Shown here: in pieces, positions 1 through 54,457 of the stretch
How the letters are laid out: every line of letters starts with the position of its first letter
Position numbering within the stretch: position 1 is the first letter of the stretch
Origin: Chitinophagales bacterium
GTDB lineage: Bacteria; Bacteroidota; Bacteroidia; Chitinophagales; Chitinophagaceae
NCBI GenBank assembly: GCA_025353485.1
Contig: JANXQO010000029.1
Location: forward strand, 1-54,457
Direction of reading: 5' to 3'
DNA length: 54,457 bases
Translations under genes and position numbers: made by a program
The notes under the pieces: model-generated
Database searches by the model: none
What the model was told of the DNA's origin: nothing
Seen by the model: only the letters and a program-made list of their open reading frames with translations

Positions 1-36
1 TATCCTTACAAAAACAACTTAATCTCTTATCAATTT

Positions 37-933
37 TTAGGGGGTCAATTTGAAATGGCGCAAGGGGGTCAGCTTGCTGTGGCGAAGGGGGGTCAATTTA
101 CCGTGGGGAGAGGGGGTCAATTTGCGTGGTTTTTCCACTGTGAGCATAGCCATATCGGTAAATGCAAGTCCTGTATAACATTGGAAAACAAACATATCCT
201 TAACCACCTGTAAACGCTCAATCCTGAAAGTTTTTTGCTCCAAAGCACTTAACTCATCTTTATCAAGGTATACCTTCTCATTGACCTGATAAGGGGTCTT
301 AAAACCATCAAAGGGGCTTTTATCAAGCCATCCATTGGATATGCCGAGATTAATAACCCGCTTAAGGTTTTTACAATGCTTAGCTGCCGTATTTTGAGCA
401 TTATGCTCTTCCGTTTTCAGGTAAAAATCAAAGTCATAAATAAACTTCTTCTGAAGGTCCTTTAGTCGGATATCTTTTCTGTTATATACCTTCTGGATAA
501 ATCTATCAAGCTTGTTTTTTGTTACCTGATACTTTTTGAGGGTTGGTAAAGCATAATCACCTCCAAGCTTTGCCTGCATCTGTTCGTTGTGGTATGTAAC
601 CAATTGAAGGATGGTAACAGTGGATTCATTTTTACCATTATACCTACTCAATAATTCGAAAAGATTTACCTCTTCCTTCTGCAGCAGCTCATTAAATATG
701 CCCTTTATTTTATTTGCTGTTGTTTGAATATAGTTATTGATTTGATGGGCATTTTCATCCTTTCCACGGACCCTACCCTTCAGCCTGTCCCATTTACTTA
801 AAGGAATGAACTGTCCCGTAGAAAATTGCACTCTTTGTCCTTTATAGTTAACCCTAACCATTAAAGGTGCTGTGCCTGCCTTGTTAACTCTTGCTTTGTA
901 AATCCAAAATAGGATTTTGATGTTGTTGCTCAT
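37..933 (-). pseudogene. Truncated tyrosine-type site-specific integrase
   Basis: The open frame encodes 298 residues, of which about the first 267 are integrase. Residues 1-60 match the Arm DNA-binding domain of Bacteroidota integrases (VRVNYKGQ, then a GQFIPLSKW turn). Residues 90-215 fit the SAM-like core-binding domain. The catalytic domain starts at about 220 and stops soon after the CYTGLAFTDMAML segment. The Ala in TGLA sits where many family members have the first catalytic Arg. The His-x-x-Arg, His and Tyr motifs are absent, because the sequence switches into the 24-bp IS repeats, read as an eight-residue KLTP repeat. The product cannot be an active recombinase. It sits 180 bases from the 3' end of a tRNA gene, the usual arrangement for an element integrated at a tRNA. 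Confidence 0.85.
40..133. mobile_element. End of an insertion sequence (IS21-like terminal repeats)
   Basis: An exact 24-bp period runs through 40-63, 64-87 and 88-111, with a partial fourth unit from 112. Each unit opens with GGGGGTCA and most continue ATTT. The repeat array is fused to the 3' side of a truncated integrase, and integrase-like sequence begins at about 134. Multiple short direct repeats at the tip are known for IS21-family elements, where they bind IstA. Assigning it to IS21 is inference, because no transposase lies in the window; the body would be to the left of base 1. Confidence 0.55.
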
Positions 934-1014
934 AATTTGAATGTTTTAAAAGTGAAGAAATTCACGCAGGAACTTTGAGATTTAAACAGCTTAACAGGAG
1001 ATAGGTAAAAGTGT

Positions 1015-1063
1015 TACCTTTTTTAAAATGGGTATGTTACCTTTTTTGATACCTTTTTTAAAA
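1015..1063. repeat. Three iterons, TACCTTTTTT
   Basis: TACCTTTTTTAAAA occurs at 1015-1028 and 1050-1063, and TACCTTTTTT also at 1038-1047. They lie between the integrase start and the tRNA. Repeats in this position are commonly arm-type integrase binding sites, but that role is inferred from position only. Confidence 0.45.
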
Positions 1064-1068
1064 CAAAA

Positions 1069-1097
1069 AAGCCTATAAACACTGAGTTTATAAGCTT
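1069..1097 (-). terminator. Rho-independent terminator of the CAT tRNA
   Basis: The arms at 1069-1080 and 1086-1097 pair over about 11 of 12 positions around the loop ACTGA. Read on the minus strand, the hairpin follows the tRNA 3' end and is followed by a run of six T. Confidence 0.7.
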
Positions 1098-1112
1098 AAT
1101 ACTACTGAAAAG

Positions 1113-1186
1113 TGGGCCCACCAGGACTTGAACCTGGGACCACCTGATTATGAGTCAGGTGCTCTAACCAACTGAGCTATAGGCCC
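1113..1186 (-). tRNA. tRNA with CAT anticodon, probably tRNA-Ile2
   Basis: A 74-nt cloverleaf with acceptor arms GGGCCTA and TGGGCCC, discriminator A, D-arm AGCTCAGTTGGTTAGAGC and T-loop GGTTCAAGTCC. The anticodon CAT is at 1150-1152 inside an ACTCATAATC loop region. CAT fits either elongator tRNA-Met or the tRNA-Ile whose C34 becomes lysidine. The body resembles the isoleucine type as I recall it, but I cannot exclude Met. No CCA is encoded. An integrase remnant faces its 3' end, so it is a likely integration site. Confidence 0.92.
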
Positions 1187-1387
1187 GCTCATTTTTTATG
1201 AGGGATGCAAATATAAATAAAAGGATGGATTATGATATTTGATAGAAATATATTCAAAATAAAAAATAGTATTCAGTTGAATTTATTTAAAAAATTAATA
1301 TTCATTTCAGGCATCAGCCATATTAATAACCGCCTTTTAACCTTTCATTAAAAATATTAACGTTTATTTTGTGCCTCAAAATCACTT

Positions 1388-2113
1388 ATGCAGAAATTTT
1401 TTTTACTCTCAGTAACTGTTTTATTATTCGGAACCATACAGGCACAGGACAACGGAAAAGTTTCCCGGAAAATAGATATCAGCAGCCGCCCGGGAGATCA
1501 TTTAATGATACAACTTTCATCTGATCATCTAACAGGAATGCCGGATAGTATCAGCAACCATCAAAGCGGATTTTCAAAAGGCATTAATGCTTATCTTATG
1601 TTAGATAAGCCATTTAAATCAAGCCCTAAATTTAGTATTGGGATAGGAATTGGTGTTGGAAGCAGCAACATCTCTTTTAAAAAAATGATTGTTGATATAA
1701 AATCAACAACAACAAAGCTTCCTTTCACCGCAGTTGATTCAGTCAATCATTTTAAAACATATAAACTATCACTTTCTTATTTAGAGGTACCACTGGAACT
1801 AAGATATTCCTCTGATCCTTTACAGTCAAACAAAAGCTTGAAATTTGCAATTGGTTTAAAAGCGGGAACTTTAATTAATGCTCATACAAAAGGGAAAGAC
1901 CTGCAAAATAAAAATAATACACTTGTATCCAGTTATACTGAAAAGGAAAATAGTAAAAAATATTTTAACGGCACACGCTTTATGGCAACGGCAAGGGTAG
2001 GGTATGGTATTTTTTCTTTATTTGGCGCTTACCAGTTAAACAATATTTTAAAAGATGTTGCAGGCCCACCAATAAAGATTTACCAGGTAGGTATTACAAT
2101 AAGCGGATTATAG
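1388..2113 (+). CDS. Putative outer-membrane beta-barrel protein
   Basis: A protein of 241 residues with a clear signal peptide, residues 1-20, ending in TIQAQ. The rest alternates polar and apolar residues, with short glycine-rich turns (FSIGIGIGVGSS near residue 65, then ATARVGYGIFSLFGAYQL near the end). This is the pattern of a small beta-barrel with 8-10 strands. No enzymatic motif is visible and I do not recognise a named family. It is a single gene, with its own terminator just downstream and a tRNA upstream on the other strand. The function is unknown; the outer-membrane location is inferred from the signal peptide and strand pattern. Confidence 0.8.
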   Translation: MQKFFLLSVTVLLFGTIQAQDNGKVSRKIDISSRPGDHLMIQLSSDHLTGMPDSISNHQSGFSKGINAYLMLDKPFKSSPKFSIGIGIGVGSSNISFKKMIVDIKSTTTKLPFTAVDSVNHFKTYKLSLSYLEVPLELRYSSDPLQSNKSLKFAIGLKAGTLINAHTKGKDLQNKNNTLVSSYTEKENSKKYFNGTRFMATARVGYGIFSLFGAYQLNNILKDVAGPPIKIYQVGITISGL

Positions 2114-2150
2114 CAATGCTCAGAATATTATATCAGAATATTTAAAGGAT

Positions 2151-2177
2151 AAAAGCGAATCAGTAAGATTCGCTTTT
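2151..2177 (+). terminator. Rho-independent terminator
   Basis: AAAAGCGAATC, loop AGTAA, then GATTCGCTTTT: an 11-bp perfect stem with a T tail, 37 bases after the barrel gene. Confidence 0.85.
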
Positions 2178-2225
2178 TGCATTAAGCAAAGTATCTCTGC
2201 GTATTTTTACATTTAAAAATTTAGA

Positions 2226-3416
2226 TTGATAGAAAAGAAAAGTATTATTCAGAAAAATATAAAAGCAGTGTTGGTTGGCTTAATTAATAAGGAGCAAACA
2301 GAACATTTGCTAAACGAATACCTTGATGAGCTTGCTTTTTTAGCAGAAACTGCCGGCGCAATAGCGGTTAAAAGATTTACACAGAGATTGCCTCATCCTG
2401 ACAGCAGAACTTTTATTGGCAAAGGCAAATTGGAAGAAATTAAAAAATATATTAAAGACAGGGATATTGAATTAGCCATTTTCGATGATGAATTAAGTGG
2501 CTCTCAAATTACCAATATTGAAAAGGAACTACAGGTAAAAACCATTGACCGCTCAGATCTTATTCTTGATATTTTTGCAGCAAGAGCCAAAACAGCACAG
2601 GCAAAAGTGCAGGTAGAGCTTGCGCAATATCAATATATTTTACCAAGATTAAAAGGTATGTGGAAACACCTTGAAAGATTGGGTGGTGGTATCGGAACAC
2701 GGGGTCCCGGTGAAACAGAAATTGAAACAGACAGAAGGATAGCCAGGGAGAAAATATCTCTCCTACGAAGACGCCTGGCCGAAATTGATAAGCAGGCTTT
2801 TACCCAGCGCAAAGACAGGGGAGAATTTATTCGTGTTGCATTAGTGGGTTATACAAATGTTGGCAAATCAACTTTAATGAACCTGCTTAGCAAGAGCGAT
2901 GTATTTGCAGAAAATAAATTATTTGCGACGCTGGATACAACAACACGTAAGGTTGTTTTCGGGCACTCGCCTTTTCTTTTAAGTGATACGGTTGGTTTTA
3001 TAAGAAAATTGCCGCACCATCTTATTGAAAGTTTTAAAAGCACTTTGGATGAAGTTAGGGAAGCCGACATTTTATTGCATGTGGTTGATATTTCTCATCC
3101 ACAATATGAAGAGCAATATGCGGTAGTAAATAAAACCCTACAGGAATTGGGATGTCTTGAAAAGCCTACTATCACTATCTTTAATAAGATGGATATGTAT
3201 GAAAAGAATACATTTGATAAGTGGCTGGAAGAAGATGTAAAGAAAGAAATTCTGCGTGAGTTAAAAAAAAAATGGGAAAGAGAAACAAATGGGAATTGTG
3301 TTTTTGTTTCTGCTACTGAAAAACAAAATATAGATGAGCTAAGACAAACTATCTTAAATAAAGTAAGAGAAATTTACCAGATACGGTATCCTTATAAAGC
3401 TGAATTTTTCTTTTAA
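2226..3416 (+). CDS. hflX: GTPase HflX
   Basis: A 396-residue ribosome-associated GTPase, thought to split or rescue stalled ribosomes. The N-terminal HflX domain includes the RTFIGKGKLEEI segment at 61-72. The glycine-rich hinge RLGGGIGTRGPGETEIE at 151-167 is a family hallmark. The G domain has P-loop GYTNVGKST (208-216), DTVGFI (254-259) and NKMD (320-323). The start is TTG; it gives the usual MIEKK beginning and no in-frame ATG lies nearby upstream. The stop overlaps the start of the Rieske gene by one base (TAATG), so the two are translationally coupled. Confidence 0.96.
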   Translation: MIEKKSIIQKNIKAVLVGLINKEQTEHLLNEYLDELAFLAETAGAIAVKRFTQRLPHPDSRTFIGKGKLEEIKKYIKDRDIELAIFDDELSGSQITNIEKELQVKTIDRSDLILDIFAARAKTAQAKVQVELAQYQYILPRLKGMWKHLERLGGGIGTRGPGETEIETDRRIAREKISLLRRRLAEIDKQAFTQRKDRGEFIRVALVGYTNVGKSTLMNLLSKSDVFAENKLFATLDTTTRKVVFGHSPFLLSDTVGFIRKLPHHLIESFKSTLDEVREADILLHVVDISHPQYEEQYAVVNKTLQELGCLEKPTITIFNKMDMYEKNTFDKWLEEDVKKEILRELKKKWERETNGNCVFVSATEKQNIDELRQTILNKVREIYQIRYPYKAEFFF

Positions 3417-3775
3417 TGAGGAGGAATAAAAAATACAAATGGTATAAAATTGCTGACACAGAAAGTGAATTGAATTTTCCATCAAATAATTTATTACAAA
3501 TAGAAGTAGCAGGAAAAAATATATGCATTGCCAAAGGAAAGGAGTTATATGCATGCACTGCCAAATGTCCTCATGCAGGCGGAATTATCGCAGATGGTTT
3601 TATTGACCAATCAGATGTTGTTACCTGTCCGTTGCATCGGTATAAATTCTGTTTGCAAAATGGGAGAAATATTAGTGGTGAAGGGTATTATTTAAAAACC
3701 TATCCTGTACAAATTACAAGTGATGGAGTATTTATCGGCATTGAAGAGACAGGATTATTGAGCTGGCTAAAATAA
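3416..3775 (+). CDS. Rieske (2Fe-2S) protein
   Basis: A 119-residue soluble ferredoxin-like Rieske protein. The cluster ligands are complete: C-P-H at 51-53 and C-P-L-H at 71-74, seventeen residues apart, in the order of Rieske domains of dioxygenase ferredoxins. There is no signal peptide or membrane anchor, so it should be cytoplasmic and carry electrons. Its partner oxygenase or reductase is not in the window. It is coupled to hflX by a one-base overlap, an arrangement that does not explain its role. Confidence 0.9.
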   Translation: MRRNKKYKWYKIADTESELNFPSNNLLQIEVAGKNICIAKGKELYACTAKCPHAGGIIADGFIDQSDVVTCPLHRYKFCLQNGRNISGEGYYLKTYPVQITSDGVFIGIEETGLLSWLK

Positions 3776-3784
3776 ATACATTTG

Positions 3785-3818
3785 TATTTTTGTTGCAACC
3801 TAAAAACCTCTATTTTTG
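3785..3818 (+). promoter_or_regulatory. Promoter of tRNA-Asn, two -7 boxes
   Basis: TATTTTTG occurs at 3785-3792 and 3811-3818, both perfect matches to the Bacteroidota -7 consensus TAnnTTTG. TTTG at 3789-3792 lies 18 bases before the second box, as expected for a -33 element. The second box ends 13 bases before the mature tRNA. Confidence 0.75.
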
Positions 3819-3831
3819 CAACCCAATAAAT

Positions 3832-3905
3832 TCCTCCTTAGCTCAGTTGGTTAGAGCATCTGACTGTTAATCAGAGGGTCCCCCGTTCAAGTCGGGGAGG
3901 GGGAG
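3832..3905 (+). tRNA. tRNA-Asn (GTT)
   Basis: A 74-nt cloverleaf. Acceptor TCCTCCT pairs with AGGGGGA (one T-G wobble) and the discriminator is G, as in asparagine tRNAs. The anticodon GTT is at 3866-3868 in CTGACTGTTAATCAG, and the T-arm is CCCCG-TTCAAGT-CGGGG. CCA is not encoded. Confidence 0.97.
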
Positions 3906-3909
3906 CAAT

Positions 3910-3944
3910 AAAAAGGGTTTTGTAAGTCTTACAAAACCCTTTTT
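3910..3944. terminator. Bidirectional terminator
   Basis: A near-perfect 17-bp inverted repeat (3910-3926 with 3928-3944) has A and T runs at its outer ends. It sits between tRNA-Asn on the plus strand and a minus-strand gene ending at 3958, so it can stop transcription from both sides. Confidence 0.85.
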
Positions 3945-3957
3945 AATTTATAATTTA

Positions 3958-4950
3958 TTAACTGAACAATCCTCCTTTTTTAAAACTCCGCACTGCTTCT
4001 CCAATCTTAAAACCATTGTTATAAATTTCAATCTTGTAATCGCCTGGCAAAAAATTTTGAGTTTTTGCCAATTCAATTTGCACCTGCTTACGTTCGCCTT
4101 GTTTATAATCAACTTCAACTTTTTTAGTTGCCGATTTCTCCACTCCATCTCTTGTCACAAATTTTGCTGCCCCTTCAGGTATTACAATTACTGAACCATC
4201 TGGTGCAATAATATTTATATAAATCTCTTTCAATCCGCTTTGCGTTATCCTGTTCTCATCCAGATCAAAAGAAATCTTCAATTTATCTACACGCTTAGCT
4301 GTTGTAGTTTCTTTTTCTTTACCGTTACCTCTTTCTTTTACACCGGTAACATTTAAATTTGAAGCGTGTAAAGTGGAACCAATATCAATTATATGTTCTC
4401 TGTCTTTTATTACCGTTTTAGCAGAATCAAAATTCTTTCTTACGACATCTCTTTCTACAGTAACCACTCTCTTTTCTTCTGTCAACTGAAGATTGTCATT
4501 TTTTAATTTTTCAATCTCTGCGGTATAAGTTTCTATATTACCTTTTAGTTGCTTAATTAATCTTCTTGCTTCTGCAAGCTGTGCACCGGATGCATTTTTA
4601 TCATTTATTATTTTTTGAACTCTTGCCTTAAGGTCTTGAATATCCTTATCTTTTGTTTTTAATAAACTATCTGCTCTTGCATTGGTACTTTTAAGCATGT
4701 CCAGGCTCATCACTGCATTATTTAACTCAAGTTGCAGATCATTTTTAGATGAGTCACTTGTACCTAACTGCATTGCCAGTTGTTGTGATTGTTGATTTGA
4801 TTTACTCTTATCCCATATTACATATGCCCATGTACCTGCTAAAGCAGCTATTAACAGGCCTAATACTAAGCCTTTGTAATTGTAATTGCGCTTTTTAGGT
4901 AAAGGCTTTTGTTCGGGAATGTTGGGGGTTGGAAAATTTTCAAAGCTCAT
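3958..4950 (-). CDS. Membrane-anchored coiled-coil protein, unknown function
   Basis: A protein of 330 residues. Residues 1-26 are a proline- and lysine-rich cytoplasmic tail, and 27-46 form one membrane helix (GLVLGLLIAALAGTWAYVIW). From about 55 to 190 there is a long coiled coil rich in Lys, Glu, Asp and Leu (DKDIQDLKARVQKI, IEKLKNDNLQLTEEKRVV). The C-terminal 110 residues look like a beta-rich domain (QIELAKTQNFLPGDYKIEIYNNGFKIGE). The topology suggests a periplasmic spacer or sensor. I do not recognise a named family and no catalytic motif is visible. It converges on tRNA-Asn and shares the terminator with it. Confidence 0.8.
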   Translation of the reverse strand: MSFENFPTPNIPEQKPLPKKRNYNYKGLVLGLLIAALAGTWAYVIWDKSKSNQQSQQLAMQLGTSDSSKNDLQLELNNAVMSLDMLKSTNARADSLLKTKDKDIQDLKARVQKIINDKNASGAQLAEARRLIKQLKGNIETYTAEIEKLKNDNLQLTEEKRVVTVERDVVRKNFDSAKTVIKDREHIIDIGSTLHASNLNVTGVKERGNGKEKETTTAKRVDKLKISFDLDENRITQSGLKEIYINIIAPDGSVIVIPEGAAKFVTRDGVEKSATKKVEVDYKQGERKQVQIELAKTQNFLPGDYKIEIYNNGFKIGEAVRSFKKGGLFS

Positions 4951-5159
4951 TTTAATTTTAATTTTTACGGTTAAAAATGGATTCTATCAGCGGGTTTACT
5001 ATATATTTTCCAGAATCATGCCAGCAGTAAGATATTAATCCCGTATCCGGTATTTTAAGATTTCTTTTAGAATATCGTCAATAAAAACTTTGTTTAAAAA
5101 AAAGAGTTAAGCATTTTTTTCAATTCTTATTTATATTAGATGAGCCAAAACATAGTTTT

Positions 5160-6122
5160 ATGAAAAAAGTATTTAAAGTAGTATTGATAATCATTGTTGT
5201 AATAGTAGTAGTGGTTGGTATATTAGCTTCTTATATAGCTTTAAGAAGCATTCCTAAATATACTGCAGAGGAAATTGATATAAAAGTGGAATCAACGCCT
5301 GCACGGGTTTTACAGGGAACAAAGCTCGCATCAATGTTATGCCGCAATTGCCATTATAATGATGCTACACAAAAGTTTACCGGTAAAGAATTAAAAGAAG
5401 CGCCGCAATTCGGAACGATTCATACTGCTAATATTACACAGGATACTGTTGCAGGCATTGGTAAATGGAGTGATGGGGATATAATTTATCTGATACGCAC
5501 CGGAATAAAACCTGATGGACAATATATTCCTCCATACATGCCTAAGCTCATTCATATTTCGGATGAAGATATTTATTCAATTGTAGCTTTTTTACGTTCA
5601 TCCAATAACTGGGTGCAGGCTGATAATACCCGTCAGCCAAAATCGAAGCCCTCTTTTCTAACTAAATTTTTAATTACTATTGGCGCTGCAAAACCTTTTG
5701 ATTATCCAAAAGAAAAAATTCCTGCATCTGATACAACCGACCTTGTTAAATGGGGAAAATACATTTCATGTTATCAGTTAGAATGCTTCTCGTGCCACTC
5801 AAAAGATTTTGCAAAGAATGATTTTTACACTCCTGAAAAATCTACCGGGTTCTTTGGTGGTGGAAATGAAATATTCAACCAGGAAGGTAAAAAACTGGTA
5901 ACATTAAATATTACCATGGATGAAAACACCGGTATTGGAACCTGGACAGAAGAACAATTTATTAAAGCAGTGAGATCGGGTGTGGTTCCAAATAATAAAC
6001 CCGCTCTTAGATATCCAATGCAGCCATATAGCAACTTAACTGATATAGAAGTGAAAGCTATTTATGTATATTTAAAAACAATTCCTAAACTAAATCACAA
6101 GGTTGAAAGAAAATTTGATTGA
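5160..6122 (+). CDS. Di-haem cytochrome c, membrane anchored
   Basis: A 320-residue protein with an N-terminal membrane helix (residues 5-28) and two c-type haem motifs, CRNCH at 61-65 and CFSCH at 209-213. Likely axial Met ligands follow in YMP (about 126-128) and RYPMQPY (about 284-290). The two halves look like tandem cytochrome c domains. The periplasmic domain would carry electrons, perhaps to a dehydrogenase or terminal oxidase not in this window. It is monocistronic, with a terminator at 6256-6274. Confidence 0.9.
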   Translation: MKKVFKVVLIIIVVIVVVVGILASYIALRSIPKYTAEEIDIKVESTPARVLQGTKLASMLCRNCHYNDATQKFTGKELKEAPQFGTIHTANITQDTVAGIGKWSDGDIIYLIRTGIKPDGQYIPPYMPKLIHISDEDIYSIVAFLRSSNNWVQADNTRQPKSKPSFLTKFLITIGAAKPFDYPKEKIPASDTTDLVKWGKYISCYQLECFSCHSKDFAKNDFYTPEKSTGFFGGGNEIFNQEGKKLVTLNITMDENTGIGTWTEEQFIKAVRSGVVPNNKPALRYPMQPYSNLTDIEVKAIYVYLKTIPKLNHKVERKFD

Positions 6123-6255
6123 ACGGGGGTGATTAAATCTATCTGAATAAATTCTTGAAATATTCCCGGGCTGCTGCTGCTTAATCGTAAACCCTCTTGG
6201 TAAACTTACTACCTAAACGCTGTACTTGTACTGAATTATATTACCGCAATAAAAT

Positions 6256-6274
6256 TTGCCTGCCTCTCAGGCAA
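6256..6274 (+). terminator. Probable terminator after cytochrome c gene
   Basis: TTGCCTG, loop CCTCT, CAGGCAA: a 7-bp perfect stem followed by TAATTATTTTTA. Confidence 0.65.
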
Positions 6275-6348
6275 TAATTATTTTTATATAACGCTTATAG
6301 ATTTATCCATTTGATCCTTTGATTTCTTAACCCTGAAAAACCACAACT

Positions 6349-7113
6349 TTGCTAAGATATTTACAATTACCAATAGCATTTCTATTTGCATTCCCTACAT
6401 TTATTAACTTCTCCTTTTCGTATAAAGAAAATAATTTTTCACATAATTTAAGTGTCCTTACTGCTACTAATGATTCTGCAATTTCCAAAATTTTTATCTC
6501 CGGAGAACCTGTAAAAACCCAAACTTCTGATGTATATACTTTAATGAATCTTGAGAAGAAAGGATTATCAAAAGAGGTATTTGATCTTGCTTTAAAAGGA
6601 TATAATAATCTTATTCAAAAAAAATTAGTGCACAATAAAAATATTATTACAGTTATTGATTTCAGCAAAGCATCCAATCAAAAGAGGTTGTATGTTATTG
6701 ATCTAAAAAAAAACATGGTGATGTTTCAATCTTTGGTTGCTCATGGCCGTAATTCAGGGCTGGAGTATGCAACAAGTTTTTCCAACGAAAATGATTCACA
6801 CAAAAGCAGCATTGGCTTTTATATAACACTAAATACATATTCAGGAGATTGTGGTTACGCATTAAAATTAAAAGGTTGCGAAAAAGGATTTAATGATCAT
6901 GCTTACAACAGGGCGATTGTTATGCATGGCAGCGAATATGTAACTGAACAATTTTTAAAAAGCAATGGCTTTTTAGGAAGAAGTTTTGGATGCCCGGCGT
7001 TACCTGAAAAAATAAGTAAAAAAATTATTGATGTTATTAAGAATGGCAGTTGCCTGTTCGTATATCATCCAACACAAAAATATTTGTTGACCTCTCCAAT
7101 ACTGCACGGATAA
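6349..7113 (+). CDS. Murein L,D-transpeptidase catalytic domain protein
   Basis: A secreted protein of 254 residues; residues 1-24 form a signal peptide. The catalytic segment matches the YkuD_2 type: HG at 193-194, then GRSFGCPAL with the nucleophile Cys215. Such enzymes make or break peptide cross-links in peptidoglycan, or attach proteins to it. The start is TTG; an in-frame stop lies at 6334-6336 and no ATG gives a signal peptide, so TTG is the only workable start. CAACTTTG at 6344-6351 resembles a -7 promoter box and overlaps the start, which leaves some doubt about the exact N-terminus. Confidence 0.85.
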   Translation: MLRYLQLPIAFLFAFPTFINFSFSYKENNFSHNLSVLTATNDSAISKIFISGEPVKTQTSDVYTLMNLEKKGLSKEVFDLALKGYNNLIQKKLVHNKNIITVIDFSKASNQKRLYVIDLKKNMVMFQSLVAHGRNSGLEYATSFSNENDSHKSSIGFYITLNTYSGDCGYALKLKGCEKGFNDHAYNRAIVMHGSEYVTEQFLKSNGFLGRSFGCPALPEKISKKIIDVIKNGSCLFVYHPTQKYLLTSPILHG

Positions 7114-7183
7114 TTACAACAGAATGGCACATGATCCTAAAGATTTTTTGTTAGGCACAACAGGAGAACACCAACAACCAACC

Positions 7184-7211
7184 CCCCGACTAACCTCGGG
7201 GTATTTTTTTT
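7184..7211. terminator. Rho-independent terminator
   Basis: CCCCGA, loop CTAACC, TCGGGG (7184-7201), then a T-run to 7211. It lies between the L,D-transpeptidase gene and the convergent gene at 7210. Confidence 0.8.
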
Positions 7212-7887
7212 ATAAGAGAAAAGCAGCACTTATAAATTGACAAAAAAATCCTAACAATAATCCCAGATAAATATCTTTTGAGGTATGATCACTCACTATC
7301 AGTCTTGAAGTGCAAACAATACCGGTAATAAAAATTGCGATCATTAATGGCAATGTAAAGGGAGGGGATGGATGGGTGTTTAAAACAACAATCAGTAAGC
7401 CCAGCATGCCACCACAGCCAATAGCATGCATGCTTATTTTAAAATAAATATTGGCGATCAGTGCAGCTGATGATGCAAGAAAAACACCAAAAGTAAAAGC
7501 GGTAAGTATCTGAGGTATCTCAGCCTGGTTGCGGAAAACAAGATACATCCAGAAAAAAAATATTCCTGCTGCCATGTATGGTATTATCCTGTCTTTTTGC
7601 TTTTTTAAAAAGATAGAATCAATAAATCCTACACCCTTTAATAATAATACAGTTACAGCCGGAAAGAAAATCATGTTTAAAGTCATCTGGAGCATTACCC
7701 ACGTTTTTGCTTTTTCTCCAAAGCCTGTAAAATAGCTGTGGTGTATAAATACCAGATACCAGGCTACATATAAAGGAATAAATAAAGGATGAAAAACGTA
7801 TGAAAATATTTTTGCAAATATTTTTATAATTCCCGGATGCTTATAAATATTTTTTGATTCAAGATCTGTGGCGTATGCATTATCCAT
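7210..7887 (-). CDS. PAP2-like integral membrane protein
   Basis: A 225-residue protein with about six membrane helices. Phosphatidic-acid phosphatase type 2 motifs can be traced: KKQKDRIIP near 95-103 for motif 1, SMH at 152-154 for motif 2, and SRLIVSDHTSKD at 194-205, which fits the SRx5Hx3D motif 3 exactly (R195, H201, D205). Motifs 1 and 2 are shortened relative to the classic KxxxxxxRP and PSGH. Substrates of this family are lipid phosphates or pyrophosphates such as undecaprenyl-PP. The substrate here is unknown. It lies directly downstream of rpoN on the same strand (16-bp gap), so the two are probably co-transcribed. Confidence 0.65.
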   Translation of the reverse strand: MDNAYATDLESKNIYKHPGIIKIFAKIFSYVFHPLFIPLYVAWYLVFIHHSYFTGFGEKAKTWVMLQMTLNMIFFPAVTVLLLKGVGFIDSIFLKKQKDRIIPYMAAGIFFFWMYLVFRNQAEIPQILTAFTFGVFLASSAALIANIYFKISMHAIGCGGMLGLLIVVLNTHPSPPFTLPLMIAIFITGIVCTSRLIVSDHTSKDIYLGLLLGFFCQFISAAFLL

Positions 7888-7903
7888 AATGAGAAGTATT
7901 CGT

Positions 7904-9388
7904 TTACAATTCTTTTCGTAAACGTGCTACCGGAATATTAAGCTGCTCACGATATTTAGCAACGGTGCGTCTTGCAATATTATAGCCTTTTTCCTGCAGC
8001 AGGTCAGTCAATTTTTCATCGCTTAAAGGATGTTGCTTGCTCTCCGCTTCAATAAGATTGCTTAATATTTTTTTAACCTCTCTGGTACTTACCTCTTCAC
8101 CACTATCCATAACAAGGCTCTCGCTAAAGAAAAATTTAAGGCGGTAAGTGCCAAATTCTGTTTGTACAAATTTGCTGTTGGCAACCCTGCTTACAGTAGA
8201 TATATCAAGGCCTGTTCTTTCAGCAATATCCTTTAATATCATCGGGCGCATTTCGGTTTCATCACCGGTTAAAAAAAATTCTTTTTGGTACTCCATGATA
8301 GTTTGCATGGTGCTTATCAAAGTATGTTGCCGTTGTTTTATTGCATCAATAAACCATTTGGCAGAATCAATTTTTTGTTTGATAAAAAGTACTGCTTCTT
8401 TTTGGCGTTTATCTTTTTTTGCACCACGGTCATATTCCTTAAGCATATCTCGGTAACCCTCGCTAATGCGCAGGTCCGGCGCATTTTTTGAGTTGAGAGA
8501 AAGTTCTAATTTTCCAATAGTATTCACCACAAAAAAATCCGGTATCACATAATTCTCCATCCTGTTACTATCACCTACCTGACCACCGGGCTTTGGGTTT
8601 AATTTTATTATCTGGGTAATAACCTCTTTTATCTGCTCATCAGTTAAGTTTAAACCCCGCTGAATTTTTTCGTAATGCTTTTTCGTAAATTCTTCAAAAT
8701 ATTTATCCAATACTTTCATTGCCGTTTCAACGGATTTTCCATCACGGGATTTTCTTTCCAACTGAAGCAAAAGGCATTCTCTAAGGTCTCTGGCAGCAAC
8801 TCCGGGTGGATCGAAATGTTGGATTTTTTGTATAAGTTCTTCAATTTCTTTTTCTGATGCTTCTACATTTTGACGGAAGGCAAGATCATCAGCAATAGCA
8901 GAAAGTTCTCTTCTTAAATATCCGTCATCATCAATACTGCCAACTATCTGTTCTGCAATTTTGTGCTGGCGCTCATCCAGGTCAAGCATGCTTAACTGGC
9001 TTATCAATATCTCATAAAAAGATGTTTCAACCTTATGTGGAATTGTTTTTGTTTCTTCCTGATCTGGATAATTATCGTCACGCAATTTATAATCACCTAC
9101 ATCATCATCACCATCATTTACATACTCACTTATATCTATATTTCCATACTCATCCTCGCTTCCATCTTTATCAAAATCATCTTCGGGTGTTTCAAATTCT
9201 TCCTTTGATTCCTCAAAAGTATCTTCATGTCCATCTTCTCCCGTTTCAAGCGCCGGATTTTCTTCAAGCTCTTCTTTTATCCGTTCTTCTAAATGCGCAG
9301 TAGGAACCTGCAATAATTTCATCAGTTGTATCTGTTGAGGAGAAAGCTTTTGAAGTAGTTTTTGTTGTAAGTTTTGACTTAACGACAT
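7904..9388 (-). CDS. rpoN: RNA polymerase sigma-54 factor
   Basis: A 494-residue alternative sigma factor. Region I at the N-terminus is glutamine- and leucine-rich (LSQNLQQKLLQKLSPQQIQLMKLL). Residues 47-110 form a long acidic region II. The core-binding and helix-turn-helix regions follow, with ILKDIAERTGLDISTVSRV in the middle part. The RpoN box ARRTVAKYRE is at about 472-481. It directs transcription from -24/-12 promoters with bEBP activators; none of those is encoded in the window. The gene is divergent from the small secreted protein at 9450, with about 60 bp between them. Confidence 0.97.
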   Translation of the reverse strand: MSLSQNLQQKLLQKLSPQQIQLMKLLQVPTAHLEERIKEELEENPALETGEDGHEDTFEESKEEFETPEDDFDKDGSEDEYGNIDISEYVNDGDDDVGDYKLRDDNYPDQEETKTIPHKVETSFYEILISQLSMLDLDERQHKIAEQIVGSIDDDGYLRRELSAIADDLAFRQNVEASEKEIEELIQKIQHFDPPGVAARDLRECLLLQLERKSRDGKSVETAMKVLDKYFEEFTKKHYEKIQRGLNLTDEQIKEVITQIIKLNPKPGGQVGDSNRMENYVIPDFFVVNTIGKLELSLNSKNAPDLRISEGYRDMLKEYDRGAKKDKRQKEAVLFIKQKIDSAKWFIDAIKQRQHTLISTMQTIMEYQKEFFLTGDETEMRPMILKDIAERTGLDISTVSRVANSKFVQTEFGTYRLKFFFSESLVMDSGEEVSTREVKKILSNLIEAESKQHPLSDEKLTDLLQEKGYNIARRTVAKYREQLNIPVARLRKEL

Positions 9389-9449
9389 TTTATTTTTTAA
9401 ATCTAACCTTGATAAGAAACCGTAAATTTACATACACTAAATTAATACT

Positions 9450-9779
9450 ATGTTATTTTGGAATAAAATTTGTGGCCTTATTACAATTATTTTTTTTGCT
9501 ACTCTTTCCTGCATGGCGCAGATAAATGATACAGTAAACAATCAATTTGCAAAAACTTACAAATACCAGATCACTAAATCTTTTACATTAGATAAAATAA
9601 ATACTACAGACAGGGATTTTTTATTATCTCCACTTACTGTTATACCACAGGATTATTACACACAGCATTTTGGTATTATGTGTAAAAAAGAATTAGCAAT
9701 TGAAAAGACAACTAAAATTCCATTCCGGTTCAGGCTTGGTTCATTACAACAATGCAATTATTTAGAAGGAAAGAAATGA
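9450..9779 (+). CDS. Conserved secreted protein, unknown function
   Basis: A protein of 109 residues with a signal peptide (1-23, ending SCMAQ). The C-terminal half, with YYTQHFGIMCKKELAIEK and RFRLGSLQQCNYLEGKK, has two cysteines and looks like a conserved small domain that recurs in Bacteroidota genomes as a hypothetical protein. No function can be read from it. Its stop codon ends at 9779, and the convergent aminotransferase stop begins at 9780, so no base separates the two genes. Confidence 0.75.
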   Translation: MLFWNKICGLITIIFFATLSCMAQINDTVNNQFAKTYKYQITKSFTLDKINTTDRDFLLSPLTVIPQDYYTQHFGIMCKKELAIEKTTKIPFRFRLGSLQQCNYLEGKK

Positions 9780-10997
9780 TTATACAGCAGTTAATTTTTC
9801 ATTAAGAATTTTTTTTATCACCCCGGCAATCTTTTCTCCTTTTTCCCTTATCTGTTCCTCTGTCCATGTAAGACTTATCGCCGTGGAAATACAACGGCTC
9901 ATAATTGCATCACTTGCTATAAAAGGATTTGCAGAATATTTTTGCAATTGCTTTTGTAATTGTTCGCTTTGATTATTTAAAAAACCATTTTTTGTAAGAT
10001 GATCCCATTTGCGGATGTAATGCCAGTTATTTTCGAACCAATAAAAATTTCCTGCTAAAATATTTTGTGATCTTAATTCCGCCACAACAGCAGAAGTTAT
10101 TTCCGCATCAGGTAAAAACCAACTAAGAAATGTACAACTGTTTCCCCCTTCATCATGAATTTTTCTAAAAGTTAATTCAGGTACTGTGCTTAAAATAGAG
10201 TTAAGTATTGAATGATTTTTTCTTTGTATGGACAAAATATTATCGAGCTTTCCTATTTGTGCTAAACCAATTGCTGCATGCAATTCACTTATGCGATAAT
10301 TGTATCCAACAAACGGATGAAGGTCAGCGCCACGGTCTGCGCCTTTGTGATCATGCCCATGATCAGTATATGCGTCACATTTGGTGTAGATATCTTCATT
10401 ATTGGTTAGCACAGCACCCCCTTCGCCGCAGGTAATTGTTTTTACAAAATCAAAACTAAATGTTCCTGCATCTCCAATTGTTCCTACATATTTGCCTTTG
10501 TAAGTCGCGCCAATACTCTGGCAGGCATCTTCTAATAAAATAAGATCATGCTCTTTGCAAATATGTTTTAATGCATCAATATCTGCCATGCTGCCGCACA
10601 TGTGTACGGGCATGATGCATTTTGTTTTTGATGTTATCGCAGCCTTCACTGCAGAAGGATTCAGCGTTAATGATTCATCAATATCAACTAAAACAGGAAT
10701 TGCACCAACAGAAATTACGGCCTCAAAACTTGCAACAAAAGTAAAGGCCGGCATTATCACTTCATCTCCAAAGCCAATACCTAATGCAGCCATGGCAGTA
10801 GTTAATGCCGAAGTTCCGCTACTGGTAAGCTGTGCATATTTGCAATCAAATGTTTCAGAAATTTTTTGTTCTAACTCCTTTGCTTTCCAGTTCCCTTTGC
10901 GTTGTGCATCAAATCCATAACGCATAAGAATTCCGGTATTCATTACATCATCTATTTCTTTTCTTTCTTCTTCTCCAAAAAATTCATAGCCGGGCAT
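9780..10997 (-). CDS. DegT/DnrJ/EryC1/StrS-type PLP sugar aminotransferase, KdnA-like
   Basis: A 405-residue PLP enzyme that transfers an amino group to a keto-sugar. The PLP lysine is K186 in SFDFVKTITCGEGG, with the cofactor-binding ED pair at 156-157 and SSGTSAL at 59-65. The features VHMCGSM, HGHDHKGADRGA and FYWFENNWHY resemble, as I remember it, KdnA, which makes 8-amino-3,8-dideoxy-octulosonate for lipopolysaccharide. Its partner oxidase gene kdnB is not nearby. The open frame extends 21 codons further to 11060, but a TACCTTTA box lies between that and the Met at 10997, and the MPGYEFFGEEE beginning is the family start. I therefore place the start at 10997. Confidence 0.85.
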   Translation of the reverse strand: MPGYEFFGEEERKEIDDVMNTGILMRYGFDAQRKGNWKAKELEQKISETFDCKYAQLTSSGTSALTTAMAALGIGFGDEVIMPAFTFVASFEAVISVGAIPVLVDIDESLTLNPSAVKAAITSKTKCIMPVHMCGSMADIDALKHICKEHDLILLEDACQSIGATYKGKYVGTIGDAGTFSFDFVKTITCGEGGAVLTNNEDIYTKCDAYTDHGHDHKGADRGADLHPFVGYNYRISELHAAIGLAQIGKLDNILSIQRKNHSILNSILSTVPELTFRKIHDEGGNSCTFLSWFLPDAEITSAVVAELRSQNILAGNFYWFENNWHYIRKWDHLTKNGFLNNQSEQLQKQLQKYSANPFIASDAIMSRCISTAISLTWTEEQIREKGEKIAGVIKKILNEKLTAV

Positions 10998-11083
10998 AAA
11001 AAATAATTTAGTTTGTAAAGGTAAATTTGATTTTCTATTTATGTATCCAACACAGTGCAATTATTATAAAAGGGAAAATAGTA

Positions 11084-12655
11084 TTAATTATTAGAGGCAT
11101 TGGATGATATCTGCCACCCATCTTGTTTTCTTTCCAGATAAATATAGCGGCTTAAATTACTTTCTACATTCGTTTTAGTGAGCATGGTTATACCAATTAT
11201 TATTTTGTTTTGATCAGCGGGAACGTTTTGGAGACTATAGTTAAAATCTTTGTTTGAAGAATTAATTATTGCCAGAATATTTTTTGGATTATTTATATAC
11301 ATCATCGAAAAATCTGAGAAGCTGTAAATAATAAACCTGTTCACTTTTGATACAACGCTATCGGATTTTATACCGATTTTAAAAAAGTCTTTTACACTAC
11401 AACATAAAATGCTATCAAAAGCAATTGAAGGTCTCGATGGTTTAGTATTATCAATCCACGGCATAGGAGGAATGACTGCCGGATATTTATAATAATTATT
11501 TTGAAGGCTGTCATTCCAACCGTTGGGATTTTTTTCAAATGTTTTGCTGCTGAAATAAATACTGCCCTGCACCTGTGGATATTCCCTTAACTTTTTTATT
11601 TGATTAGGAAGTTCATTTGGATTTTTCCATGCAAGTGATTTTGTTTCTACTGACCTGTAAATTCCCTGGCCGATATATAATTGTCTGCCATAAGAATGCT
11701 TTGCCCACCAATCGATAAGCGTAGCAAAAGGGACCTTCGGTTGACTGAACTCCCAATACAACTGGGGTGCCGCATAATCTATCCATTTATTTTTTAGCCA
11801 CAATAAAATATCTGCATACAGATCATCATAATTTGTTTGCCCTGCTTTGGTGTTACTTCCTTCAGGATCTTTATCACTATTTCGCCATACACCAAATGGA
11901 CTGATGCCAAATTTGCAATATTTATTTTCCTGTTTTATCGCCTTGCTAAGTGTATGGATAATTGAATCTACATTGCTTCTTCTCCAACCTTCTTTGTTTA
12001 ATCCATTTCCATATTTGGCAAACGAAACTGAATCAGGAAATTCTTTTCCGGCAATGCGGTAGGGATAAAAATAATCATCAAAATGAATAGCATCCACATC
12101 ATATCTTCTAACCACATCTCTTACAACATTGGTTACAAAGTGTTGTACTTCTTTATTTCCGGGATCAAAAATTTTTATGGTTCCATAAGGCAAAAACCAG
12201 TCTGAGTGCAGCTTTGTAATATGTGTTTGTGATATAGAAGATTTGCCAATACTAAACTCTGCACGGTAAGGATTCATCCACGCATGAAATTCCATTCCAC
12301 GTTTATGCGTTTCGGTAATCATAAATTCCAGCGGATCATAATAGGGAACTGGTGGCTTTCCTTGTGTTCCTGTAAGCCATTCACTCCAGGGCTCGTATTG
12401 CGATGGATAAAATGCATCTGTTGCCGGACGAATCTGTGCAATAATTGCATTCATACCATTGCGCTGATGCATATCAAGCAATTTTATAAATTCTATTTTT
12501 TGGCTATCAGTGCTTAAATATTTTTCTGAAGGCCAGTCAATATTATCAACAGTGGCAACCCATACGGCACGAAATTCATACTTAGGTTGGGCATATAAGT
12601 GATAGGTAAGAAGTAGGGAGTAAGAAATAAGAAGTAAGAAATATTTTGTTTTCAT
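11084..12655 (-). CDS. Glycosyl hydrolase-like 10 (GHL10) family protein
   Basis: A secreted protein of 523 residues with a signal peptide of about 22. The mature part begins YEFRAVWVATVDNIDWPS, the hallmark of the GHL10/DUF187 TIM-barrel family. It continues with MNAIIAQIRPATDAFY, AWMNPYRAEF, DAIHFDDYFYPYR and ISPFGVWR, which line the barrel. The C-terminal 120 residues look like a beta-sandwich. Substrate unknown; the family is linked to cell-wall or exopolysaccharide cleavage. The signal-peptide codons (12605-12645) are built from the repeat AGTAAGAAATA, which gives an unusual LLLISYSLLLTYHLY core. Confidence 0.9.
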   Translation of the reverse strand: MKTKYFLLLISYSLLLTYHLYAQPKYEFRAVWVATVDNIDWPSEKYLSTDSQKIEFIKLLDMHQRNGMNAIIAQIRPATDAFYPSQYEPWSEWLTGTQGKPPVPYYDPLEFMITETHKRGMEFHAWMNPYRAEFSIGKSSISQTHITKLHSDWFLPYGTIKIFDPGNKEVQHFVTNVVRDVVRRYDVDAIHFDDYFYPYRIAGKEFPDSVSFAKYGNGLNKEGWRRSNVDSIIHTLSKAIKQENKYCKFGISPFGVWRNSDKDPEGSNTKAGQTNYDDLYADILLWLKNKWIDYAAPQLYWEFSQPKVPFATLIDWWAKHSYGRQLYIGQGIYRSVETKSLAWKNPNELPNQIKKLREYPQVQGSIYFSSKTFEKNPNGWNDSLQNNYYKYPAVIPPMPWIDNTKPSRPSIAFDSILCCSVKDFFKIGIKSDSVVSKVNRFIIYSFSDFSMMYINNPKNILAIINSSNKDFNYSLQNVPADQNKIIIGITMLTKTNVESNLSRYIYLERKQDGWQISSNASNN

Positions 12656-12794
12656 AATTGAGGTAATTGCAACAATCTTTCAAAAAATAAAGATGAGAAA
12701 CCATTTTCACGTAAGGAGCAAAGAAAATTAAGGCACAAAACATTGGTTATTGCTTGCACGTTTGCTACTTATTTTTATTTGCGAAAATAGAAAT

Positions 12795-13826
12795 TTAATC
12801 CTGCCATACAGAAACCCCCTCGCTGCAGTTAGCGCAGATATCAATATTTTTTCTGCTGGTTTTAAGATCTTTTCTAAACTGCTTGTAATTATCATTGTTC
12901 CATATCTCTTTAAATGACTGCATTTTTAAATTACCGAGCTGGTGCGTTGCATCTTTATCAAAACAACAGGGCACTACAAGCCCATCCCAGGTTATCACAT
13001 TGGCGTGTTGCAGCTTCCAGCAATGATTGGCTAATTTATTTTTAGCAATATAATTTCCTTCTTTATCTTTTTTGTAACGGCTGTATTTTTGATTTACAGG
13101 AATAAGGTTGTTGGGATCATTTTCATAATCATACACCTGCGCCGTTTTAAATCTTACTTCATCAACACCAACCTCTTTCGCTAATTTTTTTATATCCTCT
13201 ATCTGGTGCTCGTTAGGTTTTACAACAAGGAATTGGAAAAAAACGAAAGGCGTTTTACTTTTTAATTCTTTTTTCCACTTAACAATATTTTTTGCTCCCT
13301 CAATTACTTTATCAAGATTTCCTCCAACACGATATTGTTTATAAACATCCTGTGTGGTTCCATCAATAGAAATTATCAATCTATCCAAACCACTTTCAAC
13401 AGTTTTTTTTGCAACCTCGTCTGTCAGGTAATGAGCATTGGTAGATGTTGCTGTGTAAATTTTTTTATCAGCCGCATACTTTACCATCTCTAAAAAATCA
13501 CGGTTTAAAAACGGCTCTCCCTGAAAATAAAATATCAGGTACAAAATATCTTTATAAATATCATCTATGGTTTGGCGGAAGAAATCTTTTTGAAGCATTC
13601 CTGTTGGCCGTGTAAACTCTCTTAATCCACTCGGGCATTCGGGGCAGCGCAAGTTGCAGGACGTTGTGGGCTCAAACGAAATAGAGATCGGGTAACCCCA
13701 TTGTATCGGTTTATTTAAAACACGGCTTGCCTGGAAACTTGTAAAAACCTTTGTTGCATTCCACAACCTGCGCAAACTAAGTTTACTTAAAAAATTCAAA
13801 CTATCATTCAGGTTAACCTGCGGCAT
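12795..13826 (-). CDS. Radical SAM/SPASM domain protein
   Basis: A 343-residue cytoplasmic enzyme. The radical SAM cluster motif is CNLRCPEC (C57, C61, C64), preceded by SISFEPTTS. A SPASM-type C-terminal region carries CWKL, VPCCFDKD and CANC, enough cysteines for an auxiliary iron-sulfur cluster. The family includes peptide-maturing enzymes and heme- or mannose-related radical enzymes. No precursor peptide gene is visible within 500 bp, so the substrate is unknown. Confidence 0.9.
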   Translation of the reverse strand: MPQVNLNDSLNFLSKLSLRRLWNATKVFTSFQASRVLNKPIQWGYPISISFEPTTSCNLRCPECPSGLREFTRPTGMLQKDFFRQTIDDIYKDILYLIFYFQGEPFLNRDFLEMVKYAADKKIYTATSTNAHYLTDEVAKKTVESGLDRLIISIDGTTQDVYKQYRVGGNLDKVIEGAKNIVKWKKELKSKTPFVFFQFLVVKPNEHQIEDIKKLAKEVGVDEVRFKTAQVYDYENDPNNLIPVNQKYSRYKKDKEGNYIAKNKLANHCWKLQHANVITWDGLVVPCCFDKDATHQLGNLKMQSFKEIWNNDNYKQFRKDLKTSRKNIDICANCSEGVSVWQD

Positions 13827-13880
13827 AGTGTAAAGTTACTTGCAAAACAGGAAATGAAAATACCCACTTTAAAAACCTTG

Positions 13881-14681
13881 CTAATTTGTAATGGAAGTAT
13901 TTAATTTATTTACATTATCAGATACAGGAACTTCTCTTACCTCTGAAGTAAATACCAGATTTTTTTTAGTGAACTTATCATAATTGGCAAAAATTATATT
14001 AAGCGCAATAAAATCCATCACGTAATTTCTTGTTTCCTTAGGCAGGTACTTTTTTATATCCCAAAAACCTGCATCCATTATACCTGATCTTCTTATTGCC
14101 TGTTTTATTTTCCCCATTCCGCAATTATAGGATGCCACCATTAACAGAAGATTATTGCTTAATATTTTGGAATGAGCAAGCAAATATTTGGATGCAGCCG
14201 TTGTAGATTTTACAAGATTTTTTCTTTCATCTTTTTTAGCTGTGTTTATCTTTAATCCATATTCTTTTGCTGACTCATTCATCATTTGCCAATAACCAAC
14301 AGCTCCCGCCCTGGAAACTGCATTACCATTAAAACCAGATTCAAGCGCAACTAATACTTTTAACTCCTGCGGAAGATTATATTTTTTTAATATTGGAATA
14401 ACCCTGGGAAAATAATTTTCCCCCTTATCATACATCTCCACCAGGTAATTTCTCTTTTTATTACTGAACTTTTGGACATACTCAATATACTCTAGTTTAT
14501 CCGCTTCAAACGATTCAGGATAAATAATATTGGCAACTTTTGTAATGGTAACTGTAACCGGTGTGCTGATATTATTATTGGCAAGCAGAATAGTTGTGTC
14601 ACCTGAGCCCGCAAAACCATCGATGCTTATTGTAGTTATTAGAAAGAAACCACACAATATTTTTACTAATATGTTGTTCAT
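13881..14681 (-). CDS. Lytic transglycosylase (SLT domain)
   Basis: A 266-residue secreted enzyme with a signal peptide (1-24). The SLT domain is recognisable from LKVLVALESGFNGNAVS, with catalytic Glu114, followed by RAGAVGYWQMM and MVASYNCGMGKIKQAI. It cleaves the glycan strands of peptidoglycan with formation of anhydro-muramic ends. No LysM repeats are present, so it is shorter than MltD. It is divergent from the M1 peptidase gene at 14872. Confidence 0.93.
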   Translation of the reverse strand: MNNILVKILCGFFLITTISIDGFAGSGDTTILLANNNISTPVTVTITKVANIIYPESFEADKLEYIEYVQKFSNKKRNYLVEMYDKGENYFPRVIPILKKYNLPQELKVLVALESGFNGNAVSRAGAVGYWQMMNESAKEYGLKINTAKKDERKNLVKSTTAASKYLLAHSKILSNNLLLMVASYNCGMGKIKQAIRRSGIMDAGFWDIKKYLPKETRNYVMDFIALNIIFANYDKFTKKNLVFTSEVREVPVSDNVNKLNTSITN

Positions 14682-14871
14682 GATTTAGCTTATTAATTAA
14701 AAATTAAAGGAAATGCCGGATTACATAACAATGCTGGAAAATAGGCACCTGATATTGTTATTTAATAAATTAATAACCGGTTTTTATATTCATATCTAAC
14801 AGGCCGCAAAGGTAACCCCGGATGTTTTTTTGGCGGTCACATTTGCGTTAAAAGGCAGTTAAACAACCACT

Positions 14872-16809
14872 ATGAAAGTGTTTTTATTCACTTGTTTGTT
14901 AATGTTTTCAAAAGCTTTTGGGCAATCTGGTCAAAATAATCTTTCAAAATTAAATGAGATTGTTTTAGCCGAGAAGCTAAGTCATGAAAGAATAATGACT
15001 ATCAATAATGCATCCGGAGCCTCAAATAATTTTGATGTAAAATATTATCGTTGTGAATGGGAGTCAGACCCTGCAGTAAGATTCATAAAAGGAAAGGTGA
15101 CTGTATATTTTACGCTAACATCTGCAGCTAATTCTATATCGTTAGATCTGATGTCTGCTCTTACAACTGATAGTGTGAAACAAAGAAATATTCTTTTAAA
15201 TTATCAGCATGCAAATAATGTTTTACAAATAAATTTCAGCAGTGCTCTTTTTGCCGGAAGTTTAGATTCTGTAAGTATTTTTTATAATGGCATTCCGGCA
15301 ACTACCGGTTTTGGATCTTTTATACAAACAACGCATGCTGGAGTTCCTGTAATCTGGACACTTAGTGAACCGTATGGCAGCAGGGATTGGTGGCCCTGTA
15401 AAAATGGATTAGATGATAAGGCAGATTCGATTGATGTTTTTATAACACATCCGGCACAATATAAAGCTGCCTCTAATGGATTGTTACAAAGCGAAACTTC
15501 TTCCGGTTTAAACACTATTACCCATTGGAAACATCGTTATCCTGTTGCAAGTTATTTGATCTGCTTTGCCGTTACCAATTATTCAGTATTTAATAATAGT
15601 GTGCAGTTGGGAAATGTAAATCTGCCGATGCAAACATTTTGTTATCCTGAAAACCTTGCGCTCTTTCAAACCAATACGCCACTTGTTTTAAATACAATGC
15701 AGTTTTATAATACCACATTTGGAGAGTATCCTTTTATTAAAGAAAAATATGGCCATGTTCAGTTTGGATGGGGAGGAGGAATGGAGCACCAGACATCAAC
15801 ATTTATCGTAAAGCCGGACGAAGGTTTAATGGCGCATGAACTGGCACATCAATGGTTTGGTGATAAAATAACCTGCGCAAGCTGGCAGGATATATGGCTG
15901 AATGAAGGATTTGCAACCCATCTTTCCAGCATGTACATGGAACAAAAATATCCTGCTACTGTATTCAATAATCGCAAAGCGGAAATAGCAAACATTACTT
16001 CGGTAGTTGGCGGTTCTGTTTGGGTAGATGATACAACTAATGTTAGCAGGATATTCAGTGGAAGGCTTTCATATCTTAAAGGATCTCACCTTTTGTACAT
16101 GCTGCGTTGGATAGTAGGTGATTCTATTTTTTTAAAAGGGTTACGCCAATATCAAAAAGATGCAAAGGTGATTTATGGATATGCAAAAACGGATGACCTT
16201 AAAAGAAATTTAGAGCAGGTAAGCGGGAAAGATCTTACTTATTTTTTTAAAGAATGGTTTTACGGACAGGGCTATCCGGGTTATAATGTACAATGGTCGC
16301 AGGTTGGCAGCAACTTTGTAAAAATAAAAATGGAGCAGACAACTTCACATTCATCAGTACCTTTTTTTGAATTGCCTGTTGCCTTAAAATTTAAGAATGA
16401 CACACAGGAAAAAACGATTGTAGTTGATAACAAAACAAATGGCGAAATATTTTATAAGAATATCGGCTTTGTTGCAGATACAGTTTTTGTTGATCCGGAT
16501 TATTGGCTGATAACAAAAAATAATACCACCCAAAAAGTAATTGATAACGCAGGCCCTCAAAATATAATTCAGGTGTTCCCTAATCCCGTTCAGGAAAAGC
16601 TTTTTGTTTATCTTAAAAACTATTCATTTCTGTTTGCAAATATTTACCTCTGCAACAGTGCCGGGCAAATTCTCTATAAAAAACTTTTATCCGTTAATGG
16701 TTCAGAATTTATTGAAATTCCCTTTGAACATTTACCGAAAGGAATATATTTTATTAAAGCAGGCTCAGGTAAGGATGTTATTTTTGTAAAGAAAATAGTG
16801 AAGTTATAA
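14872..16809 (+). CDS. Secreted M1-family metallopeptidase with T9SS sorting domain
   Basis: A 645-residue protein with a signal peptide (1-17, ending AFGQ). The zinc site is HELAH (H322, E323, H326) with E345 in NEGF, preceded by the GGGMEHQT exopeptidase motif near 300. The final 80 residues (from about 563, VFPNPVQEKLFVYL to KGIYFIKAGSG and a lysine-rich end) are a type A gliding/type IX secretion sorting domain, so the enzyme is exported to the cell surface or medium. The role is aminopeptidase activity on external peptides. A GH25 lysozyme gene follows 20 bp later on the same strand. Confidence 0.94.
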   Translation: MKVFLFTCLLMFSKAFGQSGQNNLSKLNEIVLAEKLSHERIMTINNASGASNNFDVKYYRCEWESDPAVRFIKGKVTVYFTLTSAANSISLDLMSALTTDSVKQRNILLNYQHANNVLQINFSSALFAGSLDSVSIFYNGIPATTGFGSFIQTTHAGVPVIWTLSEPYGSRDWWPCKNGLDDKADSIDVFITHPAQYKAASNGLLQSETSSGLNTITHWKHRYPVASYLICFAVTNYSVFNNSVQLGNVNLPMQTFCYPENLALFQTNTPLVLNTMQFYNTTFGEYPFIKEKYGHVQFGWGGGMEHQTSTFIVKPDEGLMAHELAHQWFGDKITCASWQDIWLNEGFATHLSSMYMEQKYPATVFNNRKAEIANITSVVGGSVWVDDTTNVSRIFSGRLSYLKGSHLLYMLRWIVGDSIFLKGLRQYQKDAKVIYGYAKTDDLKRNLEQVSGKDLTYFFKEWFYGQGYPGYNVQWSQVGSNFVKIKMEQTTSHSSVPFFELPVALKFKNDTQEKTIVVDNKTNGEIFYKNIGFVADTVFVDPDYWLITKNNTTQKVIDNAGPQNIIQVFPNPVQEKLFVYLKNYSFLFANIYLCNSAGQILYKKLLSVNGSEFIEIPFEHLPKGIYFIKAGSGKDVIFVKKIVKL

Positions 16810-16829
16810 TCCTTCGCAATCCTGTTCCG

Positions 16830-17594
16830 TTGGCAAGAAAAAAGAAATCCCTTTTAAAAACAGCATTCAAAGTATTCCTGGCAATTATTGTTATTGCTAA
16901 CGTGGTGTATTATGTTACCTGGTTATTTACAAAGCTACCACATGTAAGATACCCTGCTTTTGGTATTGAGATACCTCCTAATTATTCAATGCACGGTATT
17001 GATGTAAGCCGCTACCAGCAAAACATTAACTGGGCTGATGTAAAAAACATGCAGGTTGTAAATATTAAAATTGGTTTTGCCTTTATTAAAGCAACTGAAG
17101 GAGTTGATAAAGTTGATGCACAATTCCAAAGAAACTGGCTGCATGCAGAAGAAGAAAATATTCCTAAAGGTGCTTATCATTATTTTGTTGCCAACAAAAG
17201 CGGTAAAGCACAGGCAAATAATTTTATTGAAATCGTAAAACTGAAACAAGGTGACCTTCCTCCTGTGCTGGATGTTGAAGAAGTCAACAACTCCACAATA
17301 CCTGATACACAACAAAAGATAAAAGATTGGTTAGAAAAAGTAGAAGACCAATATAAAGTGAAGCCAATCATCTACACCAACATTTTTTTTTATAATAAAT
17401 ATTTAAAGGAAGTATTTGATGACTACCCTTTTTGGATAGCACATTATTTACAACCCGGCAAACCAGGCATTGACAGGGGATGGACCTTTTGGCAACACAG
17501 TGAGAGCGGCCATGTTAATGGTATAAAAACAACTGTGGATTTTAATGTATTTTCAGGAGATAGCGCAGAATTTAAAAACCTTTTGATCAGGTAG
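16830..17594 (+). CDS. GH25 family lysozyme, membrane anchored
   Basis: A 254-residue protein with a lysine-rich start and one membrane helix at about 11-33, then a GH25 barrel. The hallmarks are MHGIDVSRYQ (D58), FAFIKATEG, GAYHYF and LPPVLDVEE (D148, E150 as the catalytic pair), ending in TTVDFNVFSG. It hydrolyses muramic bonds in peptidoglycan. The start is TTG, 20 bp after the M1 peptidase stop, so the two may be one transcript. The uncleaved anchor suggests periplasmic remodelling rather than release. Confidence 0.92.
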   Translation: MARKKKSLLKTAFKVFLAIIVIANVVYYVTWLFTKLPHVRYPAFGIEIPPNYSMHGIDVSRYQQNINWADVKNMQVVNIKIGFAFIKATEGVDKVDAQFQRNWLHAEEENIPKGAYHYFVANKSGKAQANNFIEIVKLKQGDLPPVLDVEEVNNSTIPDTQQKIKDWLEKVEDQYKVKPIIYTNIFFYNKYLKEVFDDYPFWIAHYLQPGKPGIDRGWTFWQHSESGHVNGIKTTVDFNVFSGDSAEFKNLLIR

Positions 17595-17617
17595 AGGATA
17601 GAAAATAATTTTTTATA

Positions 17618-17733
17618 TTAAGGGAATCATTAATAACAGTAAGTTTAAACTTTCCAAAAGTTTAAATTAAGCATTGGGCGTTAGTTTATAATTACCAACT
17701 TTTGGAAAGTTCAGTTATTAGAGATGCCCTTAA
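17618..17733. repeat. MITE-like inverted-repeat element
   Basis: TTAAGGG at 17618-17624 pairs with CCCTTAA at 17727-17733. Inside these, AATAAC pairs with GTTATT, and the 15-bp arms AACTTTCCAAAAGTT (17648-17662) and AACTTTTGGAAAGTT (17697-17711) are perfect. The left arm has about eight extra bases. There is no coding capacity. The outer TTAA may be a target duplication. Confidence 0.7.
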
Positions 17734-17751
17734 GTAATTAATAGTTTCCTT

Positions 17752-17973
17752 ATGAGTGGGATGGAACCGGATGTAAAGAATTTTTTATCAAAAATTGTCA
17801 CTTCACTTTCAGTAGGGTTGTTGTGGCTGCTTGTAAATTCCACTATTGGTATCAAATTTAATTTTGCTTTTTTTGAAAACAAACCCACAATAGGAAATTA
17901 TATTTTTTACGTATGGTTTTTAGTAAGCCTGTTTTTTTTAATTAAGTTTTATCGCAAAATATGGAAGCTCTGA
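17752..17973 (+). CDS. Small two-helix membrane protein, unknown
   Basis: A protein of 73 residues with two predicted membrane helices (about 14-32 and 48-66) and a basic end, RKIWKL. I do not recognise it. The length and hydropathy are protein-like, and it abuts the convergent gene at 17975. It might be a real small gene or a chance frame; the context gives no function. Confidence 0.5.
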   Translation: MSGMEPDVKNFLSKIVTSLSVGLLWLLVNSTIGIKFNFAFFENKPTIGNYIFYVWFLVSLFFLIKFYRKIWKL

Positions 17974-17974
17974 T

Positions 17975-18400
17975 TTAACTGCTGTGATCTGAAACTATTA
18001 CCCATTCATTTTTTATTTTTTTAAAGAGCAAAGTAAAATACCCGCTTACATCTCCGGCGGTTCGGGTAAGATGCCATTTACCCACTACAGAAAAATAGAA
18101 TACAGATAATTTTTTTGCATGGAGAATTATAAAATCAAGTTTGCCCATTGCTGCTGCATCAGGATAACCTTTTTTATAATTTTCTAAAGTTTTTTGCCAT
18201 CCATAAGTTATTCCTGATTTTCCAATAAACATTAGGGAATCGCTGTGCCAATAGGGCTGCATAAAATTTTCAATATCGCCTCCATTCCATGCAATTGTCT
18301 GCTGCGCTAAAATATTTCTTATTGCAACCTCATCTTTTGATTGCGCAAATATTGCGTTCATGAGTAACATGGCCGCCAGAAATAAATTTATTTTCTTCAT
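17975..18400 (-). CDS. Secreted DUF4440/NTF2-like protein
   Basis: A protein of 141 residues with a signal peptide (1-19, ending IFAQ). The mature part begins DEVAIRNILAQQTIAWNGGDIENFMQ, then SGITYGWQKTLENYKKGYP and GYFTLLFKKIKNEWVIVSDHSS, the order of the cystatin/NTF2-like DUF4440 fold. The fold holds small ligands or acts as an accessory domain; no catalytic residues can be claimed. Confidence 0.88.
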   Translation of the reverse strand: MKKINLFLAAMLLMNAIFAQSKDEVAIRNILAQQTIAWNGGDIENFMQPYWHSDSLMFIGKSGITYGWQKTLENYKKGYPDAAAMGKLDFIILHAKKLSVFYFSVVGKWHLTRTAGDVSGYFTLLFKKIKNEWVIVSDHSS

Positions 18401-18462
18401 ATTAATAATTTGAATTGCTAAATATAATAATTATTGTGCTGTGCAAAAGCTTACAGTTTAGC

Positions 18463-18525
18463 CGGGGCGCTTTAGCGACCTGACTATAATTTATACCGGC
18501 AAAGTCAGGCCGCAAAAGCGTTCCG
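18463..18525. repeat. Solitary REP pair (BIME) related to the RAYT repeats
   Basis: Two 22-base arms, 18463-18484 and 18504-18525, are inverted and match at 18 of 22 positions. The left arm has the core GGGGCGCT-TT-AGCGACCTGAC, nearly the same as the repeats bracketing the transposase gene at 52649-53230. It lies between the DUF4440 gene start and the MerC stop. Confidence 0.8.
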
Positions 18526-18541
18526 ATTGTTTATATTTTAC

Positions 18542-18934
18542 TTAATGAACATGATGGGGAGAGTTGTACACTTTACTTTGTCTGCAATATTTAAAATTTA
18601 AAAGATGTGCAGAAATGATAAGGAAAACTGCAACTGCTAAAAATAAATATTCCTGCTGAGAAAAAAATTGCTTTAGTACAAGGAAGATAAATCCTGCAGA
18701 AAATATAAGAATAGGAAAAGTATTGCGGTGGTGCCTGATGTAACCGTGGAAAAGAGAATAAGAACCCACCACAAACGCAAGCGCTATCATCCCCCATTCA
18801 AAATAAGAATTATGAATAATGTTTATTCCAAATACAGGCAATGTACTGGCAACTAAAGGAAGAACAGCACAATGAATAGCACATCCTACTGAAGTTGCAA
18901 TACCCAAAAGATCCCAATTTGTTTTTAACGCCAT
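18542..18934 (-). CDS. MerC domain membrane protein
   Basis: A protein of 130 residues from the Met at 18934. MerC-type start: NWDLLGIATSVGCAIHCAVLPLVAS, where the two Cys of GCAIHC are the metal-binding pair in mercury transporters of the MerC family. Four membrane helices follow, and the C-terminus is histidine-rich (SPHHVH). The frame opens 13 codons earlier (18973), but a perfect TATTTTTG promoter box lies inside that extension, so I use 18934. The metal specificity is unknown. It is divergent from the Sco/Fur pair, which suggests a metal-related regulon. Confidence 0.85.
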   Translation of the reverse strand: MALKTNWDLLGIATSVGCAIHCAVLPLVASTLPVFGINIIHNSYFEWGMIALAFVVGSYSLFHGYIRHHRNTFPILIFSAGFIFLVLKQFFSQQEYLFLAVAVFLIISAHLLNFKYCRQSKVYNSPHHVH

Positions 18935-18950
18935 TCTAAACTTTCTGATG

Positions 18951-18958
18951 CAAAAATA
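18951..18958 (-). promoter_or_regulatory. -7 box of the MerC gene
   Basis: TATTTTTG on the minus strand, 16 bases upstream of the ATG at 18934; a perfect TAnnTTTG match. It fixes the translation start choice. Confidence 0.7.
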
Positions 18959-19017
18959 GTAAATTTGCAACAATGATGCGAAAATTTATTCCTTGTAAAA
19001 ACCAGTTTTGGCTGTAG

Positions 19018-19025
19018 TAATTTTG
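19018..19025 (+). promoter_or_regulatory. -7 box of the Sco gene
   Basis: TAATTTTG, a perfect match, ends 16 bases before the ATG at 19042. A TTG at 18993-18995 lies 22 bases upstream. Confidence 0.65.
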
Positions 19026-19041
19026 CAATACAAATGTTTAT

Positions 19042-19692
19042 ATGAAAAAAAAGTTATTGTGGCTCGGAGGTTTTTTTATTTTGCTTATGGCTGTCTTTTA
19101 TTTTTTCCTGTTTGCAGGTACAGATTATTATAAAGCAAAGCTTCCTGTATTGAATTATGTTCAAAATTTTTCATTCACTGACCAGGATGGAAAGCAGCTT
19201 ACACAGAAAAATGTTGAAGGCAAAGTATATGTAACTGAATATTTTTTTACTACCTGCAAAGGCATTTGCCCTAAAATGAATTACAATATGAAAGTCATTT
19301 ATGAACAATATAAAAGCGAACCTGATTTTGCAATCATCTCTCATACGTGTATGCCCGAAACAGATTCGGTGCCATTGATGAAAGCATATGCACAAAAAAT
19401 GGAAGCAGGACCAAACTGGTATTTTGTAACCGGCAACAAAGATTCTCTGTATAAAATGGCCCGTGAAAGTTATTTGCTTGACAATGAAAAAAATAACAGC
19501 ATGAATATAAAAGATCAATTTATTCATACACAATTTTTTGCACTGGTTGATAAAGAAGGAAGAGTGAGAGGTGTTTACGATGGTTTAAAAAATGATGAGC
19601 TGGATAAATTATCAGGAAATATTAAAGATCTTTTAAAAGAGAGGAAGACGGCAGTTTTTAGTAATTCAACATTTACCAATAACCCAAATTGA
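19042..19692 (+). CDS. SCO1/SenC family protein
   Basis: A protein of 216 residues with one membrane anchor (8-25) and a periplasmic thioredoxin-fold domain. Copper-site residues are present: CKGIC at 72-76 (C72, C76) and His162 in QFIHTQFF. The family delivers copper to, or reduces cysteines of, cytochrome c oxidase subunit II. No oxidase gene lies in the window. Its stop overlaps the start of the Fur-type gene (TGATG), so the two are co-translated. Confidence 0.94.
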   Translation: MKKKLLWLGGFFILLMAVFYFFLFAGTDYYKAKLPVLNYVQNFSFTDQDGKQLTQKNVEGKVYVTEYFFTTCKGICPKMNYNMKVIYEQYKSEPDFAIISHTCMPETDSVPLMKAYAQKMEAGPNWYFVTGNKDSLYKMARESYLLDNEKNNSMNIKDQFIHTQFFALVDKEGRVRGVYDGLKNDELDKLSGNIKDLLKERKTAVFSNSTFTNNPN

Positions 19693-20105
19693 TGAAACAG
19701 GTTGAAGAAATATTAAAGAGGAATCATTTAAGCGTAACGGATAGCCGCCAAAAAATAATGCAGTTTTTCCTAAACTCAAAAGGCGCATTGGCTCATGCAG
19801 ATATTGAAAAGAAAACCGGTGAAAATTTTGATCGTGTTACTGTTTACCGAACTTTACAATCGTTTGTTGAAAAAGGGATTATTCATTTGATACCAACAAA
19901 AGATAATTCAATAAAATATGCTTTGTGCAAAGATGATTGCGAAGCTGGCCATCATCATGATAACCATGTACATTTTATTTGTGACGAATGCAGTAAAACT
20001 ATTTGCCTTGATGATGTAACAGTTCCGCAGGTTAAGCTGCCAAAGGGTTTTACGCCACAACATGCCGAGATGGTAGTGAATGGTATTTGTGGAGATTGTA
20101 AGTAA
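19692..20105 (+). CDS. Fur family metal-dependent repressor
   Basis: A protein of 137 residues from ATG at 19692 (a TTG one codon earlier is possible). The winged helix includes TDSRQKIMQFF and FDRVTVYRTLQSF. Metal ligands: HHHDNHVHFICDEC (C97, C100) and CGDC (C133, C136), the structural zinc cysteines of Zur/PerR-type members. The short start and ALAHADIEKKTG fit the Zur or PerR subgroups more than iron Fur, but this cannot be settled from sequence. It is coupled with sco and sits opposite MerC. Confidence 0.92.
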   Translation: MKQVEEILKRNHLSVTDSRQKIMQFFLNSKGALAHADIEKKTGENFDRVTVYRTLQSFVEKGIIHLIPTKDNSIKYALCKDDCEAGHHHDNHVHFICDECSKTICLDDVTVPQVKLPKGFTPQHAEMVVNGICGDCK

Positions 20106-20106
20106 G

Positions 20107-20898
20107 TTACTTTTTAAATAGATCGTTTATCTCTACGGTAATTCCAAAACCATAAACCAATCTGTTGTCATTTCTTATCGGATCTAATCCAAAGCGGTAG
20201 CCATAACCATAAATAGATTTGTAACTATTACTAAAAGGAATGCTTTGAGATAGCTGGAATTGAAATTTCATATACTTGAATCCAGCCTTTAAAGTAATAC
20301 CTGGCTGAAAGAAAAAATAATTTTTATAATTTAAGAACTGATATTTTATCCGATCGTCTGTTGATAAAATGCTATCTGTAATTATTGTTTTGGTTCTATT
20401 TAAATAATCAACTCTTAAAGTAAATGCAGCATCAAAATTTTTATTTACAAAAGCAATAGAAGGTTGTATAAAGAGGTTTATATTCTTCATATTTTTTAGA
20501 TAAGAAACGGCAGTGTTTTTATACCTATATATTCCTATCCCACCATATGCTTCAACTAACACATCCTGCGATAAATGTTTGTAATAGCCTGCGCTTATAT
20601 ATGGATTAGAATAATATTCGTTTAAATAAATTGTTTCTCTGCCTGCATTATCAGTACTGAAACTTTTGTTATGAAAAGATCCTATTCCTAATTGTACTCC
20701 TAAATTATTTTTGGGCGAATATGCAACACTTACTGTATTCATATCAATGTTTGCTATTGCATTTATTTTTAATTGATTCTCTTTAGTAAGTAAAACCGGT
20801 TCTAATGGCTTAGGCTGGTAAAAGTGCGGGGTACACGCAAAAAAAATATTAATAAAGAAGACTAAACCTGCTATTCGAAATAAAATATTTGCTTTCAT
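20107..20898 (-). CDS. Lipoprotein-type outer-membrane beta-barrel, unknown
   Basis: A protein of 263 residues. The lipobox FFAC ends at residue 22, so it is probably a lipoprotein. The body shows repeated beta-strand patterns (ISAGYYKHLSQDVLVEAYGGIGIYRY, FFFQPGITLKAGFKYMKFQFQLSQ), which suggest a barrel or beta-sandwich attached to the membrane. I recognise no family. It is convergent with the Fur-type gene, 1 bp apart. Confidence 0.72.
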   Translation of the reverse strand: MKANILFRIAGLVFFINIFFACTPHFYQPKPLEPVLLTKENQLKINAIANIDMNTVSVAYSPKNNLGVQLGIGSFHNKSFSTDNAGRETIYLNEYYSNPYISAGYYKHLSQDVLVEAYGGIGIYRYKNTAVSYLKNMKNINLFIQPSIAFVNKNFDAAFTLRVDYLNRTKTIITDSILSTDDRIKYQFLNYKNYFFFQPGITLKAGFKYMKFQFQLSQSIPFSNSYKSIYGYGYRFGLDPIRNDNRLVYGFGITVEINDLFKK

Positions 20899-20974
20899 AG
20901 ATTAGAGATAGGATATAAAATTACTTTATCCTGAACTCAAGAGTGTTTAAATCTTTTCATTTACAAAAATCCAA

Positions 20975-21109
20975 TCAGATCTTCTTTACCTCCTCACTAA
21001 CAAAATCCATCAACGTTTTAATATTTTCAGGAGAGAAATCAAATTTCACTCCTGCAGCTTCGTATAATTGTGGTAATGTTTTAGTACCCCCATACAGCTT
21101 GCCCTCCAT
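20975..21109 (-). pseudogene. Second copy of the pepF 3' end (fragment)
   Basis: The frame encodes 44 residues ending LYEAAGVKFDFSPENIKT...VKKI and a stop. Over 120 bases (20973-21092) it aligns without gaps to the true end of pepF (21877-21996), with 17 differences by my count, about 86% identity. Of 38 aligned residues about four differ, so most changes are synonymous. It follows the nucleotidyltransferase stop directly (TAAATG). It is a fragment of a peptidase gene, not an independent gene. Confidence 0.85.
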
Positions 21110-21451
21110 TTATTTTTTCCAATGAATTATTTGCTTTAGTACTTCTTCTTTAAACGTTGGAGAAACGTTGGCAAAATTAACAACGTCTACCTTAAATGGT
21201 ATAACAGATTCATTTAATTTTTCTATAATGTCAGGTAATATTTTTTTATTAAAAAATTTTCCGGGAATAATACCGATATCCATATCTGAAAAACGATGAT
21301 TTTCTTTTGATGCCCTGCTGCCAAATAAAAATACTTTACAATCAGAATTTTTTAATTCTTCCAGCACGATTTTTTTTGCCAATGATTCAAAATCAGTTTT
21401 AAAGGGTATACGGCTCAATGGCAGCACAAGCATGTCTGACGGCTTTTGCAT
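21110..21451 (-). CDS. MNT-type nucleotidyltransferase of a HEPN/MNT module
   Basis: A protein of 113 residues. The minimal nucleotidyltransferase motif is GSRASKENHRFSDMDIG (GS at 44-45, D56 and D58). A third acidic residue is in VDVVNF near 88-90. In known HEPN/MNT pairs this partner modifies or neutralises the HEPN protein. It overlaps the HEPN gene by 53 bp. Met7 (21433) is an alternative start. The pair sits between the true pepF end and a duplicated pepF end, so it looks inserted. Confidence 0.9.
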   Translation of the reverse strand: MQKPSDMLVLPLSRIPFKTDFESLAKKIVLEELKNSDCKVFLFGSRASKENHRFSDMDIGIIPGKFFNKKILPDIIEKLNESVIPFKVDVVNFANVSPTFKEEVLKQIIHWKK

Positions 21452-21821
21452 AATCTTTTAATTGTGGATAAATTAGATCCACCATTTCAGCTTTATAAAG
21501 GTGGCTTAGCAGGTTTCTGCTGTCTATTGCACTCATTAAACCAAGGTAAGTTTCCTCATCAATAGCGTCCTCTGCAAAAAATGCTTTAATAACGTCTTTG
21601 GGATATAGAATTATTTTTTCTCTTTTTACTTCGAAATATTTTTTAAGTGTTTTCCAGAATAATTCGATTGTGTACTCAAATTTTTGAATTTGCCCATTCT
21701 TAATTATGTCGGTTTCAAATTCATTATATTTTTTGAAATCAATTTGTAAAGATTTTTCAAAAGAATCTATAGCAGCAGCAAGGTCATTAAATAAAAATAA
21801 TAATCTCTTGCCATTTTTCAT
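21399..21821 (-). CDS. HEPN-fold nucleotidyltransferase-binding protein (HI0074-like)
   Basis: A 140-residue all-helical protein. The HEPN RNase motif Rx4H is present as R102-NLLS-H107, and EYTIELFWKTLKKYFE is the conserved dimer helix. Such proteins are either RNase toxins or accessory subunits of nucleotidyltransferases. It is first in a two-gene unit with the MNT gene (53-bp overlap). The unit is downstream of pepF and follows the repeat logic of an inserted module. Toxicity is inference. Confidence 0.88.
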   Translation of the reverse strand: MKNGKRLLFLFNDLAAAIDSFEKSLQIDFKKYNEFETDIIKNGQIQKFEYTIELFWKTLKKYFEVKREKIILYPKDVIKAFFAEDAIDEETYLGLMSAIDSRNLLSHLYKAEMVDLIYPQLKDYAKAVRHACAAIEPYTL

Positions 21822-21878
21822 ATTGCAAATTAGGCATACTTTTTAAATAAGCTAATTATAGGTCAATCTCACACCTAA

Positions 21879-23597
21879 TCAAATCTTCTCCATCTCTTCA
21901 CTTACAAAATCCATAAGCGTTTTAATATTTCCAGGAGAGAAATCAAATTTTAATCCTGCAGCTTCATACAGTTGTGGTAAAGTTTTAGTTCCTCCAAGCG
22001 CTAAAGCATTCATATAATTATCCAATGCTTTTTCAGGATCTTTTTTAAACTGCATCCACATCCCTATCGCCCCTAATTGCGCAATACCATATTCGATGTA
22101 ATAAAAGGGAACTTCAAATAAATGCAGTTGGCGCTGCCATGCATTTTCACGGTATTTATCAAGGCCGCTATAATCAATTACATCATCAGAAAATTCTTTT
22201 AAAATCTCCATCCATTTATTATCTCTTTCAATTACATTATGTCCGGGGTTTTCATACACCCAATGCTGAAATTTATCTATGACTGCTATCCATGGAAAAA
22301 TGGTTATCGTTCTTTCCAACTGATGTTCTTTTGCTCTTTGCAGGTCTTCTTTATTATCAAAAAAAACTTCCCAATGATCCATACTGAAAAGCTCCATCGC
22401 CATGCTGGCAACTTCGGCAATTTCCATTGGATATTCTTTAAATGCGCTAAGCTCTAAATTATGTGTAAGAAAAGATTGAACAGCATGGCCGCCTTCATGC
22501 ACCATTGTGGTTACATCATGCATTTGCCCGGCCGCATTCATAAAAATAAACGGGGCGCCGCTTTCTGCAAGCGGGCAGTTATATCCCCCCGGAGCCTTTC
22601 CCTTCCTGCTTTCCAGGTCAAGGTGTTTCATTGTATTCATTTGCAACAAACACTCTCCAAAAAAAGGACGTAGCTGTTTAAAACATTCAATTGATTTATT
22701 GATAAGTTCTTCAGACGTTGTAAAAGGAGTAAGGGGTTGTGTGCCTTCTGGCTCTGCTTCCACATCCCACGGACGAAGATCATTAAGTTTTAATTTCTCT
22801 TTTTTCTTTTGATAAATTTTATTTACAAGAGGAAGCACATGCTTATGAACTGCTTCATGAAAATTGAAACAATCTTCTTTTGTATAATCAAACCTGCCCA
22901 GTTCTTTAAAACGATAATCTCTATAATTTTCAAAGCCGGCATTCAGCGCAACCTGATGCCGCTTTTGTATTAGTTGTGTGTACAGATCATTCAATACATC
23001 TTTATCTTTTAATCTTCGTTCATTTATTTTCCTGTAAACTTCTTCACGCAAATTCCTGTCGTGATTTTCCAAAAACTTTGCTGCCTGTTGCAAAGTATAT
23101 TCTTCACCTTTTACTTCTATCATCATGCTGCCGTTGATAACTCCAAATTGCTGCTGCATAACAGCCAACTCCGATTGCAGCTGAATATTTTCTTTTCTAA
23201 AAAGCTCGATACTTTTTTTAATTGAGCGGAGGTATGTAAAATATTTTGCCTGTTCTAACTCTTTTGTAAAGGGAGAATTTATAAGCTTTTTGTTCAATGC
23301 ATCTGCATACGGTTGAATCATTGGCTGTATTTCCATACAGAAAAAATTAAATGCTTCTTCCAAACTTTTATCAGTTGTATCACAGGTCATCTTTATCTGC
23401 CGCCAGCAGGCATCCTCACTGATAACAGCTTCCAGTTCACTCGTATCTTTCAACCACTTCTCTAAAGTTTCTTTTGAATTAATTTCTCTTTCCAAAAGTT
23501 CTTTAAAATAAGGTTCAATGGTTTCCCATTTATCTACCACAAGATCTTTTGGCAAAAAATGTCTTTCGATTTTTTTAATATCTGCGGATGCATTCAT
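21879..23597 (-). CDS. pepF: M3 family oligoendopeptidase F
   Basis: A 572-residue cytoplasmic zinc peptidase. The zinc motif is HEGGH (H367, E368, H371), and a typical GGYNCPLAESGAPFIFMNA segment precedes it. It hydrolyses oligopeptides of roughly 7-20 residues and needs no signal. The 3' end is intact here, but an 86%-identical copy of its last 120 bases lies 900 bp further downstream, beyond the HEPN/MNT genes. Confidence 0.94.
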   Translation of the reverse strand: MNASADIKKIERHFLPKDLVVDKWETIEPYFKELLEREINSKETLEKWLKDTSELEAVISEDACWRQIKMTCDTTDKSLEEAFNFFCMEIQPMIQPYADALNKKLINSPFTKELEQAKYFTYLRSIKKSIELFRKENIQLQSELAVMQQQFGVINGSMMIEVKGEEYTLQQAAKFLENHDRNLREEVYRKINERRLKDKDVLNDLYTQLIQKRHQVALNAGFENYRDYRFKELGRFDYTKEDCFNFHEAVHKHVLPLVNKIYQKKKEKLKLNDLRPWDVEAEPEGTQPLTPFTTSEELINKSIECFKQLRPFFGECLLQMNTMKHLDLESRKGKAPGGYNCPLAESGAPFIFMNAAGQMHDVTTMVHEGGHAVQSFLTHNLELSAFKEYPMEIAEVASMAMELFSMDHWEVFFDNKEDLQRAKEHQLERTITIFPWIAVIDKFQHWVYENPGHNVIERDNKWMEILKEFSDDVIDYSGLDKYRENAWQRQLHLFEVPFYYIEYGIAQLGAIGMWMQFKKDPEKALDNYMNALALGGTKTLPQLYEAAGLKFDFSPGNIKTLMDFVSEEMEKI

Positions 23598-23630
23598 GGT
23601 TTACAATAAATTAACTGTTATCGTGAAACG

Positions 23631-23684
23631 ACAAACGTGAAACGTGAGAGTATGAAATTCACATTTCACCTTTCACGTCTCACG
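23631..23684. repeat. Hairpin repeat with GTGAAACGTGAGA/TCTCACG arms
   Basis: An imperfect inverted repeat between pepF and the DUF5606 gene. The right arm contains TTTCACGTCTCACG (23671-23684), identical to 40005-40018. Its complement also includes GTGAAAGGTGAAA, which recurs at 49989-50001. Confidence 0.7.
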
Positions 23685-23692
23685 AATTAATA

Positions 23693-24175
23693 CTACTTGC
23701 TGTTCTTAAGTGATTTTTCTTCCGGAACAGGGGTTTCATTTTTTATTTCTTCGATCACACTTTCTGATGAGTTTTCTTCTTCATCTTTTGCAGGTTGTTT
23801 TATCTCGATATTGTTGTCATTTAGTATGCCATACCATTTTATTATTTTCTTCATATCACTGGTATACACTCTTTCAAAATCAAGATCAGGATACACTTTT
23901 TCGAAATAACTTTTTAATTCTTTGCCATCTGCTTTTGCATCAGGCAATGCTTCTTTACTGTTTTTTATTTCTTTAAAAACATCAGCCAGCACTGAATTAT
24001 CTTTTATTGTATAAATCTCAATACTTTCAAGGTGTGTGAAATTGTGTACACGGCTGCTCACAAATTTTGTACTCTTATCTTCCAGCGACCTTACAACTGC
24101 GCCATCTGCTTTTGACGTTACCAATTCGTATAATCCACCTAAACCTGTTACAGAAATGATCTTACTATAATCCAT
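23693..24175 (-). CDS. DUF5606 domain protein
   Basis: A 160-residue cytoplasmic protein beginning MDYSKIISVTGLGGLYELV, typical of the Bacteroidota DUF5606 family. A phase of helix-turn segments follows (DMKKIIKWYGILNDNNIEI), then a Glu-rich, disordered tail. Function unknown. It lies upstream of pepF on the same strand, separated by a hairpin repeat. Confidence 0.85.
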   Translation of the reverse strand: MDYSKIISVTGLGGLYELVTSKADGAVVRSLEDKSTKFVSSRVHNFTHLESIEIYTIKDNSVLADVFKEIKNSKEALPDAKADGKELKSYFEKVYPDLDFERVYTSDMKKIIKWYGILNDNNIEIKQPAKDEEENSSESVIEEIKNETPVPEEKSLKNSK

Positions 24176-24316
24176 ATTTTATCTTTTTAGAGGCTGCAAT
24201 TTAAATCACATCTGCGTAACTACTTACAAATATTTAGTGAAGCATACTTTTTGTAAGATATTTCGAAGGTTTTATATAAAGAAGGCGTCCAATGCATTAC
24301 TAATTAAAAGATTTTT

Positions 24317-27208
24317 ATGAAGAATTTTACACTGGCGGGAATATTTTTTCTGTTGTTCTCTTTAGCCAATTTAGTTAAAGCACAAACGGTTAAAGGAATA
24401 TTAACTGATGAAAATGACAAAACACCATTAAATGGTGCAACAATAAAACTTATCAACAAGCCTGATTCTTCCATCACCTATACAACCGTTACTAATAAAA
24501 CCGGCACTTTTATTTTTGAAAAAGTAATACCCGGATATTATCGTTTGTCCATTTCATCAGTAGGACTTGGTGCATTTCAAATGATGATAACTGTAAAAGA
24601 TAGTATGGTAACTGACTTGGGAAATATTCCTATTTCAAAATCTACTAAAATATTAAATGAAATTTCAATTATAGGAACTGCCCCACAGGTAAAGCAAAAA
24701 ACAGATACGGTGGAATACTCAGCCAGTCAGTTTAAAGTAAACCCTGATGCCAATGTAGAAGACCTTATAAAAAAGATGCCGGGTGTAACGGTTGATAAAA
24801 GCGGAACGGTAACTGCACAGGGAGAGCAGGTAAGAAAAGTTACCGTTGATGGCAAAGATTTTTTTGGTGATGATGCCACTGTGGCTTTACGAAATTTACC
24901 TGCAGAAATTATTGATAAAATACAGGTTTTTGATAAGCTTAGCGACCAGGCAGCTTTCACTGGCTTTGATGATGGCAGTTCTCAAAAAGCAATTAATGTA
25001 GTAACCAAAGTTAATATGCGTAATGGCCAATTTGGAAGAATGTATGCAGGCTATGGAACTAATGATCGTTATTCAGCAGGTGGTAATGTAAGTTTTTTTA
25101 AAGGTACCCGGCGTATATCACTTGTTGGCATTGCAAACAATATTAATCAGCAAAATTTTTCTTCGCAGGATCTGTTGGGAGTTACAAGCTCAGGTGGAAA
25201 CCGTGGTGGAAATTTTGGCAGCGGTGGACAGGGGGGTAATCGTGGCGGTGGCGTACAGGGAGGAAACCGTGGCGGCGGCGGAAACTTTGGTGGAGGACAA
25301 CAAAATTTTTTAGTTGGTCAACAAAATGGAATTAGCAAAACAAATGCATTTGGTATAAATTATTCTGATCAATGGGGTAAAAACCTTTCTGTAACCGGAA
25401 GTTATTTTTTTAATAATACCAATAATGCAAACAACCAGTTAACAAACCGGCAAACATTTTTTCCTTCTGATTCATCCATTTACTATAAAGAAAACAGTAC
25501 ATCCGGAAGCACCAATTACAACAACAGGTTAAACCTTCGGTTAGAATACAAAATAGATTCAAACAATTCTTTAACCATCAGCCCCAGTTTAAATTTTCAA
25601 AAAAATAACAGCAATAGTATTACGTCTGTGCTACAGGCTTACAGCAGTGACTTTAATATTGCCAACATGATTAACCAATCTGTAAATACATATACTACTG
25701 CAACATCCGGTTATAATTTTAATAATACAGTTTTTTACAGGCATTCTCTAAAGAAAAGAGGAAGAACAATTTCAATAGGAATAAATACAAGCCTTAACCA
25801 TAAACTTGGAGATACTTATTCAAAAAATGATTCAAAATTTTATAAGAATGGAATTGCAAAAGATTCATTATCCGACCAGTTTATTGATAACCTAACCAAT
25901 GGATATACACTTTCTGCAAACCTTTCGTACACGGAGCCTGTTGGCAAAAAGGGGCAATTGCAAATAAATTATAACCCATCTTTTACTAAAAATAAAGCTG
26001 ATCAGCAAACCTATCAATATGATGCAGTGGTTAAAAATTATTCAATATTTGATACCCGGCTTTCTAATAAATTCGATAACACATACAAAACTCAAAACGG
26101 TGGATTAACATATCGCATTGGAGACAGAGATAATCAATTTTCTGTAGGGGCAAGCATACAAAATTCCAATCTGCAAAGCGACCAGCTTTTTCCAAAAACA
26201 ATCTCAGTAAATAAAACATTTACAAATATTTTGCCCAATCTTCAGTTACGGCGAAAGCTTTCGGCTAAGAGCAGCATTAATGTATTTTTAAGAACATCAG
26301 TAAATGCACCTTCGGTTACACAATTACAAAATGTAGAGAACACTACCAATTCATTGCAGTATAGCACTGGTAATCCTGATCTAAAACAACAATATACAAG
26401 CTCCCTTGTAACACGTTTTACTTATACCAATACTTTAAAAGGAAAAAGTTTCTTTGCCAATATTTTTGTTCAGCAGGTAAATAATTATATTGCTAATGCA
26501 ACCTATTTTAATAGCAGAAAAGATTCTGTTTTAGCATCAGGAACAAAATTGCCACAAGGTGTTCTGCTAACCAAACCCATAAATTTAAGCGGCTATTGGA
26601 ATGTGCGTTCATTCCTTACTTATGGCGCACCTGTAAAATTTATTAAATCAAATATTAATCTTAATGTCGGCGTCAGCTACAATAAATTACCGGGTTCCTC
26701 AAATTATACAAAACTCATTATAGATAATTATACTTACACTGGAGGTGTTGTGTTATCAAGTAATATAAGCCAGTATATTGATTTTAATTTATCGTATAAT
26801 ACAAGCTATAATGTAATTGTTCAACAGGCAAATAATAATTACAACACCCAATCAATAGGAATACAGTTTAATCTTTTATCAAAAAGCGGCTGGTTTTTTC
26901 AGAATGATTTAAATAACCAAACATACAATTATACAAGCAGCTCTATACCCGATCAAAATTTTTGGCTATGGAATATGGGCGCAGGCAAAAAATTTCTTAA
27001 AGATCAAAAAGGTGAATTAAAGCTTTCTGTTTTCGATCTTTTAAAACAAAATAAAAGTATAAGCCGTACGGTTGCAGAAAACTATATTGAAGATGTTCAA
27101 AGCCAGGTGTTACAACAATATTTTATGCTAACTTTCACTTATAAATTAAAGAATTTTGGAACAGCCGCCGCCAGAAGTTTCAATAACAGAAACCGTGACA
27201 GGGAGTAA
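24317..27208 (+). CDS. TonB-type outer-membrane receptor with carboxypeptidase-regulatory domain
   Basis: A protein of 963 residues with a signal peptide (1-22, ending VKAQ). Residues 24-110 form a CarboxypepD_reg-like beta-sandwich (GATIKLINKPDSS, GYYRLSISSVGLG). The plug follows (VEDLIKKMPGVTVDKSGTV, KVTVDGKDFFGDD at about 175). Then comes a long beta-barrel of the OMP_b-brl_3 type. A glycine/asparagine-rich insert lies at about 293-332 (GGNRGG, GGGGNFGGGQQNF). Its ligand is unknown. An ECF sigma gene starts 24 bp downstream. Confidence 0.9.
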   Translation: MKNFTLAGIFFLLFSLANLVKAQTVKGILTDENDKTPLNGATIKLINKPDSSITYTTVTNKTGTFIFEKVIPGYYRLSISSVGLGAFQMMITVKDSMVTDLGNIPISKSTKILNEISIIGTAPQVKQKTDTVEYSASQFKVNPDANVEDLIKKMPGVTVDKSGTVTAQGEQVRKVTVDGKDFFGDDATVALRNLPAEIIDKIQVFDKLSDQAAFTGFDDGSSQKAINVVTKVNMRNGQFGRMYAGYGTNDRYSAGGNVSFFKGTRRISLVGIANNINQQNFSSQDLLGVTSSGGNRGGNFGSGGQGGNRGGGVQGGNRGGGGNFGGGQQNFLVGQQNGISKTNAFGINYSDQWGKNLSVTGSYFFNNTNNANNQLTNRQTFFPSDSSIYYKENSTSGSTNYNNRLNLRLEYKIDSNNSLTISPSLNFQKNNSNSITSVLQAYSSDFNIANMINQSVNTYTTATSGYNFNNTVFYRHSLKKRGRTISIGINTSLNHKLGDTYSKNDSKFYKNGIAKDSLSDQFIDNLTNGYTLSANLSYTEPVGKKGQLQINYNPSFTKNKADQQTYQYDAVVKNYSIFDTRLSNKFDNTYKTQNGGLTYRIGDRDNQFSVGASIQNSNLQSDQLFPKTISVNKTFTNILPNLQLRRKLSAKSSINVFLRTSVNAPSVTQLQNVENTTNSLQYSTGNPDLKQQYTSSLVTRFTYTNTLKGKSFFANIFVQQVNNYIANATYFNSRKDSVLASGTKLPQGVLLTKPINLSGYWNVRSFLTYGAPVKFIKSNINLNVGVSYNKLPGSSNYTKLIIDNYTYTGGVVLSSNISQYIDFNLSYNTSYNVIVQQANNNYNTQSIGIQFNLLSKSGWFFQNDLNNQTYNYTSSSIPDQNFWLWNMGAGKKFLKDQKGELKLSVFDLLKQNKSISRTVAENYIEDVQSQVLQQYFMLTFTYKLKNFGTAAARSFNNRNRDRE

Positions 27209-27232
27209 ATGCGTGGTTTTAAATAATAGCAC

Positions 27233-27805
27233 TTGACCGAATGGGAAATAATTGAGCAGCTAAGGTTAAAGAATAACGAAGCTTTTAAAACTGTTGTTGA
27301 TACCTGGCAGGATATGGTATACAACACCGTTTTAAGCATTGTTCAAAATGCAGAAGATGCAGAAGATGTATCTCAGGAAGTATTTATTCAGGTTTACGAA
27401 TCAGTTAAAAATTTTAAAGGTGATTCAAAATTTTCTACATGGATTTACCGCATTGCAGTTTCTAAATCCCTGGATCATTTAAGAAAAAAGAAAAGAAAAA
27501 AGCGTTTTGCATTTATACAAAGCCTCTTTGGTAAAGATGAAGAACTAATTCATGATCCTCCGGATTTTTTTCATCCCGGGGTTGCTTTGGAGAATAAAGA
27601 AAATGCTGCTGTATTATTTAAAGCAATAACTGCTTTATCACAAAATCAAAACATTGCATTTATATTAAACAAAGTGGAAGGATTAACCTATCAGCAAATA
27701 AGTGAGGTAATGAAAATAAGTGAAGCAGCTGTTGATTCGTTACTACACAGGGCTAAAAAAAATCTTAGAGAAAATTTAGAAAACTATTATCAATATCATA
27801 AATAA
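27233..27805 (+). CDS. ECF-type RNA polymerase sigma factor
   Basis: A 190-residue sigma-70 family factor. Region 2 includes AEDAEDVSQEVFIQVYESV and KFSTWIYRIAVSKSLDHLR; region 4 is a helix-turn-helix near 149-176 (LTYQQISEVMKISEAAVDSLL). It directs RNA polymerase to a small promoter set. The start is TTG, the only plausible in-frame start. It precedes two small membrane proteins in the same operon. Confidence 0.92.
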   Translation: MTEWEIIEQLRLKNNEAFKTVVDTWQDMVYNTVLSIVQNAEDAEDVSQEVFIQVYESVKNFKGDSKFSTWIYRIAVSKSLDHLRKKKRKKRFAFIQSLFGKDEELIHDPPDFFHPGVALENKENAAVLFKAITALSQNQNIAFILNKVEGLTYQQISEVMKISEAAVDSLLHRAKKNLRENLENYYQYHK

Positions 27806-27863
27806 GTAAACAAAGGTTTTTAATTGATTTACCGTCTAATAAATACAATTGCAAAATTTATCT

Positions 27864-28172
27864 ATGCAAAATAAAATAGAAAACACTTTAAGCAGCCTTG
27901 ACAAAATACAGCCGGCAAGGACACAGCCATTTTTTTATACAAGGCTTATGGCAAGGTTAAATAATTCACAGCAAAAAAGCTGGGAAAGATTTAGCGCTTT
28001 TATTACAAAGCCCTCAATTGCTTTTTCCGGCATACTCCTTATCATTATAATGAATATAATGGCTGCCTATTTAAATACACCGGCTATTTCTGAACAATCA
28101 GAAGCTGTGATAACTGATGAATATACGCAGGTAGCAACAAATTTTTATGATTTTGAAAATGTAAAACCATAA
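27864..28172 (+). CDS. Small single-pass membrane protein, possible anti-sigma factor
   Basis: A protein of 102 residues from ATG 27864 (the frame opens at TTG 27849). The N-terminal 45 residues are soluble (TQPFFYTRLMARLNN), one membrane helix lies at about 52-72, and the acidic tail is outside. The position directly after an ECF sigma gene and the cytoplasmic-N/periplasmic-C layout fit an anti-sigma factor. There is no clear zinc-binding ZAS motif, so this stays inference. It overlaps the next gene by one base (TAATG). Confidence 0.7.
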   Translation: MQNKIENTLSSLDKIQPARTQPFFYTRLMARLNNSQQKSWERFSAFITKPSIAFSGILLIIIMNIMAAYLNTPAISEQSEAVITDEYTQVATNFYDFENVKP

Positions 28173-28675
28173 TGTTCACAAATACAAAAAACAGGGCGCT
28201 GGTTTCAATAATTATATTTTTATTAATATCCAATATTGCTATACTTATATTTTTTTTATGCTATAGTAATGGTAGAAAAAACGCTCATGGAAGGGAAGAC
28301 AGAAACGCAGTTTCAGTTTTCTTACAAAAAGAAATAGGATTTAATAAACAACAAATGGATGAATATCAAAAATTAAGAGCAACAAATATGCAAAGTATAA
28401 AGCCTTTATTTAATGATATCCGGTTTGCAAAAGAAAATTTTTATAATTTATTATATGTAAATAATCTTACAGACTCATCTGTAAATAAAGCAGCGGATGT
28501 AATTGGCGAAAAGCAAATGGCATTGGATATGCATATGTTTAGTCATTTTAAAAGTGTAAGAAATTTATGTACTCCGGAGGAATTGCCAAAATTTGATTCA
28601 TTATTTAAAAAAGTGGTAGAAAAAATGACCGGTGGAAGATTTACAAAGAGCGGAAAAATAAACGACATTAAATAA
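28172..28675 (+). CDS. Spy/CpxP-like periplasmic sensor protein
   Basis: A 167-residue protein with an N-terminal membrane segment (9-31) and a helical domain outside. QKEIGFNKQQMDEYQKLRATNMQ recalls the LTxxQ motifs of Spy/CpxP and heavy-metal resistance sensors. The domain keeps to four helices (NLYxxNLTDSSVNKAADV, MALDMHMFSHFKSVRNLC). In operons of this type such proteins sense envelope stress or metal and act through the sigma/anti-sigma pair. It is coupled to the upstream gene by a one-base overlap. Confidence 0.78.
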   Translation: MFTNTKNRALVSIIIFLLISNIAILIFFLCYSNGRKNAHGREDRNAVSVFLQKEIGFNKQQMDEYQKLRATNMQSIKPLFNDIRFAKENFYNLLYVNNLTDSSVNKAADVIGEKQMALDMHMFSHFKSVRNLCTPEELPKFDSLFKKVVEKMTGGRFTKSGKINDIK

Positions 28676-28772
28676 ATGCTGAATGCAGGTTTTATAAAGT
28701 GCCTGCCTGAGCCTGAATTATAAATTAAAAATTTTAGAACGGCGTTAGTACCTTTATTTTTTTCAACTGCAC

Positions 28773-29897
28773 ATGACTATTGTAGAAGTAACTGATAAAA
28801 ACAGGATTAAAAAATTTCTTGCGCTTCCGCGAAAGCTATATAAAAATGATCCCAATTTTATTTCTCCGCTTGATAAGGATTTAGAAGCTGTATTCGATCC
28901 GGCTCTTAATAATTTTCATTCCCACGGAATTATTAAACGCTGGATAGCAATAGATAATTCCGGTGAAACTGTTGGCCGCATTGCAGCTTTTATCAATAAT
29001 CAAAAAAATAAAAACCCTGATTTTATAATTGGCGGCATTGGTTTTTTTGAAAGCATTAATGAGGAGGCAACTGCGTTTCTTTTGTTAGATACTGCAAAGC
29101 AATGGCTTCAGCAAAACAATGCAAAAGCTATGGATGGGCCCATAAACTTTGGAGAAAATGATAAGTACTGGGGCATGCTGGTAGAAGGTTTTGTTCCGCC
29201 AAGTATGGGGATGAATTATAACCCTTCTTATTATCAAACTTTATTTGAAAAGTATGGATTTGAAAAACAATACGATCAGTTTACCAACGTCATCCAGGTT
29301 TCAAAACCTTTCCCCGAGCGGTTTTCAAAGATAGCAGATTGGATAGCCAATAAACCGGAATATAAATTTGTACATTTTGAGAATAAGAATTTTAAAAAAT
29401 TTGCAAAAGATTTTAGAGAAATTTATAATGATGCATGGAGTGAGTTTGAAGATTTTACTCCCATAGAATTTGATACATTGAAAGAGTCCTTTCGGGAAAT
29501 GAAACCAATCGTAGATGAAAAAATAATATGGTTCGCCTACTCTCATGATGAACCAATTGCTTTTATTCTTGCATTGCCTGATATAAATGTTTTACTAAAA
29601 TCATTCAACGGCAAATTGAATTTGTGGAATAAGGTCAGGTTTTTTTTGAAAATGAAAACTACAACCATTGACCGCATTCGGTTTATTGTTATGGGATGCA
29701 AAACAAAATTTCAAAACAAAGGAATAGAAAGCGGACTGATAAAGAAATTACAGATTGAAGTGTTACCCAGGAATACAATTAAAGAAGCCGAGCTGGCATG
29801 GGTAGGAGATTGGAATACTAAAATGATTGCTATACATGAAGCAACAGGGGCAACCAGGGAAAAAGTTCATCGCACTTATCGTTATATATTTGTGTGA
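28773..29897 (+). CDS. GNAT-like acyltransferase, YghO type
   Basis: A 374-residue cytoplasmic protein. It begins TIVEVTDKNRIKKFLALPRKLYKNDPNFISPL, the usual start of the YghO-like N-acyltransferase family, and has AMDGPINFGENDKYWGMLVEGF and a C-terminal acetyltransferase lobe (FQNKGIESGLIKKLQIE, LAWVGDWNTKMIAIHEATGA). The acceptor is unknown. The gene stands alone, with a TACCTTTA-type promoter box just upstream. Confidence 0.85.
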   Translation: MTIVEVTDKNRIKKFLALPRKLYKNDPNFISPLDKDLEAVFDPALNNFHSHGIIKRWIAIDNSGETVGRIAAFINNQKNKNPDFIIGGIGFFESINEEATAFLLLDTAKQWLQQNNAKAMDGPINFGENDKYWGMLVEGFVPPSMGMNYNPSYYQTLFEKYGFEKQYDQFTNVIQVSKPFPERFSKIADWIANKPEYKFVHFENKNFKKFAKDFREIYNDAWSEFEDFTPIEFDTLKESFREMKPIVDEKIIWFAYSHDEPIAFILALPDINVLLKSFNGKLNLWNKVRFFLKMKTTTIDRIRFIVMGCKTKFQNKGIESGLIKKLQIEVLPRNTIKEAELAWVGDWNTKMIAIHEATGATREKVHRTYRYIFV

Positions 29898-29902
29898 ACC
29901 CC

Positions 29903-30057
29903 GATTTATAAGATTTAAAGATTATAAGGAAAAGACTTTATCTGAATCTATCTTCATTCTCCTTACTAAATAATTATCTTGCAATTCTTATTAAAATTAT
30001 TTAGCAAAAAAACTTGTAGTGAAACTTAAATCCTATAACCTTTTAATCTTATAAATC
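29903..30057. repeat. AT-rich inverted-repeat element
   Basis: GATTTATAAGATT at 29903-29915 begins a 27-base arm that pairs with the 26-base arm 30032-30057 (about 23 positions, one gap). A second nested pair, CTAAATAATT (29966-29975) and AATTATTTAG (29995-30004), is perfect. There is no coding content. It fills the gap between the acyltransferase and the FAH gene. Confidence 0.7.
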
Positions 30058-30062
30058 ATAGT

Positions 30063-31073
30063 ATGAAATTAGTTTCTTATCATAAAGACGGGCAGGATCA
30101 ATTGGCAATTTTAGTAGATGGCTTATTATATGATACTGACCTGATGCACCCTGACCTGCCGGTTAGCATGTCAATGTTTCTTAATTATTGGGAAGATGTG
30201 TTGCCTGTTGCTTTAGGGATAAACAGGATACTTATAGACGGAAAAGTTTCACGTCAACAGGGTATACCATATGAAGATGTTCAGGTCTTAGCGCCTGTTC
30301 CACATCCTGTAAGTTGCAGAGATGCGTATGCTTTTAGGCAACATGTTGCTTCGGCAAGACGTAATCGCAAAGTTGATATGATCCCTGAATTTGACCAATA
30401 TCCCATTTTTTATTTTACCAACCATAACAGTATTAAAGGGCCCGGAGAAGTTGTTTGTATGCCTGATCATTTTGAAAAGCTTGATTTTGAATTGGAGGCT
30501 GCCATTGTTATTTGTAAGCCCGGTAAAAATATAAAAGCTGAAGAAGCTGACGAATACATTGGTGGCTATATGGTGATGAATGATCTTAGTGCACGAAAAT
30601 TACAAATGGAAGAAATGTTATTAAATCTTGGGCCTGCTAAAGGGAAAGATTTTGCCACAACTACAGGCCCCATGCTGGTTACACCGGATGAGTTAGAAGA
30701 ATTTAAAGTTGACTGCAAACCGGGACATACCGGCAATGCATATAATTTATCAATGAAATGTTGGGTTAATGATGTGCTGGTAAGCGAAGGAAATTTAGCT
30801 GATATGGATTGGACATTTGCAGAAATTATTGAAAGAGCTTCTTATGGTGTACAATTATTTCCCGGGGATATTATCGGCAGCGGCACAGTAGGTACCGGAT
30901 GTTTTTTAGAATTGAATGGTACAGGAAAACTGAACGATCCTGAATACAAAGAACAATGGCTGAAAGAAGGAGATGTGGTGGAAATGGAAATTGAAAATTT
31001 AGGGAAACTCAGCAATACAATTGTAAAAGATGAAAGTGATTTTTCTATTTTAGCATTGAAGAAAAATGTTTAA
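30063..31073 (+). CDS. Fumarylacetoacetate hydrolase family protein
   Basis: A 336-residue FAH-fold enzyme. Metal-binding acidic residues sit in DFELEAAIVI and GYMVMNDLSAR, and the later GDIIGSGTVGTGC segment is a family hallmark. The family cleaves or hydrates 1,3-diketones, including catechol-pathway and acylpyruvate substrates. No other aromatic-degradation gene is in the window, so the substrate is unclear. The gene starts directly after an inverted-repeat element. Confidence 0.92.
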   Translation: MKLVSYHKDGQDQLAILVDGLLYDTDLMHPDLPVSMSMFLNYWEDVLPVALGINRILIDGKVSRQQGIPYEDVQVLAPVPHPVSCRDAYAFRQHVASARRNRKVDMIPEFDQYPIFYFTNHNSIKGPGEVVCMPDHFEKLDFELEAAIVICKPGKNIKAEEADEYIGGYMVMNDLSARKLQMEEMLLNLGPAKGKDFATTTGPMLVTPDELEEFKVDCKPGHTGNAYNLSMKCWVNDVLVSEGNLADMDWTFAEIIERASYGVQLFPGDIIGSGTVGTGCFLELNGTGKLNDPEYKEQWLKEGDVVEMEIENLGKLSNTIVKDESDFSILALKKNV

Positions 31074-31076
31074 TCT

Positions 31077-31176
31077 CCACCGCAGAGAACAGGAGAAGCA
31101 GAGTTTTCGCAGAGAAAAATTAAATCAATTGAATAACTCTGCGTAAACTCCTTTAACTCTTTTCTCTGCGGTAAAA
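31077..31176. repeat. GCAGAG-type hairpin repeat, left copy
   Basis: The outer arms ACCGCAGAGAA (31079-31089) and TTCTCTGCGGT (31162-31172) pair perfectly. The inner arms GCAGAGTT (31098-31105) and AACTCTGC (31135-31142) also pair. Its first 40 bases are identical to those of the right copy at 31635. Confidence 0.88.
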
Positions 31177-31201
31177 CTACACATAGATAAAATTTAATCT
31201 A

Positions 31202-31588
31202 ATGACAAAAGAAAGATTAAATGAATTAGGAGGAATTATTTTGGATGCTGCAATAACAGTTCATAAGGAACTTGGTCCGGGTTTATTAGAATCTGCATAT
31301 CGATTAGCTTTAAAAAGAGAATTAGAATTAAGAAATTTATATGTCAGAATGCATGTACCTGTAGATTTAATTTATAAAGAACTTGATTTGGGCAAATGCT
31401 ATGAAATAGATTTGTTAGTAGAAGAAGAGATAATTATTGAAACCAAATCATGCGACGGTATAACTCCGATATTTATAGCACAAGTAATTACTTACCTCAA
31501 ACTATATAATAAAGCTCTAGGGTATCTTATTAATTTTAATGTCCCTCTTTTAAAAGACGGATTTAAAAGGATTGTTTATAATTTATAA
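31202..31588 (+). CDS. GxxExxY family protein (PD-(D/E)xK-like)
   Basis: A 128-residue protein. The family-naming motif is G27LLE30SAY33. The later segment YEIDLLVEEEIIIETKS, with D70 and E80-x-K82, has the spacing of a PD-(D/E)xK nuclease core, so a nucleic-acid role is inferred by fold. No experimental function is known to me. The gene is framed by long hairpin repeats in direct orientation on both sides, and a decayed half copy (31590-31629) directly follows its stop. The association suggests a mobile or repeat-linked cassette. Confidence 0.9.
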   Translation: MTKERLNELGGIILDAAITVHKELGPGLLESAYRLALKRELELRNLYVRMHVPVDLIYKELDLGKCYEIDLLVEEEIIIETKSCDGITPIFIAQVITYLKLYNKALGYLINFNVPLLKDGFKRIVYNL

Positions 31589-31589
31589 T

Positions 31590-31735
31590 TTCTCTTGGCA
31601 AACTCTATTACTCTTCCCTTCGTGGTAAACAATACCACCGCAGAGAACAGGAGAAGCAGAGTTTTCGCAGAGAAGAAACTTAATTCAATAACAAGACTCT
31701 GCGCAAACTCTATTAACTCACGTTCTCTGCGGTAA
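31590..31735. repeat. Right-hand GCAGAG hairpin repeat, with a half copy
   Basis: 31635-31735 is a full copy, with arms ACCGCAGAGAA (31637-31647) and TTCTCTGCGGT (31723-31733). 31590-31629 resembles only its 3' arm (GCAAACTCTATTA, then TTCGTGGTAAA), so it is a decayed half. The full copy ends 9 bases before the next gene's start. Confidence 0.82.
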
Positions 31736-31744
31736 AAGAAAAAA

Positions 31745-32632
31745 ATGTTTAAAACAATAACTCTAAAAGATATCAAACCCGCCGAGGTTCAGAATTATCT
31801 TCAGCATGCCATCGGGCCCCGGCCTATATGTTTTGCAAGCACGATTGATAAAAAAGGAAATGTAAATCTTAGCCCTTTTAGTTTTTTTAATTTGTTCAGC
31901 ACCAATCCTGCAGTTATAGTTTTTTCACCATCACGCAGAGGAAGAGACAATACAACCAAACATACATTACAGAATATTTTAGAAGTTCCGGAAGTGGCAG
32001 TAAATATTGTATCCTATCATATGTTACAACAGGTAAGTTTAAGTAGCTGCGAATTTCCCAAAGACGTTGATGAATTTATAAAAGCAGGATTTACCAAAGA
32101 GCCTTCACAATTAATTAAACCACCAAGAGTAAAAGAAAGCCCTGTACAATTAGAATGCAAAGTGCTTGAAGTAAAACCTTTGGGAACAGAAGGCGGCGCA
32201 GGAAATATAGTGATCGCAGAAGTATTGATGATGCACATCAATGAAAATGTTCTTAATGAAAATGGAAATATTGATCAAAAAAAATTAGACCTGGCAGCAA
32301 GGCTTGGTGGTAATTGGTATACAAGAGCAAATGCTTCTACTATTTTTGAAGTGGAGAAACCAAACACGCTTTTGGGTATTGGTGTGGATGCTTTGCCGGA
32401 AAATATTCGCAACAGTAAAATTCTTACCGGAAATAATTTAGGCCAGCTGGCTAATGTTTATGAAACACCTTTTGTTGATCCTGCATTTGAAGATGATAAA
32501 TTGAAAAATATATTCCTATATTACTCCACCGATCCTGAAGAAATGGAAAAGGAATTACACTTATTTGCAAAAGAGTTACTTGATGATGGAAAAGTAAAGG
32601 AAGCCTGGCAGGTGTTGTTGGCATTGAATTAA
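31745..32632 (+). CDS. Flavin reductase-like FMN-binding protein
   Basis: A 295-residue protein. The FMN-binding split-barrel domain is typified by IGPRPICFASTIDKKGNVNLSPFSFFNLFS near 27-56, then SPSRRGRDNTTKHTLQNI and VNIVSYHMLQQVSLSS. The family gives flavin reductase or FMN-dependent monooxygenase partners. The start lies 9 bases beyond the GCAGAG hairpin. The physiological partner is unknown. Confidence 0.92.
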   Translation: MFKTITLKDIKPAEVQNYLQHAIGPRPICFASTIDKKGNVNLSPFSFFNLFSTNPAVIVFSPSRRGRDNTTKHTLQNILEVPEVAVNIVSYHMLQQVSLSSCEFPKDVDEFIKAGFTKEPSQLIKPPRVKESPVQLECKVLEVKPLGTEGGAGNIVIAEVLMMHINENVLNENGNIDQKKLDLAARLGGNWYTRANASTIFEVEKPNTLLGIGVDALPENIRNSKILTGNNLGQLANVYETPFVDPAFEDDKLKNIFLYYSTDPEEMEKELHLFAKELLDDGKVKEAWQVLLALN

Positions 32633-32659
32633 GGTCAAAAAAGAATTATCTTTACGACA

Positions 32660-33205
32660 ATGAGTTCTGCAATAAAAATATTACCACATTATACTTACGA
32701 AGAATATTGCCTTTGGGAAGGCAGATGGGAACTGATTGACGGCATTCCTTATGCAATGAGCCCTGCACCAATTCCGCAACATCAATTGGTAACAGCTAAC
32801 TTAATTTATGAATTAAAAGATGCAATAAAAAAAAATAAATGCAAACATTGCAAAGTCTATGATTTTATTGATGTAAAAGTTTCTGAAGATACAATTCTGC
32901 AGCCTGATCTATCTATAGTTTGCAAACCTATCACTAAAAATTTTTTAGATTTTCCTGCAGCCCTTGTTGTGGAAATTTTATCTCCAGTTACCGCATTTAA
33001 AGATCGTCATGTAAAATTTTCTTTGTATGAAAAAATGGGGATTAAATATTTTCTCCTGATTGATATTGATAAAAGATCTATAGAAATTAATACGCTTCAA
33101 AGTAGCCAATACCAACTTACTACTTACACAGGTAGCCAGGCCTTTCAATTTATAGTAGAAGAGGATTGTAAAATAGAGGTTGAATTAAATAACATCTGGG
33201 AATAG
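32660..33205 (+). CDS. Uma2 family putative endonuclease
   Basis: A 181-residue protein of the DUF820/Uma2 group. It opens with YTYEEYCLWEGRWELIDGIPYAMSP. The PD-(D/E)xK-like core follows: QPDLSIVCKP, ALVVEILSP and YEKMGIKYFLLIDIDKRSIEI. Nuclease activity is predicted by fold; the biological target is unknown. Uma2 genes are usually multicopy in genomes that carry them. It starts 28 bp after the flavin reductase gene. Confidence 0.9.
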   Translation: MSSAIKILPHYTYEEYCLWEGRWELIDGIPYAMSPAPIPQHQLVTANLIYELKDAIKKNKCKHCKVYDFIDVKVSEDTILQPDLSIVCKPITKNFLDFPAALVVEILSPVTAFKDRHVKFSLYEKMGIKYFLLIDIDKRSIEINTLQSSQYQLTTYTGSQAFQFIVEEDCKIEVELNNIWE

Positions 33206-33239
33206 AATACTACTGTTTTTTTCTGCATAAATTTCTTCA

Positions 33240-34142
33240 ATGAAAACACTATTTCTTGTATTCCTTGTTTCTCCATTATTTTCTTTCTCTCAACAAAATT
33301 ATTCATATAGAAACCTTGTATTTGAAGGCGGGGGTATCAGAGGCCTTGCTTATCCCGGAGCAATAAAGGTGTTGGAAGAAAAAAATATTATAAAAAATAT
33401 TGAAAGAGTTGCCGGAACATCCGCAGGAGCTATCACCTCGCTATTGCTGGGTTTGGATTATACCAGTCATGAGATGGATTCGGTATTTCAATCATTAAAA
33501 ATTCAGCAGTTCAATGATGGTAAAAACATTTTTGGGAAAATACATCGGTTTAAAAATGAGTATGGAATTTTTAAAGGAGAAAAATTTGAAAAATGGCTTG
33601 GTGAGTTAATAGAATATAAAACCGGGAATGCAAATACAACTTTTGCTGAGCTGCACCTGTTGCATCAAAATGATAAAAGATTTAAAGATGTGTATTGTAC
33701 AGGAACTAATATAACAAAACAGAAGTTGCAAATTTTTTCATGGCAACATACACCGGGGATGCAATTAAAAACCGCAGTGCATATAAGCGGATGTATCCCG
33801 GTTTATTATAAGCCTGTGGCTGTTGACAGTTTGTGGAATGAGGTTTCGGTAAAAAATAATAAAAATAATTTTGATTTGTTTGTAGATGGAGGCATGATCA
33901 ATAACTATCCCATAAATATGTTTGATACCTGTTTAAATGGTGGCGACCCTTTTGAATGTGAAAACATAAAATATAATTATCAAACACTTGGTTTAAAATT
34001 AGAGAGACCTGAACAAATAGAACAATTCGAAAATGGAATTACAGCCATAGCGCCTCATCCCGTTTCCTCTTTGAATGATTATAAACTCGCTTTAATAAAT
34101 TTGTTGCAGGAAACACTGGCAAGAAAAACTATCAATCTTTAA
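33240..34142 (+). CDS. Patatin-like phospholipase, probably cut short by a stop
   Basis: A protein of 300 residues with a signal peptide (1-17). It has the oxyanion motif GGGIRG (30-35), the nucleophile motif GTSAG (59-63, Ser61) and D216 in DGG: all catalytic parts of a Ser-Asp lipase. After the TAA at 34140-34142 the same frame stays open to the stop at 34293-34295 and reads NEKGRTIFISYGN..., then AEKKELFNNGVKAAENFF, which looks like the natural C-terminal tail. The gene therefore appears to carry an in-frame nonsense codon (or a sequencing error) that removes about 50 residues. The active site is complete, so it may still work. Confidence 0.88.
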   Translation: MKTLFLVFLVSPLFSFSQQNYSYRNLVFEGGGIRGLAYPGAIKVLEEKNIIKNIERVAGTSAGAITSLLLGLDYTSHEMDSVFQSLKIQQFNDGKNIFGKIHRFKNEYGIFKGEKFEKWLGELIEYKTGNANTTFAELHLLHQNDKRFKDVYCTGTNITKQKLQIFSWQHTPGMQLKTAVHISGCIPVYYKPVAVDSLWNEVSVKNNKNNFDLFVDGGMINNYPINMFDTCLNGGDPFECENIKYNYQTLGLKLERPEQIEQFENGITAIAPHPVSSLNDYKLALINLLQETLARKTINL

Positions 34143-34301
34143 AATGAAAAAGGCCGCACTATTTTTATAAGTTATGGAAATGTATTTGGAAAGATTCGTA
34201 AAGTGAGTGCAGCAGAAAAAAAAGAATTATTTAATAATGGCGTGAAGGCTGCAGAAAATTTTTTTAATGGTCAACCTGCCAATCCCTCCAGATAATACGT
34301 C

Positions 34302-34333
34302 TTTGTTCATCTCCAACTCAAAAGTTACCTTTG
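34302..34333 (+). promoter_or_regulatory. Promoter of lysS
   Basis: TTTG at 34302-34305, a 20-bp gap, then TACCTTTG at 34326-34333: both elements of the Bacteroidota housekeeping promoter are perfect. They lie inside the N-terminal extension of the longest open frame, which argues for the later start. Confidence 0.85.
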
Positions 34334-34353
34334 CCAAAATTGAAAAGAGAATA

Positions 34354-35913
34354 ATGAGCACACAGCATTTGTCAGAGCAGGAAATAATCAGGAGAGAAAA
34401 ATTAGCTGAATTAAAAAAGTTAGGGATTGATGCATATCCTGCAGCGCTTTATCCCGTAAACACAACTTCTGTTTTTATAAAAGAAAATTATAAAGGCGAA
34501 GAATCCCGATTGCTATCGGGAAAAAACGACCCGATAGCTATCGGGTTCGCAGATGTTTGTCTTGCAGGGAGGCTTATGGGCATTCGTGATATGGGCAAAG
34601 CGAGTTTTGCTGTGCTGCAGGATAGTTCCGGTAAGATCCAGATCTATATAAGAAAAGATGATATAGCAATGGGCGATGATAAATCACTGTATGATATTGT
34701 ATGGAAAAAATTAGTTGATATAGGAGATATCATCGGTGTAAAAGGATATGTATTCACAACAAAAACAGGCGAAACTTCCATACATGTAAAAGAGTTTTCT
34801 ATTCTTACCAAAGCATTACATCCTTTGCCGGTTGTAAAAGAAAAAGATGGTGAAACTTTTGATGAAGTAACCGATCCTGAATTTCGATACCGTCAGCGCT
34901 ATGCAGATCTCATCATTAATCCGCATGTAAAGGAAACTTTTATCAAACGTACAAAAATGATGAACTCCATGCGTGAATTTTTAAATGCCCATAACGCTTT
35001 GGAAGTGGATACTCCTGTGTTGCAAAGCATCGCGGGAGGAGCGGCAGCACGTCCATTTGTTACGCATCACAACGCTTTGGATATTCCTTTTTATTTACGG
35101 ATTGCCAATGAGCTTTATTTAAAAAGATTAATTGTTGGCGGCTTTGAATGGGTGTATGAATTCAGCCGCAACTTCAGAAACGAAGGAATGGACAGAACAC
35201 ACAACCCTGAATTTACTGTGCTGGAATTTTATGTTGCCTACAAAGATTATTTGTGGATGATGGAAACTACTGAGCAATTATTGGAGAAAGCTGCTAATGA
35301 TACAAACGGTACAACAAAAGTTTTATCAGGTGAAATTGAAATTGATTTTAAAGCGCCATACAAAAGAATAACAATGTATGATGCGATAAAAGAACATACC
35401 GGTTTTGATATTTCAGAAATGAATGAAGGTGGCATAAGAGATGTTTGTAAACAACTGCATATTCATGTTGATAATACAATGGGTAAAGGAAAATTAGTGG
35501 ATGAACTTTTTAGTGATAAGTGCGAAGACAAATATATTCAGCCAACCTTTATTATTGATTACCCTGTGGAGATGAGCCCGCTTACAAAAAAGCATCGCAG
35601 CAAACCAGGACTGGTAGAGCGTTTCGAGCTTATCATAAACGGTAAAGAAATTGCCAATGCCTATTCTGAACTGAATGACCCTATTGAACAAAGAGAACGC
35701 TTTGAAGAGCAGGCGCAGTTAATGGAACGTGGTGATGATGAAGCAATGTTTATTGATCATGATTTTTTACGGGCACTTGAATATGGTATGCCGCCAACCA
35801 GCGGTATTGGTTTTGGTATCGACAGGATCTGTATGCTGCTTACCAATTCTACCTCAATACAGGATGTTTTATTATTCCCACAAATGCGACCGGAGAAAAG
35901 GGAAGGTGAATAA
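34354..35913 (+). CDS. lysS: Lysyl-tRNA synthetase, class II
   Basis: A 519-residue enzyme that charges tRNA-Lys. It has an N-terminal OB-fold anticodon-binding domain and a class II core, with TFIKRTKMMNSMREFL (motif 1), EFSRNFRNEGMDRTHNPEF (motif 2) and GIGFGIDRI (motif 3). The frame opens at 34267, but the promoter lies downstream of that, so ATG 34354 (MSTQHLSEQE) is the start. Two palindromes, CCCGATTGCTATCGGG (34505-34520) and CCCGATAGCTATCGGG (34530-34545), are translated at about residues 51-64. They form an insert between the N-terminal helix and the first OB strand, where relatives have a short loop. Confidence 0.97.
   Translation: MSTQHLSEQEIIRREKLAELKKLGIDAYPAALYPVNTTSVFIKENYKGEESRLLSGKNDPIAIGFADVCLAGRLMGIRDMGKASFAVLQDSSGKIQIYIRKDDIAMGDDKSLYDIVWKKLVDIGDIIGVKGYVFTTKTGETSIHVKEFSILTKALHPLPVVKEKDGETFDEVTDPEFRYRQRYADLIINPHVKETFIKRTKMMNSMREFLNAHNALEVDTPVLQSIAGGAAARPFVTHHNALDIPFYLRIANELYLKRLIVGGFEWVYEFSRNFRNEGMDRTHNPEFTVLEFYVAYKDYLWMMETTEQLLEKAANDTNGTTKVLSGEIEIDFKAPYKRITMYDAIKEHTGFDISEMNEGGIRDVCKQLHIHVDNTMGKGKLVDELFSDKCEDKYIQPTFIIDYPVEMSPLTKKHRSKPGLVERFELIINGKEIANAYSELNDPIEQRERFEEQAQLMERGDDEAMFIDHDFLRALEYGMPPTSGIGFGIDRICMLLTNSTSIQDVLLFPQMRPEKREGE
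34505..34545. repeat. Coding palindrome pair inside lysS
   Basis: Two 16-bp palindromes, 9 bases apart. The first has one mismatch (T34511 opposite A34514) and the second, CCCGATAGCTATCGGG, is perfect. They share the core CCGATA/TATCGG with the SDR-gene palindrome at 38223-38240. They are translated in frame. Confidence 0.8.
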
Positions 35914-35931
35914 TCTTTTAAAAAATTTTCT

Positions 35932-36804
35932 ATGAAGGTTAGTGGGTTCACTTTTATCCGTAATGCGGTCAAATACGATTACCCTATCGCAGAAGCAATA
36001 AAAAGTATTTTACCAATTTGTGATGAAGTGATTGTTGCTGTAGGAAAAAGTGATGATGCAACTTTATCTCTTATACAAAATATTGATCCAAAAATTAAAA
36101 TAATTGAAACTACCTGGGACGAATCTTTAAAAGAAGGCGGAGAGGTTTTGGCAGTAGAAACTAACAAAGCATTTAATGCAGTTGATGTAAACAGCGACTG
36201 GTGCTTTTATATACAGGGTGATGAAGCCATTCATGAAAAATATCTTGACGCAGTGTATGCAGCCATGCAACAATATAAAGACGCTAAAAATGTGGATGGC
36301 CTGCTTTTTAAATACCTGCATTTTTATGGTAGTTACGATTATGTTGGCAACAGCAACAAATGGTACCGCAATGAAATAAGAGTTATAAAAAATAATAAGA
36401 GCATTTACAGTTACAGGGATGCACAAGGATTTAGAAAAGACAATAATGAAAAGCTGAATGTAAAAGCTATAGACGCCTATATTTATCATTATGGCTGGGT
36501 ACGTGAGCCACATGCCATGCAGGCAAAGTTCAATAGTTTCGGAAGTTTGTGGAGGGGTGATGAATGGAGTGAAGGCGCAGAAAAAAAATTCACCGGGCCA
36601 TTTGATTATTCGCAAATAGACAGTATAGAAAAATTTAGCGGCACACATCCGCAAGTGCTTGGCGATAGAATAAAAAGAATGAACTGGAAATTTGAACGTG
36701 ATCTCTCTTACAATAATATCAAACTAAAAGACAAGTTTAAAAACCTTGTTGAAAAAATCACCGGTAAAAGACCATTTGATTATAAAAACTATAAGATAGT
36801 TTGA
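35932..36804 (+). CDS. Glycosyltransferase family 2 protein
   Basis: A 290-residue cytoplasmic or peripheral enzyme. It starts MKVSGFTFIRNAVKYDYPIAEAIKSILP, with DEVIVAVGKSDD, and has the acidic nucleotide-sugar site WCFYIQGDEAIHE (QGDE) near 82-94. The acceptor is unknown. It lies 18 bp after lysS and may be read from the same transcript. A third glycosyltransferase of similar build occurs at 48859. Confidence 0.88.
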   Translation: MKVSGFTFIRNAVKYDYPIAEAIKSILPICDEVIVAVGKSDDATLSLIQNIDPKIKIIETTWDESLKEGGEVLAVETNKAFNAVDVNSDWCFYIQGDEAIHEKYLDAVYAAMQQYKDAKNVDGLLFKYLHFYGSYDYVGNSNKWYRNEIRVIKNNKSIYSYRDAQGFRKDNNEKLNVKAIDAYIYHYGWVREPHAMQAKFNSFGSLWRGDEWSEGAEKKFTGPFDYSQIDSIEKFSGTHPQVLGDRIKRMNWKFERDLSYNNIKLKDKFKNLVEKITGKRPFDYKNYKIV

Positions 36805-36842
36805 GGGAGGCAAGGAATTTATTCAATTGCAGTTTGCTTTAT

Positions 36843-37406
36843 TCAATTGCAGTTGACTTTAGTCAACTGCTAATATTAATTCCTAAAAAGGGCTTTAGCC
36901 CTCAATATATTCCCAGCCATATTTCTTTGTAAACTTTTTTATTTCTTCACTAAAACTTTTTTTAGTGTGATGTTCTTCCTGGTTCCAAATATATTCTCTT
37001 ACTCTTTTAATATGACTCTCACTCACACTTACAGCCCAATAATCATCCTGCCACATAAAGTTAGCTTTACAAAAATTCTGTTTATTTATCCAAAACGAAC
37101 TTTCGCCTTTTATTAATTGAGAAACTTTACTTATCGTTTGCTCTTTCCCTAAAGAAACCAAACAATGACAATGATCTGAAAAGCCATTGACACTATCAAT
37201 ATAAATATCTTTTTTATTCGCATTTATTTTAATATGCTCAAATACATGTTTTCTTATTTCTTTATCAAGAAAAGGTTCTCTGTTTTTTGTTGAAAAAACC
37301 AAATGTATCCAAATGCTTACCCAACTCATATTTATTTTTTATTTTGTGAGGCTAAAGCCAATTAAGTTTTATTTTATTTCAGTCAGATGAATCTGACTGC
37401 AATTGA
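36843..37406 (-). mobile_element. IS200-like element with inverted hairpin ends
   Basis: TCAATTGCAGT at 36843-36853 is inverted at 37396-37406. Each end then carries a hairpin: left arms GCAGTTGACT and AGTCAACTGC (36849-36870), right arms CAGTCAGAT and ATCTGACTG (37380-37399). A GGCTTTAGCC-type palindrome follows at each end (36890-36901 and 37350-37359). An extra copy of the left tip lies at 36823-36833. Confidence 0.8.
36895..37329 (-). CDS. IS200-like (Y1/HUH) transposase
   Basis: A 144-residue protein, full length for TnpA of the IS200/IS605 group. The metal-binding HUH motif is H53-C-H55 and the catalytic tyrosine is probably Y113 in VREYIWNQEEHH. It acts on single-stranded DNA hairpins at the element ends. 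Its TAA stop lies inside the left GGGCTTTAGCCC hairpin (36890-36901). No tnpB is present. Confidence 0.92.
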   Translation of the reverse strand: MSWVSIWIHLVFSTKNREPFLDKEIRKHVFEHIKINANKKDIYIDSVNGFSDHCHCLVSLGKEQTISKVSQLIKGESSFWINKQNFCKANFMWQDDYWAVSVSESHIKRVREYIWNQEEHHTKKSFSEEIKKFTKKYGWEYIEG

Positions 37407-37408
37407 TT

Positions 37409-38284
37409 TTAAAGAAAAAGATCCTGGTAAAGTTTTCCGCCGGGAGTTACGGAATACTTACTAAAATCTGTAATGCCTGCAAGCGCCAATACTTCTTCAT
37501 CAATAAAAGAATTACCGGTACACTCTGTGGCGGGTTTGCTTACAATATAATAAACAGCATCTGCAATAATTTCCGGATGACGGCTCATTTTTATTAATGT
37601 ATCTCCGCCCAACAGGTTTTGTACGGCTGCAGTGGCAATGGTTGTTTTTGGCCATAATGCATTTGATGCTATCGAATATTTTTTTAATTCTTCTGCAAGC
37701 CCCAAAGCGATCATCGTCATGTTGTATTTTGCCATTGTATATGCCACATGATTTCCAAACCACCTTGCTGCTAAATTGATCGGTGGCGAAAGTGTAAGTA
37801 TATGTGCGTTGGAAGATTTTTTTAAATGGGGGATACAAGCCTGGCTTACAAAAAAAGTCCCTCTCACATTAATATCATGCATCAGGTCAAATTGCTTTGG
37901 CGTTGTTTGCTCTGCAGGTGTCAATGCAATTGCAGAAGCATTATTTATAAGAATGTCAATTCCCCCAAAAGCTTCAATCGCTTTATCAACTGCATTTTTT
38001 ATTTGATCTTCAAAACGAATATCACATTGCACTGCCAATGCTTTTCCGCCTGCCTCTTCTATTTCCTGCGCTGCAGAAAAAATAGTTCCTCCAAGTTTGG
38101 GATTTTCTTCAACTGATTTGGCGGCGACAATAATATTAGCGCCTTCTTTTGCTAATCGTAATGCGATTGCTTTACCAATCCCCCTTGATGCACCTGTTAT
38201 AAAAACAGTTCGGCCTCCCCAATTCCGATACCTATCGGAACCTCCGATAGAGAGGCTTTCCAACGCACTTATCCCGTTATTCAT
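37409..38284 (-). CDS. SDR oxidoreductase, HSDL2-like
   Basis: A 291-residue short-chain dehydrogenase with cofactor motif TGASRGIG (30-37), NNAS (114-117) and catalytic YxxxK (Y182, K186). GRTVFITGASRGIGKAIA and the C-terminal SFIDEEVLALAGITDF resemble the HSDL2-like group, in which the SDR domain is a peroxisomal or lipid-linked oxidoreductase. The first 24 residues are not typical: the codons for SIGGSDRYRNWGG are the palindrome TTCCGATACCTATCGGAA and its flank. Confidence 0.9.
   Translation of the reverse strand: MNNGISALESLSIGGSDRYRNWGGRTVFITGASRGIGKAIALRLAKEGANIIVAAKSVEENPKLGGTIFSAAQEIEEAGGKALAVQCDIRFEDQIKNAVDKAIEAFGGIDILINNASAIALTPAEQTTPKQFDLMHDINVRGTFFVSQACIPHLKKSSNAHILTLSPPINLAARWFGNHVAYTMAKYNMTMIALGLAEELKKYSIASNALWPKTTIATAAVQNLLGGDTLIKMSRHPEIIADAVYYIVSKPATECTGNSFIDEEVLALAGITDFSKYSVTPGGKLYQDLFL
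38223..38240. repeat. Coding palindrome in the SDR gene
   Basis: TTCCGATACCTATCGGAA has perfect 8-bp arms with a CC centre. It shares the CCGATA...TATCGG core with the palindromes in lysS. Confidence 0.7.
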
Positions 38285-38356
38285 AATTTAATTTTTAAAA
38301 GAAGTTTGGAATGTAAAGACTAAACTATAGAAATCTTTTGAATAAAAATATTTAGA

Positions 38357-39940
38357 TTAATGCATTGCTTCAGCGAGATCGGGCTTTTGTTTTTTATTGC
38401 CCTTAACTAATAATACAAAAGGAACGCAGATAAGGAACATTAGCCCCAGGTATAAAAAAACATCCATGTATGAAAGTACAGATGCCTGCTTCATCACCAT
38501 GTAATCCAGAGCCTGATAACTATCTTTCAATGCAATGTTTGCCGGTATGCCTTTTGCAATAAAACCATGTTGCAAAGCCAACAACTTCTGTTGTACATTT
38601 AAATTATTTACATCAAGATGAGTAACAAGAGCACTTCGGTGTACAATGTTTTGCCTTGACATAAATGTTGTGATAGCGGCTATTCCAAACGATCCTCCAA
38701 GCTGCCGCATCATGCCAGTAAATGCTGCGCCCTGGCCTATTTGCTGGCCCTTTAAAGTTGACAGTGCTAATGTAGTGATAGGAATAAACAACATTCCCAT
38801 TCCAATACCGCGTAATATCAACATCCAAAAAAAATTATCTGCACTGGTATCAGGAGTTATAATTTTATATCCCCAAAAACAAAATCCAAAAAATACCAGC
38901 ATACCGCCTGCCACAAGATATTGCTGCGGAACACCCTTTTGTAAAAGCTGCCCGATGATGGGCATCATGAATGCAGTTGTTAATGCAGCAGGGATCATTA
39001 ATGCCCCTGATTGTTGCGCTGTCCATCCTAATGTTGCCTGCGTATAAAGTGGAATGATAAAAGTTGAGCCATACAATCCAAATCCCATGATGAAAGATAA
39101 AATGGTTCCCACCCGCAGGTTACCATTTTTTAAAACTCTTAATTCTACGATCGGATTTTTGGCAACCAATTCCCGCCATATAAAAAAGTATAGACCCAAT
39201 GCTGCGGTTATTGAAAGGAAGATAATTATACTGCTGTTAAACCAATCTTCTTCATGCCCTCTTTCCAAAACATATTGCAACGAACCTACAGCAATAGCAA
39301 GAAATACAATGCCTAAAAAATCCACTTCTTTTAATAATTTTTTTGCTCCATATTTAGGACTGCGTACAAACTGCAGGGTTAACAAAGTTGCAATAACACC
39401 AATGGGAATATTGATGTAAAAAATGTATGGCCATGAAAAATGATCTACGATATAACCACCCAATGGTGGGCCGAGTGTAGGGCCGATAATAACGCCCAAT
39501 CCATAAATTGCCTGCGCCATTCCTCTTTTTTCAGGAGGATAACTTTCTGTAATAATTGTTTGAGAAGTTACCAGCAATGCACCACCACCAACGCCCTGTA
39601 AAAACCTGAAGGCAACGAGTTCCCAAATGCCGGTGGCATTGCCGCATAAATAAGAACAAAAAGTGAAAAGGATAATTGAGGCTGCAAAATAATTGCGCCT
39701 TCCAAATTGTTGAGATAACCAACTCGTCATTGGTACAATGATAACATTGCCTATTGCATAAGCTGTGATCACCCAACCTACTTCATTTAATGTTGCGCCG
39801 AGGTTTCCCTTCATATCATTCAATGCAACATTTACAATGGTGGTATCCACAATTTCAAGCAACGCACAGATGATTGCCGTTATTGTAATGATAACCCGCC
39901 TTGCGCCATACTCTATCAATAAATTTTGTTGCTGAATCAA
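38357..39940 (-). CDS. MFS drug efflux transporter, DHA2 (EmrB-like)
   Basis: A 527-residue protein with 14 predicted membrane helices. The DHA2 motif A-like segment is near the start (ALLEIVDTTIVNVALNDMKG), GWVITAYAIGNVIIVPMTSWLSQQFGRR follows, and GPTLGPPLGGYIVDHFSW is the hallmark motif C. It exports drugs or other hydrophobic compounds across the inner membrane as part of a tripartite pump. It is last in the operon TetR-TolC-HlyD-MFS. Confidence 0.95.
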   Translation of the reverse strand: MIQQQNLLIEYGARRVIITITAIICALLEIVDTTIVNVALNDMKGNLGATLNEVGWVITAYAIGNVIIVPMTSWLSQQFGRRNYFAASIILFTFCSYLCGNATGIWELVAFRFLQGVGGGALLVTSQTIITESYPPEKRGMAQAIYGLGVIIGPTLGPPLGGYIVDHFSWPYIFYINIPIGVIATLLTLQFVRSPKYGAKKLLKEVDFLGIVFLAIAVGSLQYVLERGHEEDWFNSSIIIFLSITAALGLYFFIWRELVAKNPIVELRVLKNGNLRVGTILSFIMGFGLYGSTFIIPLYTQATLGWTAQQSGALMIPAALTTAFMMPIIGQLLQKGVPQQYLVAGGMLVFFGFCFWGYKIITPDTSADNFFWMLILRGIGMGMLFIPITTLALSTLKGQQIGQGAAFTGMMRQLGGSFGIAAITTFMSRQNIVHRSALVTHLDVNNLNVQQKLLALQHGFIAKGIPANIALKDSYQALDYMVMKQASVLSYMDVFLYLGLMFLICVPFVLLVKGNKKQKPDLAEAMH

Positions 39941-39975
39941 TGGTTTACTACTTTTTTAAACGATCAAAATTATTT

Positions 39976-40018
39976 CGTGAGACGTGAAAATCTCACGTTT
40001 GCCGTTTCACGTCTCACG
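39976..40018. repeat. CGTGAGACGTGAAA hairpin
   Basis: CGTGAGACGTGAAA (39976-39989) and TTTCACGTCTCACG (40005-40018) are perfect 14-bp inverted arms between the HlyD and MFS genes. They belong to the same family as the repeat at 23631-23684. Confidence 0.75.
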
Positions 40019-40022
40019 TTTT

Positions 40023-41141
40023 TTAATTAAGATGAACGTCTACACTTACATTCATTCCCGGACGAATTTGTTTTATCATTGAATCCGACTGGTTAGTGAA
40101 TTCAATTTTTACAGGAAGCCTTTGCACAACCTTTACATAATTTCCACTGGAATTATCCGGAGGCAACAAAGCAAACCTTGCGCCGGTAGCGGGTGAGAAT
40201 GAAGTAAGCGTCGCCTCAAAATCATGGCCTGGGAATGCATCTGCATGTACAGTTACTTTTTGCCCGATCTTCATTTTATTAAATTGCGTTTCTTTAAAAT
40301 TGGCTACAACCCAAACATCATTGTTTAATACAATACTAAATAGTGCCTGCCCCGTCTGCAAAAACTGACCGGGCTGTACATTTACTTTTGAAACTAATCC
40401 ATCCGTAGGTGCAGTAATTACTGCATAAGAAAGATTAAGTTTTGCATCTTCAACATCAACTTGCCTTTGTTTTATTATGGAAGCCGCAACACCAATCTGC
40501 TGAGAAGTTGCATTTGTTTGAGAAGAGACAACATTTGTTTGCGCTGATACCTGGTTTCTTTGGTCAATTAATATCTGCACCTGTTTTTCCGCAAGTTGTT
40601 TTGCAGCCACTGCCTGCTCATACTGTTGCTGTGTTATTGAATGATCTTTGATAAGATTTGCATAACGGTTAAAATCCTGTGTTGCTCTCCAAACATTTAT
40701 ACGGGCTGCTTCAATTTGCGAATTGGCTGTAGACACTGCTGCCTTTGATGTTGCGATATTTGAATTGGCAGCACTTGTTGTTGCCTTTGCTGATGCAAGA
40801 TTGCTTAGTGCTGTTGCAAGGGCAGCTTCTGCCTGCTGAACTTTTAATTTAAGATCACGATCATCCATCACCAGTAATGTATCACCTTTATGCACCTTCT
40901 GATTATCTTCTGCATTTACCTTTAAAACATAACCTGATATCCTTGGAATAACAGGGCTGATGTTTGACTCAACCTGTGCATCATCAGTTTCTTCATGATG
41001 CTGTGCATGCACATATTTTGTTAACCCAAACCAACCACCAAGTATAACCAGCAAGGCCAATACAATAATGAAAGTTTTATTTCTTTTTTTGGGTGAAGAT
41101 TTTTTTTCATGTTTAACCTTCTCTGTAATTTTTGTTTCCAT
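40023..41141 (-). CDS. HlyD/EmrA-type membrane fusion protein
   Basis: A 372-residue periplasmic adaptor with one N-terminal membrane helix (24-42). It begins the mature domain with HHEETDDAQVESNISPVIPRISGYV, which is the EmrA start. A long coiled coil runs at about 95-210 (rich in Ala, Gln and Ser), then a beta-barrel (GLVSKVNVQPGQFLQTGQALFSIV). It bridges the inner-membrane pump and TolC-type channel. It is third in the operon. Confidence 0.95.
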   Translation of the reverse strand: METKITEKVKHEKKSSPKKRNKTFIIVLALLVILGGWFGLTKYVHAQHHEETDDAQVESNISPVIPRISGYVLKVNAEDNQKVHKGDTLLVMDDRDLKLKVQQAEAALATALSNLASAKATTSAANSNIATSKAAVSTANSQIEAARINVWRATQDFNRYANLIKDHSITQQQYEQAVAAKQLAEKQVQILIDQRNQVSAQTNVVSSQTNATSQQIGVAASIIKQRQVDVEDAKLNLSYAVITAPTDGLVSKVNVQPGQFLQTGQALFSIVLNNDVWVVANFKETQFNKMKIGQKVTVHADAFPGHDFEATLTSFSPATGARFALLPPDNSSGNYVKVVQRLPVKIEFTNQSDSMIKQIRPGMNVSVDVHLN

Positions 41142-41158
41142 AATTTCTTATACTATTT

Positions 41159-42481
41159 TTACCTGATTAAGATACCTGAAGTATGAAGTAACCTGTTATA
41201 TCCCTGCACTGCATCTGCTTTTGAAAGAGATAAATTTAGCCTTGCCTGCAACAATGCAACATCAGCCTCTAATAATTCCGTTACGGTTACAAGGGTGTTA
41301 TCATATTTATTTTTTGTTATCCTGAAATTTTCTGTTGCCTGCTGCAATGCTTTTTGATAAACTTCAATTCTTTTCCGGCTTAATAAATAATTTTGATAAT
41401 CCTGGTTTACCTGGAGGCGTACCGCATCATTTAACTGCTCTTCATTGGCCTGTATTTCCTGCTCTCTTGCTTTTGCCTGCAAAAGTTTTGTATTTGTTTT
41501 CCAGAGGGATGCAATATTGTACTGAACTCCAATCCCAATATTTACAGCATTTGTTACGGTGATAAAATTGGGAATGTCTGCAGCAATATAGCCACCGGTT
41601 AAAGCTATTGTTGGATAACCTTCGGTGTTGGCAGATTTGATGGCCATGCCTGCAGCTTTCTTACGAATGGAAAGCGCTTGTACATCTTTCCTATTTTGGA
41701 TCGCAAGCATTTCATATTCTTCAATATTTTTAATTTTATACAATTGCTGAAAAGATGTTGTATCAATAACCAGTTGAGTATTTTCAGGCAAGCCCAGCAT
41801 TAAGTTCATATTAATGTTTGCCAGTTTGTAATTATTTTCAGCATCTAATAAAGTAAGCTCGATGTTGGATGTTTGGAGTTCTGTTTTTAAAAGATCATTT
41901 CTTGCAAGCAACCCATTTTGTTCAAGCCGTGAAAAAGATGAATCTCTTTGGCGTGACGAAGCCAGGCTTTCTTTAATAACATTTGTGGTTACTCCCGCCT
42001 TATATAAATTAATATATCCATTTAGTGTATTTAATATCACTCCTTCTTTGTCATTATCTGCATCAAGCTTTGCAGCCTGCTCTAAATATTTTGCTGATTC
42101 AATCGCATACTTTATTCTTCCGCCTGCATACAAGGGGTAAGAAATATTTGCAATGCCATACAGCGCCTGCGATATTTTTGGAGTAGTATTTCCGCCGGAA
42201 GAATTGTTTGAATTTGATTTAAGATTAACGTTTGCGCTGCTGAGCTTTATATAAGATGCGCTCAAATTAAAATTTGGCAAACGGTTATCTTCTGCTTCTT
42301 TAACCTGTGCAACAGCCACGTCTATCCTTGCTTTTGAGCCTTTTAATTGTTTACTGTTCACCAGGCTCATATCAATAGCAGTATTTAAATCAATCGTCTT
42401 TTTTTCCTGTGCCATTGTATACTGAGCAAAAAATGTTGCAAACATCATTGCTATTATTCTTATTATTTTTTTATCCTTCAT
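41159..42481 (-). CDS. TolC-family outer-membrane efflux channel
   Basis: A 440-residue protein with a signal peptide (1-24, ending TMAQ). It has two OEP repeats rich in heptad-like helices (VKEAEDNRLPNFNLSASYIKL, LLEADVALLQARLNLSLSKADA). It forms the trimeric outer-membrane duct of the efflux pump. Its start lies 11 bp inside the end of the TetR gene, so translation is coupled. Confidence 0.94.
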   Translation of the reverse strand: MKDKKIIRIIAMMFATFFAQYTMAQEKKTIDLNTAIDMSLVNSKQLKGSKARIDVAVAQVKEAEDNRLPNFNLSASYIKLSSANVNLKSNSNNSSGGNTTPKISQALYGIANISYPLYAGGRIKYAIESAKYLEQAAKLDADNDKEGVILNTLNGYINLYKAGVTTNVIKESLASSRQRDSSFSRLEQNGLLARNDLLKTELQTSNIELTLLDAENNYKLANINMNLMLGLPENTQLVIDTTSFQQLYKIKNIEEYEMLAIQNRKDVQALSIRKKAAGMAIKSANTEGYPTIALTGGYIAADIPNFITVTNAVNIGIGVQYNIASLWKTNTKLLQAKAREQEIQANEEQLNDAVRLQVNQDYQNYLLSRKRIEVYQKALQQATENFRITKNKYDNTLVTVTELLEADVALLQARLNLSLSKADAVQGYNRLLHTSGILIR

Positions 42482-43100
42482 TTGTAAGTAATGCTTTAAA
42501 TATTTTTTTTACATGAATGCTTAATTTCTTTTGAATCCTTTCTTCAAATTCTTTGGCAGGCATTTTTTTAAGGCAGTTAAAATCCCTGTAAAAGTTTTGA
42601 TTTATTAATACCTGCATAACAGTACCAACCATTGTACTCATTAACAGAACCACATCAACATTCTTTTTAAAAACTCCTTTTTCTTCGCCGTCAATAATCA
42701 GTTTATTTATGAGTTCGGCATTGCGTTTTTTTATTTCCGATACCAGCCGGATGATAACAGGGTTTTTATTTATCACCTGTTCGCAAAGAAGTATCTTATA
42801 AAACCCTTCATGATGGACAACTCTTTCAATATGCTCATCAATAAGAATATCTACTTTTTGCAAAGGAGAAAGAGAATCATTCTTCAACAAGCTTTCCACT
42901 CTCATCTTTATACCACCCATACGGTGATTAAACAAAGCCTCTAATAATTTTTCTTTTGACCCGAAATAATAAGAGATCATAGCAATGTTTACGCCAGCCT
43001 GTTCGGCAATATCCCTCACTGTTGTTGCCTCATATCCTTTTTTTGCGAACAGGAGTTCTGCCGTTTCTATTATCTGGATATGCTTATCGTTGTACGCCAT
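42471..43100 (-). CDS. TetR/AcrR family repressor of the efflux operon
   Basis: A 209-residue regulator starting at ATG 43100 (MAYNDKHIQIIETAELLFAKKG). The helix-turn-helix is TVRDIAEQAGVNIAMISYYFGSKEKLLEAL. The ligand domain follows and is variable. The frame opens 15 codons earlier at 43145, but the promoter and operator lie in that stretch, so 43100 is the start. It heads the operon and is almost certainly autoregulated through 43120-43158. Confidence 0.93.
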   Translation of the reverse strand: MAYNDKHIQIIETAELLFAKKGYEATTVRDIAEQAGVNIAMISYYFGSKEKLLEALFNHRMGGIKMRVESLLKNDSLSPLQKVDILIDEHIERVVHHEGFYKILLCEQVINKNPVIIRLVSEIKKRNAELINKLIIDGEEKGVFKKNVDVVLLMSTMVGTVMQVLINQNFYRDFNCLKKMPAKEFEERIQKKLSIHVKKIFKALLTNEG

Positions 43101-43115
43101 AATTAATTGGGAGAG

Positions 43116-43158
43116 CAAAATTAAACAAATGTTTGATTTTATCAAATAATTGTTTAAT
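43116..43158 (-). promoter_or_regulatory. Efflux operon promoter with a TetR operator
   Basis: On the minus strand TTTG (43146-43143), a 19-bp gap, and TAATTTTG (43123-43116) form a perfect promoter. An 18-bp inverted repeat, 43120-43137 and 43141-43158, matches at 16 of 18 positions (ATTAAACAA arms) and covers both promoter elements, as expected for autorepression. Confidence 0.85.
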
Positions 43159-43172
43159 AGGGGAAATAAAAA

Positions 43173-43192
43173 ATTCCCGCCACTGCGGGAAT
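43173..43192 (-). terminator. osmC terminator
   Basis: ATTCCCGC, loop CACT, GCGGGAAT: an 8-bp perfect stem, followed on the minus strand by six T. It lies 20 bases past the osmC stop. Confidence 0.88.
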
Positions 43193-43212
43193 ATATATCA
43201 GGTGGGGGAAAT

Positions 43213-43623
43213 TTATGCCAGCGTGGCTTCCATTGAAATATCTGTATTCAACAATTTAGATACAGGGCAATTGGCTTTTGCGTTCTCTGCACACTCATCA
43301 AATTTTTGTTTATCAATACCAGGCACTTTGGCTTTAACTGTCAGGTGTGATTTAGTAATTGCACCATCAGCTAAAGTAATATCACATTTGGTTTCAATTT
43401 CATCAGGCGTAAATCCTGCTTCACCTAATACAAAACTAAGCTTCATTGAAAAGCAGCCTGCATGGGCTGCGGCAATCAGTTCTTCAGGGTTTGTACCGGG
43501 GCCTTCTTCAAACCTTGATTTATAGGAATACTGCACCTTATCTAAAACAGTGCTTTGTGTAGTAAGATTTCCTTTTCCTTCTTTACCACTTCCCTGCCAA
43601 ATGGCTGTTGCATATCTGTTCAT
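43213..43623 (-). CDS. OsmC/Ohr family protein
   Basis: A 136-residue cytoplasmic peroxidase-like protein. The redox cysteines are C57 in AHAGCFSM and C119 in ANCPVSK, and the start MNRYATAIWQGSGKEGKG is the OsmC type. The family reduces organic hydroperoxides using thiols. It has its own terminator. Confidence 0.95.
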   Translation of the reverse strand: MNRYATAIWQGSGKEGKGNLTTQSTVLDKVQYSYKSRFEEGPGTNPEELIAAAHAGCFSMKLSFVLGEAGFTPDEIETKCDITLADGAITKSHLTVKAKVPGIDKQKFDECAENAKANCPVSKLLNTDISMEATLA

Positions 43624-43695
43624 AATTTTTATTTTTTTTTTAGAATTAAAAGCAAATTTAAATCCAAATGTTATTAGAAAAAATTATTGATAAGA

Positions 43696-44271
43696 TCATT
43701 GAGGAAGTTCCGAAGCAGGCACTTTTAAAGATCCTTTGGGATTACTGATCTTCCATCCGCTAAAATCCTGTGGAGCCTCTAACGCCGTTCCATCAATTAT
43801 TTTAGTTTTTGTGCGGATGCGAACAGGCTTATCAGTATAAAACTCTCTGCCAATCCGGTTCCTGTCCCAATACAATTCATTACAATACAAAGTATCGCCA
43901 TACCTGTTAAATAAGCGTACACTGTCTCTTAAAAAAACTTTGCTTTCCGTTTCCATATAGCGGCCATAGTGAGCATCCAGTTTGCTTTCAATAGTTAGGC
44001 TATCATCATAAAAATCTGCATGAATATTTTTAGGAAATTCAGTATACGGCACAGTATCCTGGTAGCGCAACATAACTGGAGAGGTGAGTTTTGCTTTTGT
44101 TTTTCCACTAACGCTATAGTTGATGATTATTCCTTTACCTTCTTCAACACCAATACGCCGGGAGGTTAATGCATCTATTTGTTGCTGGGAATTTTCGCAG
44201 GCTGCAATAAAAAAGCAGCCCGCTAAAAGAACTGCCCCAGGGATGATTTTATATGGATGATGGAACTTCAT
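43696..44271 (-). CDS. lptC: LPS export ABC transporter periplasmic protein LptC
   Basis: A 191-residue lipoprotein-type protein, lipobox FFIAAC ending at residue 25. The LptC fold follows: GIIINYSVSGKTKAKLTSPVMLRYQDT, DAHYGRYMETESKVFLRDSVRLFNRYGD and PVRIRTKTKIIDGTALEAP. It carries LPS from the LptBFG pump to LptA. The rest of the Lpt machinery is not in the window. It is last in the block with the barrel, coaX and LON-domain genes; a TCCCGATT/AATCGGGA hairpin (44279-44298) precedes it. Confidence 0.88.
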   Translation of the reverse strand: MKFHHPYKIIPGAVLLAGCFFIAACENSQQQIDALTSRRIGVEEGKGIIINYSVSGKTKAKLTSPVMLRYQDTVPYTEFPKNIHADFYDDSLTIESKLDAHYGRYMETESKVFLRDSVRLFNRYGDTLYCNELYWDRNRIGREFYTDKPVRIRTKTKIIDGTALEAPQDFSGWKISNPKGSLKVPASELPQ

Positions 44272-44278
44272 TTATGAA

Positions 44279-44298
44279 TCCCGATTAGAAAATCGGGA
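44279..44298. repeat. Short palindrome upstream of lptC
   Basis: TCCCGATT, loop AGAA, AATCGGGA: 8-bp arms, intergenic between the barrel gene and lptC. It shares the CCCGAT/ATCGGG arms of the lysS palindromes. Confidence 0.65.
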
Positions 44299-44308
44299 GT
44301 GGATTGTT

Positions 44309-45679
44309 TTATTGATACTTATACCGGCTGAACCAGATATCACTTAATGAAAAACCAACACTAATGTGTACAATATTTTCGCGGATATTATTACTACTGT
44401 TTCCCCTGTTACCATATTCCAACGCCACGTTCATAATAGAATATTGAGTTTCATAAAAGGCTCTTTTTAATTTTAGAGGAAGGCCTGCGCCTACCGAAAT
44501 ACCAAACTGAGGAAGCTTTTTATCAGCCACAATATAATCAGGGCCAAAAAATAAACCTGCCCTGTACTTTATAAACTGTGAATATTTTCTGGAATTATTT
44601 TGGGCAGGAAGATATTGAAGACCTGCTTTTACTGTCCAGGTATTTTTCACAAGGTCTTGCTGACCGTAAAATCTGTAATTATCCCAATTGGAAGTTTCAA
44701 TATCAACACCATACAACAGATGTTCATTTTCCATTGTAAAGCCTATACCAAAAGTAGAAGGTAATTGTACATTTCCTTTTTGCCCATTTTTTTCATACAC
44801 ACTGTCCAGGTGGGTAGGAGCGCCTGTAGTAGCATCGAATGTATATGTCTCCCGCAAAACATCCTGGGATGCACCATATTTCTTTTGTAAGTTTCCATAA
44901 GCGCCTATCCGCAAGGTTCCTCTTACTGTATCTCTCTTTTTTAATTGAATAACATATTGAATACCTGCATTAAAAGATATGCCCCCGATACTTGTTTTAG
45001 TGGCAGAATTTGACTTTAGATAATTTACTGTATCGTTTATAAATGTTAAGCGGGAACTATAGGATTTATTACCAAAAAGATAACCGACATTAATACCAAA
45101 ACTAAAATTTTTTATTCGAACACCGGTACCAACAAAAGCATCATTAAGTCCGCCGCTTCCTTCGTATAAGGTATGCAGGCTATCTATGTTAGTGATTCGA
45201 CTATCTTTTTCAATTTTATAATTTATCTTACTTACAGGTCTCAATCCCATATTAACACCCCAGCTAATATTTTTTTTAATAGCTTTTTTATTGCCATTAA
45301 GCAATGGAAACCCCAGCTGCAAATAAGAGATAATAGCATTATTGCTGGTGTACTTGCTTGCAGGATTTGTACTTTTTAATACCCGTGTATCTACCTGCAC
45401 ACCAATATCAAAAGTTGAGTAAACAAAATTGCTGTAACTGGCAGGATTCATAAAATTAATTGATTGCCCTGTTGCCTGGCCTTTGGAAGGGCCTGAAGTT
45501 AGCGTTGGCCCATCGGCAAATCCTGCAGAAATCCCTCCCATTGATCGGTTTACGATATTTCCCTGTGGCACTAAATTGCCAATGCCATAGCGTGAATAGG
45601 GAGAATTTTCCTGTGAAAAACAAATAATCGGGAGTGCAAAAAGCACCAGTATAAACAGTCTACGTTTTAGTATCATCAT
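44309..45679 (-). CDS. Putative outer-membrane beta-barrel protein of the CoaX/LptC block
   Basis: A protein of about 456 residues from Met7 or Met8 (45679 or 45676). It has a signal peptide ending ICFSQ, then ENSPYSRYGIGNLVPQGNIVNRSMGGISAG, a start often seen in Bacteroidota barrels encoded beside coaX. Many amphipathic strands follow, with a FadL/PorV-like look, but no ligand motif. Its start overlaps the coaX end by about 20 bp. Location and role, perhaps transport or LPS-linked, are inferred from neighbours. The frame opens at 45697. Confidence 0.82.
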   Translation of the reverse strand: MMILKRRLFILVLFALPIICFSQENSPYSRYGIGNLVPQGNIVNRSMGGISAGFADGPTLTSGPSKGQATGQSINFMNPASYSNFVYSTFDIGVQVDTRVLKSTNPASKYTSNNAIISYLQLGFPLLNGNKKAIKKNISWGVNMGLRPVSKINYKIEKDSRITNIDSLHTLYEGSGGLNDAFVGTGVRIKNFSFGINVGYLFGNKSYSSRLTFINDTVNYLKSNSATKTSIGGISFNAGIQYVIQLKKRDTVRGTLRIGAYGNLQKKYGASQDVLRETYTFDATTGAPTHLDSVYEKNGQKGNVQLPSTFGIGFTMENEHLLYGVDIETSNWDNYRFYGQQDLVKNTWTVKAGLQYLPAQNNSRKYSQFIKYRAGLFFGPDYIVADKKLPQFGISVGAGLPLKLKRAFYETQYSIMNVALEYGNRGNSSNNIRENIVHISVGFSLSDIWFSRYKYQ

Positions 45680-46478
45680 TATATTCACTAATTGCATATA
45701 AGCCTTTAAAAATCAAGTCAGGGTCGGCAAATATCTTGCTTTTAATATGCCGGGCAAAATAAGCAGCATCACCCCCGGTTAAAAGCACGTTAAAGTTGCT
45801 GAACTTTTCATTGTAAACTTCTATAATTCCATCAATTTCTCTGGCCATGCCAAACAATACCCCACTTAAAATATTTGTTTTAGTATCATAACCTATTAGC
45901 GGAAAATTCCATCCCAAAGCTACCGGGCCTGGCTTAATTAAGGGAAGTTTAGCGGTAAAACTGTGTAAAGAACTAAAACGCATTTCCATCCCCGGAGAAA
46001 TACTTCCGCCAAGAAATTGATTGTATTTATTTATAAAATTATAGGTAATGCAGGAGCCAAGACCAATTACAAGATTATTTTTTTGTGGATAGAAATAAAC
46101 CGCTGCAGCAGATAAGGCCAGCCTGTCTGCACCAATAGTTTCAGGCTTGCCTACAGGAGTTGTAAAAGGCAATTTGGTTTGATGGGAAAGTTTATGAAAC
46201 CTTGAAGAAGCAGAAAGAATTTTTTCTATTTTAAGATTATGTTCAATTACAGACGATAAAATTGTTTTTTGCGGTTGATATTTTTTAATCAGGCTTTCAA
46301 ACGTTTCATCATTATCATTATCCAGTAAAATAATTTCGCTGATGGAAGACTGATTAAATACAGCACACTTTAAACGGGTGTTGCCGAAATCAAAACAAAG
46401 TGTAACCCCCTCTAAATCTCCCCCTTCAGGGGAGACTTGATTCGTTAATTCATTATTCCCGGGTTTAAATTTTTCCAT
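45660..46478 (-). CDS. coaX: Type III pantothenate kinase
   Basis: A 272-residue enzyme that phosphorylates pantothenate in CoA synthesis. Phosphate loop DFGNT (30-34), GADR (116-119), then GSCITYNF (141-148) and GGSISPGMEMRF. The N-terminal 25 residues precede the usual start of the fold. They are coded partly by the palindrome at 46417-46435 and read QVSPEGGDLEGV, so a repeat has been translated into the protein end. The start overlaps the LON-domain stop by one base. Confidence 0.93.
   Translation of the reverse strand: MEKFKPGNNELTNQVSPEGGDLEGVTLCFDFGNTRLKCAVFNQSSISEIILLDNDNDETFESLIKKYQPQKTILSSVIEHNLKIEKILSASSRFHKLSHQTKLPFTTPVGKPETIGADRLALSAAAVYFYPQKNNLVIGLGSCITYNFINKYNQFLGGSISPGMEMRFSSLHSFTAKLPLIKPGPVALGWNFPLIGYDTKTNILSGVLFGMAREIDGIIEVYNEKFSNFNVLLTGGDAAYFARHIKSKIFADPDLIFKGLYAISEYNDDTKT
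46417..46435. repeat. Palindrome in the coaX N-terminus
   Basis: TCTCCCC, loop CTTCA, GGGGAGA: 7-bp perfect arms inside coding sequence. The wider stretch 46409-46437 has the CCCCCT/AGGGG character of a dispersed repeat. Confidence 0.75.
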
Positions 46479-47113
46479 TAAAGATTTAATCCTTCTAAGT
46501 TTTTAAAATGCCCGTTCAGTTTTATTTTTTCTTTTAAAGTTTCCATTTCTGCAACCACGGGTAGTACTTTAGCAAGATGGCGTTTTAAATATTCCTGCCG
46601 TTGCAACTCATTCAATAGACCCAGCATTTCATATTCTTCATCCAACGATAGCCCCGCATGATGCGCTACATCATAGCTCCAAAGCTCACTTTCCGGCTTT
46701 TTAAATTTGTTGCTGATTTTTAAAAGCGTATGTAATTCCCCAATAGCATTAATAACCTTTTGCATAAGAAGCCGGTTGCCGTACTCAACATTCTTTAAAT
46801 AATTTACAATTGCGCCGCTGTATAATTTATCAGGTATTTCTTTTACCACTTCCAGTATGCGAAAAATTTTTAACCCTATTGTTTTAATATCCATCTCCCC
46901 GTTTTCATTCGTTTTACTTACTTCAGTTATCTCAACCAACGTACCCAGTTCATTCATATTATTACCAATAACTGCAGGAATTCCAAAAGGTTTTTTTTCA
47001 ACAACACATTCTAAAATAAGTTGCTTATACCTTGGTTCAAAAATATGAAGGTTTAAATCCTCGCCGGGATAAACAACGATCGCTAAGGGAAAGATAGGAA
47101 TGAAGTTGGTCAT
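46478..47113 (-). CDS. LON substrate-binding domain protein
   Basis: A 211-residue cytoplasmic protein. It opens with FIPIFPLAIVVYPGEDLNLHIFEPRYKQLI, the Lon N-terminal (LAN) domain signature, and lacks the AAA+ and protease domains. Lone LON-N proteins are thought to bind unfolded proteins or act as adaptors. Its stop overlaps the coaX start by one base. Confidence 0.93.
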   Translation of the reverse strand: MTNFIPIFPLAIVVYPGEDLNLHIFEPRYKQLILECVVEKKPFGIPAVIGNNMNELGTLVEITEVSKTNENGEMDIKTIGLKIFRILEVVKEIPDKLYSGAIVNYLKNVEYGNRLLMQKVINAIGELHTLLKISNKFKKPESELWSYDVAHHAGLSLDEEYEMLGLLNELQRQEYLKRHLAKVLPVVAEMETLKEKIKLNGHFKNLEGLNL

Positions 47114-47181
47114 ATAACCAAAATAAAGAAATTCTTATTAATTAAATATAAATTACAGATAGTTATATTTTTGAAACAAAA

Positions 47182-47955
47182 ATGGATAAAATATCCGCTG
47201 TAGTAATAACCTATAATGCATCTGCCAGTATTGGCAAATGTATTGATGCATTAAAAAAGGTTAGTGATGAAATAATTGTTATAGATTCTTTTTCAACTGA
47301 TGATACTCCGCATATCTGTAAACAAAAAAGTATAAACCTCTTTCAACAAAGCTGGCTGGGGTTTGGCCCGCAAAAAAACTTCGGAATAAGCAAAGCATCC
47401 AATAATTATATTTTATCAATAGATGCGGATGAAATTATTAGTGATGAATTAGCGGCTTCTATCATTGCTGAAAAAAACAAGGGGCTTATCGGCCTGTACA
47501 GTCTTTTATTTCTTCACCATTATTATTTTGACTTTGCAAAACATGGGGTTGCAGGGCCTGAGCCAAAAACCAGGATGTTTGATAAAACAAAAGTAACATG
47601 GAACGAAAGAGAAGTTCACGAAGCGCTGATAATACCTGAAGGAGAAAAAATTAAGCAACTCAAGGGATATTTATTCCATTATTCGTATGCATCTATTTCA
47701 CACCAAATAAATAAAATAAATAATTATACAAGCCTCGGTGCAAAGCAACTTTACAAAAAAGGAAAAAAACATTTTTTGCTTAAAATGATTTTCAGTCCAC
47801 CAGCAAATTTTATAGTAAGTTATTTTATCCGGCTTGGTTTTTTGGATGGGATTCATGGGTTTGTGCTCGCTTCTTTTGCAGCGCATGAGAGCTTTGTAAA
47901 ATATGCCAAGCTATGGGAGATGGAAATGAAAGAAAAAATGGAACCTGCTAATTAA
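47182..47955 (+). CDS. Glycosyltransferase family 2 (WaaE/KdtX-like)
   Basis: A 257-residue enzyme. The GT2 start is SAVVITYNASASIGKCIDALKKVSDEIIVIDSFSTDDT, with the catalytic acidic motif LSIDADEII near 91-99. It resembles the LPS inner-core beta-glucosyltransferases named WaaE or KdtX. The last 60 residues carry a membrane-associating segment (FIVSYFIRLGFLDGIHGFVLA). The acceptor is inferred to be LPS. Confidence 0.9.
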   Translation: MDKISAVVITYNASASIGKCIDALKKVSDEIIVIDSFSTDDTPHICKQKSINLFQQSWLGFGPQKNFGISKASNNYILSIDADEIISDELAASIIAEKNKGLIGLYSLLFLHHYYFDFAKHGVAGPEPKTRMFDKTKVTWNEREVHEALIIPEGEKIKQLKGYLFHYSYASISHQINKINNYTSLGAKQLYKKGKKHFLLKMIFSPPANFIVSYFIRLGFLDGIHGFVLASFAAHESFVKYAKLWEMEMKEKMEPAN

Positions 47956-47962
47956 TATTGAT

Positions 47963-48859
47963 GTGAAACAATTTTTACAACAAATACAACATGGTGATAT
48001 AAAAGCTTTGGCAAGATGTATTTCTTTGGTAGAAAATGAAGCACAGGGCTATGAAGAATTTTTGCAGCAATTGCCTGCAAATAATGCTATAAAAGTTATT
48101 GGTATAACCGGGCCGCCGGGTGCAGGAAAAAGTACTTTGACAGATGCATTAATTAGCGAATTAATTAAAGATGAAAAAAAAATTGGTGTGCTTTGCGTTG
48201 ATCCTTCTTCGCCTTTTAACTTTGGTTCACTCTTAGGTGACAGGATAAGAATGAGTGAATGGTATAATAATCCAAATGTATTTATCCGCTCACTTGCCAC
48301 CCGTGGTTCACTTGGCGGGCTGCATCCAAAAATAATTGAGATAACAGATGTAATGAAGGCCGCTGGTTTTGATTACATCATAATTGAAACGGTGGGTGTA
48401 GGGCAAAGCGAAGTTGAAATCGCAGGCCTGGCCGATGTTACAGTGGTTGTGTTAGTGCCCGAAGGTGGCGATGTGATACAAACGATGAAAGCAGGGCTAA
48501 TGGAAATTGCTGACATATTTGTTGTAAATAAAAGTGACAGGCCGGATGCAGAAACATTTGTGAACCATCTTAAAATGATGTTAGCGCCGGCTTTTAAAAG
48601 CGGTAACAAAATACCGATAGTAAAAACGGTAGCTTCAGAAAAAAGGGGAATTGGAGAATTAAAAGAAGAAATAGTAAAGCATACAAAAAAAGATAATGAT
48701 GATAAGAAATATAGTATGCTTGCTGAAAAAGCCTGGCAGCTTATACAAAACAAAAGAATGATGGATGTAAGTAAACTACAGTTAAAAGAAGAAATAGAAC
48801 AAAGCTCAAAGAGTGAATCAGGCTTTAATTTTTACAAATATATCAGGCAATATTTTTAA
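47963..48859 (+). CDS. meaB: Methylmalonyl-CoA mutase-associated GTPase MeaB
   Basis: A 298-residue P-loop GTPase/ATPase. It has GPPGAGKST at 50-58, DPSSP near 80 and VNKSDRPDA near 190. It assists assembly and protection of adenosylcobalamin-dependent methylmalonyl-CoA mutase. The mutase is not in the window. The start is GTG. Its stop overlaps the next gene by one base (TAATG). Confidence 0.95.
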   Translation: MKQFLQQIQHGDIKALARCISLVENEAQGYEEFLQQLPANNAIKVIGITGPPGAGKSTLTDALISELIKDEKKIGVLCVDPSSPFNFGSLLGDRIRMSEWYNNPNVFIRSLATRGSLGGLHPKIIEITDVMKAAGFDYIIIETVGVGQSEVEIAGLADVTVVVLVPEGGDVIQTMKAGLMEIADIFVVNKSDRPDAETFVNHLKMMLAPAFKSGNKIPIVKTVASEKRGIGELKEEIVKHTKKDNDDKKYSMLAEKAWQLIQNKRMMDVSKLQLKEEIEQSSKSESGFNFYKYIRQYF

Positions 48860-49818
48860 TGAGCAATCCATTTATTTCCATCTGCATACCTACCTATAAA
48901 AATGTTGAGTATCTGCAACGCCTTTTGCAATCTGTTATCATACAAACATTCAAAGATTATGAAATTGTGATCACAGATAATAGTCCTGATAATTCAGTAG
49001 AGCAATTAGTGAAGGACTTAGAGCAACAATTATCTATCCGGTATTATAAAAATGATCCACCCACTAATATGGGAGAAAATTTTAATAAAGTTATACTACA
49101 GGCAACCGGGCAATGGATAAAAATTATGCATGATGATGATTGGTTTGCAACACCTGCATCCTTGCAAAAATTTGCAGACATAGCTAAAGTAACTTTAAAA
49201 GAATTTATTTTCTCCGCCTGTAAAAATATTTATTCGCCATCAGGCAAAGAGGTAGATGAATTACTTTCCAGTTATAAAAAAGAAATGCTTGAAGAAGATC
49301 CTTTACATCTTTTTTATTCAAATGTAATTGGCCATCCCAGCACTGTTATGCATAAAAAAGATGATGGGGTTTTATATGACCCGCAATTTAGCTGGGTGGT
49401 TGATGTAGACTTTTATATCCGCTATCTTATTAAACATCCCGGCTTTGAGTATCTCCCTGAAATGCTTATTAATATTGGTATTGACGAAAACCAGATGTCA
49501 AACAAATACTATAAAAACCCCAAGGTTGAGATTCCCGAATATTTTAAAATGCTTGATAAATATGCTGTAAAACTAACTGAGAATAAATATGTATTTCATG
49601 CTTTTTGGCTGCTGGTGCGGAAATTTAAAATTAAAACTATAACCGAAATAAGCGCTGCCGGGTATTCAGGATTTATTCCTGATACTGTTCTATCTATTAT
49701 TAAATATCAAAAAAATATTCCACGTATTATAATAAAGCAAACACCTTTTTCAAAATATTTAATGAAGAAATGTTTTACTACTCTGCAAAAAGCATCAAAG
49801 GAAATTAATAGTATATAA
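48859..49818 (+). CDS. Glycosyltransferase family 2 protein
   Basis: A 319-residue enzyme. It begins FISICIPTYKNVEYLQRLLQSVIIQTFKDYEIVITDNSPD and has the acidic motif KIMHDDDWFATP near 91-102. A C-terminal basic region may bind membranes. It is probably an LPS or exopolysaccharide transferase. It is coupled to meaB, though a shared pathway with it is not obvious. Confidence 0.92.
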   Translation: MSNPFISICIPTYKNVEYLQRLLQSVIIQTFKDYEIVITDNSPDNSVEQLVKDLEQQLSIRYYKNDPPTNMGENFNKVILQATGQWIKIMHDDDWFATPASLQKFADIAKVTLKEFIFSACKNIYSPSGKEVDELLSSYKKEMLEEDPLHLFYSNVIGHPSTVMHKKDDGVLYDPQFSWVVDVDFYIRYLIKHPGFEYLPEMLINIGIDENQMSNKYYKNPKVEIPEYFKMLDKYAVKLTENKYVFHAFWLLVRKFKIKTITEISAAGYSGFIPDTVLSIIKYQKNIPRIIIKQTPFSKYLMKKCFTTLQKASKEINSI

Positions 49819-49821
49819 ATC

Positions 49822-50034
49822 TTATTTATTATTTTTCCACCACCTGTAACCTACCAATCCTACAATAGCAAAAGGTGTAAGCATTAAATAAATAATACCG
49901 GAATTAAAACCTTTTGCGGGCTTCTCACCCATTTGCTGGGTTGTTTTGGCACAAATAGAACATTGTGCACTCACACTAAAAGTAAAAAGTGAAAGGTGAA
50001 AAGTGAAAATCAATAGAAGGAATAATTTTTTCAT
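49822..50034 (-). CDS. Small CSIC-motif membrane protein
   Basis: A 70-residue protein with a signal peptide (1-24), then QCSICAKTTQQMGEKPAKG (C25, C28) and one membrane helix (45-64). Its family occurs in many Bacteroidota; the Cys pair may bind a metal or be oxidised. The signal-peptide core FTFHLSLFTFS is encoded by the repeats GTGAAAGGTGAAA and AGTGAAAAT, the same DNA family as the hairpins at 23631 and 39976. Confidence 0.75.
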   Translation of the reverse strand: MKKLFLLLIFTFHLSLFTFSVSAQCSICAKTTQQMGEKPAKGFNSGIIYLMLTPFAIVGLVGYRWWKNNK

Positions 50035-50098
50035 TTCACGACAAAGGTAAATCCATTATCTATTAAAATGGCTAACTTTCTATATTAAAAATTTTACA

Positions 50099-51397
50099 AT
50101 GAGCAACAGCCGCAGAAGTTTTTTACAGAAATCAGGGATGCTTGCCGGTGCCTTTTCTTTTAATAGTTTATATAATGAATTGTATGCTGCGGATATAAAT
50201 GCGGCAAATAAAAAAATAAGTTCATTAACTGCTGAGGAAGCAGCCGGGGATGAAGATTATTGGGCCGTAATTCAACAGGCATACACTGTAAATCCCGGTA
50301 TTATTAATTTGAATAATGGCGGTGTAAGCCCGGCACCAAAAGTTGTGCAGGATGCATTAGACAGATACAATAAATTAACAAACGAAGGGCCTTCCTATTA
50401 TATGTGGCGCATCCTGGACCAGGGACGTGAGCCGTTAAGAGAAAAGCTTGCTGACCTTGCAGGCTGTGATGCCAATGAAATTGCCATCAACCGAAATTCC
50501 ACAGAGGCACTGAACACAGTAATTTTTGGATTGAATTTAAAAGCAGGAGACGAAGTGATTGGTACCAAACAGGATTATCCGAACATGATAAATGCATGGA
50601 AGCAAAGAGCAGCAAGAGAAGGAGTTGTTTATACACAGATCAGTTTTAATTTTCCTATTGAAGATGATGAGCAAATTGTAAAAGTTTATGAAAATGCCAT
50701 AACTCCTAAAACAAAATTGCTGCACATTACACACATGGTAAACTGGAGTGGACAATTAATGCCAGTTAAAAAAATTGCAACAATGGCGCATGCAAAAGGT
50801 ATCGAGGTTTTAGTTGATGGCGCACATTCATTCGGATTAATTGATTTTAAAATCCCTGATCTTGATGCAGATTATTTTGGCACCAGCCTGCATAAATTTT
50901 TGAGTGCCCCGGTTGGCAGCGGAATGTTATGGATAAAAAAAGATAAAATAAAAAATATCTGGCCGCTGGTGTGTAATGATAATCCCCACAGTGATGATAT
51001 AAGAAAGTTTGAAACCATTGGCACACGCAGCTTTCCCATTGAACAGGCTATTGGCGAAGCAATTAATTTTCATAATGATATAGGCTCTAAAAGAAAACAG
51101 GAACGGATTCATTATCTTAAAAACTATTGGGCGTCTGCTGTAAAACAAAATCCAAAAGTAAAAATTCATACTTCTCTTAATCCAAAATATTCCTGCGCAA
51201 TCTGTGGCGTATCGGTAAACGGAATGACACCGGCTGAACTTGACGGCCAATTATTTAACAACTATAAGATACATACTGTTGGTATCGTTTGGGAAAACAT
51301 AAGTTGTGTAAGGGTTACACCTCATGTTTACACCAAACTTAAAGACGTTGATAAATTGATAAGAGCTATTAATGAGATAGCAGACAAGGCGAAATAA
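50099..51397 (+). CDS. PLP-dependent aminotransferase class V-fold enzyme, Tat exported
   Basis: A 432-residue protein. The twin-arginine signal is SRRSFLQK at 4-11, and processing follows LYAAD. The PLP lysine is K266 in SLHKFLSAP. HMVNWSGQLMPVKKI and VDGAHSFGLIDF are class V aminotransferase or isopenicillin-N epimerase-like signatures. Export through Tat suggests folding with PLP in the cytoplasm. The substrate is unknown. Confidence 0.9.
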   Translation: MSNSRRSFLQKSGMLAGAFSFNSLYNELYAADINAANKKISSLTAEEAAGDEDYWAVIQQAYTVNPGIINLNNGGVSPAPKVVQDALDRYNKLTNEGPSYYMWRILDQGREPLREKLADLAGCDANEIAINRNSTEALNTVIFGLNLKAGDEVIGTKQDYPNMINAWKQRAAREGVVYTQISFNFPIEDDEQIVKVYENAITPKTKLLHITHMVNWSGQLMPVKKIATMAHAKGIEVLVDGAHSFGLIDFKIPDLDADYFGTSLHKFLSAPVGSGMLWIKKDKIKNIWPLVCNDNPHSDDIRKFETIGTRSFPIEQAIGEAINFHNDIGSKRKQERIHYLKNYWASAVKQNPKVKIHTSLNPKYSCAICGVSVNGMTPAELDGQLFNNYKIHTVGIVWENISCVRVTPHVYTKLKDVDKLIRAINEIADKAK

Positions 51398-51492
51398 TTT
51401 AACCTCATTAATATCTTAAAACTTCCAGGCGCATCCTTCATTAACATTTTATAAACTGTTAACTCTTTATTTTTATGGCAAACAATTAGTTT

Positions 51493-51617
51493 ATAAAAAA
51501 AATATATACACTTCTTTTTACTTTTATTTTTTTATTTAGCTCCGCTTTTCGCAAGGGTTAATTTTTGATTCCGCTCAATTTGCAAGCCGTACTTCTGTTA
51601 GAATAACAAGAGGCGCA
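51493..51617 (+). pseudogene. Damaged signal-peptide region of the C1 peptidase gene
   Basis: Read from 51493, the frame gives KKIYTLLFTFIFLFSSAF, a typical signal peptide, but the first codon is ATA and a stop follows at GGT-TAA (51555-51560). In another frame, from 51540, SQGLIFDSAQFASRT continues into the peptidase. One extra T at 51546-51549 (TTTT to TTTTT) would join the two as SSAFSQGLIFDS. So a lost ATG and a one-base deletion are inferred. Confidence 0.7.
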
Positions 51618-52541
51618 TTGCCTAAAATTTATTCTTTAAAAAAATTCACGCCCATTGTTTACCCGCAGGTTGGCAGCACTTGTGTAGAACAATCGTTTGC
51701 TACAGCCCGAACTATTTTGGAAGCAAAGAATTTAGGATGGACAGATAAACAAAAAATAACAAGCCTGTATTTTAGTCCGTACTATATTTACTATCGTAAT
51801 AAATTTGTAGATGATGTAAACTGCACCAATGGATTAAATGTGGAAGAGGCGGCGAAAGATGTTTTAAAAAATGGATTTGCACCACTTGCCGATGTAGAAT
51901 ATCCAAACTATTATCCATTTACAAAAGAGGCCTTGTGTATTGAAAAAAATGGCACAGATTATCCCCCATCAATGCAGGAGGATGAAAGTGATGCATCAAA
52001 ATATAAAATTGATGAGATATATACTGTAACTACTTTACAGCAATTAAAAACGGCTCTTGCTGCAGGAATGCCCATTGCTGTAATTCTTTTTCCGCCGCCT
52101 TCATTCAGTAAAGCAAAAACTGATCTTTGGACACCACTATTAACTGAAAAACTCGACAGGAGTATTATGGCTCATGCTGTTCTTGCAATTGGATATGATG
52201 ATATTAAATATGGTGGATGCATAGAGATTATGAATTCGTGGGGCGATACCTGGGGCAACAAAGGTTTTGTATCTATTAAGTATAAAGATTATGCAAAATT
52301 TTTTGTTGGAGGATATGCATTTTATTTAAAAACCAAAAATCCTGTAAAGAATAATCCAACTGTAATACAACCAAATGTTCCTTCCAAAAAAGATAATGTA
52401 CCATCTAAAAGAGATAATGATAACTCTGCCCCCACGCTTAGAGAAGCAGTTACTCCTACAACAATAAATGTAAAAAGAGGCTACGGAAACGGAGTAACCA
52501 AATTCAATAACAGCGAACTAATCAAAGCATTTAAAAAGTAG
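51618..52541 (+). CDS. Papain-like (C1) cysteine peptidase
   Basis: A 307-residue frame from TTG 51618. The catalytic set is intact: Q17 and C22 in QVGSTCVEQSF, H186 in MAHAVLAIGYDD, and N206 in NSWGDTWGNKGF. The last 60 residues are low complexity (VPSKKDN, VPSKRDN) and basic. It would be secreted, but the signal-peptide region upstream is interrupted (see 51493-51617), so the annotated start may be an artefact of a pseudogene or sequencing error. Confidence 0.82.
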   Translation: MPKIYSLKKFTPIVYPQVGSTCVEQSFATARTILEAKNLGWTDKQKITSLYFSPYYIYYRNKFVDDVNCTNGLNVEEAAKDVLKNGFAPLADVEYPNYYPFTKEALCIEKNGTDYPPSMQEDESDASKYKIDEIYTVTTLQQLKTALAAGMPIAVILFPPPSFSKAKTDLWTPLLTEKLDRSIMAHAVLAIGYDDIKYGGCIEIMNSWGDTWGNKGFVSIKYKDYAKFFVGGYAFYLKTKNPVKNNPTVIQPNVPSKKDNVPSKRDNDNSAPTLREAVTPTTINVKRGYGNGVTKFNNSELIKAFKK

Positions 52542-53307
52542 GTCGGGGCGCTACAGCGACCTGACCGGCCTAAGAAAACAATTAGGAGAATTAAGGGAAA
52601 AATTATCGGCCCGGCTGCTACAACGACCTGACCTTTGGAGATTAAACTTTAAAATAATTTTGCTCCCACATCTTCGATTACATTATAACTATCTCTATAA
52701 AAATTTTGCAGATCATATCCTGTTAACTCCATTAATAAAGATTTATTACAAAGAGTGCCTTGCCTTAATCCGGCGTAATCTAAAAAAGATGAATATGGCC
52801 ACTCTTCTATTTTATTTACTAAGCCGGCACGCCATGCATTTTGATGAATATAGTGCATACATCCAGTAATATCTTCTGATATAGAAAGATTTTTAGATTT
52901 TGTTTTTTGCTGAAAGAGTGAACCTGTTGTATCATTTTGTCTGTTTATAGCCTGAGAATAACTGCTTAACAAAACTCCGATTCTATAAGCCAATTCCTGC
53001 ATTGGTTTACCTCCGAAGGTTGGCCATTCTGTGCATGAATTTTCATTTGCATGAATTATAAAATGAAAGTGGTTTGGCATTAAACACCAGCAAAGAATAT
53101 CACATATTGGTTTTAACTGATGATTTACTTTTCTTAAAAAGAATAAATAGTTTTCGTCTGAAAAAAATATTGGCTGTTTATTATTACCGCGATTGTAGAT
53201 GTGGTAAATCTCATTTGGTGAATAGTGCATAAAAAAGTCGGGACACTTTTGGCGGCCTGACTTTGCTAATGTAGGATAAATTAGTCAGGTCGCTGTAGCG
53301 CCCCGAC
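52542..53307 (-). mobile_element. RAYT transposase unit with inverted REP ends
   Basis: The 24-base repeat at 52542-52565 (core GGGGCGCTACAGCGACC) is repeated exactly, in inverse, at 53284-53307, on the two sides of the transposase gene. Degenerate copies also lie at 52608-52632 (direct) and 53237-53260. This is the layout of a REP-associated tyrosine transposase locus. Confidence 0.88.
52649..53230 (-). CDS. REP-associated tyrosine transposase (RAYT)
   Basis: A 193-residue Y1/HUH enzyme. It opens EIYHIYNRGNNKQPIFFSDENYLFFLRKV, typical of RAYT proteins, has the HUH site H54-F-H56 and a likely nucleophile Y91 in SSYSQAIN. It cuts single-stranded hairpins of REP type. Its DNA targets are probably the inverted repeats on each side and the related solitary pair at 18463-18525. 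GC is very low (15 of 60 in 53101-53160). Confidence 0.93.
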   Translation of the reverse strand: MHYSPNEIYHIYNRGNNKQPIFFSDENYLFFLRKVNHQLKPICDILCWCLMPNHFHFIIHANENSCTEWPTFGGKPMQELAYRIGVLLSSYSQAINRQNDTTGSLFQQKTKSKNLSISEDITGCMHYIHQNAWRAGLVNKIEEWPYSSFLDYAGLRQGTLCNKSLLMELTGYDLQNFYRDSYNVIEDVGAKLF

Positions 53308-53311
53308 TTAT

Positions 53312-54457
53312 TTATCCGGCTACTTCCATTGCCATGGATTTTTGTTGCTTCTTCCTGTCATCTTCGTTAAGAATTACTTTTCTCATACGAATATGCTTAG
53401 GCGTTACTTCAATGCATTCATCCTGCTGAATATATTCCATACATTCTTCCAGAGTCATCTGAATCTTGGGAATGATCCGTACGGAATCATCGCTACCGCT
53501 CGCACGCATATTGGTCAGCTTTTTTCCTTCCGTGGCATTCACGATCAGATCTCCCGGCTTAATATGTTCTGCAATGATTTGTCCTACGTATACCTCCTCT
53601 CCCGGATCCACAAAAAAGGAACCGCGGTCCTGAAGCTTATCTATTGAATATCCGGTAGTAGCGGATTGATTTTTTGCGATCAGCACACCATTACTTCTTC
53701 CAGGGATAGGGCCCTTCCAGGGTCTGTATTCGCTGAAGCGGTGAGCCATCACGGCTTCCCCGGCGGTGTTGGTGAGCATGCTGGAACGTAGGCCAATGAG
53801 GCCGCGGGATGGAATTTCAAATTCCAGGTGCTGCATGTCCCCTTTAGTTTCCATTACATGCAATTCGCCCTTGCGTTGCGTAACCATATCTATCACTTTC
53901 CCGCTGTATTCCTGGGGAACATCTACAACGAGTACTTCAAAGGGCTCATTTTTCTTGCCATTGATTTCTTTTACAATTACCTGGGGCTGACCCACCGTGA
54001 GTTCATAGCCTTCCCTTCGCATGGTTTCTATCAGGATACCCAGGTGCAGTATCCCGCGCCCGAATACCAGAAAACTATCGGCGCTTCCGGTATCTTCCAC
54101 CCTTAGGGCCAGGTTCTTTTCCGTTTCTTTCATCAAACGATCGCGCAGGTGCCGGGAGGTGACAAACTTTCCATCCTTGCCAAAGAACGGCGAGTTATTG
54201 ATGGAAAACATCATGCTCATGGTGGGTTCATCCACACTGATTACCGGAAGCGCCTCCGGATTTTCAAAGTCGGCGATAGTATCTCCGATATTAAAATCTT
54301 CCAATCCCACAACCGCACAGATATCCCCGCAGAGCACTTCGGTGGTTTTTTTCTTTCCCAGCGATTCAAAAACATACAATTCTTTTACCCTGGACCTTTT
54401 AATGCTGCCATCTGCCTGCATCAAAGCGATCGTCTGGCCCTCTTTAATACTGCCGCG
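53312..54457 (-). CDS. typA: Translational GTPase TypA/BipA, 3' part, open at the window edge
   Basis: The frame runs through the right edge (54457), so the N-terminal GTPase domain is missing. The visible 381 residues cover domains II to C-terminal: KELYVFESLGKK, SRHLRDRLMKETEKNLALRV, GRGILHLGILIETMRREGYEL, IPSRGLIGLRSSMLTNTAGEA and the PKHIRMRK end. The protein binds the ribosome and aids biogenesis under stress or cold. Base composition is unlike the neighbours: 37 of 60 G+C at 53701-53760 and 35 of 60 at 53761-53820. Confidence 0.95.
   Translation of the reverse strand, partial: RGSIKEGQTIALMQADGSIKRSRVKELYVFESLGKKKTTEVLCGDICAVVGLEDFNIGDTIADFENPEALPVISVDEPTMSMMFSINNSPFFGKDGKFVTSRHLRDRLMKETEKNLALRVEDTGSADSFLVFGRGILHLGILIETMRREGYELTVGQPQVIVKEINGKKNEPFEVLVVDVPQEYSGKVIDMVTQRKGELHVMETKGDMQHLEFEIPSRGLIGLRSSMLTNTAGEAVMAHRFSEYRPWKGPIPGRSNGVLIAKNQSATTGYSIDKLQDRGSFFVDPGEEVYVGQIIAEHIKPGDLIVNATEGKKLTNMRASGSDDSVRIIPKIQMTLEECMEYIQQDECIEVTPKHIRMRKVILNEDDRKKQQKSMAMEVAG

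Follow-up and report, generated by a model that had tools for sequence, protein, structure and literature searches.

A GxxExxY gene between inverted arms at an operon junction, a candidate hairpin-ended mobile cassette of Bacteroidota

The GxxExxY locus and its protein

The window, that is, the whole stretch of 54,457 nt of Chitinophagales DNA analyzed here (contig JANXQO010000029.1), contains a GxxExxY gene lodged between a gene of the FAA hydrolase family (FAH) and a flavin reductase-like gene (FR). The features of the locus are collected in Table 1. Between the two hairpins GxxExxY was the only gene, without a known transposase, and the insert lies between two protein genes, not inside an rRNA gene. 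A Uma2-family gene was observed at 32660 to 33205, 27 nt 3' of the flavin reductase-like gene, with no arms around it by eye.

Table 1. Coordinates in the window of the GxxExxY gene, its repeats and its neighbors
Feature	Position	Strand	Basis or remark
Upstream host gene, FAA hydrolase family (FAH)	30063–31073	+	PF01557
12-bp direct repeat AAAAATGTTTAA, left copy, end of upstream gene	31062–31073	+	
Hairpin unit 1	31077–31176	+	Arms 31079–31114 and 31137–31172; left half occupies the left-arm position of the cassette
Leader	31189–31201	+	Common to the deleted copy at G000:C52 (local alignment)
GxxExxY gene, 128 aa, predicted PD-(D/E)XK nuclease fold	31202–31588	+	Profiles, alignment, model
Decayed right arm, directly 3' of the GxxExxY stop codon	31590–31629	+	Position agrees with the right arms of relatives
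Hairpin unit 2	31635–31737	+	Repeat comparison, fold
12-bp direct repeat AAAAATGTTTAA, right copy, start of downstream gene	31741–31752	+	
Downstream host gene, flavin reductase-like (FR)	31745–32632	+	PF01613

The initial annotation had described two hairpins of about 100 bp flanking the GxxExxY gene and a decayed half copy 3' of its stop codon, and both observations were confirmed. The first 40 bases of the two hairpins are identical, and over 43 nt their identity is 98%; the outer arms ACCGCAGAGAA/TTCTCTGCGGT were found in them. For its part, the decayed copy is real: positions 31592 to 31610 match a portion of hairpin 2's right arm at 89%. When folded alone, hairpin 1 reached −40.6 kcal/mol (z, −8.3) and hairpin 2 reached −43.6 kcal/mol (z, −10.1), and in neither case was any of 200 shuffles as good. 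The window contains 12 occurrences of the motif CGCAGAG, compared with 1.45 expected, and 8 of the 12 are inside the two hairpins. A consensus scan of positions 30900 to 31900 revealed no terminator-like site, and Rfam gave no match up to an E value of 1 between positions 29500 and 33500. The 12-bp direct repeat at the borders of the insert is a possible target duplication, as a single case, and the near-empty FAH/FR junctions of relatives (see below) overlap or almost touch its site.

The protein is a clear member of its family, with scores of 125 bits for TIGR04256 (cut-off, 35) and 122 bits for PF13366 (PDDEXK_3; cut-off, 22). PF13366 was the only Pfam family found in it, and no match to a RAYT (HUH) transposase was obtained. 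In an alignment of 44 sequences, residues G27, E30, Y33, D70, E80 and K82 were invariant. The predicted model had a pLDDT of 94.9, and its top Foldseek matches were lambda exonuclease and Cas4 SSO0001 (probability, 0.92 to 1.0), with a best E value of 6.8e-3 and none at or below 0.001; a sequence search retrieved no solved relative up to an E value of 1. The PD-(D/E)xK core that had been anticipated from the sequence was thus recovered in the invariant D70, E80 and K82, in the PF13366 match and in a model close to lambda exonuclease and Cas4, and the protein is predicted to have a PD-(D/E)XK nuclease fold. The median dN/dS value was 0.09 over 39 pairs, which are not independent and include one gene entered three times, indicating that the protein is under purifying selection and has been kept working. 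Neither the 5027 models of PADLOC nor PHROGs gave a match up to an E value of 1, and a role as defense or phage cargo was rejected on that basis.

Inverted arms, arm types and solo hairpins

To compare the surroundings of GxxExxY genes independently of any motif, a local alignment was made for each gene between its 150 upstream nucleotides and the reverse complement of its 150 downstream nucleotides. The main set comprised 157 GxxExxY loci, some of which overlap; the number of ORFs or fragments in them was 162, of which 150 were different. These loci came from the genomes of relatives and from a contig scan in which 80 of 340 confirmed places were kept; the contig-scan loci that carry names belong mostly to Chitinophagaceae and other Bacteroidota, and some come from other phyla. 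A score of at least 16 was reached by 94 of 145 testable GxxExxY genes, compared with 17 of 363 other ORFs at the same loci, and a score of at least 20 was reached by 65 of 145 and 7 of 363, respectively. When each context was represented by a single locus, 22 of 26 passed at the window's own junction, as did 61 of 104 elsewhere. For a second set, 148 genomes from across the phylum of the window were searched, 74 of which had the family; the 30 top loci gave 20 of 31 GxxExxY genes versus 4 of 28 controls. As a further control, the Uma2 family, which is annotated as a putative nuclease and occurs in the same relatives, was examined, and only 2 of the 29 readable loci among 30 fetched passed.

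The initial annotation had proposed a repeat-plus-protein cassette, naming a lack of enrichment of hairpins at GxxExxY loci as the observation that would speak against it. Inverted arms were enriched at these loci in both sets, and the counts given above, together with the Uma2 control, rule out a chance pairing of hairpin and gene. The arm-gene-arm unit is present in about two-thirds of the GxxExxY genes tested, the genes that failed being 51 of 145 in the main set and 11 of 31 in the second (about one-third). Where arms were detected, the right one began a median of 3 nt after the GxxExxY stop codon. The proposed cassette therefore stands, but its layout had to be corrected: the basic unit is left arm, gene and right arm. 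In the window copy, hairpin 1 overlies the cognate left arm and a decayed right arm is left, and we read the two complete hairpins as additional units at the cassette edges, which would be derivatives that settled there. Direct arm repeats were also enriched (49 of 145 versus 28 of 363 at scores of at least 16), as expected from complete hairpin units on both sides.

The arms fell into several types, namely GCAGAG, GCAAAG/GCTAAG, ACAGAT, CATAG, ACGGAG and, finally, a GATTA type whose ends resemble TTGTCTGAACCATGATT. By means of hexamer classes, a type was assigned to 105 of the 162 GxxExxY genes, 97 of which were on the protein tree. On these 97 rows arm type required 13 changes, compared with a mean of 49.9 and a minimum of 43 in 200 shuffles; outside the window's junction (73 rows) the figures were 13 changes versus 35.05 in the shuffled data, with a minimum of 30. 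The source genome alone (G000) contains four arm types among the six typable of its seven GxxExxY genes. Arm type thus follows the protein. Moreover, the left and right arms of one locus matched each other better than they matched the arms of other loci (permutation P of about 1e-4).

The two arms also change together. At the junction of the window, 20 arm pairs were compared, and 10 of their 26 base pairs were changed on both sides. Such both-side changes amounted to 30 cells, compared with 9.6 after shuffling (none of 500 shuffles reached this value), and slid controls were far lower. The structure was drawn from one row, so that the pairing percentage is biased toward that row, the both-side changes less so. 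Alternatively, the co-variation could reflect gene conversion between arms.

The linkage count that had been suggested for the GCAGAG hairpin gave a mixed outcome. While paired arms were enriched in relatives, the GCAGAG hairpin by itself yields a single linked place in the source genome, and the wider case therefore rests on the relatives. Since arm sequence varies among protein clades, a search restricted to GCAGAG misses many cassettes. The source genome has about 17 GCAGAG hairpins (clustered hits), 15 of which lack an adjoining GxxExxY gene; within 150 bp of such a gene only the two hairpins of the window gene were found, compared with about 0.01 at random, these two not being independent of each other.

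One of the lone hairpins (C52:51491–51695) retains the leader and the first and last codons of a GxxExxY gene. The gene-end remnants scored 29 and 21, whereas 300 shuffles reached no more than 21 and 15, respectively, and this hairpin is, judging by its sequence, a clear deletion derivative of a GxxExxY cassette. When four hairpin inserts were submitted to the remnant test, that at C52 gave the clear result just described, those at C61 and C141 slightly exceeded the maxima of 20 shuffles, and that at C159 gave none. The end motif TGTCTGAAYYAYGRTT, with at most one mismatch, occurs 94 times in the source genome (49 exact), compared with one occurrence of the reversed control. A loose scan of 30 fetched loci with this motif yielded 15 paired units, 12 of which measured 94 to 146 bp, the others being 214, 302 and 440 bp long. 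Another GxxExxY gene, on C75 (L303), lies between two near-identical 123-bp units with 107 exact bases, a layout like that of the window. Tandem or clustered hairpin units, with repeats of at least 200 bp, were also observed beside the GxxExxY genes at L040, L041, L049, L081, L087 and L186.

Junctions with and without the cassette

To follow the cassette at the window's own site, the 30 best FAH/FR loci from 123 genomes with the upstream gene were inspected. Seven carried a GxxExxY gene with arms, three carried a TIGR02436 four-helix-bundle gene, and nine had gaps of −11 to 40 nt, the remaining 11 showing longer gaps, other inserts or no visible flavin reductase gene. At L241 only a short hairpin was present, and the gene downstream of the TIGR02436 insert at L236 was not seen. 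Two of the seven GxxExxY genes look damaged by eye, one being shortened (L230) and the other carrying a stop (L231). For the GxxExxY proteins at the window's own junction, 5 changes were counted for 28 rows. Within Chitinophagaceae, inheritance of the gene at this junction is mostly vertical.

A second junction, nuoF/nuoG, was analyzed in the 30 best loci from 46 genomes. Eight contained a GxxExxY gene, one a TIGR02436 gene (L324) and 13 estimated gaps of 47 nt or less, with eight other or unresolved cases. In genome G008, whose NuoF is 96% identical to that of the source genome, the gap between nuoF and nuoG is 4 nt, compared with 481 nt in the source genome, and no GxxExxY match was found anywhere in the genome. 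The cassette-free sites in close relatives that the initial annotation had suggested looking for were thus found, as near-empty junctions, at both FAH/FR and nuoF/nuoG. A single clade of the eight nuo-junction GxxExxY proteins was rejected (p-AU, 0.0008) on a 38-row tree whose rows were picked after a larger tree had been viewed. This result implies that the genes either reached nuoF/nuoG repeatedly or left it for other sites, so that they moved in either case.

Cassettes were found in further operons. One lies between mutA and mutB (identity read from the flanks), and another, in a Bernardetia plasmid, separates ade from a gene for mannose-1-phosphate guanylyltransferase. In a Sphingomonas plasmid (NZ_CP155749.1; L310), a GxxExxY gene lies between fabD and fabG of the fatty-acid operon, with a periodic arm visible upstream only. 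With the window protein alone as the query, GxxExxY genes were nearly absent from plasmids (6 of 72,556) and were detected in none of 50,697 phages.

A general short target-site duplication was not found in 94 loci, where repeats of at least 6 nt occurred in 13.8%, compared with 10.7% in mismatched pairs. Repeats of at least 8 nt were present in four of these loci (L118, L178, L060 and L265), compared with about 0.8 expected. Among the cassettes compared, no near-identical pair occupied two sites within a single genome. Two candidates for recent moves within a genome were rejected, since the F. flavus copies turned out to be larger repeats and L160 and L164 share their flanks. Direct repeats of coding sequence were observed outside the arms at L046 (42 bp), L085 (59 bp), L005 (/L070) (87 bp) and L084 (109 bp); they could be target duplications, in which the end or start of a neighbor gene was copied at insertion, or the products of older recombination.

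The placement of the genes was also biased. Among 115 non-site loci with both neighbors called, by a simple ORF rule, the neighbors were codirectional in 93, compared with 253 of 386 control pairs. At 81 of these loci GxxExxY was in the sense orientation to both neighbors, and at 12 it was antisense to both.

Interpretation and relation to known systems

Taken together, we think that these genes probably belong to a widespread chromosomal selfish cassette with hairpin ends and MITE-like derivatives, in which the nuclease gene lies between the arms and of which the window holds one copy. Base pairing of the two arms would give a single long stem that carries the gene in its loop. The cassette would lodge, mostly sense-wise, in the interval from one operon gene's stop codon to the start codon of the next gene. 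Its presence there would be tolerated because neither codon is damaged and because the stem closes around the inserted sequence; at the RNA level, the paired arms would make the insert tolerable or allow its trimming, in the manner of 23S rRNA intervening sequences. Once folded into hairpins, the ends of the element may be recognized by its own nuclease, which would make a break or a resected end, from which the unit would be copied to new junctions, such spread being rare. The nuclease would thus drive the movement of the cassette, and the solo hairpins would be derivatives that have lost the gene. Weighing against this reading are the lack of a general short target duplication and of a freshly moved pair in the comparisons made, the one-third of GxxExxY genes that failed the arm test, the mostly vertical descent at the window's junction, the two damaged-looking genes at FAH/FR and the lone hairpins in which no gene remnant was seen.

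An RNA-level insert is the alternative that fares best, although we hold it to be unlikely. Here the arms would work at the level of the operon mRNA and form a stem that has the gene in its loop, with RNase III trimming the insert or the stem shielding the flanking genes; the protein would have a house role of its own, and the rare spread would not involve its activity. The bias toward sense orientation and codirectional junctions and the arm co-variation are both in agreement with this explanation, as is the likeness of its anatomy to the Coxiella 23S intervening sequence in the available part of its description (PMC4990558). However, movement to or from the nuoF/nuoG junction, arm type that tracks the protein and solo hairpins elsewhere in the genome all point to spread as DNA.

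It is rather improbable that the hairpins are independent parasites that settle beside GxxExxY genes, or that the nuclease acts as a guard that clears palindromes and gathers them. The large share of GCAGAG hairpins away from these genes (15 of about 17) and the arrays of units accumulated beside some of them (L040, L041, L049, L081 and L087) would fit either version, but both are at odds with an arm that abuts the stop codon, with the dependence of arm type on the protein and with the solo hairpin at C52 that retains gene remnants. Very little credence is due to the view that an accessory gene is here surrounded by ordinary transcription terminators or by stem-loops of the REP kind, since, although stable stem-loops do sit between genes, the consensus scan and Rfam were negative at the locus and Uma2, an accessory family of the same genomes, generally lacked arms (2 of 29). 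Equally far-fetched is an addiction or toxin-like selfish gene with the palindromes as regulatory sites, kept by the harm caused by its loss: purifying selection and long residence at one junction would suit it, but there is no partner gene between the arms, close relatives have near-empty junctions and the PADLOC defense library gave no match.

The selfish cassette proposed for GxxExxY may have a counterpart in the TIGR02436 genes (S23-family four-helix-bundle), which share the FAH/FR and nuoF/nuoG junctions with it. When located in protein operons, these genes had inverted arms at 16 of the 28 readable loci among 30, and an earlier ORF picker had given 12 of 24 readable for the same 30 loci. 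Their arms (L188 to L217, L221, L236, L243 and L324) are periodic but of other sequence types. As a tentative extension, in which we have less than even confidence, the nuclease and the S23 four-helix-bundle proteins could be two cargo lines of a separate mobile class, "ORF-in-a-stem" cassettes that insert at operon junctions. This class would comprise many periodic inverted-arm types, each of them linked to a particular small clade of proteins; the scattered CGCAGAG, CACAGAG, CGCAAAG and TGTCTGAACC palindromes would be its remains, and the rRNA intervening sequences its first-noticed members.

If true, these proposals would give a role to GxxExxY, a family known mainly by the name of its motif, would account for some of the periodic palindromes that these genomes contain and would unite them with rRNA intervening sequences. 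With arms, near-empty junctions and a small, well-modeled nuclease identified, mobility is open to direct test.

Several known systems resemble the cassette in part. With pairs of MITEs and autonomous elements it shares terminal inverted repeats and the coexistence of gene-bearing and short gene-less copies, including one clear deletion derivative; unlike classical insertion sequences and MITEs, it lacks a known transposase and a general short target duplication. REP palindromes are extragenic and tied to RAYT (TnpA-REP), an HUH/Y1 transposase. The likeness lies in extragenic palindromes tied to one protein family, whereas the cassette protein is of the predicted PD-(D/E)XK type and its gene lies between the arms. 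Although the window protein belongs clearly to the TIGR04256/PF13366 family, the names of those models are silent on arms or mobility. Periodic TAACTGA heptamers near start codons, with no evident transfer mechanism, have been described in the available part of another report (PMC4679880), and they may be related to the cassettes. In the literature searched, which included few subscription papers and no preprints and some of it in partial text, no earlier description of GxxExxY arm cassettes was found.

The closest known kind, as far as the available part of its description goes, is the intervening sequence of 23S rRNA that carries an ORF for S23p (PMC4990558). In Coxiella this is a 428-nt insert whose complementary ends form a stem, with a small S23p ORF in the loop; the ORF is described there as undergoing reductive evolution, and the function and origin of the intervening sequence are called unclear (PMC4990558). 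On that description, both systems have complementary ends with an ORF in the loop, as borne out for the cassette by the arm tests and by the co-variation in relatives. They differ in that the cassette lies between protein genes and encodes, instead of S23p, a GxxExxY protein of predicted nuclease fold that is under purifying selection.
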